A stretch of DNA of 36,761 nt, from positions 1 to 36,761 of the forward strand of contig CALGYB010000116.1 in assembly GCA_937935075.1 (NCBI GenBank), written 5' to 3'. The position numbers and the translations under genes were made by a program. Shown in pieces: positions 1 to 36,761 of the stretch. Under the pieces are notes generated by a model, which was not told where the DNA came from, did no database searches, and saw only the letters and a list, made by a program, of their open reading frames with translations. The first letter of the stretch is position 1, and each line of letters starts with the position of its first letter. Source of the DNA: an uncultured Roseiflexus sp. Lineage in GTDB: Bacteria; Chloroflexota; Chloroflexia; Chloroflexales; Roseiflexaceae.

Positions 1-16
1 GTGGTATGATTTCAGT

Positions 17-150
17 ATGACACGTCAACCCTATCCCAGCGATGTGAGCGACGAGGAGCAGGCCTTCGTCGCTTCGACCGGCTCAGGCGCCGCGCTCCCT
101 CCCTGACCTTCATGACCGAAGACGCCCCGCAGCGCAACCACGCGCTGCGC
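17..150 (+). pseudogene. Relic of an IS5-type transposase N-terminus
   Basis: An ATG at 17 opens a reading frame starting MTRQPYPSDVSDEEQAFVA, which resembles the N-terminus of IS5-family transposases (usual form: YPSDVSDEEWAFVAPYLTLMTE). The frame then runs into an unrelated stretch and stops at 104. Homology resumes in another frame at 103 with LTFMTEDAPQRNHALR, then ends at about 150 in a C-rich tract. Only about 35 codons of a gene normally near 270 codons remain, interrupted by a short insert that contains a copy-like sequence of a hairpin repeat also seen at 14097 and 17556. The family call is from remembered similarity. The fragment cannot encode an active enzyme. Confidence 0.6.
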
Positions 151-187
151 CCCCCCTTTCCCCCCCTGCGGGGGGGGCAGGGGGGGG
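150..187. repeat. Poly-C/poly-G hairpin tract
   Basis: Two C-runs (151-156 and 160-166) face two G-runs (170-177 and 180-187) around a TGC loop, giving an almost perfect G:C hairpin. The G-strand has two runs of eight G, so it could also form quadruplex structures. The rest of the 384-base gap before dnaA (188-384) shows no convincing gene or signal. Confidence 0.6.
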
Positions 188-384
188 CAAGGTCCACGTG
201 GCTGAAGCGGTTCATTACCTTTATGCTCGAAAGTACATAACAGGCTCTAGTGGTTAAGCCTTTTTGCAGTGGACTCATATTTACAAATGCCAGCGCCAGA
301 CGGTGGCTAACAATGATCGAACCAGATTTAGACCGCTACAGCAAAGTACGACCGATCTCGCGATGCGGATGGCAGACTGTCGAT

Positions 385-1728
385 CTACCCGGTGCTGTGC
401 ATCAATCGCTCGCGAATAGTCATAACCTCCTGCCGCAGCCGTGCATCGGTAGCGAGTTCCTCGGCGATCTTGTCGCACCCATACATAACCGTCGTATGAT
501 CACGCCCGCCGAGCAACTGCCCGATCTCCATGAGGCTGGAGTCGGTTTCCTCGCGAAGCAGGTACATCGCCACGTGACGCGGCGTGACGATATTGCGGCT
601 GCGCCCGCGTCCCTGGAGAGAGCGCAGGTCAACGCTATAGAACGCAGCGACCTCGCGCAGGATGGCATCAGGGGTGACTCGTTTGCGGCGGTTGGTATCG
701 ATCAGTTCACTCAACGCCGTCGTTGCCATCTCGACTGTAACCGGGACATTGTGCATCTGCGCATATGCAGTCACCCGATTGAGACACCCTTCAAGCTCAC
801 GAATGTGACTTTGAATGCGTTGGGCAAGGAAATCGATCACCGACTGCGGCACCGGAACCGGCGATTGCTCGGCTTTTGCGCGTAGAATAGCCGTGCGGGT
901 CTCGAGGTCGGGCATTTGCACATCGACGATCAACCCCCACTCGAAGCGTGAGCGCAGGCGTTCTTCGAGCGTCAGGATCGCTTTGGGCGACCGATCCGAT
1001 GAAATGATGATCTGTTTTCCGGCTGAATGCAGCGTGTTGAACGTGTGAAAGAATTCTTCCTGGGTTTGCTCTTTGCCTGCAATGAACTGAATATCATCAA
1101 TCAGCAGAATATCGATATTCCGATAGCGAATACGGAACTCCTCGGTCTGCTGGCGACGGATGGAGTTAATCAGGTCATTAGTAAAGGTTTCTGAAGAGAC
1201 ATACAACACATTAACTTCTGGATCGCGATCCAGCACAAAATTGCCAATGGCATGCAGGAGGTGCGTTTTCCCCAAACCCACGCCGCCATAGAGAAACAGC
1301 GGGTTGTACGCCTGCGCGGGATGCTCCGCCACCGCCATGCATGCCGCATTTGCCAGGCGATTACTCGGACCGACAATGAAGCGGTCGAAAGTGTACCGCG
1401 GGTTGAGCATGCTGGATCGCACAGCCTGGTGCAAATCGAGTTGCTGCAGGAATGACCGCGTCCCTTCAGCCCGCTCGGACTCCGGCGTTCCCAGAACAAC
1501 GCGCACATCGACAGGAAACCCGATGATCGATCCCAACTGCTCACGGAGAGCAGGCAGGCATCGGTTCTCAAGCCCTTCCTTGATAAAAACATTGGGAGCG
1601 CGAACGATGGCCACACCGTTATCGATGTCGAGAAGGGTGACGCCGCGCATCCATGTGTTGTACTCGTTACGCGACAGTTGGACCTGAAGCGATCCCAGAG
1701 TTGTGTTCCAGACTTTGGTGAGGTTCAC
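385..1728 (-). CDS. dnaA: Chromosomal replication initiator DnaA
   Basis: DnaA is the AAA+ ATPase that binds DnaA boxes at the origin, melts the duplex and loads the replicative helicase. The 447-residue product has the usual length and layout: an N-terminal oligomerisation domain (about 1-85), a short linker, an AAA+ module with Walker [10 protein letters not shown] near 148-156 and Walker B LLIDD near 208-212, and a C-terminal DNA-binding domain with the signature [11 protein letters not shown] near residue 410. The start is a GTG preceded by GGGAGG at good spacing. A promoter lies at 1866-1894 and a DnaA-box cluster lies upstream (2013-2142), which is typical of autoregulation. No dnaN follows in the window; the downstream side holds a transposase relic instead, so the classical dnaA-dnaN order is absent here. 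Confidence 0.97.
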
Positions 1729-1865
1729 AGTAACCTCCCTGATTTTGGCAGACGAAAACTATCTGGAGCACAGCCATTAGACTCCAGTGCAGCGTTTGTG
1801 CAATCAGCGCAACCGGTGCTTCTTTTGGGTGAGGAGCTTCTCGTATGTTTTGCTCGTGCCACCGA

Positions 1866-1894
1866 ATCATACTCCATGCCCCGCGACTTTTCAA
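1866..1894 (-). promoter_or_regulatory. Predicted dnaA promoter
   Basis: Read on the minus strand, TTGAAA (1894-1889) and TATGAT (1871-1866) are separated by 17 bases, close to the sigma-A consensus. Transcription would start near 1859, leaving a leader of about 130 nt before the GTG start of dnaA. Confidence 0.55.
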
Positions 1895-2012
1895 GCCAAA
1901 AGAAGGCTTCCGTCTATTGCACTTCCTTATAGTCTGCACCCTCCGATCATCGGTCGTGATTGTGAGATCGGGCACATGCCCGTTTGCTATGTCGACTAAC
2001 GGTTTGCAGAGT

Positions 2013-2142
2013 CGTGGATAACTTTGCGTGCCGAACCAATCCTGCGCGATTGTTATCGCGTGTTTATGAGGAATGAAGTGAGACCTGATGAAGCGACAGT
2101 TATCCACAAAATTGTGGATAACTGTCGCAAGAATGTGGAAAA
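2013..2142. other. oriC: Candidate replication origin (DnaA-box cluster)
   Basis: The 445-base gap between scpB and dnaA holds two consensus DnaA boxes in opposite orientation: TTATCCACA at 2100-2108 and TGTGGATAA at 2113-2121. Together with flanks they form a perfect 14-base inverted repeat with a 2-base spacer (2096-2125). Near matches with one change each lie at 2013-2021 (CGTGGATAA) and 2134-2142 (TGTGGAAAA). The neighbouring stretch near 2150-2175 is AT-rich and could serve for unwinding. Clustered boxes beside dnaA are the usual bacterial origin arrangement, but the same boxes could simply autoregulate dnaA. Four boxes is a modest number, so origin function is inferred. Confidence 0.6.
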
Positions 2143-2173
2143 GCGTCTGAATTCTATCACACAATCATAACAA

Positions 2174-2728
2174 TCACGACGCAGGCGCATCTGGCAGATC
2201 GAGGGGGGGAAGATCGGCCAGGCTGCTCAGACCGAACTGCCGGAGAAACTCAGCAGTGGTGACATACAGAATCGGTCGTCCCACGGTTTCGAGCCGCCCG
2301 CCTTCCGCGATAAGGTCGCGCGACAGGAGCGCGCGGAGCACACCGCTGCTGTCGACGCCGCGAATGGCTTCGATCTGCGCACGTGTGATCGGTTGGCGAT
2401 AGGCGATGATGGTCAGCACCTCGAGCGCGGCTGCCGACAGGCGCGACGATGCCGGCGTTCCCAGAAACCGCTCGATGACCGCTGCCGCTTCGGGCGCCGA
2501 AACCATCTGAACGCAATCAGCGTGGCGTTGCAGGCGCACGCCACGCCCGGCGCAGGCTGTCGCCAGATCGTCGAGCGCCTGTTCGACCGCATCGGGTGGC
2601 AGGTCGAGTACGCGGGCCAGTTCGGTTACGGTCACCGGTTCACCGGCGACGAACAGCAGCGCCTCGATCAGTTGCACCGTTGTGGGCGCCGGCGGCGCGG
2701 GGATGTCGAGAAGCGGCGATTGTTCCAT
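2174..2728 (-). CDS. scpB: Segregation and condensation protein B
   Basis: ScpB is the winged-helix kleisin-associated subunit of the SMC-ScpAB condensin that organises and segregates the chromosome. The 184-residue product matches the family in length and sequence: N-terminal IEALLFVAGEPVTV, a central LSAAALEVLTIIAYRQPITR and GVDSSGVLRALLSRDLI, and a C-terminal LYVTTAEFLRQFGL. The ATG at 2728 lacks an obvious Shine-Dalgarno sequence, so the start is slightly uncertain. The usual partner scpA is not next to it. It lies upstream of the origin candidate and dnaA on the same strand. The 107-base gap before it (2729-2835) carries two CCACGAAG-type short repeats and nothing else recognisable. Confidence 0.93.
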   Translation of the reverse strand: MEQSPLLDIPAPPAPTTVQLIEALLFVAGEPVTVTELARVLDLPPDAVEQALDDLATACAGRGVRLQRHADCVQMVSAPEAAAVIERFLGTPASSRLSAAALEVLTIIAYRQPITRAQIEAIRGVDSSGVLRALLSRDLIAEGGRLETVGRPILYVTTAEFLRQFGLSSLADLPPLDLPDAPAS

Positions 2729-2835
2729 CTGATGAATCCACGAAGGACATGAAGCGCCACGAAGCGTTGCTCGAGCACGTTCGCCCTCGCCTGTTTGCGC
2801 TCCTATTCTGCTGCCCCTCGCGCACTATTCTTGTC

Positions 2836-3939
2836 TTATGAGAGGTGCTGGAGTTCCCGCGGAAAGGTTGTCAACGACTCGGCGCCGTCAGCAGTGATGA
2901 CGACGTCATCTTCGATGCGCACGCCCCCAACACCGCGAAGGTAGATACCCGGTTCGATGGTAAATGTCGCGCCGATCGGCAGCGGCGCCCGGCTGCCCGC
3001 GACGATAAACGGCGGCTCATGCACATCGAGACCAATGCCGTGCCCGGTGCGGTGGATGAAGAACGGTCCGTACCCGCCGCGCTCGATGACCTGGCGCGCC
3101 GCTGTGTCGATCGACTCGCCGGTGGCGCCTGATTGCGCCGCCGCTTCCCGTCCGGCTGCGTTCGCCGCCAGCACCAGCTCGTACACGCGACGCATTTCGT
3201 TAGACGGATGACCGACTGCAAATGTGCGGGTAATATCCGACGCATATCCCTGATACACGGCGCCGCCGTCGAAAACAACCATGTCGCCGTCCTGCAACGC
3301 ACGCTCACCGCTGGTATGGTGCGGGTTCGCGCTGTTCGGTCCGCTGGCGACAGTCGTCTCGAAGGCGGGCTGGCATCCCGCCGCGCGAATGGCGCGTTCC
3401 CACAGATCGGCGATGTCGCGTTCCCGCATGCCTGCCCGCACCTGTGCCACAATCTGGCGCAACGTCTCTTCGATGACCTGCACGGCGACGCGCATTGCTT
3501 CCAGTTCTGCTGCGTCCTTGACCATCCGCAGTTCTGCCAGCAGGGGGGTGGCATCGACGAACTGTGCGCCGGGGAGCGCCTGTTCCAGCGCGCGCAGTTC
3601 GAACACGCGCATAACGGTATGTTCAATGCCGACGACGCTTCCCTGTCTCAGAGCGGTATCACGCACTGCACGCGCCAGAGCATGTCCCGGACCCTCATCG
3701 TCGTTCCAGGGGTAGTAGCGAAACGTGGCGCCTGCCGTCTCAGCCACGCGTGGGTGTTCTAATCCGGGAACCACCAGCGTCGGTTGACCCTCGACCGGCG
3801 TCAGCGCGACAGTCAGCCGCAGACCGGCATGCAGCGTCAATCCGGCAAGATAGCGCAGGTTGCTTCCCGGCACAACTGCCAGCGCGTCGAAACCGTGACG
3901 GCGCAAGGCTTCCTGGATACGCGAGAGACGTGTGGCCAT
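2836..3939 (-). CDS. M24-family Xaa-Pro aminopeptidase/dipeptidase
   Basis: This 367-residue metallopeptidase would cleave peptides at proline. The N-terminal creatinase-like domain (about 1-125) is followed by a pita-bread catalytic domain. All five dimetal ligands are visible: D224 and D235 (VVFDGGAVYQGYASDITRTF), H300 (HRTGHGIGLDVHEPP), E329 (FTIEPGIYL) and E343 (VRIEDDVV). The ATG at 3939 was chosen over a frame extending 74 codons further because GGAGG sits eight bases upstream and the protein then begins like its family. No signal peptide is seen, so it is cytosolic. It starts 31 bases after the histidine kinase gene and is probably cotranscribed with it. PepQ-like and PepP-like specificity cannot be separated by eye. 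Confidence 0.9.
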   Translation of the reverse strand: MATRLSRIQEALRRHGFDALAVVPGSNLRYLAGLTLHAGLRLTVALTPVEGQPTLVVPGLEHPRVAETAGATFRYYPWNDDEGPGHALARAVRDTALRQGSVVGIEHTVMRVFELRALEQALPGAQFVDATPLLAELRMVKDAAELEAMRVAVQVIEETLRQIVAQVRAGMRERDIADLWERAIRAAGCQPAFETTVASGPNSANPHHTSGERALQDGDMVVFDGGAVYQGYASDITRTFAVGHPSNEMRRVYELVLAANAAGREAAAQSGATGESIDTAARQVIERGGYGPFFIHRTGHGIGLDVHEPPFIVAGSRAPLPIGATFTIEPGIYLRGVGGVRIEDDVVITADGAESLTTFPRELQHLS

Positions 3940-3970
3940 AATGCTATCCTCCAATTGGTGACGGTCACCT

Positions 3971-5944
3971 TCACTGACCATCACTCTCGTGCTGCGGGAA
4001 GCGCACCCGTGCAACCGTCCATTCGTCGCCAACGACGAGTGAAAACTCGCCCTGCAGATCGTCCTGCACCAGTGTGCGAATAATATGCAGCCCCAAACCG
4101 CTGCCGCTGCTCGAAGGCTTGGCAGTGGCGACACGGGTTGGACCATCGTCGCGCACTTCAACCGTGATCATGCCGTCGTTCTCTGTCGTTTCAATGATCA
4201 CGCACCCACCCTCTGCCGCCAATCCGTGGGTTATAGCGTTGACGATCAGTTCATTCAGCACAATTGCCAGCACGGTTGCGTCGCGCGAGCCAACCCGCGC
4301 CTGATCGCCGTGGATTTCGAAGCGGATGGGGCGCTCCGGCGACGACAGGCTGAGCCGGGCGCTTTCGGCAATCTGACGCGCTACGGCATCAACCGTTGTG
4401 ACCCCGACATCTTCGCGGCAGAGAAGGTTGTGGACGCCGGCAATCGCCTGGATGCGCGCCACGCTGTCGCGCAACGCAATTGCGCCGCGGTCATCAGGCT
4501 TCAGGCGACGTTGCTGCATCGTGAGCAGCGCCGAAATGGTTTGCAAGTTGTTACGCACGCGGTGGTGCATTTCCTGGAGCATCGCCGACTTGACCGCCAG
4601 CGCGCGCAGGCTTTCGTCGTACAGGCGCGCATTTTCGATGGCAATCGCCGCCTCATCGGCAAATGTCGAAAGAAGGCGCATATGCTCATAATCAAAATGG
4701 CGCGCTTCACGTGTGTAGAGGCAGATCGCGCCGATCGTTCGACTTTGCTGGACGCGCAACGGCATACAGAAGAGCGAGTAGAAATTTTCGCGCGCGGCGA
4801 CCTCCGCCAGTTCAGGAAAACGGGAGTCATTGAAGGCGTTGTGAACCGCCAGCGGGCGCGCCTCGCGCACTGCCTGCGCAATGAACCCTGGAATCTCGCC
4901 ACGCGGCGTACCGCCATAGGTTGCAGCAAGTTCCAGCCGCCCATCGTTTCCGACGCGGAAAATATCGGCGCGCTCGGCGCGCGACAGTTCCACCGCCTTA
5001 ACAACAATCAGTTTCAATACCTCTTCGAGATTGAGCTGCTCGGCAATGCTCTTCGAGACCTGTTGCAGCGTCGTCAGTTCACGCACCTTCTGGTGCAACT
5101 GCTCGTCGGTCTGCTGGTAGAGTTGTGCATTGACGATAAAGAACGCCAGTTCGCCCGCGACGGTCTCGACGAAATTGATCTCTTCGGCGGTGAAGTCGCG
5201 CGGGCCATACGTTTGCACGGTGATCACGCCCTGCAATTTGGCGGCGCCGAGGTGAAACCGTTCGACGCTGAAGAGCACAATTGGCACGGCGAGCATCGAG
5301 CGGTACGGTTCCTCGCCCAACCCTGGCTCGATGTGGAAACGCGGCTCACGGCGCACATCACGGACGGCAATCGGGCGCCCTTCCCGCGCCGCCCAGCCGG
5401 TGATGCCTTCGCCCACGCGAATGCGCACCTGCCCGACGGCAGCGTTATTCAAGCCGTGCGTCGCTCGCAGCGTGAGATCGTCGGTGTTCTTGTCGTACAG
5501 ATAGACCGAACAGACCTCCACGCCGATCACTTCCGCGACCGTCTCGACCACCAGTTGCATCGATGTGTCCAGATCGAGGGTGGAGTTGGCGGCGGAGATA
5601 ATCCGATGGAGACCTTTGAGTTCCGCCATACGGCGCACCAGATGGCTTTCCCATTCACGGGTGCGCTGTTCCTCGCGCGCTGCACCGTATGCCAGCAGCA
5701 ATTCGGAGAGCGCAATCCCCGGCTCGACGCCGTGCAACTCCGACAGCGCCAGTCCGAGTTCCGCCAACACCTCCGGTTCACCGTCCTGACGATACCAGAT
5801 CGCTCCCAACTGGCGCAGCAGCACACGGCGCTGCTCGTTCGACTGGCTGACTGCCAGTTGATCGATGACTTCTGAGATATTCGGCAGCGATGCTCGCAGT
5901 TCCTCCACGAGCATAGGGAGGAAGGAAGTGTGGGCGCTGTGCAT
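3971..5944 (-). CDS. Two-GAF sensor histidine kinase (HisKA_2 type)
   Basis: This 657-residue kinase has no membrane segments, so it should sense a cytosolic signal. The order is an N-terminal helical region (about 1-105), a first GAF domain (about 110-275), a second GAF domain (about 290-440), a HisKA_2 dimerisation motif LQEMHHRVRNNLQTISALL with the phospho-acceptor at H460 or H461, and a HATPase_c domain with N-box NELIVNAITHG (near 565-573) and G-box GSGLGLHII (near 614-622). HisKA_2 kinases with GAF or PAS inputs commonly respond to light, redox or small ligands; the ligand cannot be read from sequence. A coiled linker joins the GAF domains. There is no adjacent response regulator, so its partner is elsewhere. 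A good promoter lies just upstream (5988-5996). Confidence 0.9.
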   Translation of the reverse strand: MHSAHTSFLPMLVEELRASLPNISEVIDQLAVSQSNEQRRVLLRQLGAIWYRQDGEPEVLAELGLALSELHGVEPGIALSELLLAYGAAREEQRTREWESHLVRRMAELKGLHRIISAANSTLDLDTSMQLVVETVAEVIGVEVCSVYLYDKNTDDLTLRATHGLNNAAVGQVRIRVGEGITGWAAREGRPIAVRDVRREPRFHIEPGLGEEPYRSMLAVPIVLFSVERFHLGAAKLQGVITVQTYGPRDFTAEEINFVETVAGELAFFIVNAQLYQQTDEQLHQKVRELTTLQQVSKSIAEQLNLEEVLKLIVVKAVELSRAERADIFRVGNDGRLELAATYGGTPRGEIPGFIAQAVREARPLAVHNAFNDSRFPELAEVAARENFYSLFCMPLRVQQSRTIGAICLYTREARHFDYEHMRLLSTFADEAAIAIENARLYDESLRALAVKSAMLQEMHHRVRNNLQTISALLTMQQRRLKPDDRGAIALRDSVARIQAIAGVHNLLCREDVGVTTVDAVARQIAESARLSLSSPERPIRFEIHGDQARVGSRDATVLAIVLNELIVNAITHGLAAEGGCVIIETTENDGMITVEVRDDGPTRVATAKPSSSGSGLGLHIIRTLVQDDLQGEFSLVVGDEWTVARVRFPQHESDGQ

Positions 5945-5987
5945 ACAGACCTGCCAGATGACGAGATTTTTGTGACGCTACACGCAT

Positions 5988-5996
5988 ATTATAGCA
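5988..5996 (-). promoter_or_regulatory. Extended -10 promoter of the kinase operon
   Basis: On the minus strand TGCTATAAT gives an extended -10 with a perfect hexamer. A weak -35 (TTCTCA, 6014-6009) lies 15 bases upstream. The start would be near 5981, giving a leader of roughly 36 nt before the kinase ATG. Confidence 0.55.
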
Positions 5997-6063
5997 AACT
6001 GCACTGGTTGAGAAGGGGTTGCATGAAGATTGGACGCTTTCACGTCAAATCGCTGCGCCGATC

Positions 6064-6092
6064 TTGCGTGCTTGTCTCTCCTCTGGTATGAT
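6064..6092 (+). promoter_or_regulatory. Predicted promoter of the DUF362-like gene
   Basis: TTGCGT (6064-6069) and TATGAT (6087-6092) are 17 bases apart, and TG at 6085-6086 region makes the -10 extended. Transcription from about 6099 would leave a short leader of about 20 nt before the paired ATG codons. Confidence 0.5.
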
Positions 6093-6119
6093 CCTGGCGC
6101 ACAAAGACGACCATCTTGC

Positions 6120-7016
6120 ATGATGCTCACCGCGCCAGACGCTGCCGTTGCAGCAGTGCATACCGCTCCAGCCACCGTTGCCGCCGATTATCAGCGGTTA
6201 CTGGCGCTGATCGAAGTCCATGCTCTGCCACGCCGCGCCATTCTGATCCCACGATACGCGCGACGGATGCCATTTCCCGGCGCCGGCGCACCGCCCTGGC
6301 AACTGGAGAAGGTTGCGCACCTGTTGCGTGGCGCGGGAGTTGCCTCGATCACTGCGTTGCTGCCCCTTCCCCGCAACGACCGGTACGGGTATGCGTCGAT
6401 TGCCGCTGCACTCGGCATTGAGGCGCTACGCCGCCCGCTGCCGCTCGACGGCGAGACGCTGGTCGTTGTGCTGGCGCCGTGTCGGATCGACCGGTGCAAT
6501 GGGCTGTTTGGCGCCACGCATGGTCCGGCGGCAATCTTTCATCCCGCCGCAGCGACGCGCAATACGCTCCGTGGCATTCCAGCCCTGGCGCAGGTGCGAT
6601 GCGTCGGCGCGCCGCTTCTGGCACTAGCGGACGCAACGACGATCAGTGATGGACGTGACACCGAAGCGGAGTACGCCGAGGTGCGCAATGTGCTCCTGGC
6701 GTCCCGCGATCCTGTGGCGCTCGACGCAACCATTGCCGCGCGGTTCGGTCTCGATCCGCTCCACGAGGTCCCCTGGCTGCGCGAGGCGCACCAGCAGGGA
6801 TTGGGTATGGCAAACCCGAACGCGATCACGATCTGTGGCGATAGCGATACGCTGAACGAACCGTGGGGGCTGGCGGCGCCGTCATCCCGCCGGGCAATCC
6901 GCTGCTTCCAACGCTGGACGCCGGCGGATGCGACAACCCTGCTGAGCTGGCTGCACCATACCGGCTGGGGGCGGCTGTTCCGCGATTACCAGACGCGGTA
7001 TGCCGTCCCTGCTTAG
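6120..7016 (+). CDS. DUF362-like protein, function unknown
   Basis: The 298-residue product has the motif LLASRDPVALDATIAARFGLD (broken here as RDPVALDA at its core) followed by VPWLREAHQQGLG, which resembles the C-terminal half of DUF362 proteins. Those proteins are often linked to iron-sulfur or metal chemistry, but here the ferredoxin-like cysteine clusters are missing; only scattered cysteines occur (for example CRIDRC in the middle). No signal peptide or membrane segment is visible. Two adjacent ATG codons (6120 and 6123) are possible starts; no Shine-Dalgarno precedes them and the predicted leader is short. The gene stands alone, convergent with the P450 gene, and its stop codon touches a copy of a dispersed repeat. 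Family assignment is moderate. Confidence 0.6.
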   Translation: MMLTAPDAAVAAVHTAPATVAADYQRLLALIEVHALPRRAILIPRYARRMPFPGAGAPPWQLEKVAHLLRGAGVASITALLPLPRNDRYGYASIAAALGIEALRRPLPLDGETLVVVLAPCRIDRCNGLFGATHGPAAIFHPAAATRNTLRGIPALAQVRCVGAPLLALADATTISDGRDTEAEYAEVRNVLLASRDPVALDATIAARFGLDPLHEVPWLREAHQQGLGMANPNAITICGDSDTLNEPWGLAAPSSRRAIRCFQRWTPADATTLLSWLHHTGWGRLFRDYQTRYAVPA

Positions 7017-7059
7017 AGCCTATCCGGAAAAGATCGTCGGGTAGGCGAAGGCAATGCCT
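7016..7059 (+). repeat. Truncated copy of a MITE-like repeat
   Basis: The 44 bases starting GAGCCTATCCGGAAAAGATC are nearly identical to the left half of the complete element at 34736-34825. The right terminal repeat is missing, and sequence diverges from about 7060 on. It lies between two convergent genes, touching the TAG of one and ending near the stop of the other. Confidence 0.7.
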
Positions 7060-7071
7060 GTGACTGCCCGG

Positions 7072-8277
7072 CTACAAGGCAAGGTGCAACGACTGTAAAC
7101 CGCGCAGCGCAAAATTGTCGCGCCATACGACGCGCTCATTTTGTATGCGCATATGAGGAAATCGGCGTATCAGCGTACTGATCGCCACCTGTCCTTCCAG
7201 CCGAGCCAGAGGCGCGCCAAGGCAGTAGTGCGAACCATGCCCGAACGACAGATGCCGCACATCGTTGCGTGTCAGGTCGAGCCGACCCGGGTCTTCGTAC
7301 TGCGCCGGATCGCGGTTTGCCGAACCGATGAAGAGGGTCACCGTCTGCCCTGCCGCGATGTGATGCCCCTGGAACTCAATGTCGGTCAGCGCGCGGCGGC
7401 TGGTCATCTGCACCGGACTGTCGTAGCGCAACAGTTCTTCGACGGCTGCTGCGGTCAGTTCCGGATGATCACGCAGCAGGGCGAACTGATCGGGATGGCG
7501 CAGCAGCGCCAGCGTGCCGTTGCCGATCAGGTTCGTGGTTGTTTCATGACCGGCGAGGAGCAGCAGGATGCTGTTGGCAACCAGTTCCTGTTCGCTCAGG
7601 CGATCACCGCCATCTTCCGCCTGCGCCAGCGCCGAGAGCAGGTCGTCGCGTGGCGCGCGGCGCCGCTCAGCCACCAGAGCCAGAATGAAGTCGCTCATGT
7701 CCAGCACCGCTTGCAGCGCCGCCGGAAGCACCTCGGCTTCAGGGCGGGTTGTGCCGCCGATGAAGGCTGCCAGGCTATCCGACCAGCGACGAAACTGATC
7801 GTGCATATCGACAGGCACGCCGAGCATGTGGGCAATGACTGTCACCGGCAACGGGTACGCGAACTCGCCGATCAGTTCGATCTCGCCGCGTACTGCGGCA
7901 GCGTCGAGCAACTGATCAACAATGCGCTGCACCAGCGGACGGTACGACTCGACAACGCGCGGCGTAAAAGCGCGGTGGACGAGCGTGCGCAGTCGGGTAT
8001 GATCCGGCGGATCGGTAAAGAGCATCATCTTCGCGCGGGCTTCAAAGAGCGGTGCAAGCCCAGTCGTTGCCAGCCATTGCGGGTCGGCCTGAAACTGCTC
8101 GGCGCCCAGGCGCAGATCACGGAGGAGGGTCTGTACGTCTGCGTAACGAAACATCTGCCAGTCGCCCCCCGTCCAACGGATCGGTTGTACGGCGCGCCAG
8201 TAGTCATAGATCGGGTAAGGATTGTCGATGGCTGCCGGACTCCAGAGTTCGGGCAGCGGTTCGGTTGGAGCGTGCAT
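7072..8277 (-). CDS. Cytochrome P450
   Basis: This 401-residue soluble bacterial P450 should hydroxylate or otherwise oxidise a small molecule using electrons from a ferredoxin or flavodoxin partner that is not encoded nearby. The haem-ligand loop reads FGHGSHYCLGAPLARLEG with the proximal cysteine near residue 352. The I-helix oxygen-binding motif AGHETTTNLIGNG and the K-helix region EELLRYDSPVQ are also present. The length and absence of a membrane anchor fit class I enzymes related to CYP107-like hydroxylases. The ATG at 8277 follows AGAGGAAG at good spacing. It is divergent from a dihydroorotate-dehydrogenase-like gene. Its last codons overlap the ragged end of the repeat at 7016. The substrate cannot be inferred. 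Confidence 0.95.
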   Translation of the reverse strand: MHAPTEPLPELWSPAAIDNPYPIYDYWRAVQPIRWTGGDWQMFRYADVQTLLRDLRLGAEQFQADPQWLATTGLAPLFEARAKMMLFTDPPDHTRLRTLVHRAFTPRVVESYRPLVQRIVDQLLDAAAVRGEIELIGEFAYPLPVTVIAHMLGVPVDMHDQFRRWSDSLAAFIGGTTRPEAEVLPAALQAVLDMSDFILALVAERRRAPRDDLLSALAQAEDGGDRLSEQELVANSILLLLAGHETTTNLIGNGTLALLRHPDQFALLRDHPELTAAAVEELLRYDSPVQMTSRRALTDIEFQGHHIAAGQTVTLFIGSANRDPAQYEDPGRLDLTRNDVRHLSFGHGSHYCLGAPLARLEGQVAISTLIRRFPHMRIQNERVVWRDNFALRGLQSLHLAL

Positions 8278-8373
8278 AGGCTTCCTCTTGTTATTCCCTT
8301 CATCCTGTATATGTATGATACGATACGCGAGATGACCATTGTTCCGTTCATTCGGTCATTCGAGGAGGATTGC

Positions 8374-9180
8374 ATGCAGCCGGTCGATCTGGCGCCACAC
8401 AACCCGTATGGACTGTCGCTGCGCACGCCGGTGATGACCGCTGCCGGTTGTCTGGGGTTTGGCGTCGAATACGAGCGGATGGCGCCTATCGAACGTCTGG
8501 GCGCGATTGTCACCGGAAGCGTGTCGTTACGCGGCAGGCGCGCTCTGCCGCTGCTGCGCCTCATTGAAACGCCGGCTGGATTGCTGAGTGTGGGCGCGTG
8601 GCGCGATTCCGGGGTGGATCGGGTGCTGCGCGAGTACGTTCCGATATGGGCAGCCTGGAAGACACCGGTCATTTTGAGCGTGGCGGCGGATCATCGCGAT
8701 GTGGCGACTGCGCTCGAAGGCGTCGAAGGCATTGCCGGCATGGAACTCATCTTCGACGACGAGTGGAGTTCTGCTGCAAGAGTCGTTGCAGCGGTGCGCG
8801 CTGTGACTCTGCTGCCGCTGCTGGTCAAACTGCCCTTACACGAACGCCTGATAGCCACAGCGCGCGCTGTGATCGATGCCGGCGCCGACGCAGTGACGAT
8901 TGCCGCGCCGCCAACCGGCTGCGCCCCCGATCCGCACACCGGCGCATTACTGCATGGCCGGCTCTCAGGTCCTGCCATCCGTCCACTGGTGCTGGAAGCC
9001 GTCACCAGGGTGTGCGCCATGCTGCCGGCGCCAGTTGTGGCGTGTGGCGGGATCGCAACGGCTGCTGATGCACACTCCTTTCTGAGGGCAGGCGCGACTG
9101 CGGTGCAGGTAGGATCGGCGCTGCTCGCCGATCCGTGGGCGGCAGTGCGCATTGGGGAGGCGCTGGAGAACATACCCTGA
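8374..9180 (+). CDS. Dihydroorotate-dehydrogenase-like protein, divergent
   Basis: The 268-residue product follows the PyrD class 1 fold: TPVMTAAGCLGFGVEY near 18-33 corresponds to the family's NPVMTASGTFGYG, IETPAGLLSVG near 64-74 to the family's AETPAGML, and the C-terminal FMN phosphate region VVACGGIATAADAH and GATAVQVGSALLADP is well kept. However, the family's catalytic loop (I-x-x-N-x-S-C-P-N) is replaced by MELIFDDEWSS (near 123-133), and the lysine of the TKSIT motif is replaced in TGSVS (47-51). It is therefore unlikely to be an ordinary dihydroorotate dehydrogenase. The ATG at 8374 has GAGGAGG five bases upstream. It is divergent from the P450. It may bind FMN for another reaction. 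Confidence 0.7.
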   Translation: MQPVDLAPHNPYGLSLRTPVMTAAGCLGFGVEYERMAPIERLGAIVTGSVSLRGRRALPLLRLIETPAGLLSVGAWRDSGVDRVLREYVPIWAAWKTPVILSVAADHRDVATALEGVEGIAGMELIFDDEWSSAARVVAAVRAVTLLPLLVKLPLHERLIATARAVIDAGADAVTIAAPPTGCAPDPHTGALLHGRLSGPAIRPLVLEAVTRVCAMLPAPVVACGGIATAADAHSFLRAGATAVQVGSALLADPWAAVRIGEALENIP

Positions 9181-9203
9181 GCGGACCCTGTCAGCGGGTG
9201 CGG

Positions 9204-10475
9204 TCAGGTGCGCACGTGCCCATCACCTTCCACCACCCATTTGTAGGACGTCAGTTCACGCAACGCCATGGGACCGCGTGCATGGAGTTTCTGCGTGCTG
9301 ATTGCAATCTCGGCGCCCAACCCCAATTGCCCGCCGTCGTTGAAGCGCGTTGAAGCATTGACGAATACCGCCGACGAGTCGACCGCCTGCACGAACGCTT
9401 CTGCCGTCGCCGGATCGCGGGTAATAATCGCGTCGGAATGGTCACCGAAGCGCGTAATATGCTCCAGCGCCTCATCCAGCCCGGTGACGACGCGAACCGC
9501 GAGGATCAGCGCCATGAACTCCACGCCAAAATCGCTCTCCTGCGCGGGAACGATCTGCGGGGTGTCGAAACCCGCTGCGCGCAGGATGGTCAGCGCTGCT
9601 TCATCGACGCGCAGTTCCACGTTGCTGGCGAGCAGATCGCGAGCCACCGCAGGCAACACCTCAGCCGCGACTGCGCGATGCACGAGCAGCGTGTCGAGCG
9701 CATTGCAGACGCTTGGGCGCTGCACTTTTGCGTTATGAACAATCGGAACCACCATGTCCAGGTCAGCCGCCTGATCGACATAGATATGGCACACACCAAT
9801 GCCGCCGGTGATGACCGGGATGGTCGCCTTTTCACGGCAGAAGCGGTGCAGCCCGGCGCCGCCGCGTGGAATGATCACATCGACGTAACGATCAAGGCGC
9901 AACAACTGCTCGACCAGCGCGCGGTCCGGGTTGTCGATCACCTGAATAGCATCGGCGGGAAGCCCGGTTTGCGTAATGGCGTTCTGGATCAGGCGTGTCA
10001 ACGCCGCGCACGAACGGGTAATTTCCTTGCCGCCGCGCAGGATTGCCGCATTGCCGGATTTCAGGCAGAGCGCGGCGACATCGACTGTCACGTTCGGGCG
10101 CGCTTCGTAAATAACCCCAACGACACCGAGCGGCACGCGACGTTTGTGCACCCGCAGTCCATTCTCCAGCACAGTCGCATCGAAGCGTTCACCCACCGGA
10201 TCGGGCAGATGCGCGACGGCGCGGGTATCGGAGGCAATCGCCGCCAGGCGCTGCGGCGTCAGCGTCATCCGGTCGATCAGCGCCGGCGACAAACCGGCAT
10301 CGCGTCCGGCAGCAACATCAGCGGCGTTGGCAGCCAGCACCTCAGCCACATTCGTCTCATCGAGCAGCGCGAACGCAATGGCTTCGAGCGCCGCGTTCTT
10401 GCGCTCGGTTGGCATCAGCGCCAGGCGCCGTCCGGCAGCGCGAGCGCGAGCGCCAATCTCTTCGAGGTTTGCCAT
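9204..10475 (-). CDS. proA: Gamma-glutamyl phosphate reductase
   Basis: ProA reduces gamma-glutamyl phosphate to glutamate semialdehyde with NADPH, the second step of proline synthesis. The 423-residue product has the standard length and family landmarks: [16 protein letters not shown] near 118-133, the [16 protein letters not shown] region near 136-151, and the catalytic cysteine C257 in [12 protein letters not shown]. The C-terminus contains [12 protein letters not shown] and [17 protein letters not shown]. The ATG has AGGAG upstream. It lies 131 bases downstream of proB on the same strand, forming a proB-proA unit. The gap between them (10476-10606) contains G+C-rich inverted bits but no gene. 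Confidence 0.97.
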
Positions 10476-10606
10476 AGGTCACTCCTGCAAAACACGCAGC
10501 AGAATAAACCCTGCACCGCCGTCGTTGCGCAGCGCGCCAGGGCGCCGCCGCCTATCGCACGCGAAGCGCAGCCAACACAGACGCCTGTTGCGCAGGGAGA
10601 TTGCTG

Positions 10607-11710
10607 CTACAGTAACACCATATCATCACGATGCACAACTTCGGGACCATAATCGAAGCCGAGCGTTTCAGCAATCTGTGACGATTGCAGCCCGCGAATG
10701 CGTCGGAGATCGGCTGCTGCGTACTGCGTCATGCCGCGCGCAATTTCCCGTCCATCGGCCGCATAGATGCGAATGGTCTGCCCTCTGGCAAAATCGCCGT
10801 CAACGGCAACCACGCCGGCAGGGAGAAGACTCTTGCCCCCCTTGATCAAAGCGCGCACCGCGCCTTCATCGACGACGACGCGGCTATGGCGGACGGTTTC
10901 CGCCAGAATCCAGCGTTTCCGGCTCTCGACCTTCGTCGCCTGCGCCGGGAAGCGCGTGCCGATCGCCTCACCCGCCACAACACGCGCAATAATGTCGCGT
11001 TCAGCACCGCTGGCAATCACCACATCGGCGCCACTGCGCGTCGCAAGGTCCGCTGCCTGGATTTTGGTCAGCATGCCGCCGGTGCCGCGGATATTGCTCC
11101 CGCCGGCAATCGCATAGATGTGGTCGGTAATGTCGGGTACGACAGCAATGCGCGTTGCAGACGGATCGCGACGCGGGTCGGCAGTGTAGAGGCCATCGAT
11201 ATCGGTCAGGATCAGCAGCAGATCGGCATCGACCAGGTTGGCGACCAGGGCTGATAGATTGTCATTGTCGCCAACGCGGATCTCACTAACGGCGACCACG
11301 TCATTTTCGTTGACGATCGGCAGCACATTGTGCATCAGGCAGGCGAGCAACGTATTGCGCGCATTCAGGTACCGATTCCGGTCTGCCAGATCGCCGCGGG
11401 TCAGGAGCGTCTGCGCCACGGTAATGCCGTAGAGTTCGAAGATCTGCTCATACAGATGCATCAGGCGGCTCTGCCCGACCGCTGCGAGCATCTGTTTGAG
11501 CGGAATATCGCGTCGTCGCGCCGGGAAGTTCAGGCGCTCACGCCCCACCGCGATAGCGCCGGAACTCACCAGCACAATCTCGACACCCTGACTGCGCACA
11601 GCAGCAATCTGCTGCACCAGCGACACGAGCGTAGGGCGATGCACCTTATCACTGCCGGCGGTGAGAACATTAGTGCCAACTTTGACAACAATCCGGCTGG
11701 GATGAGTCAT
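10607..11710 (-). CDS. proB: Glutamate 5-kinase with PUA domain
   Basis: ProB phosphorylates glutamate to gamma-glutamyl phosphate, the first and feedback-controlled step of proline synthesis. The 367-residue product has an amino-acid-kinase domain (RIVVKVGTNVL at the N-terminus, VLVSSGAIAVGRERL near 45-60, VNENDVVAV near 135-143, GTGGMLTKIQAA near 212-223) and a C-terminal PUA domain from about residue 275. The ATG at 11710 gives a typical family N-terminus (MTHPSRIVVKVG), yet no Shine-Dalgarno precedes it: the bases immediately upstream belong to a heptamer repeat. It lies 190 bases downstream of the response regulator gene, with both repeat arrays in between. Confidence 0.97.
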   Translation of the reverse strand: MTHPSRIVVKVGTNVLTAGSDKVHRPTLVSLVQQIAAVRSQGVEIVLVSSGAIAVGRERLNFPARRRDIPLKQMLAAVGQSRLMHLYEQIFELYGITVAQTLLTRGDLADRNRYLNARNTLLACLMHNVLPIVNENDVVAVSEIRVGDNDNLSALVANLVDADLLLILTDIDGLYTADPRRDPSATRIAVVPDITDHIYAIAGGSNIRGTGGMLTKIQAADLATRSGADVVIASGAERDIIARVVAGEAIGTRFPAQATKVESRKRWILAETVRHSRVVVDEGAVRALIKGGKSLLPAGVVAVDGDFARGQTIRIYAADGREIARGMTQYAAADLRRIRGLQSSQIAETLGFDYGPEVVHRDDMVLL

Positions 11711-11715
11711 ACATT

Positions 11716-11764
11716 CAGGCGCGAGGCATCAGGCTTCGGGCGACATCAGGCGCGAGGCGTCAGG
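11716..11764. repeat. Heptamer repeat array before proB
   Basis: About seven imperfect 7-base units of the form GCCTGAT/GCCTCGC (read on the minus strand) end five bases before the proB start codon. They belong to the same family as the long array at 36435-36627. Confidence 0.7.
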
Positions 11765-11856
11765 CAAAGGGCGAGAGAGCAGAGGCAAAAGGTTGCAGGT
11801 TACACAAAGCAGGTAGAAATTACGGGTTAAAGGCAGGCAACAGGAGACTGAACCTC

Positions 11857-11900
11857 CCAACCCCTAACCCTAACCCTTAACCTAACCCCTCACCCCTCAC
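11857..11900. repeat. Heptamer repeat array after the response regulator
   Basis: Read on the minus strand, units GTGAGGG, GTGAGGG and GTTAGG-like repeats begin at the base immediately after the TAG stop of the regulator gene. On the plus strand the same tract appears as CCCTAA-like repeats, which only superficially recall telomeric sequence. Confidence 0.7.
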
Positions 11901-12590
11901 CTACGGCGCCAGACGATACCCGACTCCCCATTCCGTCAGCAGCAATTTCGGTTCGCGCGGATCCTGTTCAATTTTGCGGCGCAGGTGCCAGATATACACC
12001 TTGAGGTAGTCGTTATCCTTAGTGTACTCGTGCCCCCACACCCCGCGCAGGAGCGTTTCGTGATCGAGCACAGCGCCGGCGTGCTCGGCAAGCAGGAGAA
12101 GCAGATCGTACTCAGTTGGCGTCAGATCGATCGGCTCACCGCGCACCAACACCTCACGCTTTTGCTTGTCGATCATAATTTCGCCGCCACCGGCGACGAT
12201 CGGGCGATTAGGAGAGGGCACCCGACGCAGCAACGCTCGAATGCGAGCCGTCAGCTCATCCATGTTGAACGGCTTGGTCAGATAGTCATCGGCGCCGCTT
12301 TCCAGGCCGGTGACGATATCCTTGCTCTGCGTGCGCGCCGTCAGCATCAGCACCGGTATCTGCGAGAACTCGCGCAACCGCCGGCAGACCTCCCATCCGT
12401 CCATTTCCGGCATCATCACATCAAGGATCATCAGATCGGGATGCTGATCGCGCACCATCTGCAAACCCTGAGCGCCGCTCTCAGCCTCAATCACGCTGAA
12501 CCCCTCGTGCTCGAGGTTGATGCGCACCAGATCGCGCAGACCAGGCTCATCATCCACGATCAAGATTCGACGCTGCTCATTCCCCTGCAT
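11901..12590 (-). CDS. OmpR/PhoB-family response regulator
   Basis: This 229-residue regulator has an intact receiver domain: the acidic pair D13-D14 (ILIVDDEPGLRD), the phospho-acceptor D57 (MILDVMMPEMDG), the conserved Thr in VLMLTART and the Lys in YLTKPFNMDEL. A C-terminal OmpR-type winged helix follows, with LTPTEYDLLLLLAEHAG, VLDHETLLRGVWG and VYIWHLRRKIEQDP. On phosphorylation it should bind promoter DNA as a dimer. The ATG at 12590 places the receiver at the usual distance from the N-terminus; a longer start at 12656 would add 22 residues not typical of the family. No histidine kinase adjoins. It follows the thioredoxin gene by 84 bases and probably shares its transcript. Confidence 0.93.
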   Translation of the reverse strand: MQGNEQRRILIVDDEPGLRDLVRINLEHEGFSVIEAESGAQGLQMVRDQHPDLMILDVMMPEMDGWEVCRRLREFSQIPVLMLTARTQSKDIVTGLESGADDYLTKPFNMDELTARIRALLRRVPSPNRPIVAGGGEIMIDKQKREVLVRGEPIDLTPTEYDLLLLLAEHAGAVLDHETLLRGVWGHEYTKDNDYLKVYIWHLRRKIEQDPREPKLLLTEWGVGYRLAP

Positions 12591-12674
12591 GTCCTCACCC
12601 TTGCCTCTCGCGCCACACCGGCGCCAGTACACGCGGATTGATTTGGAAACCTGCACAGAGCCTTCGGCAATGTA

Positions 12675-13265
12675 CTACCGTAATTGTGCGAACAGCACTG
12701 CCACATCATCCGTCGTAAGCGTTCCAATGCGGACATACCGGATCGTACCCTCTCGATCGATAAAGTAACTGACCGGTATCGGCGAAATCTGGAACAACCG
12801 CGCCGCCTCTCCATCAACATCGAGCGCAATCGGGTAGGTGACTCCGTACCGCTGCACAAACTCGCGCACCGCCTCGTCACTGGTCTCCTGCCGACGCAGA
12901 TTGACGCCGACAATGACCAGCCCTTCGGATGCTAATCGCTGGTGCGCTGCCTGCAACGCCGGGGTTTCTTCCTTGCACGGTTCGCACCAGGTGCCCCAGA
13001 AATTGACCAGCACAACCTTGCCGCGCAGGTCTGCCAGACGCACACTGCCGCCGTCAAGCGTCGGCAGCGCCACGTCTGGCGCGGGGCGGTTCAACTCGCC
13101 AACCGCAGGCAACGCGGCGCCGTTTTCACGACCAACCGTGAACCAGACCAGACCAATGATCAGGACGCCGAGAAACGCCCCTGCTACAGATGTGATCAGT
13201 TCGCGCCTGCTGATGCCTCTCCGTTGAGACGATGCGCGTTTTGGAAGCGTTGTTTGTTCATTCAT
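12675..13265 (-). CDS. TlpA/ResA-type thioredoxin, membrane-anchored
   Basis: This 196-residue protein has a short basic N-terminus, one membrane anchor (about 26-43, including AGAFLGVLIIGLVWFTV) and an extracytoplasmic thioredoxin fold. The active site is WGTWCEPCKEE with C94 and C97, and a cis-proline loop PIPVSYFID follows. ResA/TlpA/CcmG-like proteins reduce the CxxCH cysteines of apocytochrome c so haem can be attached. Its position near a ccm operon, separated only by a toxin-antitoxin pair, supports that job. It lacks a distinct CcmG signature that I can name, so general extracytoplasmic disulfide reduction remains possible. The start ATG at 13265 follows a plausible promoter at 13290-13318. 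Confidence 0.88.
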   Translation of the reverse strand: MNEQTTLPKRASSQRRGISRRELITSVAGAFLGVLIIGLVWFTVGRENGAALPAVGELNRPAPDVALPTLDGGSVRLADLRGKVVLVNFWGTWCEPCKEETPALQAAHQRLASEGLVIVGVNLRRQETSDEAVREFVQRYGVTYPIALDVDGEAARLFQISPIPVSYFIDREGTIRYVRIGTLTTDDVAVLFAQLR

Positions 13266-13289
13266 ACGTGTAAACGTTCCCGTTGTTGC

Positions 13290-13318
13290 ATTTTAACACA
13301 TTTGGCGGGAGCTGTATA
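13290..13318 (-). promoter_or_regulatory. Predicted promoter of the thioredoxin gene
   Basis: On the minus strand TATACA (13318-13313) and TAAAAT (13295-13290) are 17 bases apart. It would start transcription about 20 bases before the thioredoxin ATG. Confidence 0.4.
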
Positions 13319-13346
13319 GCGGAAAATACCACAGCATGACCCATCC

Positions 13347-13391
13347 TTGACAGCCTGCAGAACATAAGATAGACTGGTCGTAGACTGGTCG
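13347..13391 (+). promoter_or_regulatory. Toxin-antitoxin promoter with tandem operator-like repeat
   Basis: A perfect -35 TTGACA (13347-13352) is followed 17 bases later by TAGACT (13370-13375). An exact tandem repeat of the 11-mer TAGACTGGTCG occupies 13370-13391, overlapping the -10 and the start region. Type II antitoxins normally repress their own promoter by binding repeated sites there, so this is a likely operator. Confidence 0.5.
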
Positions 13392-13406
13392 AGAAAAGAG
13401 TAATCC

Positions 13407-13646
13407 ATGATCACTGTAGGATCGTATGAAGCAAAAACGCGTTTCTCTGAATTGCTGGCTCGTGTTCGTCGGGGTGAGCGAATTGTCATCACCCTCCATG
13501 GAACGCCGGTTGCTGTCCTTGCGCCGGTGGAAGAAACCTCCACACGTCCATATGCCGAGGTCATCGCCGAACTCCGGGCATTTCGCAGAGGGCGGCGCCT
13601 GAGCGGAATAACTGCGCGCGAGTTGATCGAGGAAGGGCGATCATGA
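13407..13646 (+). CDS. Phd/YefM-family antitoxin
   Basis: This 79-residue protein begins MITVGSYEAKTRFSELLARV, with the RGERIVITLHGTPVAVLAPVE core of Phd/YefM-type antitoxins: an N-terminal DNA-binding half and a flexible C-terminal tail (about 50-79) that would wrap and block the toxin. Its stop overlaps the toxin start in an ATGA, so translation is coupled and antitoxin is made first. With toxin it should repress the promoter at 13347-13391. The pair lies on the plus strand between two minus-strand cytochrome-maturation units, which suggests that it was inserted there. Confidence 0.88.
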   Translation: MITVGSYEAKTRFSELLARVRRGERIVITLHGTPVAVLAPVEETSTRPYAEVIAELRAFRRGRRLSGITARELIEEGRS

Positions 13647-14065
13647 GCGTCGATCAGCGGTTTGTCCTTGATGCATCTATCACTCTTGCCTGGTGTTTCG
13701 AGGACGAGAGCAGCGATCTGGCTGATCTGGCACTGGACCGGTTGGCGCAAACCTCAGCACTGGTTCCTGCGATCTGGTCTGTGGAGATTGGAAACGCCTT
13801 GCTCGGCGCTGAACGACGCGGACGGTTGAGTCAGGCGGAAAGCAATCGCTTTCTATGGTTGATTCGGGTGTTGCCGATTGAAATAGACGCTGTATCAGCA
13901 CCTCGAATGCTGAACGGTGTGGTCACGCTGGCGCGTGAACAGGGGCTGTCCACCTACGATGCCGCGTACCTGGAGTTGGCGATGCGCAATGGGCTGCCGC
14001 TGGCAACGCTCGACATAGCGCTGCAACGCGCAGCAGAACGCTGCGGCGTCCATCTCATTTCGTGA
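13643..14065 (+). CDS. VapC-like PIN-domain toxin
   Basis: This 140-residue protein is a PIN-domain ribonuclease toxin. The acidic metal-binding residues are visible: D10 (FVLDASITLAWC), E48 (WSVEIGNALLGAE), D106 (LSTYDAAYLELA) and D124 (ATLDIALQRAA). VapC toxins cleave tRNA or rRNA when free of antitoxin. Its ATG overlaps the antitoxin stop by four bases. All four active-site acids appear intact, so the toxin could be functional. The partner is Phd-like rather than VapB-like, a mix known in many genomes. Confidence 0.9.
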   Translation: MSVDQRFVLDASITLAWCFEDESSDLADLALDRLAQTSALVPAIWSVEIGNALLGAERRGRLSQAESNRFLWLIRVLPIEIDAVSAPRMLNGVVTLAREQGLSTYDAAYLELAMRNGLPLATLDIALQRAAERCGVHLIS

Positions 14066-14096
14066 CGCTCAGGCTTTTATTTGTGCGCCAGGCGAT

Positions 14097-14120
14097 GGCT
14101 TCGACAAGGCTCAGCCAACG
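14097..14120. repeat. Dispersed hairpin repeat, copy A
   Basis: TGGCTTCGACAAGGCTCAGCCA (within 14096-14117) has TGGCT/AGCCA arms around a TCGACAAGGCTC loop. A second copy with different but still pairing arms lies at 17556-17580, and a partial match lies inside the transposase relic near 71-89. Confidence 0.55.
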
Positions 14121-14155
14121 CCCGACAGCGCGGTGCGAGCGTTGTGAAAACCACT

Positions 14156-15124
14156 CTACCTGCGCACCTGATCAATCAGGCGTTGCGCTTCGTTGGCGAC
14201 AGGTGATCCGGCGGGCGCCAGTGAAATAATCCGCTGCCAGACCTCAATGGCTTCATCGGTGCGCGGTGGTTGGGTCGATGCCAGGCACGAACCGAGATTG
14301 AGCAGCAGGCGCGTATCTTCGGGGCGTGCTGTCGTTGCCGCTTCGAGGTCCTTCAACCCTTCCACAACGAACGTCTGATCCCCCACGCCGGCGCCATAGA
14401 AGCAGCGAGAAGCGCCGAGGTCGCCGCGTGCGACGGCATTCGTCGGATCGAGCGCCAGGACGCGCTCGTAGGCTTTTGCCGCTTCGAGCCAGCGCGGCAG
14501 GCGTTGCTGGTACAACACGCTGTCGGGCGCCTGCTCTCGTACAATCTGCACGCTGTCGTACAGAAGGTTCGCATAGTCCAGCCACGCCTGCGCATCGTTC
14601 TCGTTCTGCTCGGCGAGTTGGCGGGCGCGGGCAATCATGGTCTCCAGCGCGTCCATCGGCGAAAGCGTGGGAGTGGGAACCGCCCGTGGCACACCCCCGC
14701 CACCGGTCAGGATCAATCCGCCAATGATCGACACCAGTGCAACTGCCAGCACCGCAATCACCGCTGCCGCCGGACCTGCAATTTGAGCCGATGGCGCCGG
14801 CTGGCTCAACGTAGGGCGGGCATTGAAATCGCGCGGACGCTCGGTATGCTGTGCCGGAGGAAGCGGACGGTAATCGGGCGCATCCTGGAAAGCCGCCTGC
14901 CGCTGTGCATCGTACTGCGCGCGGCGCTGCGCATCAGACAGCGTGGCATATGCTTCATCGATGATCGCCAGGCGCTGCTGCGCCAGTTGGACCAGATCCG
15001 CAGCAGCGCCGTTCAACTTTTGCGGGTCGTACTGTTCGCGCAAGCGCCGATAGGACGTGTTGATCGCCTCATCATCGGCATCAGGCGCAACGTGCAGGAT
15101 CTCGTAATAATCCGGCATCGTCAT
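14156..15124 (-). CDS. Membrane J-domain/TPR protein of the ccm operon
   Basis: The 322-residue product has an N-terminal J-like domain (about 4-75: PDYYEILHVAPDADDEAI, then AIIDEAYATLSDAQRRAQYDA), a proline-rich linker, one membrane segment (near 118-140) and TPR-like helices to the C-terminus (AWLDYANLLYDS, AAKAYERVLALDPTNA, LLLNLGSCLA). The HPD tripeptide that activates DnaK is changed to DPQ in REQYDPQK, so normal DnaK stimulation is doubtful. The stop of ccmF (TGA) is one base from its ATG, so the two are closely coupled. The predicted topology puts the J domain inside and the TPRs outside, as in CcmI-type apocytochrome chaperones; a role in cytochrome c maturation is inferred from this and from position. 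Confidence 0.75.
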   Translation of the reverse strand: MTMPDYYEILHVAPDADDEAINTSYRRLREQYDPQKLNGAAADLVQLAQQRLAIIDEAYATLSDAQRRAQYDAQRQAAFQDAPDYRPLPPAQHTERPRDFNARPTLSQPAPSAQIAGPAAAVIAVLAVALVSIIGGLILTGGGGVPRAVPTPTLSPMDALETMIARARQLAEQNENDAQAWLDYANLLYDSVQIVREQAPDSVLYQQRLPRWLEAAKAYERVLALDPTNAVARGDLGASRCFYGAGVGDQTFVVEGLKDLEAATTARPEDTRLLLNLGSCLASTQPPRTDEAIEVWQRIISLAPAGSPVANEAQRLIDQVRR

Positions 15125-15125
15125 A

Positions 15126-17489
15126 TCAGCGCAAACTTACAAAGCGCGCCAGTTCGCCAAACCCGCGCGGCAGGCGCACCCTCCGCCCTTCGAGCGCGCC
15201 GCGCCCTTCGAGCGTGCGCCGCACCACTGCAATCAGGCCGCCGGTGACGCCGATGATCACTCCCAGCCACACCAGCATCACTCCCGGCTTCAGGCTCAGG
15301 GTGATGACGGCTTTCGCAGGATCAACCGGCAGGTTCAGTCCTTCGACACGGATCAGCACCCGTCGCTGCAACGGGTCGAACGCTGCCAGCGTTGCCTGAT
15401 GACCGCCGGGCAATGCCGCAGGCAAGTCCATAATGCTGCCAACCGGGTCCGACGGGCTGGTCACCAACCGCACTTTGGGCGTCAGTTCGATCGATTCCCC
15501 TTCATAGGTGACGCGCAGTTTCGCCCCCACATCGGCGCTGCCGGTGGCGTGCGCATCCGGCACCTCGAATGCCAGGAACGTAAACTCGTAGGGTCCAACC
15601 GTTCCCGACTGCCCGATGCCCATATCCGCCATATTGCGGTCGTATGGCGGCTGATATTCCGACGGCGAAATGTAGACATCGCGGAACAATTCGCTTCGGA
15701 TCGAAGGGGTCGCCATCGTGGCGCCCATGGTCTGATTGAAATAGAGCTGCGGCGTCGCGCTAAAGGTCTCGTTCCCGTGGGTCACGGTCAAGTCGAGAAT
15801 GCCGCGACCCTCTGGCGTTTGTCGCCAGCCGTTGAACGTCACCGCGTAGCCGAACGCACTGACGCTCTCCCCTTCCGGCACGAGCAGGCGCACCTCCTCC
15901 GTCGCATACAGAGTCGAGGCAACCGCGCCAACCAGGAAGACCATCAGACCGACGTGCGCCAGGTAGCCGCCGATACGCAGCCAGCCGCTCCGCAAGGTGC
16001 GGACGATCATCAGGACGTTCGTGCCGAACGCAAAGGCGCACAGGGTGACATACGCGAGCGGCAACGGATCACGTGCGCCGAGCAGCAGCCCTACACAGGC
16101 AACAACGACTGCCAGGACCGCCGGGAAGCGCAGCGCGCGGAGCAGGGACCGTTTATTCGTATCACGCCAGCCGAGCAGCGGACCAATGATCAGAAGGATC
16201 ACCAGGATCAGGCCCAGCGGCGGTACGGTAGTGCTGTAGAAATCGCCCACCAGACCGAAGCGCCCGTCGGCGAACGGCTGTGCATTGGGGTCAAACGTCG
16301 TCCCATCATCGACCTGGAACGAACCGGCGAAGATCGACTGCAACTGATGCCCGACGCCGGGGATGGCGGAGATGAGCGGCATCGACGTACCCAACCCGAC
16401 GACCGCAGCGATAACCAGCAGTGCAATGATCCCCAGCACGAAGAAACTATCACGCGAAAGAAGTTTATCGGAGAGTGGCTTGCCCGGAATGTCGCGCCAG
16501 CGCCACGCCAGCACGCCAAAGCCGCCGATGACAAGGAGCGCCAGCGATGCGAAGAGAACCGTTTTCAGTCCCTCCTCGACGAACGAGTGCACCGAAAACG
16601 ACGACAGCACGCCGCTGCGGGTCAGGAACGTCGAATAGAAGACGAAAATATAGGTAGCAATTGCCAGAGCGAATGTTGTGCGCCGCAATCCATGACCGGT
16701 GCGCTGCACGAGCATGGCGTGCAGCAACGCGGTTGATGTCAGCCAGGGCACCAGCGACGAATTCTCAACCGGGTCCCATCCCCAGTAACCGCCCCACCCC
16801 AGCGTCTCATATGCCCAGTAGCCGCCGAGCAGCAATGCCAGGCCGAGGAACACCCAGGCTGCCAGCGTCCATGGCAGGGCGTCGTGCACCCAGCCATCGT
16901 AGTCGCGGCGCCACAACCCGCCAATGGCGAAGGCGAACGGCACAGCCATGAGCGCGAAGCCGACGAACAACACCGGCGGGTGGATGAGCATCCACATGTT
17001 CTGGAGCGTCGGGTTGAGTCCTTTACCGTCCGGCGGCGTCACCGCCACGCCATTCTGCATCAGAGGCACAAACGGGTTGCGGATCAGCATATAAAACAGG
17101 AGCGCCGCCTGGATCGCCATAAAAATCGTGAGCACATACGGCTCGGAGTGGCGCGTGCGGCGCACCAGGAATTGCGCCGCAATCACCCCCCACAGCGCCC
17201 AGATCACGAACGACCCCGGCTGACCAGCCCAGACCGCCGCCACACGAAAGGCTGGATCGAGCGCGCGCTCGGTGTAGTTATAGACATACTCAATATCGTA
17301 CCGCTGCGCGATGAACAGATAGTTCAGCAGCGCCACAATCGCCAGCACTGCAACCAGCGTCATTCGCACGCCGACTCGCCCGAAAGTCAGCGCCGCCAGA
17401 TTACCGCGCGGCGCCAGCGCATACCCGGCAGTCGCCAGCAGGGCGGACGCCAGCCCGGCGATGATCAGAGTTGTTCCAAGCAGATACAT
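15126..17489 (-). CDS. ccmF: Cytochrome c maturation haem lyase subunit CcmF
   Basis: CcmF is the membrane core of the System I haem lyase, which takes haem from CcmE and helps attach it to apocytochrome c. The 787-residue product is hydrophobic throughout the first 550 residues and carries the haem-handling tryptophan-rich motif GYWGWDPVENSSLVPWL near residue 240, preceded by YWAYETLGWG. A large extracytoplasmic domain follows toward the C-terminus, then a last membrane segment and a basic tail. The ATG at 17489 was chosen because GAGGGTGGG precedes it and MYLLGTTLIIAGLASALL is a typical family start; a frame open 38 codons further upstream has no family likeness. Length is a little above the usual 650 or so. 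Confidence 0.95.
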   Translation of the reverse strand: MYLLGTTLIIAGLASALLATAGYALAPRGNLAALTFGRVGVRMTLVAVLAIVALLNYLFIAQRYDIEYVYNYTERALDPAFRVAAVWAGQPGSFVIWALWGVIAAQFLVRRTRHSEPYVLTIFMAIQAALLFYMLIRNPFVPLMQNGVAVTPPDGKGLNPTLQNMWMLIHPPVLFVGFALMAVPFAFAIGGLWRRDYDGWVHDALPWTLAAWVFLGLALLLGGYWAYETLGWGGYWGWDPVENSSLVPWLTSTALLHAMLVQRTGHGLRRTTFALAIATYIFVFYSTFLTRSGVLSSFSVHSFVEEGLKTVLFASLALLVIGGFGVLAWRWRDIPGKPLSDKLLSRDSFFVLGIIALLVIAAVVGLGTSMPLISAIPGVGHQLQSIFAGSFQVDDGTTFDPNAQPFADGRFGLVGDFYSTTVPPLGLILVILLIIGPLLGWRDTNKRSLLRALRFPAVLAVVVACVGLLLGARDPLPLAYVTLCAFAFGTNVLMIVRTLRSGWLRIGGYLAHVGLMVFLVGAVASTLYATEEVRLLVPEGESVSAFGYAVTFNGWRQTPEGRGILDLTVTHGNETFSATPQLYFNQTMGATMATPSIRSELFRDVYISPSEYQPPYDRNMADMGIGQSGTVGPYEFTFLAFEVPDAHATGSADVGAKLRVTYEGESIELTPKVRLVTSPSDPVGSIMDLPAALPGGHQATLAAFDPLQRRVLIRVEGLNLPVDPAKAVITLSLKPGVMLVWLGVIIGVTGGLIAVVRRTLEGRGALEGRRVRLPRGFGELARFVSLR

Positions 17490-17555
17490 CCCACCCTCGA
17501 TATCTAGAGCGCTTCTTACCCTGCGTAAGTCATGCCCGGACGTTGTGCGGGTTAT

Positions 17556-17580
17556 GTCGGCTTCGACAGGCTCAGCCGAC
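17556..17580. repeat. Dispersed hairpin repeat, copy B
   Basis: GTCGGCT and AGCCGAC form perfect 7-base arms around the loop TCGACAGGCTC. The loop matches copy A at 14097, while arm bases differ but still pair. It lies between ccmE and ccmF. Confidence 0.6.
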
Positions 17581-17621
17581 GCGACACGCGGCGCCGGAGT
17601 CAAACATAAAGACTGTACACG

Positions 17622-18041
17622 TTACTGCGCAGCCGATTGCATTTCCTGATATTTCGACGGGCATTTGACGAGCAGATCATCGGCGAGGAAAACGCCGCGC
17701 GCTGTATCGTAGTGGCCAATCGCCACGATGCTCACCGCCTGCTCGAAATTCGACGGTTTTGGTTTAGCGTAGACGACCGGAATCATCTTGCCCGTGTTGT
17801 CCTGCAACATAAAGACGAAGTTGCCATCGGCGTCGTACCTGCCCATATCGCCGAGATAGCCGGCCAGTTGCACGCTGCGTCCGCTCTGCGTCGCTTCGTC
17901 GATGCTGACCGTGTACGGTCGGTACGACGCGGTCAGCCCGTAGTATCCCAGACCAATCGCCAGCACAATCACTGCCGCGCCGAGCATGTGGAGCGGCTTA
18001 ATCGCCGGTGCACGGCGAACTGGAGAAGAAAACGTCGCCAT
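17622..18041 (-). CDS. ccmE: Haem chaperone CcmE, cysteine-type variant
   Basis: CcmE carries haem covalently outside the membrane from CcmABCD to CcmF. The 139-residue product has an N-terminal anchor (about 18-38) and an OB-fold beta domain (VQLAGYLGDMGRY, NFVFMLQD, IPVVYAKPKPSNF, VSIVAIGHYD). In classical CcmE the haem-binding residue is His in an H-x-x-x-Y motif; here it is C127 with Y131 in VKCPSKY. A Cys-type CcmE is known from some archaea and sulfate reducers. The ATG at 18041 has AGGAGG at ideal spacing; an upstream start would add 13 unlikely residues. It lies 25 bases after the small CcmD-like gene. Confidence 0.92.
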   Translation of the reverse strand: MATFSSPVRRAPAIKPLHMLGAAVIVLAIGLGYYGLTASYRPYTVSIDEATQSGRSVQLAGYLGDMGRYDADGNFVFMLQDNTGKMIPVVYAKPKPSNFEQAVSIVAIGHYDTARGVFLADDLLVKCPSKYQEMQSAAQ

Positions 18042-18066
18042 TGTCGCCTCCTGGCGTCTCAAACGC

Positions 18067-18300
18067 TTACTCTTGAGCATCTGTCACCGATACCGTCTCA
18101 CGCGCGTGGCCATTGCGAGTTTCGAGGGTGGCGCGCGGCGTCGCTGCCGGCTCAACCGGCGCTTCCTCATCGAGGCGGCGGCGCAGTTCGCGGGTGGCGC
18201 TATCGATCCGCCACAGAAAGATAAAAATACCGATCCAGACCGTCAGCGCCACTGCCAGCGCCGTGTAGATCGCAATCGCCGGTTCAAGCAGGAAGTTCAT
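18067..18300 (-). CDS. Small CcmD-like membrane protein
   Basis: The 77-residue product has an N-terminal single membrane segment (about 10-32, AIYTALAVALTVWIGIFIFLWRI) followed by a charged helix (DSATRELRRRLDEE) and a low-complexity tail. This shape and position between ccmC and ccmE fit CcmD, the small subunit that holds CcmC, haem and CcmE together and helps release holo-CcmE. CcmD is poorly conserved in sequence, so assignment rests on topology and order. The ATG at 18300 overlaps the end of ccmC by 17 bases and has AGGCGG upstream within it. Confidence 0.75.
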   Translation of the reverse strand: MNFLLEPAIAIYTALAVALTVWIGIFIFLWRIDSATRELRRRLDEEAPVEPAATPRATLETRNGHARETVSVTDAQE

Positions 18301-19270
18301 AAGCCGCCTCCCGTCGCGCCAGACGCTCCTGCAACAGCAGCACGTCGGCACGAAGTCGATACAACCAGATAAACAACCCCAGAAACCCAATATTTGCCGC
18401 CATAAAGGTCCAGAAAGTGCGGCTATTGCTCAGCAGCCCGCTTCCTGGCGCTTCCATGTTGAGCAGCACCCGACCATTCGCCAGATCGACGCCTTCGACC
18501 GCCAGAAGGAACTGTTGACCGGGGAACTCAGGACGATCCGCCGGTTTACCGCTTGCCAGTTCAAACGACGGCTCCAGCAACGCCACCTCGCGCAAGCCGG
18601 GCATACGCACTTCCACCTGCGCAACCGCAAGATCGCCGCGTTGCTCAACCCCTTGCAGCGCCAGCACCACATCACCAAGCTGACCGATGCGCGTCCCATT
18701 CAATTCAAGCCAGATGCCGTCGCAATGGCTGCCCTGAATGAAGGCGCAATTCGGATGCAGCGTGCTATCGGCCATGCGCGGCGCAACGAACAGGAGGAAC
18801 GGCATCGTCACTGCGGCGAACAGATTGTAGACTGCCGCGAGGCGACGGCGGCGCTCAACATCATCGAGCGCGGAACGCAGCGCGAAGTAGGCGGCATAGA
18901 TCAGGAGCAGAATGAGAATCGTCGTCTCGCGCGGATCCCAGTTCCATGGCGTCCCCCAGACGATATTGGCGAACCACATCCCGGAAACGGTTGCCAGCGC
19001 GCAGAACAGGAATCCGGCTTCAGCCGCCGCCACGGCGCCGGCATCGTCCGCAGGTCGGCGTTTCCAGAGATAACGGATGCTGTACACTGCAGAAACAGCA
19101 AAGGCGACGGTTGTAATCCAGGCGGTGGGAACGTGCAGAATAATGATACGCCCGGCGTCGCCGAGGCCAACGTACTGCGGCACGATCAGGAACATCGCTA
19201 CGACGATTCCGGACATCCAGACGCCAAGGAGGAACTTGGCAGCCTGATCGAGGCGAAGCCTGTCACTCAT
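18284..19270 (-). CDS. ccmC: Haem-handling membrane protein CcmC with extra domain
   Basis: CcmC presents haem to CcmE. The 328-residue product has the expected membrane segments, the tryptophan-rich motif WGTPWNWDPRET near 105-116, and the haem axial histidines H46 (LHVPTAW) and H172 (STLHPN). Ordinary CcmC is about 240 residues. Here some 110 residues (about 173-285) are inserted after the second His and before the last membrane segment (TFMAANIGFLGLFIWLYRL). The insert is predicted outside the membrane and includes a pair of cysteines, C175 and C183, and beta-rich sequence. The ATG at 19270 was chosen on family likeness; a weak AAAGAG precedes it. It lies 78 bases after ccmB. Confidence 0.93.
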   Translation of the reverse strand: MSDRLRLDQAAKFLLGVWMSGIVVAMFLIVPQYVGLGDAGRIIILHVPTAWITTVAFAVSAVYSIRYLWKRRPADDAGAVAAAEAGFLFCALATVSGMWFANIVWGTPWNWDPRETTILILLLIYAAYFALRSALDDVERRRRLAAVYNLFAAVTMPFLLFVAPRMADSTLHPNCAFIQGSHCDGIWLELNGTRIGQLGDVVLALQGVEQRGDLAVAQVEVRMPGLREVALLEPSFELASGKPADRPEFPGQQFLLAVEGVDLANGRVLLNMEAPGSGLLSNSRTFWTFMAANIGFLGLFIWLYRLRADVLLLQERLARREAAYELPA

Positions 19271-19348
19271 GGAACGGCTCTTTCTAGGCATCGCGCGGAT
19301 GCTGATTGCTGAAATGATACTACATGTGACAGGGTAAATCAAATGTTT

Positions 19349-20098
19349 TTACGGTTCCCATACACTGTTGAACAGGAAAAGTGAAGCTGTAAAGAGAGCA
19401 ATTGTATACCCCGCCAGCACCTGCAATGAACCGACGCCGCTCTCCCACCCGCGCCCCGCTATCGCATTGGCGCTTCCCTGAATGGCAACCACCAGCAGCG
19501 GCGCCAGCAACGGGAACGACAGCACTGCAAAGAGCGCCCCTTTCACGCTGGCGCGCGCAATGATCGCTGCGATCAACGTCGTCGCCGCCACCAGCCCCAG
19601 GCTGCCCGCCAGCAGCAGCGCCGCCAGCAACCCCGGGTTGCCCGCCTGCACCCGCAGCATGATGATGAAGAGCGTGGTCGTCACTGCAACGAGCAGCAGC
19701 AGCAGCGCCAGATTGAACAGCAGTTTACCGAGGAAAACAGCGGTCGGGCGGGCGGAAAGGCGCAGCGCAGCGGCAGTGCGCGCTTCTTCTTCCTGTACGA
19801 AGGCGCGTGCCAGACCGGTGAACGCCGCAAACAGAATAGCGACCCACAGCAGCGCCGCCTGGATGATCGGCAGGTCGGCATTGCGTGAGACGGTCAGCGG
19901 TCCCATCCCCATGCTCATTGCCACAACGGTGCTGACGGCGAACAGCAGAATGGCGTTGAGCGCGTAGCGTGTCCGCAGCTCGCTGCGCACATCCTTGCGG
20001 AACACCGCCCACGCCGCCATCAGGAGCGGCGCTTCTGACGGCATTGCGGTCGAGGAAGTCTCAATCGCGCTCTGAGGTGAAATATGCGGGTCCATCAC
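19349..20098 (-). CDS. ccmB: Haem exporter membrane subunit CcmB
   Basis: CcmB is the permease partner of CcmA in the complex that releases holo-CcmE. The 249-residue product has a family-like cytoplasmic start AWAVFRKDVRSELRTRYALN followed by six hydrophobic segments, including FAVSTVVAMSMGMG, VAILFAAFTGLARAFV and a final YTIALFTASLFLFNSVW. The frame opens with GTG at 20098 followed at once by ATG at 20095; neither has a strong Shine-Dalgarno. It lies 58 bases after ccmA and continues to ccmC on the same strand. The N-terminal 25 residues before AWAVFRKD are longer than usual. Confidence 0.92.
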   Translation of the reverse strand: MMDPHISPQSAIETSSTAMPSEAPLLMAAWAVFRKDVRSELRTRYALNAILLFAVSTVVAMSMGMGPLTVSRNADLPIIQAALLWVAILFAAFTGLARAFVQEEEARTAAALRLSARPTAVFLGKLLFNLALLLLLVAVTTTLFIIMLRVQAGNPGLLAALLLAGSLGLVAATTLIAAIIARASVKGALFAVLSFPLLAPLLVVAIQGSANAIAGRGWESGVGSLQVLAGYTIALFTASLFLFNSVWEP

Positions 20099-20156
20099 GT
20101 TGTCTCGTTATGGCGCTCCAGATCCCCGGCATCGCGGAACGTCGCAGGCGGGAGCG

Positions 20157-20789
20157 CTATTGCGCCAACCGCAGGATGTAATCGCCAAACCGTTCTTCAC
20201 GCGGGTCATTGGTGGCAATGATTGTGATTCCATGATCGCGCTGCCGGGCGATCACTTGTTCGACCAGCGCCACACCACGCGCATCGAAGGTCACAGTCGG
20301 TTCGTCGAGCGCCAGGATCCGCGGACGGTGCAGCAACGCATAGGCATAACGCAACCGCTGCGTCATACCCGACGAGTACGCCGCCAGGAGATCGTCGCCG
20401 CGCCCGCCTAACCCAACCCGATCGAGCAGTGCTTCCAGGTCGGCGCGGGTGCAGCGAATGCCCCGCACGGCGGCGAAAAATGCCAGGTTCTCCAGGGCGG
20501 TCAACTCACGGTAGAGGTACAGATCGGGCGCAACCCAGCCAAGGAGGTGCAACGCCTCCGATGGGCGCAGGACCGTTCCGTTCGTCCTGATCACCACTGT
20601 GCCGCGCGCCGGGCGTTGCAACCCGCAGATAACCCGCAGCAACGAACTCTTCCCGCTGCCATTGGCGCCGGCCACGACCAGCGTCTCACCGGCGCACAAC
20701 TCGAACGATACGCCCGCCAGCACCCGCCGCGCGCCGTACTCGATTGCCACGTCGTTGACGATTAAACGCAAAGGTTCGTTCATTCGCAT
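20157..20789 (-). CDS. ccmA: ABC ATPase CcmA
   Basis: CcmA powers release of haem-loaded CcmE from the CcmBCD complex. The 210-residue product has Walker A GANGSGKSS near 41-49, the signature YSSGMTQRL near 137-145, and Walker B ILALDEP near 157-163. The switch histidine of the H-loop, normally in a T-H-D context, is Asn in IIATNDP (near 193). CcmA proteins are often non-canonical here, but a missing His should slow hydrolysis. Two possible ATG starts (20789 and 20783) lie six bases apart. It is the first gene of the ccm operon A-B-C-D-E-F plus the J/TPR gene, all on the minus strand. Confidence 0.94.
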   Translation of the reverse strand: MRMNEPLRLIVNDVAIEYGARRVLAGVSFELCAGETLVVAGANGSGKSSLLRVICGLQRPARGTVVIRTNGTVLRPSEALHLLGWVAPDLYLYRELTALENLAFFAAVRGIRCTRADLEALLDRVGLGGRGDDLLAAYSSGMTQRLRYAYALLHRPRILALDEPTVTFDARGVALVEQVIARQRDHGITIIATNDPREERFGDYILRLAQ

Positions 20790-21022
20790 CCATGTCGGGG
20801 TTCGACAGCGACATCCGGTATGGTACTGCGGAAGAGGCTTTCCGGCAAATGGAGGTTAGGGGTCAGGTTTCGCACCTGCTGTTCTGAATCCCAGAGAGGC
20901 GCAGAGGGCGTAGCACGCGAACGGCTTGCCTTCCCAAATCCCTCTCCGCTTCCCTTGAGTTCTCTCGTACCGCCTTCTCACCCATACTATACCATGGTCT
21001 CCTGGCTTCGCCATACTTCGCT

Positions 21023-21036
21023 TGTGACACGTCACA
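21023..21036. promoter_or_regulatory. CRP/FNR-like palindrome
   Basis: TGTGACACGTCACA is a perfect inverted repeat (TGTGA-4 bases-TCACA). CRP/FNR-family sites usually have six spacer bases, so this may be a different regulator's operator or chance. It lies between divergent ccmA and the dehydrogenase gene. Confidence 0.3.
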
Positions 21037-21186
21037 CAGAACAAACCTTCCCGCGCCCAACGGAGACGGATCACGGGCAACTTTCGCCTCCTGGTGAGAT
21101 GGTGCAAAGATAAAAGATAAAACGCACTGTGTCATGGTAGATCGCTGCAATAGACAAGAGACGTTATCGATTGCCAGATACCCCTA

Positions 21187-21215
21187 TTGACATTCTTTTT
21201 ACCATATGCTATAGT
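21187..21215 (+). promoter_or_regulatory. Strong predicted promoter far upstream of adh
   Basis: TTGACA (21187-21192) and TATAGT (21210-21215) are separated by 17 bases and TGC precedes the -10, an excellent sigma-A match. Transcription from about 21222 would give a leader of about 386 nt before the dehydrogenase, or a separate small RNA. Confidence 0.6.
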
Positions 21216-21505
21216 TCTAACACAACTTCCGGGAATCAATCCAACTCCGTACTCTCAATTCAGCATTGTCAGTCTAAGATTGTCCAAGAAGTCTTGATGC
21301 ACTGATAGAAGCTATCAATTCCTTGGATGGCGTTACATGCGCTTTGCGCCTGGATGGGAGGTTGCAGGCTCGAAACCTCTCTATGATCGATTCCCTTGCT
21401 TCGCTATCTATTTTTTTGGAATAAAGATGGAAAATACCTCTATCAGCATCAGGTTAGCTGTACGCCTGATAGTACGGTTTATTTTTCGCAATTTGCCCCA
21501 AAAGC

Positions 21506-21534
21506 TTGACCCTTTCATTCTGAAGGGATAATAA
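21506..21534 (+). promoter_or_regulatory. Second promoter candidate upstream of adh
   Basis: TTGACC (21506-21511) is followed by TAATAA (21529-21534) with 17 bases between, or GATAAT with 15. It would give a leader of about 65 nt. Confidence 0.4.
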
Positions 21535-21607
21535 GGGCCTTTTTGCTCGAAGATAGCTCTTCGCACATCGATTTCGTGTAGGCGCTCAGAGAACAGGAGG
21601 AAAGCCA

Positions 21608-22633
21608 ATGAAGACAATGAAGGCCGCCGTCGTCCACGACTTCCAGCAACCGTTGCGGATCGAGGAATTGCCCAAGCCGGAGCCAGGACCTGGCGAAATC
21701 GTGGTCAAAATCGAAGCATCGGGTCTGTGTCACACCGATATTCACGCGGCGCACGGCGACTGGCCCGTCAAGCCGAAACTGCCCTTCATTCCCGGTCACG
21801 AGGGAGTAGGAATCGTCGAGAGCGTCGGATCAGGCGTGACCAACGTAAAGGAAGGCGACCGCGTGGCAATCCCCTGGCTGGGGTACGCATGCGGCGATTG
21901 CAAATATTGCGCTTCCGGCTGGGAAACGCTCTGTGAACGTCAACTCAACACCGGCTACTTCATCGATGGCGCGTATGCTCAGTATGCCAAAGCCTTCGCA
22001 AAGTATGTGGGGATTGTTCCTTCGGGCGTTTCGCCGCTCGACGCTGCGCCACTGACCTGCGCAGGCGTCACGACCTACAAGGCGGTGAAAGTCTCCGGGG
22101 CGCGTCCTTCGGAGTTGGTCGCCGTCTTCGGCGTCGGCGGGTTGGGGCACCTGGCGTTGCAGTACGCCAAGATTGCCGGAGCGACGGTGGCGGCAATTGA
22201 CCTGCTCGATGAGCGGTTGCAGGCTGCGCGAGAACTCGGCGCCGACATCACGATCAATGCCAGCACGCATGATCCGGTTGAGGAACTCAAGAAATGGGGC
22301 GGCGCCGACGCCGCGATCTGCGTGGCGGTATCGCCAAAGGCATTCGAGCAGGCGTATCGATCACTGAGCCGTGGCGGACGACTGGTGTTCGTTGCGCTCC
22401 CTGCCGATAACTATATCCAGTTGCCGATCTTCGAGACGGTGCTCAATGGCATCCACGTCATTGGCTCGATTGTTGGCACTCGCGTAGACCTGGCGGAGAC
22501 ATTTGCGCTGCATGCTGCCGGAAAGACGCGCGTTCTCTACGAGACTCGCGCGCTCGAGCAGGTGAACGAGGCGTTTGAGGACGTGGAGCACGGTCGCAAC
22601 AAGGCGCCGCGCATCGTGTTCTCCGAACTCTGA
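21608..22633 (+). CDS. Zinc-dependent alcohol dehydrogenase (AdhP-like)
   Basis: This 341-residue medium-chain dehydrogenase should oxidise primary alcohols or reduce aldehydes with NAD(H). Catalytic zinc ligands are C41 (ASGLCHTDIH), H64 with E65 (IPGHEGVG) and C151 (LTCAGVTTYKA). The structural zinc site has C95, C98, C101 and C109 (ACGDCKYCASGWETLC). The Rossmann motif GVGGLGH spans 175-181. The sequence closely resembles bacterial ethanol-active AdhP enzymes. The ATG at 21608 follows AGGAGG by seven bases. It appears to be a single-gene unit, ending in a hairpin repeat region that could stop transcription. Confidence 0.95.
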   Translation: MKTMKAAVVHDFQQPLRIEELPKPEPGPGEIVVKIEASGLCHTDIHAAHGDWPVKPKLPFIPGHEGVGIVESVGSGVTNVKEGDRVAIPWLGYACGDCKYCASGWETLCERQLNTGYFIDGAYAQYAKAFAKYVGIVPSGVSPLDAAPLTCAGVTTYKAVKVSGARPSELVAVFGVGGLGHLALQYAKIAGATVAAIDLLDERLQAARELGADITINASTHDPVEELKKWGGADAAICVAVSPKAFEQAYRSLSRGGRLVFVALPADNYIQLPIFETVLNGIHVIGSIVGTRVDLAETFALHAAGKTRVLYETRALEQVNEAFEDVEHGRNKAPRIVFSEL

Positions 22634-22680
22634 GTTGGTGCATTTCCTTTCTCGCGCTCATCCTCTGCCCCTCATCCCCC

Positions 22681-22855
22681 CGCCCCCCCTTCTCCCACAC
22701 GGGGAGAAGGGGGAGGTTACACCCCTCTCACCTCTTGTCTCTTACCTCTACCCGGACGCGGAAGACGCCTGCTTGCCCCTCTTCCCCCCTGCTCCCACAC
22801 GGGGAGAAGGGAGCAGTGGCGCCCCTCTCACCTCCTGTCTCTTACCTCTACCCCG
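22681..22855. repeat. Direct repeat of exactly 100-bp period with hairpins
   Basis: Two copies (22691-22755 and 22791-22855) are offset by exactly 100 bases. Each holds CTCCCACACGGGGAG inside a longer hairpin, followed by shared CCCCTCTCACCTC and CTTACCTCTACCC blocks. In the first copy arms CCCTTCTCCC and GGGGAGAAGGG pair; in the second, CTGCTCCC pairs with GGGAGCAG. The hairpins may end transcription of the dehydrogenase gene. The second copy supplies the -35 of the next promoter. Confidence 0.75.
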
Positions 22856-22870
22856 ACATGGTGCTATAAT
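22842..22870 (+). promoter_or_regulatory. Predicted promoter of the DUF4058 operon
   Basis: A perfect TATAAT (22865-22870) with TGC in front makes an extended -10, 17 bases after a weak TTACCT (22842-22847). The ATG of the first gene is 25 bases downstream, preceded by AGGAGG. Confidence 0.6.
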
Positions 22871-22894
22871 GACCGTCCGTACAGGAGGAGCGTC

Positions 22895-23698
22895 ATGCCG
22901 TCGCCATTTCCCGGGATGGACCCGTACCTCGAAGGTGAATTGTTTCAGGAGTTTCACGAACGCCTGACGCACCAGATCAGCGTCGAACTGATGCCGCAGA
23001 TCCAACCCTGCTACGTGGCGCTGCTGGCGAAGCGGTATATTCTCGACCGTCCGGCGGTCGGACTGTTTGGCGCGCCTGATCAGCGGGTCTTCTATCCCGA
23101 CGTGCACGTTGTCGAGCGGCGCTTGAAAGAGAACAAAGCGCCGTTTGCGGCGACGCTCGCAGTCGGCGAACCGACGGTCTCGCTTCCAGGCGCGTTGGAG
23201 ACGCCCCAACTCAGCGTCGAGATCCGCGATGTGGCGGAACAACGCCTGGTGACCCTGATCGAAATCCTGGCGCCAGCCAACAAGTCTGGCGCCGGATACG
23301 ACGAATACCAGCGCCGCCGGCTGGAATTGCTCAAAACTGAAACTCATCTGCTGGAGATCGATCTGCTGCGCCAGGGGACGCGGATTGCATTATACGGCAT
23401 GCCGCCAGTGCCCTATTACGTCTATCTCGGTCGCTTCGAGCAACGCCCGCACACTGACGTCTGGTGCGCTTTTTTCGACAAACGCCTGCCGCGCGTGTCG
23501 ATTCCGCTGCTGCCGCCGGACGCTGGTGCGGCGATGGACCTGCAACGCGCCGTTGATGCCTGTTTCGCGCTGGTCGGGTATGACCTGTTGATCGATTATA
23601 CGCAACCGCCGCCACCGCCCGCAATGAGCGCTGAGGAACTCGCCAGGATCGATGAGCGCCTGCGTGCAGCAGGCGTGCGACGTGCAACGACTGTATGA
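22895..23698 (+). CDS. DUF4058 family protein
   Basis: The 267-residue product begins MPSPFPGMDPYLEGELFQEFHERL, cut here as MPSPFPGMDPYLE, the hallmark of DUF4058, a family common in Cyanobacteria, Planctomycetes and Chloroflexota with no established function. The central segment VTLIEILAPANK with an upstream LSVEIRD recalls a PD-(D/E)xK nuclease core, but this is a loose resemblance. It ends in a proline-rich stretch (YTQPPPPPAMSAEE) and a helical tail. AGGAGG lies seven bases before the ATG. Its stop overlaps the ketosynthase start by four bases, so it is the first gene of a coupled operon. No signal peptide is seen. Confidence 0.85.
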   Translation: MPSPFPGMDPYLEGELFQEFHERLTHQISVELMPQIQPCYVALLAKRYILDRPAVGLFGAPDQRVFYPDVHVVERRLKENKAPFAATLAVGEPTVSLPGALETPQLSVEIRDVAEQRLVTLIEILAPANKSGAGYDEYQRRRLELLKTETHLLEIDLLRQGTRIALYGMPPVPYYVYLGRFEQRPHTDVWCAFFDKRLPRVSIPLLPPDAGAAMDLQRAVDACFALVGYDLLIDYTQPPPPPAMSAEELARIDERLRAAGVRRATTV

Positions 23699-24954
23699 AA
23701 TCGAAACCGACACACCGCGTTGTGGTGACCGGAATAGGCGCAATAACGCCTGTTGGCATCGGCGTGACGGCCTTCTGGAACGCTTTGCTGGAAGGACGTT
23801 CCGGCGTCGCGTATGCCACACGCTACGATATCACCACGATCCCTTATGTCATCGCTGCTGAAGTGCGCGATTTCGATCCGCGCGACTTCATGGACGCAAA
23901 GGCGGCGCGGCGCATGGCGCGTTTCGCGCAGTTCGCGGTCGCGGCGGCCGGCGAGGCGCTCCGCGATAGTGGATTGAACCTCGAAGCCATCGACCGGACG
24001 CAGATCGCAGTCGATGTTGGCACGTCGCTCGGCGGCACGGCTGAGGTGGAAGAACAGGCGCTCGCATTCGAAGCCAGAGGACGCCGACGGGTGGACGCCT
24101 TCTACATGCCAACGTTCATTTACAACATGGCATCGTGCCAGGTGGCGATGCAATACCGGCTGCACGGTCCCACGACGACGCCGGTGCTCGCGTGCGCCAC
24201 CGGCGCCTACGCGATTGGCGAAGCGGCGCGCATGGTGCATCGCGGCGATGCGCTGATTGCGGTCTGTGGCGGAACTGATGCGGGAGTAACCGCGCTCAAC
24301 GCCATGGCATTCGGGGTCATTGGCGCGATTGCGCCGCCTGGCGACGATCCGGCGCGCGCCGTGCGCCCATTCGATGCCAACCGCAAAGGGACGGCTGGGG
24401 GCGAAGGGTGCGGCATCCTGGTTCTCGAACGGTTGGAGCACGCCCTGGCGCGTGGTGCGCGCATCTACGCCGAAGTCGCCGGATTCGGCGCAACGGAAGA
24501 CGCCTACCATCTGACCGCGCCCGCGCCCGATGCCGAATTTGCCGCGCTCGCCATCAGCCGCGCTATCGAGGATGCCGGGTTGCGCCCGGAGGATGTCGAT
24601 CATATCAGCGCCCACGGCACCGGCACCCCGCTCAACGACACTGCCGAGACTGCTGCGATCAAGCGCGCACTCGGCGATCATGCGTACCGCGTGACGGTCA
24701 GCGGCATCAAGGCGATGGTCGGGCATACAGCGGGCGCCGCCGGCGCGCTGGCGGCTATTGCATGTATTAAAAGCATCGAGACCGGGATGGTCCCGCCCAC
24801 GATCAACTACGAAACGCCCGATCCGACCTGCGACCTCGACTATGTGCCCAACCAGGCGCGCCGCCAGGATGTGCGAGTGGCGCTTGCCAATGCATTCGGT
24901 TTCGGCGGACAAAACGCCGTTGTCCTGTTTCGACGGTATGAAGACGATTACTAA
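23695..24954 (+). CDS. FabF-type beta-ketoacyl-ACP synthase
   Basis: This 419-residue condensing enzyme extends acyl chains on acyl carrier protein using malonyl-ACP. The catalytic triad is present: C167 in VLACATGAYAIGEA, H307 in ISAHGTGTPLND and H344 in AMVGHTAGAAG, with K339. The C-terminal GFGGQNAVVLF is typical. Family-standard length and start (RVVVTGIGAITPVG) support FabF, the synthase II of fatty acid synthesis, but it stands apart from other fab genes and is coupled to DUF4058 and a methyltransferase, so a secondary role in a modified lipid or small molecule is possible. The ATG overlaps the DUF4058 stop (ATGA); its own end overlaps the next gene by 17 bases. Confidence 0.93.
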   Translation: MKSKPTHRVVVTGIGAITPVGIGVTAFWNALLEGRSGVAYATRYDITTIPYVIAAEVRDFDPRDFMDAKAARRMARFAQFAVAAAGEALRDSGLNLEAIDRTQIAVDVGTSLGGTAEVEEQALAFEARGRRRVDAFYMPTFIYNMASCQVAMQYRLHGPTTTPVLACATGAYAIGEAARMVHRGDALIAVCGGTDAGVTALNAMAFGVIGAIAPPGDDPARAVRPFDANRKGTAGGEGCGILVLERLEHALARGARIYAEVAGFGATEDAYHLTAPAPDAEFAALAISRAIEDAGLRPEDVDHISAHGTGTPLNDTAETAAIKRALGDHAYRVTVSGIKAMVGHTAGAAGALAAIACIKSIETGMVPPTINYETPDPTCDLDYVPNQARRQDVRVALANAFGFGGQNAVVLFRRYEDDY

Positions 24955-25825
24955 GCGCCGATCACGGGTCGGGTTGACCTACTTCGAGCGAGTGCTGGAA
25001 CGGCGTCGTGACGCCGACCCGGTGGCGCTCGCCGCTTTTGGACGGCATGTTCACTTCGGGTTCTGGGACAATCCGGCGCACGCCGATGGTTCGATTGCCG
25101 ATTTCGCGCGCGCCGCCGATGCGCTGACACTGCGGATCATCGAGGCGGCCAATGTGCGCTCCGGTCAGCGCGTCCTCGACGTTGGCTGCGGCATCGGCGG
25201 CACGCTGGCGCTGCTCAACGAACATTTCGATCATGTTGAGTTGCTGGGGCTGAATATCGACCCGTTGCAGATCGAGCAGGCGCGCCACATCGCCTGCGCT
25301 CGCCCCGGTAACATGGTTGATTTCTCGATTGGCGACGCTATGCGCCTGCCTTACGCCGATGAGTCGTTCGATACGGTGCTGGCGGTCGAGTGCAGTTTCC
25401 ATTTTCCCAATCGTGAAACGTTCCTCCGTGAAGCGCACCGCGTGTTGCGCCCCGGCGGACGCCTGGCGCTCTCGGATTTCGTGCCGACGTGGATGATGCG
25501 GACTGCACTCTGGATGCTTGGCGGAACCATCGAGCGCATCATCGAGCCGAGTTTTGGACCGTTCGACCTGAGTTATACGCTCGACGTCTACCGGCGCACG
25601 GCGCGGCGCATCGGGCTGCAACCAATCGTGATCGACAACATCACGCACGGTCTGCTGCCCACGTTTCCGATCTGGCGCAAACTGATCCGCTACCTGCTGC
25701 CGGATCATTACGGCATGGCGGAACTCTTTACCGTTTTTGGCTGGCTGCACCGCCTGCGCCTGATGCGCTACATGGTGCTGGCATTCGAGAAAGAAGCGCA
25801 ACAGAAAGCGAGCGAAGCGACATGA
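24938..25825 (+). CDS. SAM-dependent class I methyltransferase
   Basis: This 295-residue enzyme transfers a methyl group from S-adenosylmethionine. SAM-binding motif I is VLDVGCGIGGTL near 79-90; motif II-like GLNIDPLQIEQA and the DAMRLPYADESFDTVLAVE block follow, then LREAHRVLRPGGRLALSDF. The N-terminal HFGFWDNPAHADGS is typical of methyltransferases acting on lipids, quinols or polyketide-like substrates. The ATG at 24938 lies inside the end of fabF, overlapping by 17 bases. The C-terminal part (about 225-290) is rich in hydrophobic and aromatic residues and could meet a membrane. The link to a ketosynthase suggests a fatty or isoprenoid-like substrate, but this is inference. Confidence 0.9.
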   Translation: MKTITKRRSRVGLTYFERVLERRRDADPVALAAFGRHVHFGFWDNPAHADGSIADFARAADALTLRIIEAANVRSGQRVLDVGCGIGGTLALLNEHFDHVELLGLNIDPLQIEQARHIACARPGNMVDFSIGDAMRLPYADESFDTVLAVECSFHFPNRETFLREAHRVLRPGGRLALSDFVPTWMMRTALWMLGGTIERIIEPSFGPFDLSYTLDVYRRTARRIGLQPIVIDNITHGLLPTFPIWRKLIRYLLPDHYGMAELFTVFGWLHRLRLMRYMVLAFEKEAQQKASEAT

Positions 25826-26748
25826 TCATCATTGGCAGCAGCAATGGCAGCGTGGGCATTGCCGCTGGATGGGACATCCTGCAGGCGGGAGGCTCGGCGC
25901 TCGACGCCGTCGAAGCGGCGACGCGGCTGGTGGAGGACAATCCCCACGATCATTCGGTCGGCTACGGCGGGTATCCGAATCTGCTTGGCGAGGTCGAACT
26001 CGATGCCTCGATCATGGACGGAACCACGCTGCGGGCAGGTGCGGTCGGGGCGCTGAAAGGGTATCGTTACGCCATCAGCGTGGCGCGGCGGGTGATGGAG
26101 GACCTGCCGCATGTCATTCTGGTCGGCGAGGGAGCGATGCGTTTCGCCGCCGAAATCGGCATGCAACGCGAAAACCTGCTGACGGAACATGCCGAAAAGG
26201 TCTGGCGCGCCGGTCTCGAAGGGCGCGCGATGATCGACTGGCAGGGCGTCTCCGAGCTGGTCGCCGCGCTGCTCCGACGTAGCGCCACACTGACGACGGA
26301 CCCCGAACACGTGACCGGCACGGTCAACTTTATTGCCCAGGATCGCCAGGGACGGATTGCATCGGCGGTCAGCACCAGCGGGTGGGCATGGAAATACCCC
26401 GGACGCCTTGGCGACTCACCGATCATCGGCGGCGGCAACTATGCCGACGACCGCTACGGTGCGGCGGCGTGCACCGGCTGGGGCGAGGCGGCGATCCGCG
26501 CAGCGACAGCGCGCAGCGTGGTGCTGTACCTCAAGGCGGGCTATCCGCTCGAAGAGGCGTGCCGTGAAGCCTTTCGCGATCTTGCACCCATCCTGCGCGG
26601 CACGCCGAACGTCATGAGCCTGGTGGCTATCGACCGGCATGGCAACCACTGCGCGATGACCACGGCGGAAGAGCGCACCTACGTCTATCAGGCTGATGGC
26701 ATGGATCACTTCGTCGAACTGCCGCGCATCGTCGTATCCATCGACTGA
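25822..26748 (+). CDS. Ntn-hydrolase asparaginase/isoaspartyl peptidase-like
   Basis: The 308-residue product belongs to the glycosylasparaginase-like Ntn hydrolases, which self-cleave before a threonine that becomes the nucleophile. Family landmarks are GWDILQAGGSALDAVEAATRL (cut: GGSALDAVEAATRLVEDNP near 23-41), SVGYGGYPN near 45-53, and SAVSTSGWAWKYPGRLGDSP near 181-200, followed by GAGAYAD-like GGGNYADD. The cleavage region usually reads H-D-T-V-G; here it is H163-V-T-G-T, so T165 or T167 is the likely nucleophile and the preceding Asp is Val. The start overlaps the methyltransferase stop (ATGA). No signal peptide is visible. Whether it acts on asparagine, isoaspartyl peptides or glycosylasparagine cannot be told. 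Confidence 0.88.
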   Translation: MIIIGSSNGSVGIAAGWDILQAGGSALDAVEAATRLVEDNPHDHSVGYGGYPNLLGEVELDASIMDGTTLRAGAVGALKGYRYAISVARRVMEDLPHVILVGEGAMRFAAEIGMQRENLLTEHAEKVWRAGLEGRAMIDWQGVSELVAALLRRSATLTTDPEHVTGTVNFIAQDRQGRIASAVSTSGWAWKYPGRLGDSPIIGGGNYADDRYGAAACTGWGEAAIRAATARSVVLYLKAGYPLEEACREAFRDLAPILRGTPNVMSLVAIDRHGNHCAMTTAEERTYVYQADGMDHFVELPRIVVSID

Positions 26749-26766
26749 GCAACGCACCGGTCGGTA

Positions 26767-26775
26767 TGCTATAAT
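26767..26775 (+). promoter_or_regulatory. Extended -10 promoter before the lipoprotein gene
   Basis: TGCTATAAT gives a perfect hexamer with the extended TG. No good -35 was found at the expected distance. The ATG of the binding protein is 30 bases on, with AGGAG at 26788-26792, rather far from the start codon. Confidence 0.55.
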
Positions 26776-26805
26776 CCGGCGGATGACAGGAGTGCTCGCC
26801 GGATC

Positions 26806-28098
26806 ATGCGATGCTATCTGGTTGCCATTCTACTGATTGCTGCGTTGCTCGCCGGGTGTGAGTCGCGCGGCGCGCCCGACATCTCTTCAGCCCCAACAAA
26901 CGTCGCAAACGCTCCCAGTGTCGGACCACTCCTCCTCTGGCATGGATGGTCGGGCAGTGATCGGCAGGCGCTTGGACGCCTGGTTGAGCAGTACAACCGT
27001 CAGCAGAGCGATGGGCGCATTGTGCTGCAATCGGTGCCGCTGGCGAGCTTCGCCGCCGAACTGCGCGCATCTGTCGCTGCGGGCAGCGGTCCGCACCTGA
27101 TTCTTATTCCCAATACCTGGATCGGCGGGCTGGCGGAAGCGGGAGTGCTCCTTCCACTCGATGATCTGATGCCAGCCCAGGAGATCGATGCGCTCCTGCC
27201 GGTGACGCTGGCGAGTGCGCAGGCGGACGACGTCGCCGGCACAGTACGACTTTATGGCGTACCTGTGCGCTTCGACACGCTGGCGCTCTACTACAACGCT
27301 GCTAATCTCACCGAGCCTCCCGCCGATACCGCAACCATGCTCGCTATCGGACGCGGCTTGAGCGACCCGGAGGCTCAACCGCCGATTTGGGGGCTGGCGC
27401 TCAATCTGTCGCACGACAATATGATCGGGTATCTGTATGCCTTCGACGGGCGGATTTTCGACGGCGACGGACGGGTTGCGCTTGGAACGACCGGCCGCGC
27501 AGGCGCAGAACAGTGGCTTTCCTGGCTGATCGAACTTCAAAATGATGCGCGCATTCTGGCGCGCAGTGAGAGCAGCATCCTGGTTGATCGTGAATTAAAG
27601 GATAGGCGCGCCATTATGACGTTCGATTGGGCGCATCAGATGAGCGTCTATCGTGGTCTGTGGGGCGAGCAGATCGGTCTTGCGCCGCTGCCGCGCCTGA
27701 GTGAGACAGGGCAAGCGCCACGTCCGTATGTACGCACCGATGTCCTGGCGATCAACAGTCTTGCCGGAGTGAACGAGCGTGTAGCAGCGGCGCGATTTAT
27801 CCGTTTCATGATCAGTGAAGAAGCGCAGACTATTCTGCTGCAAAGCGATATGCAGCCATCGTCGCGCCGCCTGGCGTTGACCGGCGACTCACCACAGGAG
27901 ATTGCAGCGCGGGTGTTCCGCATCCAGGCGGAACAGGGGCTTCCCATGCCCAACTCGAGTGCACGCGCCTTTGTTGAGCAAGAGATCAAGCGCATGCAGC
28001 GTCAGGCGTTACTCGGTCTCACAACGCCGGCTGACGCCGTTACCGAAGCCGACCGGCGGCTGCGCGAACGATTGGAGCCTTCCGCGCCGGCGCCGTAA
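26806..28098 (+). CDS. ABC-type solute-binding lipoprotein (family 1)
   Basis: The 430-residue product begins with a lipoprotein signal MRCYLVAILLIAALLAGC, lipidated at C18, so it is anchored on the outer face of the membrane. The rest resembles family 1 extracellular sugar-binding proteins: LVEQYNRQQSDGR, ILIPNTWIGGLAEAGVLLPLDDL, YGVPVRFDTLALYYNAANL, and a C-terminal AARFIRFMISEEAQ with a final helical region. Such proteins deliver sugars or similar solutes to an ABC permease. No permease or ATPase genes lie near it, so it either serves a distant transporter or acts as a sensor component; the regulator gene immediately downstream is suggestive but weak. Its last residues are alanine/proline rich. 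Confidence 0.9.
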   Translation: MRCYLVAILLIAALLAGCESRGAPDISSAPTNVANAPSVGPLLLWHGWSGSDRQALGRLVEQYNRQQSDGRIVLQSVPLASFAAELRASVAAGSGPHLILIPNTWIGGLAEAGVLLPLDDLMPAQEIDALLPVTLASAQADDVAGTVRLYGVPVRFDTLALYYNAANLTEPPADTATMLAIGRGLSDPEAQPPIWGLALNLSHDNMIGYLYAFDGRIFDGDGRVALGTTGRAGAEQWLSWLIELQNDARILARSESSILVDRELKDRRAIMTFDWAHQMSVYRGLWGEQIGLAPLPRLSETGQAPRPYVRTDVLAINSLAGVNERVAAARFIRFMISEEAQTILLQSDMQPSSRRLALTGDSPQEIAARVFRIQAEQGLPMPNSSARAFVEQEIKRMQRQALLGLTTPADAVTEADRRLRERLEPSAPAP

Positions 28099-28125
28099 CC
28101 GCACGAGCCTGCCACAGTTTATGGC

Positions 28126-28154
28126 TTGTGTAAAGCGATTGTCTACAGTATAAT
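28126..28154 (+). promoter_or_regulatory. Predicted promoter of the NarL-type gene
   Basis: TTGTGT (28126-28131) and TATAAT (28149-28154) are 17 bases apart. Transcription from about 28161 would leave a leader of about 130 nt before the GTG start. Confidence 0.55.
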
Positions 28155-28292
28155 ACCCGATAAGCATACCGTCTCAGCCTCATTCGTCGTTGTCTGCAGG
28201 CGCCTCAGCAGGCGTCGTAGTGCGCTTAAGCGAGCGCATCATCATTATCACCCGGCGCGATGGCGAAGAACGGATCACATCGGGAGGACGGG

Positions 28293-28988
28293 GTGGATTC
28301 AACCTCGATCGTGCTGGTCAACGCGCATGCTCTCTTTCGCGAAGGGTTGCGCCATCATCTGGCGAGTTCAACCGAGTTTTGCGTAATCGGAGAAGCGGGC
28401 AATGGTCAACAGGCGATTCAAGTTGTCGACTCACTCGACCCCGACATGGTCGTGATGGAGGTGGACCTGCCGGGAGTCAATGGTCTCGAGGTCGCACGCG
28501 CCATCAAACGGTCACATCCGCATATTCGCATCGTCCTGCTCAGTTCGACGATGGATGGGCAGGAAGTGGTCAAAGCCATTCGCGCCGGCATCGCTGCCTG
28601 CGTCCCGCGCAATATCGTTCCTGAGAAGCTCATGCAGGTGCTGCATCAGGTACGACGCGGCAATTATCCGATCAACGATCTGGTGCTCTCCTCGCCCGAC
28701 GTTGCGGCGCAGGTGCTGAGCGCCTTTCGCCAGATGGCGGCGGAAGAGGACACCCAGAGCATCTACTCGCCGCTTTCGCCGCGTGAGTTGCAGGTCCTCG
28801 AACTGGTCGCCGCCGGACGCACCAACAAGGAAATTGCCAAACTGCTCGACATCTCCAACCAGACCGTCAAGAACCATATCTCGTCGATCCTGCGCAAACT
28901 GGCGGTGAATGATCGCACACAGGCGGTCGTCTATGCCATGCGCCGCGGATGGATCAAGGTTGCGCTTCCCGGCGACCCGCTGACATAG
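28293..28988 (+). CDS. NarL-type regulator with degenerate receiver
   Basis: The 231-residue product has an N-terminal receiver-like domain and a C-terminal LuxR-type helix-turn-helix (LSPRELQVLELVAAGRTN, KEIAKLLDISNQTVKNHIS near 160-205) that should bind DNA normally. Every conserved phosphorylation residue of the receiver is altered: the acidic pair is N10-A11 (VLVNAHALFREGL), the phospho-acceptor Asp is E56 (MVVMEVDLPGVNG), and the Lys of the usual L-L-K-D is Arg in VPRNI. It may therefore act without phosphorylation, the Glu possibly mimicking the active state. The GTG at 28293 was chosen because GGAGG lies six bases upstream; an ATG 33 bases earlier has no such site. Confidence 0.88.
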   Translation: MDSTSIVLVNAHALFREGLRHHLASSTEFCVIGEAGNGQQAIQVVDSLDPDMVVMEVDLPGVNGLEVARAIKRSHPHIRIVLLSSTMDGQEVVKAIRAGIAACVPRNIVPEKLMQVLHQVRRGNYPINDLVLSSPDVAAQVLSAFRQMAAEEDTQSIYSPLSPRELQVLELVAAGRTNKEIAKLLDISNQTVKNHISSILRKLAVNDRTQAVVYAMRRGWIKVALPGDPLT

Positions 28989-29016
28989 TTGCGCTTTTCG
29001 GCAGACGTGTTATGCT
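28989..29016 (+). promoter_or_regulatory. Predicted promoter of the propeller lipoprotein gene
   Basis: TTGCGC (28989-28994) begins just after the upstream stop codon and TATGCT (29011-29016) follows 16 bases later. The leader would be about 92 nt. Confidence 0.4.
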
Positions 29017-29114
29017 GAGGGAAGTGGTGGAACGTCGTTGCTGTCCTTGTCACGCTATCATTCCATGGTTCCCGCCCACGCGACCGTCGTCGCCCTGAAG
29101 CCTGGTGAGACGAC

Positions 29115-30977
29115 ATGACCCGAATTCGCATCTCCTTCTTGATCATCCCCTTCGTGGCGCTGGCGCTCACTGCCTGTGAACAATTCTCGATCGCCGAACA
29201 GGAACGCATCCGCGAAATTGAAACGGTCGAAGCTTCGACGCCAACAATCACGCCCATTCCGCCAACCAACACGCCGACGCCACTGCCGCCCACCCCAACA
29301 TCAACTCCCGGTCCGACGCCGACACTGCCGCCGCCTACCCCAACCGCTACGCCAACACCGACGCCGCTGCCGCCCACTCCGACGCCAAACCCGATTCTGG
29401 CGCAGTTCAGCCTGTGCAATCAGCAAGCCGGCGATCCGACGAGCGGACGGTTCAGTATGCGGGTGACGGCGATAACCACGACGGTTGATGCATTTTTTGA
29501 ACGGCTCGAACTGACGCTCGACGTTCCTGCCGACTCGGCGCAACCGCACGCTTCAGCGCGCTGTCGCCCGGCGTCTGCCGTCCCCCAGACTATCGGCGAG
29601 ATCGAGGTGGCTGGCGCATACCAGATCGAGGTGCAGTTCGACGGATGGCTGCATGATGATGCATTCCGTGCATCGCTGGCGACACGGACAGTACCGTTGA
29701 GCGGCACACAGATCATGCGCGCTGCCGCGTTTCGGGTTCCCTCCGGCGCAACTACAGGCGCACAGTTGGTAATCGGCGTCGATCAGCCGCTTCCGTTCCG
29801 CATACGCCTGGAAAATAATCCGCTGCGCCTGGTCATCGATGTGGCAACAAGCGGACCGGTCAGCCAGGCGAGCGATCTGTTGCGTATTCCAGCAGGCACA
29901 GCAGCAGCGCCCGCAGCGCCGATCTTCTACGTGGCTGACGGCGATATCTGGCGCATCAGCAATGGCGCGCCGGAGAATGTGACCGAACGCCTCCGCGCCG
30001 GACAGTTTGGCGATGTGACGGCGCTGGCTACCCGCCCGAATGCGCGGGTGATCGCCTTCTGCGCAACAGCGCCGGGTACGGTCACAGCGGATGCCACTGC
30101 CGCTTCGACCCTGTGGGTGCTGGAACTGGACAGTGGTTCGATCCGTCAGTTGACGCCGCCGCCGCGCGGGCGCTCGTGCGTCGATCCGGTCATGTCGCCG
30201 GATGGAACAACGATCGCTTATGCGGTTGATGAGGCGGGGGTGTCGCCGCCGCAACTGCGCATTTTCTCGGTACAGGTCTTTCCCGGCGCGCCTGCCGTCG
30301 TTCTGACCCCATCCGGCGATGAGTGGAGTCGTTACGCACCGCAATGGCTCGATGATGCGCGTCTGATCTACGCCGCGATCGCCGAGGATGGTCGGAGGAC
30401 GTTGTTCCTGCGCGAATCCGATGGAACCGAACTCGATATTGGCATGGCGCTGCTGGTGTCGGGAGCAGGCGGGCAGCGCAGCGCCCGGTACGATGGATTT
30501 GGTCGCCCGATGGCGGCGCCCGATGGCAGCGCCATTGCTGTCGAAGCATTCCGTATCGACGGCAGCGGCGCTGACCTGCTTATTCTGAACCGGTCGGGCG
30601 CTGAGATCGAACGTCTCAGCCCAATTGCCGCAGGGTTCTGGAATCGCCCGGTCGCCTGGAGCGCCGACGGGACGCTCTACTACCTCTCCACCGCCTGCGC
30701 CAGCGATGCGGTGTATGAGTACACGCTGCACGCGCGAAACGCCGACGGCGCTGACCGGGTGCTGGCAGCCGGCATTGCTGCCGGCGGTCTGGGGACCTTC
30801 ACCGCACACCAGAATGCACTGGCGTATGTCACCTTCGACCGTCTACCGGAGGGACCGGCCGGTCCGCTCCGTGTTGCGCCTGATGAACCGGCTGCGCTCT
30901 GGTACTGGGACCTGACGGGCAATGCGCGCGCGCGCCTGGTGGAAACTGATCGCGCAATTACTGCTCTGGCGCCATGA
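29115..30977 (+). CDS. Lipoprotein with Pro/Thr linker and beta-propeller repeats
   Basis: The 620-residue product has a lipoprotein signal ending in LALTAC, lipidated at C21. A low-complexity linker of Thr-Pro repeats (about 41-93) follows and would span the cell envelope. Next comes a beta-rich domain (about 95-245) with PLRLVIDVATSG that recalls AMIN-type modules. The C-terminal two thirds carry TolB/WD40-like repeats, seen in VMSPDGTTIAYAVDE, GRPMAAPDGSAIAVEAF and PVAWSADGTLYYLST, forming a beta-propeller for binding. It is therefore a cell-surface binding or scaffold protein of unknown partner. Its stop overlaps the HyuA start (ATGA). A similar architecture is frequent in Chloroflexota envelopes. 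Confidence 0.8.
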   Translation: MTRIRISFLIIPFVALALTACEQFSIAEQERIREIETVEASTPTITPIPPTNTPTPLPPTPTSTPGPTPTLPPPTPTATPTPTPLPPTPTPNPILAQFSLCNQQAGDPTSGRFSMRVTAITTTVDAFFERLELTLDVPADSAQPHASARCRPASAVPQTIGEIEVAGAYQIEVQFDGWLHDDAFRASLATRTVPLSGTQIMRAAAFRVPSGATTGAQLVIGVDQPLPFRIRLENNPLRLVIDVATSGPVSQASDLLRIPAGTAAAPAAPIFYVADGDIWRISNGAPENVTERLRAGQFGDVTALATRPNARVIAFCATAPGTVTADATAASTLWVLELDSGSIRQLTPPPRGRSCVDPVMSPDGTTIAYAVDEAGVSPPQLRIFSVQVFPGAPAVVLTPSGDEWSRYAPQWLDDARLIYAAIAEDGRRTLFLRESDGTELDIGMALLVSGAGGQRSARYDGFGRPMAAPDGSAIAVEAFRIDGSGADLLILNRSGAEIERLSPIAAGFWNRPVAWSADGTLYYLSTACASDAVYEYTLHARNADGADRVLAAGIAAGGLGTFTAHQNALAYVTFDRLPEGPAGPLRVAPDEPAALWYWDLTGNARARLVETDRAITALAP

Positions 30978-33055
30978 CGGAGATCCTCGGCATCGATATT
31001 GGCGGCACGTTTACCGACTTCGTACTGCTGCGCGACGGACGTGTGCGCATCTATAAGATTCTCTCAACGCCCGATGACCCGGCGCGTGCGTTGCTGGAGG
31101 GTGTCGATACGCTCGGCGCACCGGCAGCCGTCGTTCATGGCACGACGGTGGCAACCAATGCGCTGCTCGAGCGTCGCGGCGCCGCCACTGCCCTGATTAC
31201 GACCAGCGGCTTCGGTGATGTGCTGGCCATCGGGCGCGGCAACCGACCGGCGCTTTATGATCTGAATGTGACTCGTCCCGATCCGCCGGTTCCTGAAGCG
31301 TGGCGCTTCGAACTCGTCGAGCGGACGCTGGCGGACGGGAGTGTGCTGATTCCCCTTGATGACGATGAACTGGCGCGCCTGGTCGCCTGGATCGACACGC
31401 AGCCTGTCGAGTCGGTTGCGATCTGCCTGATCCACAGCTACGCCAACCCTTGTCACGAAGCGCGCGTTGCCGCAGCGCTCGAACAGGCAGCGCGCGCGTC
31501 GCAGCGCGTCCTCTTCATTTCGGCATCGCATCGCGTCCTGCCCGAACCACGCGAATACGAACGCACCGGCACAACCGTCGTCAATGCCTATGTCAGCCCG
31601 GTCCTCGAACGCTACCTGGATCGTCTTGGTCCGGCATTGACAGCGCGCGGAGTGCGCTCTATCCGCATCATGGCCTCCGACGGCGGGAGCATAGGGCTGG
31701 TGACCGCCCGTGAACTGGCGGCATGCACGACGCTCTCTGGTCCGGCAGGCGGCATTGTTGGCGCATACGCGGTGGCCCAGCGCGCCGGTTTCAGTCGCAT
31801 CATCACCTTTGACATGGGAGGAACGTCCACCGATGTTGCGCTGGTTGACGGAGCACTGCCGCGCACATCGGAGTCGCATGTCGGCGGGCTGCCGGTGCGC
31901 CTGCCGAGCCTGGACATCCACACGGTGGGCGCGGGAGGCGGCTCGATTGCCAGGATGGATGCTGGCGGCGCACTGAGGGTTGGTCCACAGAGCGCCGGCG
32001 CCGATCCGGGACCGGCATGCTACGGGCGCGGAACGGTACCGACCGTCACCGATGCCAACCTGCTGCTGGGACGCTTGCAGGCGGATCATTTCCTGGGAGG
32101 ACGCATGACGCTCGACGTGAAGCGGGCGCACACGGCATTCATGGCGCTGGCGCAAGACCTGTTCGGTACACAAAACCCTGGTGACGAGCGGCGGGCTGCG
32201 CTTGGCGTGGTGCGCGTCGCCAATGCACTGATGGAGCGCGCAATCCGGGCGATTTCGGTCGAACGCGGCGATGATCCGCGCGACTGTGCGCTGGTTGCGT
32301 TCGGCGGCGCGGGACCGCTGCATGCGGCGCACCTGGCGGAAGCGCTCGGCATTCGCACTGTGCTCGTCCCGCGCTATCCAGGCGTGTTATCGGCGCTCGG
32401 CATGATCGCCGCTGATGTGACGCGCGAAAGCACTCGGGCGCTGCTGACGACCCTCGATGCACTCGATCCTGCAACCCTCGCCGCACACATCGCCGCACTC
32501 GCAGACGAGGCGCTGACGGCGCTGGCAGCCGACGGCGAGGACCCTGATGGCTGCCATATCGAGTGCATGCTCGACCTGCGTTATGCCGGACAATCGTATG
32601 AATTGCCCACACCGCTGGAGAGCGGCTGGGAAACATCAGCGGCGCCGCTGGCAGACCTGGCGGAACGATTTCACGCATTGCACGAACGGCGCTACGGGCA
32701 TGCCATGCGAGATCGCCGCATCGAAGTCGTGACCTTGCGGGTGCGAGCGGTCAGTCCACGCAGCGCCATCGATCTCGCGCCGGAGGAACTGCCGCCGCGC
32801 ACAACGCCATTGCAGCCGCGCACTATGGTGGGGGCTGCGTTGACCGGCGACAGCGCAACGCTCGAACCCGCGCCGCTGTACGAACGCGACGACCTGCGCC
32901 CCGGCGACACGATCGAGGGTCCGGCAATTATCGCCCAGTTCGATGCGACGACGATCGTGCCTCCGGGCTGGCAGGTTGTTGTTGACGCCGACCTCAATCT
33001 CCTTATGACGCCGCAGTCGTCTCGACCGGTTCCGATGGCTGCTCCTCCTGTCTGA
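30974..33055 (+). CDS. Hydantoinase/oxoprolinase subunit A (HyuA-like)
   Basis: The 693-residue product belongs to the HyuA family, ATP-dependent enzymes opening hydantoin, 5-oxoproline or related rings; acetone carboxylase subunits are relatives. An N-terminal actin-like phosphate motif LGIDIGGTFTDFVLL is followed by VHGTTVATNALLERRG, then GGTSTDVALVDG near 285 and TVGAGGGSIARMDAGG near 320, and GPGPACYGRG-like DPGPACYGRGTVPTVTDAN. A C-terminal segment carries VALRVRA-like VTLRVRAVS and EGPAIIAQFDATTIVPPGW. HyuA usually works with HyuB, often in the next gene, but no HyuB is present. Its start overlaps the lipoprotein stop by four bases and its end overlaps a convergent YceI fragment by 53 bases. 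Confidence 0.93.
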   Translation: MTEILGIDIGGTFTDFVLLRDGRVRIYKILSTPDDPARALLEGVDTLGAPAAVVHGTTVATNALLERRGAATALITTSGFGDVLAIGRGNRPALYDLNVTRPDPPVPEAWRFELVERTLADGSVLIPLDDDELARLVAWIDTQPVESVAICLIHSYANPCHEARVAAALEQAARASQRVLFISASHRVLPEPREYERTGTTVVNAYVSPVLERYLDRLGPALTARGVRSIRIMASDGGSIGLVTARELAACTTLSGPAGGIVGAYAVAQRAGFSRIITFDMGGTSTDVALVDGALPRTSESHVGGLPVRLPSLDIHTVGAGGGSIARMDAGGALRVGPQSAGADPGPACYGRGTVPTVTDANLLLGRLQADHFLGGRMTLDVKRAHTAFMALAQDLFGTQNPGDERRAALGVVRVANALMERAIRAISVERGDDPRDCALVAFGGAGPLHAAHLAEALGIRTVLVPRYPGVLSALGMIAADVTRESTRALLTTLDALDPATLAAHIAALADEALTALAADGEDPDGCHIECMLDLRYAGQSYELPTPLESGWETSAAPLADLAERFHALHERRYGHAMRDRRIEVVTLRVRAVSPRSAIDLAPEELPPRTTPLQPRTMVGAALTGDSATLEPAPLYERDDLRPGDTIEGPAIIAQFDATTIVPPGWQVVVDADLNLLMTPQSSRPVPMAAPPV

Positions 33056-33269
33056 TCAGATCAACCTCAATATCGATCTCCACCTCGTCGCCGACCAGCA
33101 CCCCGCCGGTCTCCAGCGCCATATTCCAGGACAGCCCCCAGTCCTTGCGGTTGATCGTCGTACTGGCATGAAAACCGACGCTGACCGTGCCCCACGGTGA
33201 GCGCGCCTGACCGTTGTATGCGACATTGAGCGTCACCTCGCGGGTCACGCCGATGATCCACTGAGCCAT
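33003..33269 (-). pseudogene. 5'-truncated YceI-family gene
   Basis: The 88 codons encode only the C-terminal half of a YceI-type lipocalin-like isoprenoid-binding protein: GVTREVTLNVAYNGQARSP, then ASTTINRKDWGLSWNMAL and ETGGVLVGDEVEIDIEVDL. Full-length members are about 170-190 residues and begin with a strand region absent here. An ATG at 33269 opens the frame, but no Shine-Dalgarno is clear and no signal peptide exists. Upstream sequence is unrelated. Its 3' end overlaps hyuA by 53 bases in the convergent direction. It is probably a dead remnant, though a stable half-protein cannot be excluded. Confidence 0.7.
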
Positions 33270-33372
33270 GTCCGACGCTCCTGACCTGTTCGCATATTCG
33301 CTGACAGCGCCACGCCACAAACGGGCAGGAATGGACGTCTTATCAATGACGAGAGAGAAAGGGGTCAGTCAT

Positions 33373-34617
33373 ATGTCCCATACGATAGCGCCGACCACGA
33401 CGCGCGAGCGGATCGATCTGCTCGACATTCTGCGTGGATTCGCCCTGCTGGGCATCCTGATCGTCAACATGGGCATCTTCAGTTTTCCGTTCATCGCCGC
33501 ATTCACCGGGACGCCGCGCGGTGACGGCGCGCTCGACCATGCTGTTGAGTTTCTCACATACGCACTGGCGACGGGCAAGTTCTACCCATTGTTCTCGTTC
33601 CTTTTCGGGTTGGGGATGTGGTTGCAGATGGAGCGTGTGCAGGAAGCCGGCGGCGCTCCGGCGCACTTCATGGTTCGCCGGCTGCTGGTGTTAATGGGAT
33701 TTGGTCTGGCGCATGCTCTGCTCATCTGGAATGGCGATATTCTCTTCATCTATGCCCTGATCGGTCTGGTTGCTCTGCTGTTTCGCAAGGCGCAACCGCG
33801 AACGCTCCTGATCTGGGCGGGTGTGCTGATTGCCCTTCCGGTCATCTTTAGCGCCGGGTTCATCGTTCTGGGCATCCTGATGGCAGGTCTCGCACCAACC
33901 GATGCAGGCGGCATGGACGAAGTCATGACACTCGTGCGCGATCTGGAACGGCAGGCAATCGAGACCTACGCCCGCGGGTCGTGGGGGCAGATCTTCGTCT
34001 GGCGCGCTATTGAATGGCTGATTGTGCTGGCATTCTTCTTCTTGAGCGGGAACGTCCTCCAGATCCTGGCAATCTTCCTGATCGGCATGTATGCCGGCAA
34101 ACGCCAGGTCTTCCAACGCCTGATGCAGTTGCCGGAAAATGAGCGCCGCCTGCCAGCCGGAGGCGTCTGCCTGGCAGTGGGGCTGGTCGCCAACCTTGCG
34201 CTGACCTGGCTGATGTGGACGGTGGATATGACCTCGCCGCTGGCGGGATTGCCGTCATTACTGCTGCTGGTGTTCGGTCCGGCGCTGAGTTACGGCTACA
34301 TGGCGGCATTTGTGATGCTCACTCGCCAGGAAGCCTGGCATCGCCGGCTGGAACCGCTGGCAGCGGCAGGCCGGATGGCGTTGAGTAACTACATCATGCA
34401 ATCGGTCGTCTGCACGCTCATCTTCTACAGTTACGGCTTGGGACTGTTCGGTCAGGCGGGGGCGTTTGTCGGGCTGCTGATCAGTCTGACCATCTGGCTG
34501 CTCCAGTTGCTCATCAGCGTCGTCTGGCTGAAACGCTTCCGATTTGGACCGCTGGAGTGGGTATGGCGCAGCCTGACCTATGGCGCACCGCAGACCATGG
34601 TTCCAAAGGCGCGGTAA
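33373..34617 (+). CDS. DUF418 family membrane protein (YeiB-like)
   Basis: The 414-residue product begins RIDLLDILRGFALLGILIVN, typical of DUF418/YeiB proteins, which are multi-pass membrane proteins proposed to transport or modify surface molecules. Around ten hydrophobic segments are seen, including SFLFGLGMWLQME (part of the conserved FSFLFGLG motif), LLVLMGFGLAHALLIW, and a C-terminal AAAGRMALSNYIMQSVVCTLI, a family signature. The ATG at 33373 follows AAAGGGG at good spacing; earlier frames open but carry no family residues. No operon partner is seen. Its last bases and the following intergenic DNA are tandemly duplicated. Confidence 0.88.
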   Translation: MSHTIAPTTTRERIDLLDILRGFALLGILIVNMGIFSFPFIAAFTGTPRGDGALDHAVEFLTYALATGKFYPLFSFLFGLGMWLQMERVQEAGGAPAHFMVRRLLVLMGFGLAHALLIWNGDILFIYALIGLVALLFRKAQPRTLLIWAGVLIALPVIFSAGFIVLGILMAGLAPTDAGGMDEVMTLVRDLERQAIETYARGSWGQIFVWRAIEWLIVLAFFFLSGNVLQILAIFLIGMYAGKRQVFQRLMQLPENERRLPAGGVCLAVGLVANLALTWLMWTVDMTSPLAGLPSLLLLVFGPALSYGYMAAFVMLTRQEAWHRRLEPLAAAGRMALSNYIMQSVVCTLIFYSYGLGLFGQAGAFVGLLISLTIWLLQLLISVVWLKRFRFGPLEWVWRSLTYGAPQTMVPKAR

Positions 34618-34712
34618 TCGGTCACGTGATCGCCGGACCAAAGGCAACGCGGAAACTGAAACGGACTCAATATGTTCCAAAGGCGCGGCAGTCGGCGACG
34701 TGATCGCCGGAC
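34601..34712. repeat. Duplicated 3' end of the DUF418 gene
   Basis: The 38 bases at 34601-34638, beginning TTCCAAAGGCGCGG and covering the last codons and stop, recur at 34675-34712 with about four mismatches. The offset is 74 bases. Confidence 0.75.
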
Positions 34713-34735
34713 ACACAATGGGAGGGCGCCGCTGA

Positions 34736-34825
<90 letters not shown>

Positions 34826-34883
34826 TTCGTGTGGAACGTTGCACCATCAGGAGGGGGAAGTCCCGCCTTGCAGGCGCGTCGTT

Positions 34884-34967
34884 CAGGCGCCTCGACGGGA
34901 TCGGCGCCTGGGCGCCCTTGTTCGCCATCACCTCCGCCCCTTCTCCCGCACTGTGGGAGGGGTGCGG
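34884..34967. repeat. Intergenic hairpins before the small membrane gene
   Basis: The gap 34618-35026 contains, besides the duplication and MITE-like element, a perfect 8-base hairpin CAGGCGCC/GGCGCCTG (34884-34910) and a C-rich hairpin with CTCCC/GGGAG core (34934-34967) resembling those at 22691 and 22791. No gene was seen in it. Confidence 0.5.
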
Positions 34968-35026
34968 CTTTGACATCTGCGCCCGTGTTGCGCGCCAACG
35001 TCGCCACAGGTTGCAGAAAGGAGGGC

Positions 35027-35527
35027 ATGATGACAACTCGTGCTATCCGAGTCAACCGGTTGGCAATCATCAGTTTTGTGAGCGGGCTTCTCGCTCTGCT
35101 CTGCATAGCAGGGACGTTCGCTGTGCTTCGCCTGGCGCCGACCAACGATGCCCTGATTGTGACCCTCGTCGATGGGATACTCATACCGGTACGAAATCTC
35201 AGCGTGCTCGTCGCAGTGGTGACCGGCATCCTCGCACTTGGGCGGATCAGGCGGACAGAGGGCGCAGAGAAGGGTAAAACGCTTGCGTGGCTGGGTATTG
35301 CGATTGGCATTGGCTGGATCGTGTTCTTTATCCTGGTGGCTGTGGCATTTTTCCTGCTTCTGCTCGCGAGCAGAGTGCCCGAAGGTTCAAACAGTTTGAC
35401 ACCCATCCTGTTCCTTGCGATAATCCCTGCCAGCGCTCTTCGTATACCGCCAACAGGATTTCCGCCATGTCCGACCCATCATCAAACCTGCCACGTCGTT
35501 CATTTGGGCGCACCGGCTTTCAGGTGA
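35027..35527 (+). CDS. Small multi-pass membrane protein (DUF4190-like)
   Basis: The 166-residue product has hydrophobic segments near 12-32 (LAIISFVSGLLALLCIAGTF), 56-72 and 88-115 (LGIAIGIGWIVFFILVAVAFFLLLL), with GILALGRIRR between, a pattern like DUF4190 proteins. Their function is unknown. AAAGGAGG precedes the first of two adjacent ATG codons (35027 and 35030). The last 50 residues are not hydrophobic and overlap the start of the aldo/keto reductase by 61 bases, which is unusually long; a frameshift or an extended C-terminus may explain it. Confidence 0.7.
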   Translation: MMTTRAIRVNRLAIISFVSGLLALLCIAGTFAVLRLAPTNDALIVTLVDGILIPVRNLSVLVAVVTGILALGRIRRTEGAEKGKTLAWLGIAIGIGWIVFFILVAVAFFLLLLASRVPEGSNSLTPILFLAIIPASALRIPPTGFPPCPTHHQTCHVVHLGAPAFR

Positions 35528-36438
35528 CGCCGCTCTGCATCGGATGCGCGCCGCTTGGCAACATGCCCGAAACGTTTGCCTACGGCGTCGCCGAAGAACA
35601 GGCGATTGCAACCCTGATCGAAGCCTTCCGCAGTCCGATCAACTTTCTCGACACCGCCGCCGCCTATGGCGACGGCGAAAGCGAACGTCGGATCGGCAAG
35701 GTCATGCGGATGATCGGCGGGTTACCCGCCGGTTTTGTGCTGGCGACGAAAGCCGACCGCGATCTGACGACTGGTGATTTCAGCGGCGACCAGATTAAGC
35801 GCTCGGTCGAGCGCAGCCTGAACCTGCTGGGGCTGGATCGCCTTCAGTTTGTCTACATCCACGACCCGGAGCACACGACATTCGAGAATGTCATGGGCAA
35901 AGGCGGTCCACTGGAGGTCTTACAGCGCTTCCAGGCAGAAGGGGTGATCGAGCATATCGGCATTTCCGGCGGTCCAATCGACATGCTCATCCGCTATGTC
36001 GAAACAGGGGCGTTCATGGCGGTCGAAACGCACAACCGTTATACCCTGCTGAACCGCTCGGCGGAACCGCTATTCGATGTGGCGGTCAGTCGGGGGGTAG
36101 CCGTGGTGAATGCGGCGCCGTATGGCAGCGGCATTCTTGCCAAAGGACCGGACGCCTACGCGCGCTATGCGTATCAGGATGCGCCGCTGGCGCTGGTTGA
36201 GCGGGTACGTGCCATGGCGGCGGTCTGCCAGGAGTATGGCGTTCCGCTGGCTGCCGCGGCATTGCAGTTCTCGCTCCGCGATCCGCGTATTACCTCGACT
36301 GTCGTCGGTGTGAGTAAGCCGGAGCGCATTACCGCCACCCTGGACCTGGCGCGCGTCCCCATCCCCGACGATCTCTGGCAGCGCCTCGATGCCATAGGGT
36401 TCGACATGAACGACCCGGAGGAGCATCGGTTCAAGTGA
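35467..36438 (+). CDS. Aldo/keto reductase
   Basis: The 323-residue product has the NAD(P)-dependent TIM-barrel oxidoreductase fold. The catalytic tetrad is visible: D62 and Y67 (FLDTAAAYGDGESE), K95 (VLATKADRD) and H132 (FVYIHDPEH). The sequence resembles D-threo-aldose 1-dehydrogenase and L-fucose/galactose dehydrogenase-like members, which oxidise sugars at C1, but the substrate is not certain. The ATG at 35467 follows AGGA by eight bases and gives LPRRSFGRTGFQVTPL, a usual family start; it lies inside the upstream membrane gene. The TGA stop is itself part of the first unit of a heptamer repeat array. Confidence 0.93.
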   Translation: MSDPSSNLPRRSFGRTGFQVTPLCIGCAPLGNMPETFAYGVAEEQAIATLIEAFRSPINFLDTAAAYGDGESERRIGKVMRMIGGLPAGFVLATKADRDLTTGDFSGDQIKRSVERSLNLLGLDRLQFVYIHDPEHTTFENVMGKGGPLEVLQRFQAEGVIEHIGISGGPIDMLIRYVETGAFMAVETHNRYTLLNRSAEPLFDVAVSRGVAVVNAAPYGSGILAKGPDAYARYAYQDAPLALVERVRAMAAVCQEYGVPLAAAALQFSLRDPRITSTVVGVSKPERITATLDLARVPIPDDLWQRLDAIGFDMNDPEEHRFK

Positions 36439-36627
36439 GGCGAGAGGCGAGAGGCGTGAGGCGTGAGGCGGTGAGGCGGTGAGGCGTGAGGCGGTGAGGC
36501 GTGAGGCGCGAGGCGTGAGGCGCGAGGCGTGAGGCGTGAGGCGCGAGGCGTGAGGCGCGAGGCGTGAGGCGTGAGGCGCGAGGCGTGAGGCGTGAGGCGC
36601 GAGGCGTGAGGCGCGAGGCGCGAGGGT
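36435..36627. repeat. Heptamer minisatellite GTGAGGC/GCGAGGC
   Basis: About 26 tandem units of seven bases, GTGAGGC or GCGAGGC, with occasional eight-base GGTGAGGC, run from the reductase stop codon to about 36627. The C-rich strand translates to spurious A-S-R-L-T-P-H repeats in all frames, which are not genes. Confidence 0.9.
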
Positions 36628-36702
36628 GAATAAGGTTGAAGGTAGGAACATGTTGAACGTCGCACCGCAACGTCGCACATCATCACCGGTGGCGGTGTGT
36701 AG

Positions 36703-36723
36703 GGGCGTGGCGGCGCCACGCCC
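36703..36723. repeat. Hairpin in the final intergenic stretch
   Basis: GGGCGTGGC and GCCACGCCC form a perfect 9-base stem with a GGC loop. Together with the minisatellite it fills the 323-base tail of the window; no gene is seen there. Without a T-run it is not a typical terminator. Confidence 0.55.
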
Positions 36724-36761
36724 GCGAAAAACGTCACATGCGCCCGGCGGTACACATTGAA

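Follow-up and report, generated by a model that had tools for sequence, protein, structure and literature searches.

The closest described counterparts of the protein considered here are CcmI and NrfG, extracytoplasmic TPR proteins of the Ccm and Nrf systems that bind the apoprotein (PMC3884852). CcmI of R. capsulatus and P. aeruginosa, and likewise the C-terminal part of E. coli CcmH, is a membrane-anchored TPR protein encoded with ccmF; the N-terminal part of CcmI has two TM helices, a short cytoplasmic region and the family signature TIGR03142, and in R. capsulatus a cytoplasmic leucine zipper serves as an interaction element (PMC3884852). NrfG is encoded beside NrfE, a haem lyase paralogous to CcmF, and has as its partner NrfF, a paralogue of CcmH. 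In the System I* variant, a cysteine of CcmE replaces the haem-binding histidine; the absence of CcmH, already known for some of these organisms, is common there without being a defining feature, Chloroflexi are among the holders of Cys-type CcmE, and CcmI enhances cytochrome production without being absolutely required (PMC3601427).

The window, a 36,761-nt stretch of DNA from an uncultured Roseiflexus sp., carries a ccm operon with both of these System I* features. Its last gene encodes a protein that combines a J-like domain, one transmembrane helix and a TPR domain (J-TM-TPR). The genes are as follows:

20157..20789, minus strand: ccmA (ABC_tran and TIGR01189)
19349..20098, minus strand: ccmB (PF03379)
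18284..19342, minus strand: ccmC
18067..18300, minus strand: probable ccmD, 77 aa, between ccmC and ccmE (weak match to PF20077, CcmD_alt, E 0.0037, below cut-off)
17622..18080, minus strand: ccmE of the Cys type (KCPSKY; PF03100)
15126..17603, minus strand: ccmF, haem lyase (PF01578 and PF16327)
14156..15124, minus strand: J-TM-TPR gene, 322 aa, ATG start, last gene of the ccm operon
13407..14065, plus strand: Phd/YefM antitoxin and PIN toxin pair (PF02604, E 6e-12; PF01850, E 1e-7)
12675..13265, minus strand: resA/ccmG-like thioredoxin gene (PF00578; WCEPC), here without a J-like domain

The stop codon of ccmF ends at 15126 and the J-TM-TPR gene begins at 15124 on the same strand, leaving the single-base gap given in the first-pass annotation. 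Homologues of CcmF begin at residues 30–39 of the ccmF open reading frame listed from TTG 17603, and the true start is probably the Met at about 17489, which would give a CcmF of 787 aa. The window's CcmE ends in KCPSKY, and the CPSKY motif of Cys-type CcmE was read in 14 loci of the order. The Phd/YefM–PIN pair, encoded on the other strand, separates the J-TM-TPR gene from resA and looks like an insertion, since the counterpart gap in another genome of the genus (G065) is only ~104 nt. A gene for a PhoB/MtrA-type response regulator (11901–12656, minus strand) comes after the thioredoxin gene order-wide, as if it were a member of the ccm operon.

The J-TM-TPR reading frame is not a chance one: homologues are found across the genus (76–90% identity) and elsewhere in its order, the filamentous Chloroflexales (31–53%; tblastn), and both domains are under purifying selection, less strongly in the J part (dN/dS about 0.15–0.23 in codon comparisons within the genus) than in the TPR part (0.04–0.06). 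Somewhat more likely than not, we consider, the protein is a constant component of the System I*-type Ccm machine of the Chloroflexales, which has a Cys-type CcmE and lacks CcmH; its TPR domain would be a CcmI-like holder outside the membrane and its J-like domain a docking module.

The position beside ccmF is conserved well beyond the genus. Among 82 Chloroflexales genomes surveyed, 75 contain a homologue (74 listed by tblastn, plus a fragment at a contig end in G073), and in 69 of the 74 listed it shares the strand of ccmF and lies 5–803 nt after it. The other five comprise four on contigs apart from ccmF and one in a genome without a ccmF match. This adjacency spans four families of the order, so that the link to ccmF suspected in the first-pass annotation extends to the organism's relatives. 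The gene was not found in seven of the 82 genomes (G019, G029, G061, G062, G063, G064 and G080), most of which are fragmentary assemblies; real loss is possible in G029 and G063, because other sequence comes after their ccmF. Outside the order, about 360 Chloroflexota genomes (from a 400-genome sample) yielded no full-length homologue, only J-only or TPR-only matches, and a search with one Chloroflexus protein gave full-length matches in Chloroflexota only, those elsewhere being confined wholly or mostly to the J part.

The distribution of CcmH is complementary to this. Its family, PF03918, matches in none of the 82 genomes of the order and in 127 of the 251 genomes of a phylum sample, all 127 of them outside the order; in other Chloroflexota loci that we read, ccmE, ccmF and ccmH are consecutive, and PF03918 confirmed CcmH in the five copies tested. 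With CcmH absent from the order, J-TM-TPR, directly after ccmF, fills the slot that CcmH has elsewhere in the phylum. The CcmI N-terminal family TIGR03142 is likewise absent from all 82 genomes, and it is not among the families listed for 31 members of the J-TM-TPR family. Thus the lack of CcmH and CcmI, first noticed within the operon, holds for the whole of this genome and throughout the order sampled. J-TM-TPR itself has neither a PF03918 match nor a CXXC motif, and is therefore unable to take the redox role of CcmH; in the window's operon only ResA, with its WCEPC, could do so. In other Chloroflexota, the gene after ccmH, or after the thioredoxin gene next to it, encodes a small TM protein that has zinc ribbons at its C-terminus (L100 10746–11288, L110 6639–7142), and for the L110 protein there is a weak match to CcmI-N (E 6e-4).

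A feature that the first-pass annotation had not recorded is that the J-like module also occurs on the downstream thioredoxin of relatives. As in CcmG/ResA systems, a thioredoxin is encoded downstream in the operon; unlike CcmG and ResA, the ResA/CcmG-like protein of most relatives has at its N-terminus a J-like domain, followed by its TM helix (J-TM-Trx; e.g. L041, L042, L043, L045, L046). The gene after J-TM-TPR encodes J-TM-Trx in 48 genomes and a plain thioredoxin in 17, including those of the window's genus. A model of J-TM-Trx (mean pLDDT 89.7) has the ResA fold, with a Foldseek E of 3e-16 to 1st9. In six genomes (G043–G048) the J-like domain has been lost from both proteins and the TPR part kept, and the two J-less cases read in detail (L037 and L053) retain the TM region; the J-like module is thus accessory and not essential.

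Within the window's protein, the parts are arranged as follows:

14909..15112, minus strand: J-like domain, residues 5–72, predicted cytosolic (PF00226, E 3e-13; pLDDT mostly 86–97)
15020..15028, minus strand: HPD-equivalent site, D33-P34-Q35
14852..14875, minus strand: linker motif DYRPLPPA, residues 84–91, predicted cytosolic (D84, P87 and L88 invariant)
14708..14764, minus strand: transmembrane helix, residues 121–139 (KD mean 2.9)
14159..14659, minus strand: TPR domain, residues 156–322, predicted extracytoplasmic (Pfam TPR families at ~209–305; pLDDT 91–98)

Residues 121–139 form the only strongly hydrophobic stretch. An AlphaFold2 model built with 31 homologues (mean pLDDT 84.9) has J-type helices at 6–80, a TM helix at 118–139 and helical repeats at 156–321, the linkers being at low confidence. 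ResA and CcmG thioredoxins act outside the membrane, and since the J-TM start is common to J-TM-Trx and J-TM-TPR, both proteins would be oriented N-in/C-out. The positive-inside charge pattern of J-TM-TPR agrees with this, with a mean of 4.7 K+R per 30 residues before the TM helix and 1.5 after it (6.2 and 2.4 in J-TM-Trx). A cytosolic J-like domain, a single membrane crossing and a TPR domain outside are thus strongly predicted, the same topology as was first proposed for the protein. The DYRPLPPA linker belongs to the best conserved parts of the protein, LDYRPLP being kept even in L037 (G043), which has lost the J-like domain.

The J-like domain retains its family identity and has lost its signature residue. 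PF00226 matches all 31 J-TM-TPR family members, and the top sequence matches are J domains of DnaJ with solved structures (E 4e-16). Residues 33–35 read DPQ, as the first-pass annotation had it, and the histidine of the HPD site is absent from 31 of 31 J-TM-TPR and 19 of 19 J-TM-Trx proteins, whereas HPD is kept in all 22 other J domains compared, which come from the window's own genome (three), other Chloroflexota and other phyla. J proteins require this histidine for stimulating Hsp70, so that its loss in 50 of 50 sequences supports the view that the J part is probably no longer a DnaK activator. Like DnaJ and DjlA, J-TM-TPR has an N-terminal J fold, and in DjlA too a J domain goes together with a TM segment; the differences are that J-TM-TPR lacks HPD and that its J part is joined, through the membrane, to a TPR domain on the outside.

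In a tree with the HPD site masked, 27 Ccm J-like domains fall on one side of a branch (99/93) and 22 HPD-bearing domains on the opposite side. An earlier tree had placed a long-branch HPD row (L198) among the Ccm J-like domains, and this row was omitted from the second tree; with ~80 columns each, both trees are too small to settle the inner order. The J-like domains of J-TM-TPR and J-TM-Trx are closely related, forming one clade in the second tree. The ratio of dN in the J part to dN in the TPR part comes to 1.86 and 2.53 in the two genera tested whose thioredoxin has lost its J domain, against 0.82–1.89 (median about 1.04) in eight groups that keep it; a higher ratio after such loss would be expected if the two J domains were coupled, a hint only, since two groups are set against eight and the ranges overlap. 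In other Chloroflexota, J proteins with HPD intact contain hydrophobic segments and, C-terminally, an HExxH motif resembling that of metalloproteases, e.g. HELAHHFG (L191–L196, L199).

The TPR domain is less easily placed. In profile alignments it matches E. coli NrfG at E 5e-7 (119 columns) and the C-terminus of E. coli CcmH at E 1e-6 (137 columns); five TPR proteins of the same genome gave somewhat poorer values of 8.6e-6 to 0.02. PF23914, the CcmH/CcmI-type TPR family, matches 23 of the 31 members (E down to 5e-7), with listed scores of 21–30 bits that lie under the cut-off of 42; it also picks up unrelated TPR proteins, in 13 of the 14 control genomes, and we rejected it as proof of a CcmI-type TPR. 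Outside the order, the TPR part is closest to TM-TPR proteins from two other Chloroflexota (E 1e-16 to 1e-19; L201 1932–2657, L202 2281–3015), which are without a J domain and are encoded near lexA-like genes, that of L202 also beside a holA-like gene. As these are not beside ccm genes, we dropped them as candidates for the CcmI of their lineages. Since they are closer relatives than the Ccm proteins, local recruitment of a TM-TPR protein is as likely as descent from CcmI.

By VIA-align the nearest solved fold is that of TatT (3u64; Z 16.9, 2.3 A over 169 residues). The Treponema protein (Tp0956, TatT/TPAT family), which belongs to a TRAP transporter-associated system, shares the TPR fold over this length, but is only 14% identical and has no J-like domain. 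The NrfG structure 2E2E is not among the VIA-align matches listed, helical repeats giving many high scores, and the Foldseek/VIA listing was accordingly rejected as proof of an NrfG-like fold.

Taken together, these data bear unequally on the idea that J-TM-TPR is a substitute for CcmI. The adjacency to ccmF, the absence of CcmH and CcmI and the predicted topology all favour it as regards function; membership of the CcmI family proper does not stand, as TIGR03142 is missing, and there is one TM helix preceded by a J-like domain of ~75 residues in place of the two helices and short cytoplasmic region of CcmI. The likeness to NrfG, a TPR protein encoded next to a CcmF-type lyase, is bounded in the same way, NrfG having no J-like domain and its partner NrfF being absent here. 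The Chloroflexales machine, with KCPSKY in CcmE and no CcmH, resembles System I* (PMC3601427) and appears to be a variant of it set apart by the J-like domains.

Synteny with ccmF and the absence of CcmH would also fit a scaffold protein of the Ccm machine, whose TPR domain has CcmF, CcmE or the thioredoxin as its ligand and which replaces CcmH or CcmI structurally without chaperoning the substrate. Such a role would suit a protein that, having no CXXC, cannot do the redox work of CcmH, and it has a parallel in TatT, the best structural neighbour, which binds a partner protein (4di3 is titled as a TatP–TatT complex). Apocytochrome binding is nevertheless the simpler analogy, because CcmI and NrfG bind apoprotein (PMC3884852), and we regard the scaffold as rather unlikely. 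A further possibility, that the gene encodes an ordinary membrane TPR protein carried along with the operon, without a Ccm function of its own, would account for the unrelated contexts of the TPR relatives outside the order and for the few genomes that appear to be without the gene. It would not account for an adjacency maintained over four families, with only 1 nt between the genes in the window's genome, nor for the strong purifying selection on the TPR part and a J-like module common to the neighbouring thioredoxin; of all the readings it has the least credibility.

On the cytosolic side, the retention of the J fold, with PF00226 matching every member and confident helices in the model, together with some remaining basic residues of helix II (YRRLREQ), might point to a domain that still works with Hsp70 or inhibits it, bringing DnaK to the cytosolic face of the lyase, e.g. 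for CcmF insertion. Set against the uniform loss of the HPD histidine here and its uniform retention in the other J domains compared, this is very improbable. We thus return to a CcmI-like holder with a J-like docking module. That the TPR domain fills the role of CcmI by keeping apocytochrome c beside CcmF is a view we take with moderate confidence, by analogy; that the J-like domain is a cytosolic docking module and not an Hsp70 co-chaperone, with the J-like domain of the reductant as its simplest partner, is a weaker suggestion.

Such a machine could operate as follows. The outside TPR domain would hold apocytochrome c for CcmF, as CcmI and NrfG do, and ResA or J-TM-Trx would reduce the CXXCH of the apocytochrome; the J-like domains would dock in the cytosol, most simply with each other, and their pairing would keep the TPR holder and the CXXCH reductant together with the lyase. 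Tentatively, and more doubtfully than the assignment of the protein to the Ccm machine, the duplicated HPD-less J domain may be a cytosolic plug-and-socket whose pairing aligns the TPR holder and the thiol reductant outside, beside CcmF, replacing CcmH/CcmI. The leucine zipper of R. capsulatus CcmI is a precedent, though of another kind, for a CcmI-type protein that docks through a part in the cytosol.

In the literature covered, which includes few subscription papers, we found no described case of J-like domains on Ccm TPR or thioredoxin subunits, a weak negative; nor did any paper there join Chloroflexus with CcmF, or CcmI with both J-domain and TPR. Within that coverage, a cytosolic J-like domain linked to outside TPRs in a Ccm operon is, as first supposed, an undescribed arrangement. 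In this natural, order-wide design, a TPR protein and a ResA-type reductant serve as dedicated subunits that share an inactivated cytosolic J domain. This suggests a previously unrecognised way of holding a haem-attachment machine together, bears on how System I* machines work without CcmH, and predicts a specific, testable protein–protein contact. If true, it would clearly exemplify a J domain whose role has changed from controlling a chaperone to assembling a machine across a membrane. It also offers a basis for naming genes that are likely annotated merely as DnaJ-domain or TPR proteins.

In a few genomes there is an additional ccmF of divergent sequence, in L047 about 38% identical, that is followed by a J-TM-Trx of its own and has no J-TM-TPR (L047 7174–10307, L049, G054:C221 and G063:C1224). 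This paralogue is possibly a dedicated lyase for special cytochromes.

Follow-up and report, generated by a model that had tools for sequence, protein, structure and literature searches.

The window, by which we mean the whole stretch of 36,761 nucleotides from an uncultured Roseiflexus sp. analysed here, carries the gene of a degenerate response regulator, followed on the same strand by the gene of a predicted lipoprotein and preceded by that of a solute-binding lipoprotein. The features needed below are the following.

26806..28098, plus strand: solute-binding lipoprotein, outside the conserved unit (no tblastn match in 58 loci).
28126..28154, plus strand: putative promoter of the unit, TTGTGT-N17-TATAAT, from dyad over-representation; it ends 138 nt before the start codon.
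28281..28287, plus strand: Shine-Dalgarno-like cgggagg ahead of the GTG, read from the sequence; the codons before the start recur in five same-genus orthologues.
28293..28988, plus strand: degenerate NarL/FixJ-type response regulator (pseudo-receiver and LuxR-type HTH), 231 aa, GTG start, from translation, orthologues and model.
28320..28325, plus strand: N10-A11 codons at the Asp-Asp pair site of the regulator (residue counts, 51 rows).
28458..28460, plus strand: E56 codon at the phospho-acceptor site (residue counts, 51 rows).
28608..28610, plus strand: R106 codon at the conserved-Lys site (residue counts, 51 rows).
28770..28937, plus strand: HTH (GerE) DNA-binding domain (Pfam, 81 bits), spanning residues 171-226 when counted in the frame from 28260.
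29115..30977, plus strand: partner, a predicted lipoprotein carrying both an AMIN-like domain and a TolB-like beta-propeller (Pfam, profile and fold searches; 46/46 testable loci, 44/44 genomes).

Analysis of the regulator translation (VDSTSIVLVNAHALFREGL...PDMVVMEVDLPG...IVLLSSTMDG...AACVPRNI...) placed N10, A11, E56, S84 and R106, numbered from the GTG at 28293 (V1). This start is backed by five same-genus orthologues (L002-L006), which have the identical start position and codons (EDGV) over a GGGAGG-like Shine-Dalgarno. The N-terminal receiver (Response_reg PF00072, 73.3 bits, cut-off 30.2) and the C-terminal GerE/LuxR-type HTH (cut-off 23.5) identify the protein as a member of the NarL/FixJ family. 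The sequence-only reading, which had described the Asp pair, the phospho-acceptor and the Lys as all altered beside an intact DNA-binding domain, was thus confirmed by the translation and by the GerE score, with the gene and its codons correctly placed. Its term "fully" degenerate is slightly too strong: the pocket residues are changed, but the receiver still has S84 at the Thr/Ser position, P60 (the Pro at D+4) and G64 (the Gly at D+8). Residues 187-195 of the HTH (ISNQTVKNH) do not vary in 19 aligned rows. No NCBIfam equivalog scored above its cut-off among the matches listed. The AlphaFold model shows two domains with a mean pLDDT of 87.3, and the fold search placed LiaR, DesR, VraR and NarL closest, with a full-length TM of only ~0.5 that we take to reflect the domain arrangement of the model; profile and fold searches designate VraR/LiaR as the nearest solved relatives.

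To place these substitutions in the family, named-species genomes were scanned with two short peptide patterns, a search that misses orthologues with neither peptide, and the best 80 of 233 loci were retained. Fifty of them (L069-L118) are degenerate and 58-96% identical to the window regulator; their record titles read Roseiflexus, Chloroflexus, Oscillochloris, Viridilinea, Chloroploca, Herpetosiphon, or just Chloroflexi, Chloroflexota or bacterium. The other 30 (L119-L148; Thermomicrobia, Anaerolineae and others) are canonical, at no more than 52% identity, apart from a deviating second Asp in L142 and L146 and an incomplete L128 (102 aa, truncated), which was left out of the canonical counts. 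The window and the 50 degenerate loci make up the 51-row set used throughout, always within the best 80 of 233. We also searched the window's own genome and those of 29 relatives, 30 in all; 23 of them, its own included, carry the regulator at an identity of at least 60%, and these 23 partly overlap with the 50 loci.

Across the 51 rows, position 10 is H in 46 and N in 5; position 11 is A in 39, T in 4, G in 4, D in 3 and E in 1; position 56 is E in 34, D in 15, K in 1 and N in 1; position 84 is S in 38, G in 8, N in 3 and A in 2; and position 106 is R in 40, P in 4, H in 3 and A, G, S or Q in one row each, never K. The canonical paralogues display D10, D56 and K106 in 33/33 rows each. The first Asp and the Lys are therefore missing in 51/51 degenerate rows versus 0/33 canonical ones, a contrast larger than chance would give, and none of the 51 rows has the intact DD/D/K pocket of a canonical response regulator. 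As to whether the substitutions are conserved in orthologues, a check proposed by the sequence-only reading, the answer is positive for the first Asp and the Lys but not for the remaining sites, where D56 occurs in 15/51 rows and an acidic residue 11 in 4/51. With its PF00072 match and N10, A11, E56 and R106, the window regulator is a pseudo-receiver as defined in the accessible text of Bourret et al. (PMC12632262). It is likewise an aspartate-less receiver (ALR), E56 leaving no Asp at the phosphorylation site, a class in which the Chloroflexi are enriched according to the accessible part of the ALR survey (PMC4395418); the orthologous family straddles the ALR boundary because 15 of its 51 rows keep D56. 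Two long-branch orthologues, L108 and L118, carry K56 and N56 respectively with the HTH retained and offer natural tests of the importance of residue 56. Among the canonical-looking paralogues, two from Centralia MAGs have an Asp pair reading DE (L142) and DA (L146), the latter being a pseudo-receiver under the definition in the accessible text of PMC12632262.

A tree of the regulator family was built by a quick method from 94 rows, after removal of eight near-copies and L128 and with long branches flagged. This quick-method tree groups all 43 degenerate rows in a single clade with an SH-aLRT of 100; the stem leading to it is 1.53 changes per column long, and the deeper joins are unsure. Within this clade position 56 changed seven times and position 10 once, to Asn. 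Comparison of the window with four close orthologues gave a dN/dS of 0.04-0.05 for the receiver, where dS (0.9-1.3) is near saturation, and of 0-0.04 for the HTH. The receiver is under purifying selection, and since its dN/dS is about 0.05 it has a function. Judged from these comparisons, the degenerate regulator has a long history and is strongly conserved among many members of a single order.

The conserved neighbour of the regulator is the lipoprotein gene downstream. A regex detected its lipobox (LTAC, C21), so that its lipoprotein status is a prediction; a Pro/Thr-rich linker, an AMIN-like domain (aa 117-244) and a TolB-like beta-propeller follow. Pfam found the AMIN-like domain at 37.8 bits (cut-off 27), plus PD40. 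Elsewhere the AMIN-like match exceeds the Pfam cut-off in L118, is weaker in L075 and L106 and was not found in L100 and L111, and is thus below the cut-off or missing in four of the five other partner lipoproteins scanned. The name AMIN hints at peptidoglycan binding. The propeller is nearest to TolB (profile E 8e-10; Foldseek E 4e-11, TM by target 0.49) in a model with a pLDDT of 81.9. In an alignment of 24 of 26 rows (L116 and L085 removed), the lipobox Cys C21 is invariant in 24/24, as are five more Cys.

With tblastn this gene was detected downstream of the regulator, and in the same orientation, in all 46 degenerate loci that have more than 650 nt of downstream sequence (46 of 50, best 80 of 233); in the other four (L078, L087, L108 and L109) the sequence ends 218-635 nt downstream of the regulator. 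None of eight canonical loci tested (8 of 30) has it. Among 60 relatives, both the regulator (at least 60% identity) and the lipoprotein (E<1e-40) were present in 44, adjacent in every one, and neither was present in 16. Since these 16 genomes fall in four genera (g3, g8, g9 and g19), the independent absences of the pair are few; seven of the 16 are under 90% complete. Neither gene is present in G007, G012-G017 and G030-G037, which represent three genera of the same family (g3, g8 and g9); genomes are small in g3 and g8, not in g9. In a sample of 201 genomes of the phylum, scored on up to 6 and 14 candidates per genome in the two scans, the lipoprotein was found in 18 and the degenerate regulator in those very 18, all of one order. 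A 19th lipoprotein match is weak and confined to part of the propeller, and regulator scores fall from 396 to 296 bits below the 18. The gap between the two genes ranges from 3 nt (Chloroploca) to ~170 nt, with ~120 nt in Roseiflexus-type loci, a spacing compatible with an operon, the probable arrangement of this pair. In L077, L117 and G051 the reading frame of the lipoprotein is interrupted or incomplete, which may reflect assembly error or decay. Because the genes adjoin wherever enough DNA existed to look, the regulator and the lipoprotein probably work together.

Regarding the upstream side, the solute-binding lipoprotein gene lies between an asparaginase-family gene and the regulator. 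That a binding lipoprotein stands next door without transporter genes, as had been remarked from the sequence, is literally true, no sugar permease being found among the 25 window genes scanned with Pfam, but this neighbour is not conserved: tblastn gave no match at E<=1e-8 in 58 loci (1.1-6 kb upstream) and none in five wider loci. It was thus ruled out as a partner of the regulator, and with no match in the 58 related loci it may be strain-specific at this site. The gene dnaN (DNA polymerase III beta clamp) lies ~50 nt to 1 kb upstream of the regulator in 27/50 loci (best 80 of 233), all within L074-L118, ending ~45-130 nt upstream in Chloroflexus loci, and is absent from this position in Roseiflexus and Herpetosiphon loci. 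Of seven near-complete genomes, each with a single dnaN, just the three that belong to family f4 have this gene beside the regulator, and dnaA lies anywhere from ~30 kb to megabases from the regulator; an origin-proximal or replication role was dropped on these two grounds. In the window dnaA is found at 385-1725 on the minus strand, ~27 kb from the regulator, and in one locus it lies just behind the lipoprotein (L106:9374-10771), 2.7 kb downstream of the regulator. Six Herpetosiphon-type loci (L107, L110-L114) have an FtsW/RodA-family gene divergent from the regulator. Cytochrome c maturation genes (CcmF-like, a second Cytochrom_C_asm protein, CcmB and an ABC ATPase) occupy 15129-20789 of the window on the minus strand.

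A motif search upstream of the regulator returned the promoter-like TTGT-N17-GCTATAAT as its sole pattern, and no operator was found in the 42 upstream regions searched. The dyad TTGT-N17-GCTA occurs in 18 of these 42 regions, which are related rather than independent, versus at most 7 in 12 resampled sets; the putative promoter in the window carries the variant AGTATAAT. The pattern recurs in Roseiflexus-type and Oscillochloris-type loci and was not found in Chloroflexus or named Herpetosiphon loci. A consensus promoter scan did not list 28126..28154, whose -35 element is far from TTGACA. The strict promoter pattern has one match each in G000 and G003, and the two strict patterns occur once each in four of the five genomes searched, at the regulator locus; because they occur only there, no regulon can be read from them.

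A histidine kinase gene usually, though not universally, stands beside that of a canonical response regulator. The window's own genome encodes two canonical sisters with intact pockets, P1 (G000:C177) and P2 (G000:C194), whose loci were compared between this genome and eight picked ones, using a single kinase sequence of the P1 sister type as query. A HisKA_3 kinase adjoins P1 in the own locus, and a homologue lies beside P1 in 8/8 further genomes and beside 8/8 canonical outgroup loci tested (8 of 30). Such a homologue was found at 0/9 P2 loci and near the degenerate regulator in 1/50 loci (best 80 of 233), the lone case, L090, being beside a neighbouring canonical sister. The degenerate regulator thus has no adjacent cognate kinase of this type.

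The accessible text of a 2025 review calls the on/off switching of bacterial pseudo-receivers a mystery (PMC12632262). Starting from the loss of the catalytic residues, the conservation of the regulator under selection, the tight gene pair and the lack of a sister-type kinase next door, we favour the view that the regulator is, on balance, a phosphorylation-independent pseudo-receiver factor of the NarL/FixJ type in an order-restricted unit with an envelope lipoprotein. In or before the Chloroflexales ancestor, one copy of a kinase-coupled regulator family would have lost the Mg-binding Asp pair and the Lys. This copy, now without the kinase neighbour of its relatives, would have become linked to the gene of an envelope lipoprotein with an AMIN-like domain and a TolB-like propeller. 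The regulator would dimerise and bind DNA without phosphorylation, with an output that depends on how much of it there is or on a partner, and it would serve the envelope process of the lipoprotein, with co-transcription and autoregulation of the unit. The suggestion, made from the sequence, of a constitutive or a ligand- or partner-responsive protein is supported in part: with the first Asp and the Lys lost in 51/51 rows, independence of phosphorylation is likely and the receiver probably serves something else. By analogy, hints of an envelope role come from VraR/LiaR as the closest solved relatives of the regulator and from TolB as the closest relative of the propeller. VraR and LiaR are regulators of cell-envelope stress, and TolB is a soluble periplasmic protein of the Tol-Pal system.

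Second in rank is a regulator that acts mainly via its sisters, as a heterodimer partner of kinase-coupled P1 or orphan P2 or as a competitor for their sites, so that kinase signals would arrive indirectly, by analogy with WhiI-BldM or RcsA-RcsB. We regard this as possible but unlikely to be the main mode of action. In its favour, 17 of the 18 phylum-sample genomes with the degenerate regulator hold three family matches at E<=1e-70, that is, two besides it. In addition, the HTH of the window regulator is 71-73% identical to that of P2 and 62% to that of P1, while receiver identity is 32-42% to the sisters (32-36% to P2). Residues 190-203 (QTVKNHISSILRKL) are the same in P2, including Ser197 in the recognition stretch of the HTH, which is replaced by Thr in P1 and the other canonical rows. 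However, this likeness to P2 is not special overall, because the HTH is equally close (73%) to a canonical Thermomicrobium protein. Viridilinea mediisalina has the genes of the P1 kinase and the P1 regulator 3.7 kb upstream of its degenerate copy (L090:362-2264 and 5974-8779), and G045, a genome of 5.3 Mb, has a P1-like gene, classed as such by identity, at a distance of 17 kb, but P1-like and P2-like genes are distant from the degenerate regulator in G003, G018, G042, G047 and G054. G014 has P1 without a degenerate copy, although this genome is only 71% complete. Between the P1 pair and the degenerate regulator of L090 stand topoisomerase I-like and phosphatase-like genes, named by eye.

A more elaborate version would join kinase-coupled P1, orphan P2 and the dead sister with its TolB-like AMIN lipoprotein into one signalling module of the Chloroflexales, in which the dead receiver is a heterodimer partner or competitor and the lipoprotein reports or tunes the state of the envelope. 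We put this forward tentatively, as rather unlikely; if true, an envelope signal would be read without phosphorylation of the dead regulator.

We judge it improbable that the emptied pocket (H/N10, A11, E/D56, R or another residue at 106), or another site of the receiver, is a sensor of a small ligand or of redox state. There are precedents: the accessible text of PMC12632262 names pathway products as the signal for JadR1 and RedZ, and oxidation as that for HP1021-type regulators, the redox Cys of the latter lying 19 residues past the Asp pair, with an uncertain counting start. A ligand site would accord with His10 in 46/51 rows and its single change, to Asn, and with a receiver kept functional by selection (dN/dS ~0.05), but positions 11, 56, 84, 85 and 106 differ among lineages, which is unusual for one ligand site. 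The motif W[FLM][TS]R, which we take to be that of VpsT-type c-di-GMP receptors, is missing in 51/51 rows (best 80 of 233), and this kind of binding was discarded as a general mechanism. As for redox, Cys30 of the window protein (28380-28382) follows the second Asp-pair site by 19 residues, which would match the HP1021-type redox Cys if the count is made from that site, and it is common to L081 and L108. It is found in these three of the 51 rows only (best 80 of 233), Cys103 in the window only, and 46/51 rows have no Cys in the first 222 residues, so that no conserved regulatory Cys of the HP1021/RitR type is shared and a redox Cys was rejected as a general mechanism. With Cys30 confined to these three rows, redox switching does not characterise the family, although the window's own protein may use it. 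The argument from the K+2 residue in the accessible text of PMC12632262 does not discriminate here, canonical paralogues likewise having I/V.

The proposal that Glu56 is a fixed phosphomimic keeping the receiver active, put forward in the sequence-only reading, fared poorly, and we now find it quite improbable. Glu is the commonest residue at position 56, and according to the accessible text of PMC12632262 it can partly activate many regulators; in the window's own protein E56 could still act so. Across the family (best 80 of 233), Glu56 is not the constant feature, being found in only 34/51 rows beside D in 15, K in 1 and N in 1. This weakens the reading, as conservation of Glu at the phospho site would be expected of a phosphomimetic family. 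In addition, position 56 changed seven times on the tree versus once for position 10, and none of the 51 rows has the Lys with which such a mimic is supposed to make contact. A labile position 56, a stable position 10 and the lack of Lys in 51 rows thus point to a pocket that has been dispensed with, not frozen as if phosphorylated. We think that the family gave up the phosphorylation pocket rather than being locked into the phosphorylated state. Residual phosphorylation may persist in some lineages, given D56 in 15/51 rows and an acidic residue 11 in 4/51; substitutions at the DD, T or K sites do not always abolish phosphorylation, as stated in the accessible text of PMC12632262.

Finally, a recent degenerative mutation or pseudogene of this strain, the condition under which the sequence-only reading itself would have fallen, has next to no chance of being the explanation and was ruled out, since the first Asp and the Lys are also lost in 50 orthologous loci (best 80 of 233), orthologues are present in genomes of four families (f1-f4) and the dN/dS of the whole protein is 0.03-0.07.

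Compared with known systems, the favoured phosphorylation-independent regulator has the two-domain architecture of VraR, LiaR and NarL, which have intact pockets and cognate kinases. It shares with RedZ, JadR1, VpsT, CsgD and NblR the combination of a pseudo-receiver and a DNA-binding domain not governed by Asp phosphorylation. RedZ has a Glu at its phospho site, NblR is known as a pseudo-receiver regulator, and all five stand in other operon contexts; VpsT has the c-di-GMP motif that is absent here in 51/51 rows (best 80 of 233). The hosts of WhiI are filamentous and multicellular, as are the Chloroflexales. Streptomyces WhiI, which forms a partner pair with BldM (PMC4125116), is, like our regulator, an orphan atypical NarL-type protein, but here the losses extend to both members of the Asp pair and, in many cases, to the phospho-Asp, and a lipoprotein adjoins, whereas the accessible text of PMC4125116 mentions none next to WhiI. 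Regarding the lipoprotein, the partner resembles TolB in its propeller but is itself a predicted lipoprotein, in which an AMIN-like domain precedes the propeller. LpqB of the actinobacterial MtrAB-LpqB system has a propeller too, and the MtrA receiver is canonical. In that system, the regulator operon includes the lipoprotein LpqB, which modulates MtrB (accessible text of PMC5487470). With a regulator gene beside that of an envelope lipoprotein, it is the nearest precedent known to us, a likeness by description only: MtrAB has a kinase, whereas none was found next door here and the first domain of the lipoprotein is AMIN-like. The open-access literature, with subscription papers mostly outside it, yielded pseudo-receiver reviews and BldM-WhiI but no title on a Chloroflexales regulator-lipoprotein pair.

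The locus therefore presents a known kind of protein, a pseudo-receiver NarL regulator, in an unusual and tightly conserved two-gene unit. The family constitutes a natural experiment: residue 56 shifts among E, D, K and N, yet neither the first Asp nor the Lys returns in any of 51 rows (best 80 of 233), and this contrast separates a model of a Glu mimic from one in which the pocket is not needed. The canonical sisters in the same cells provide matched controls, and through the linked lipoprotein the physiological setting of the regulator, the envelope, becomes open to testing.
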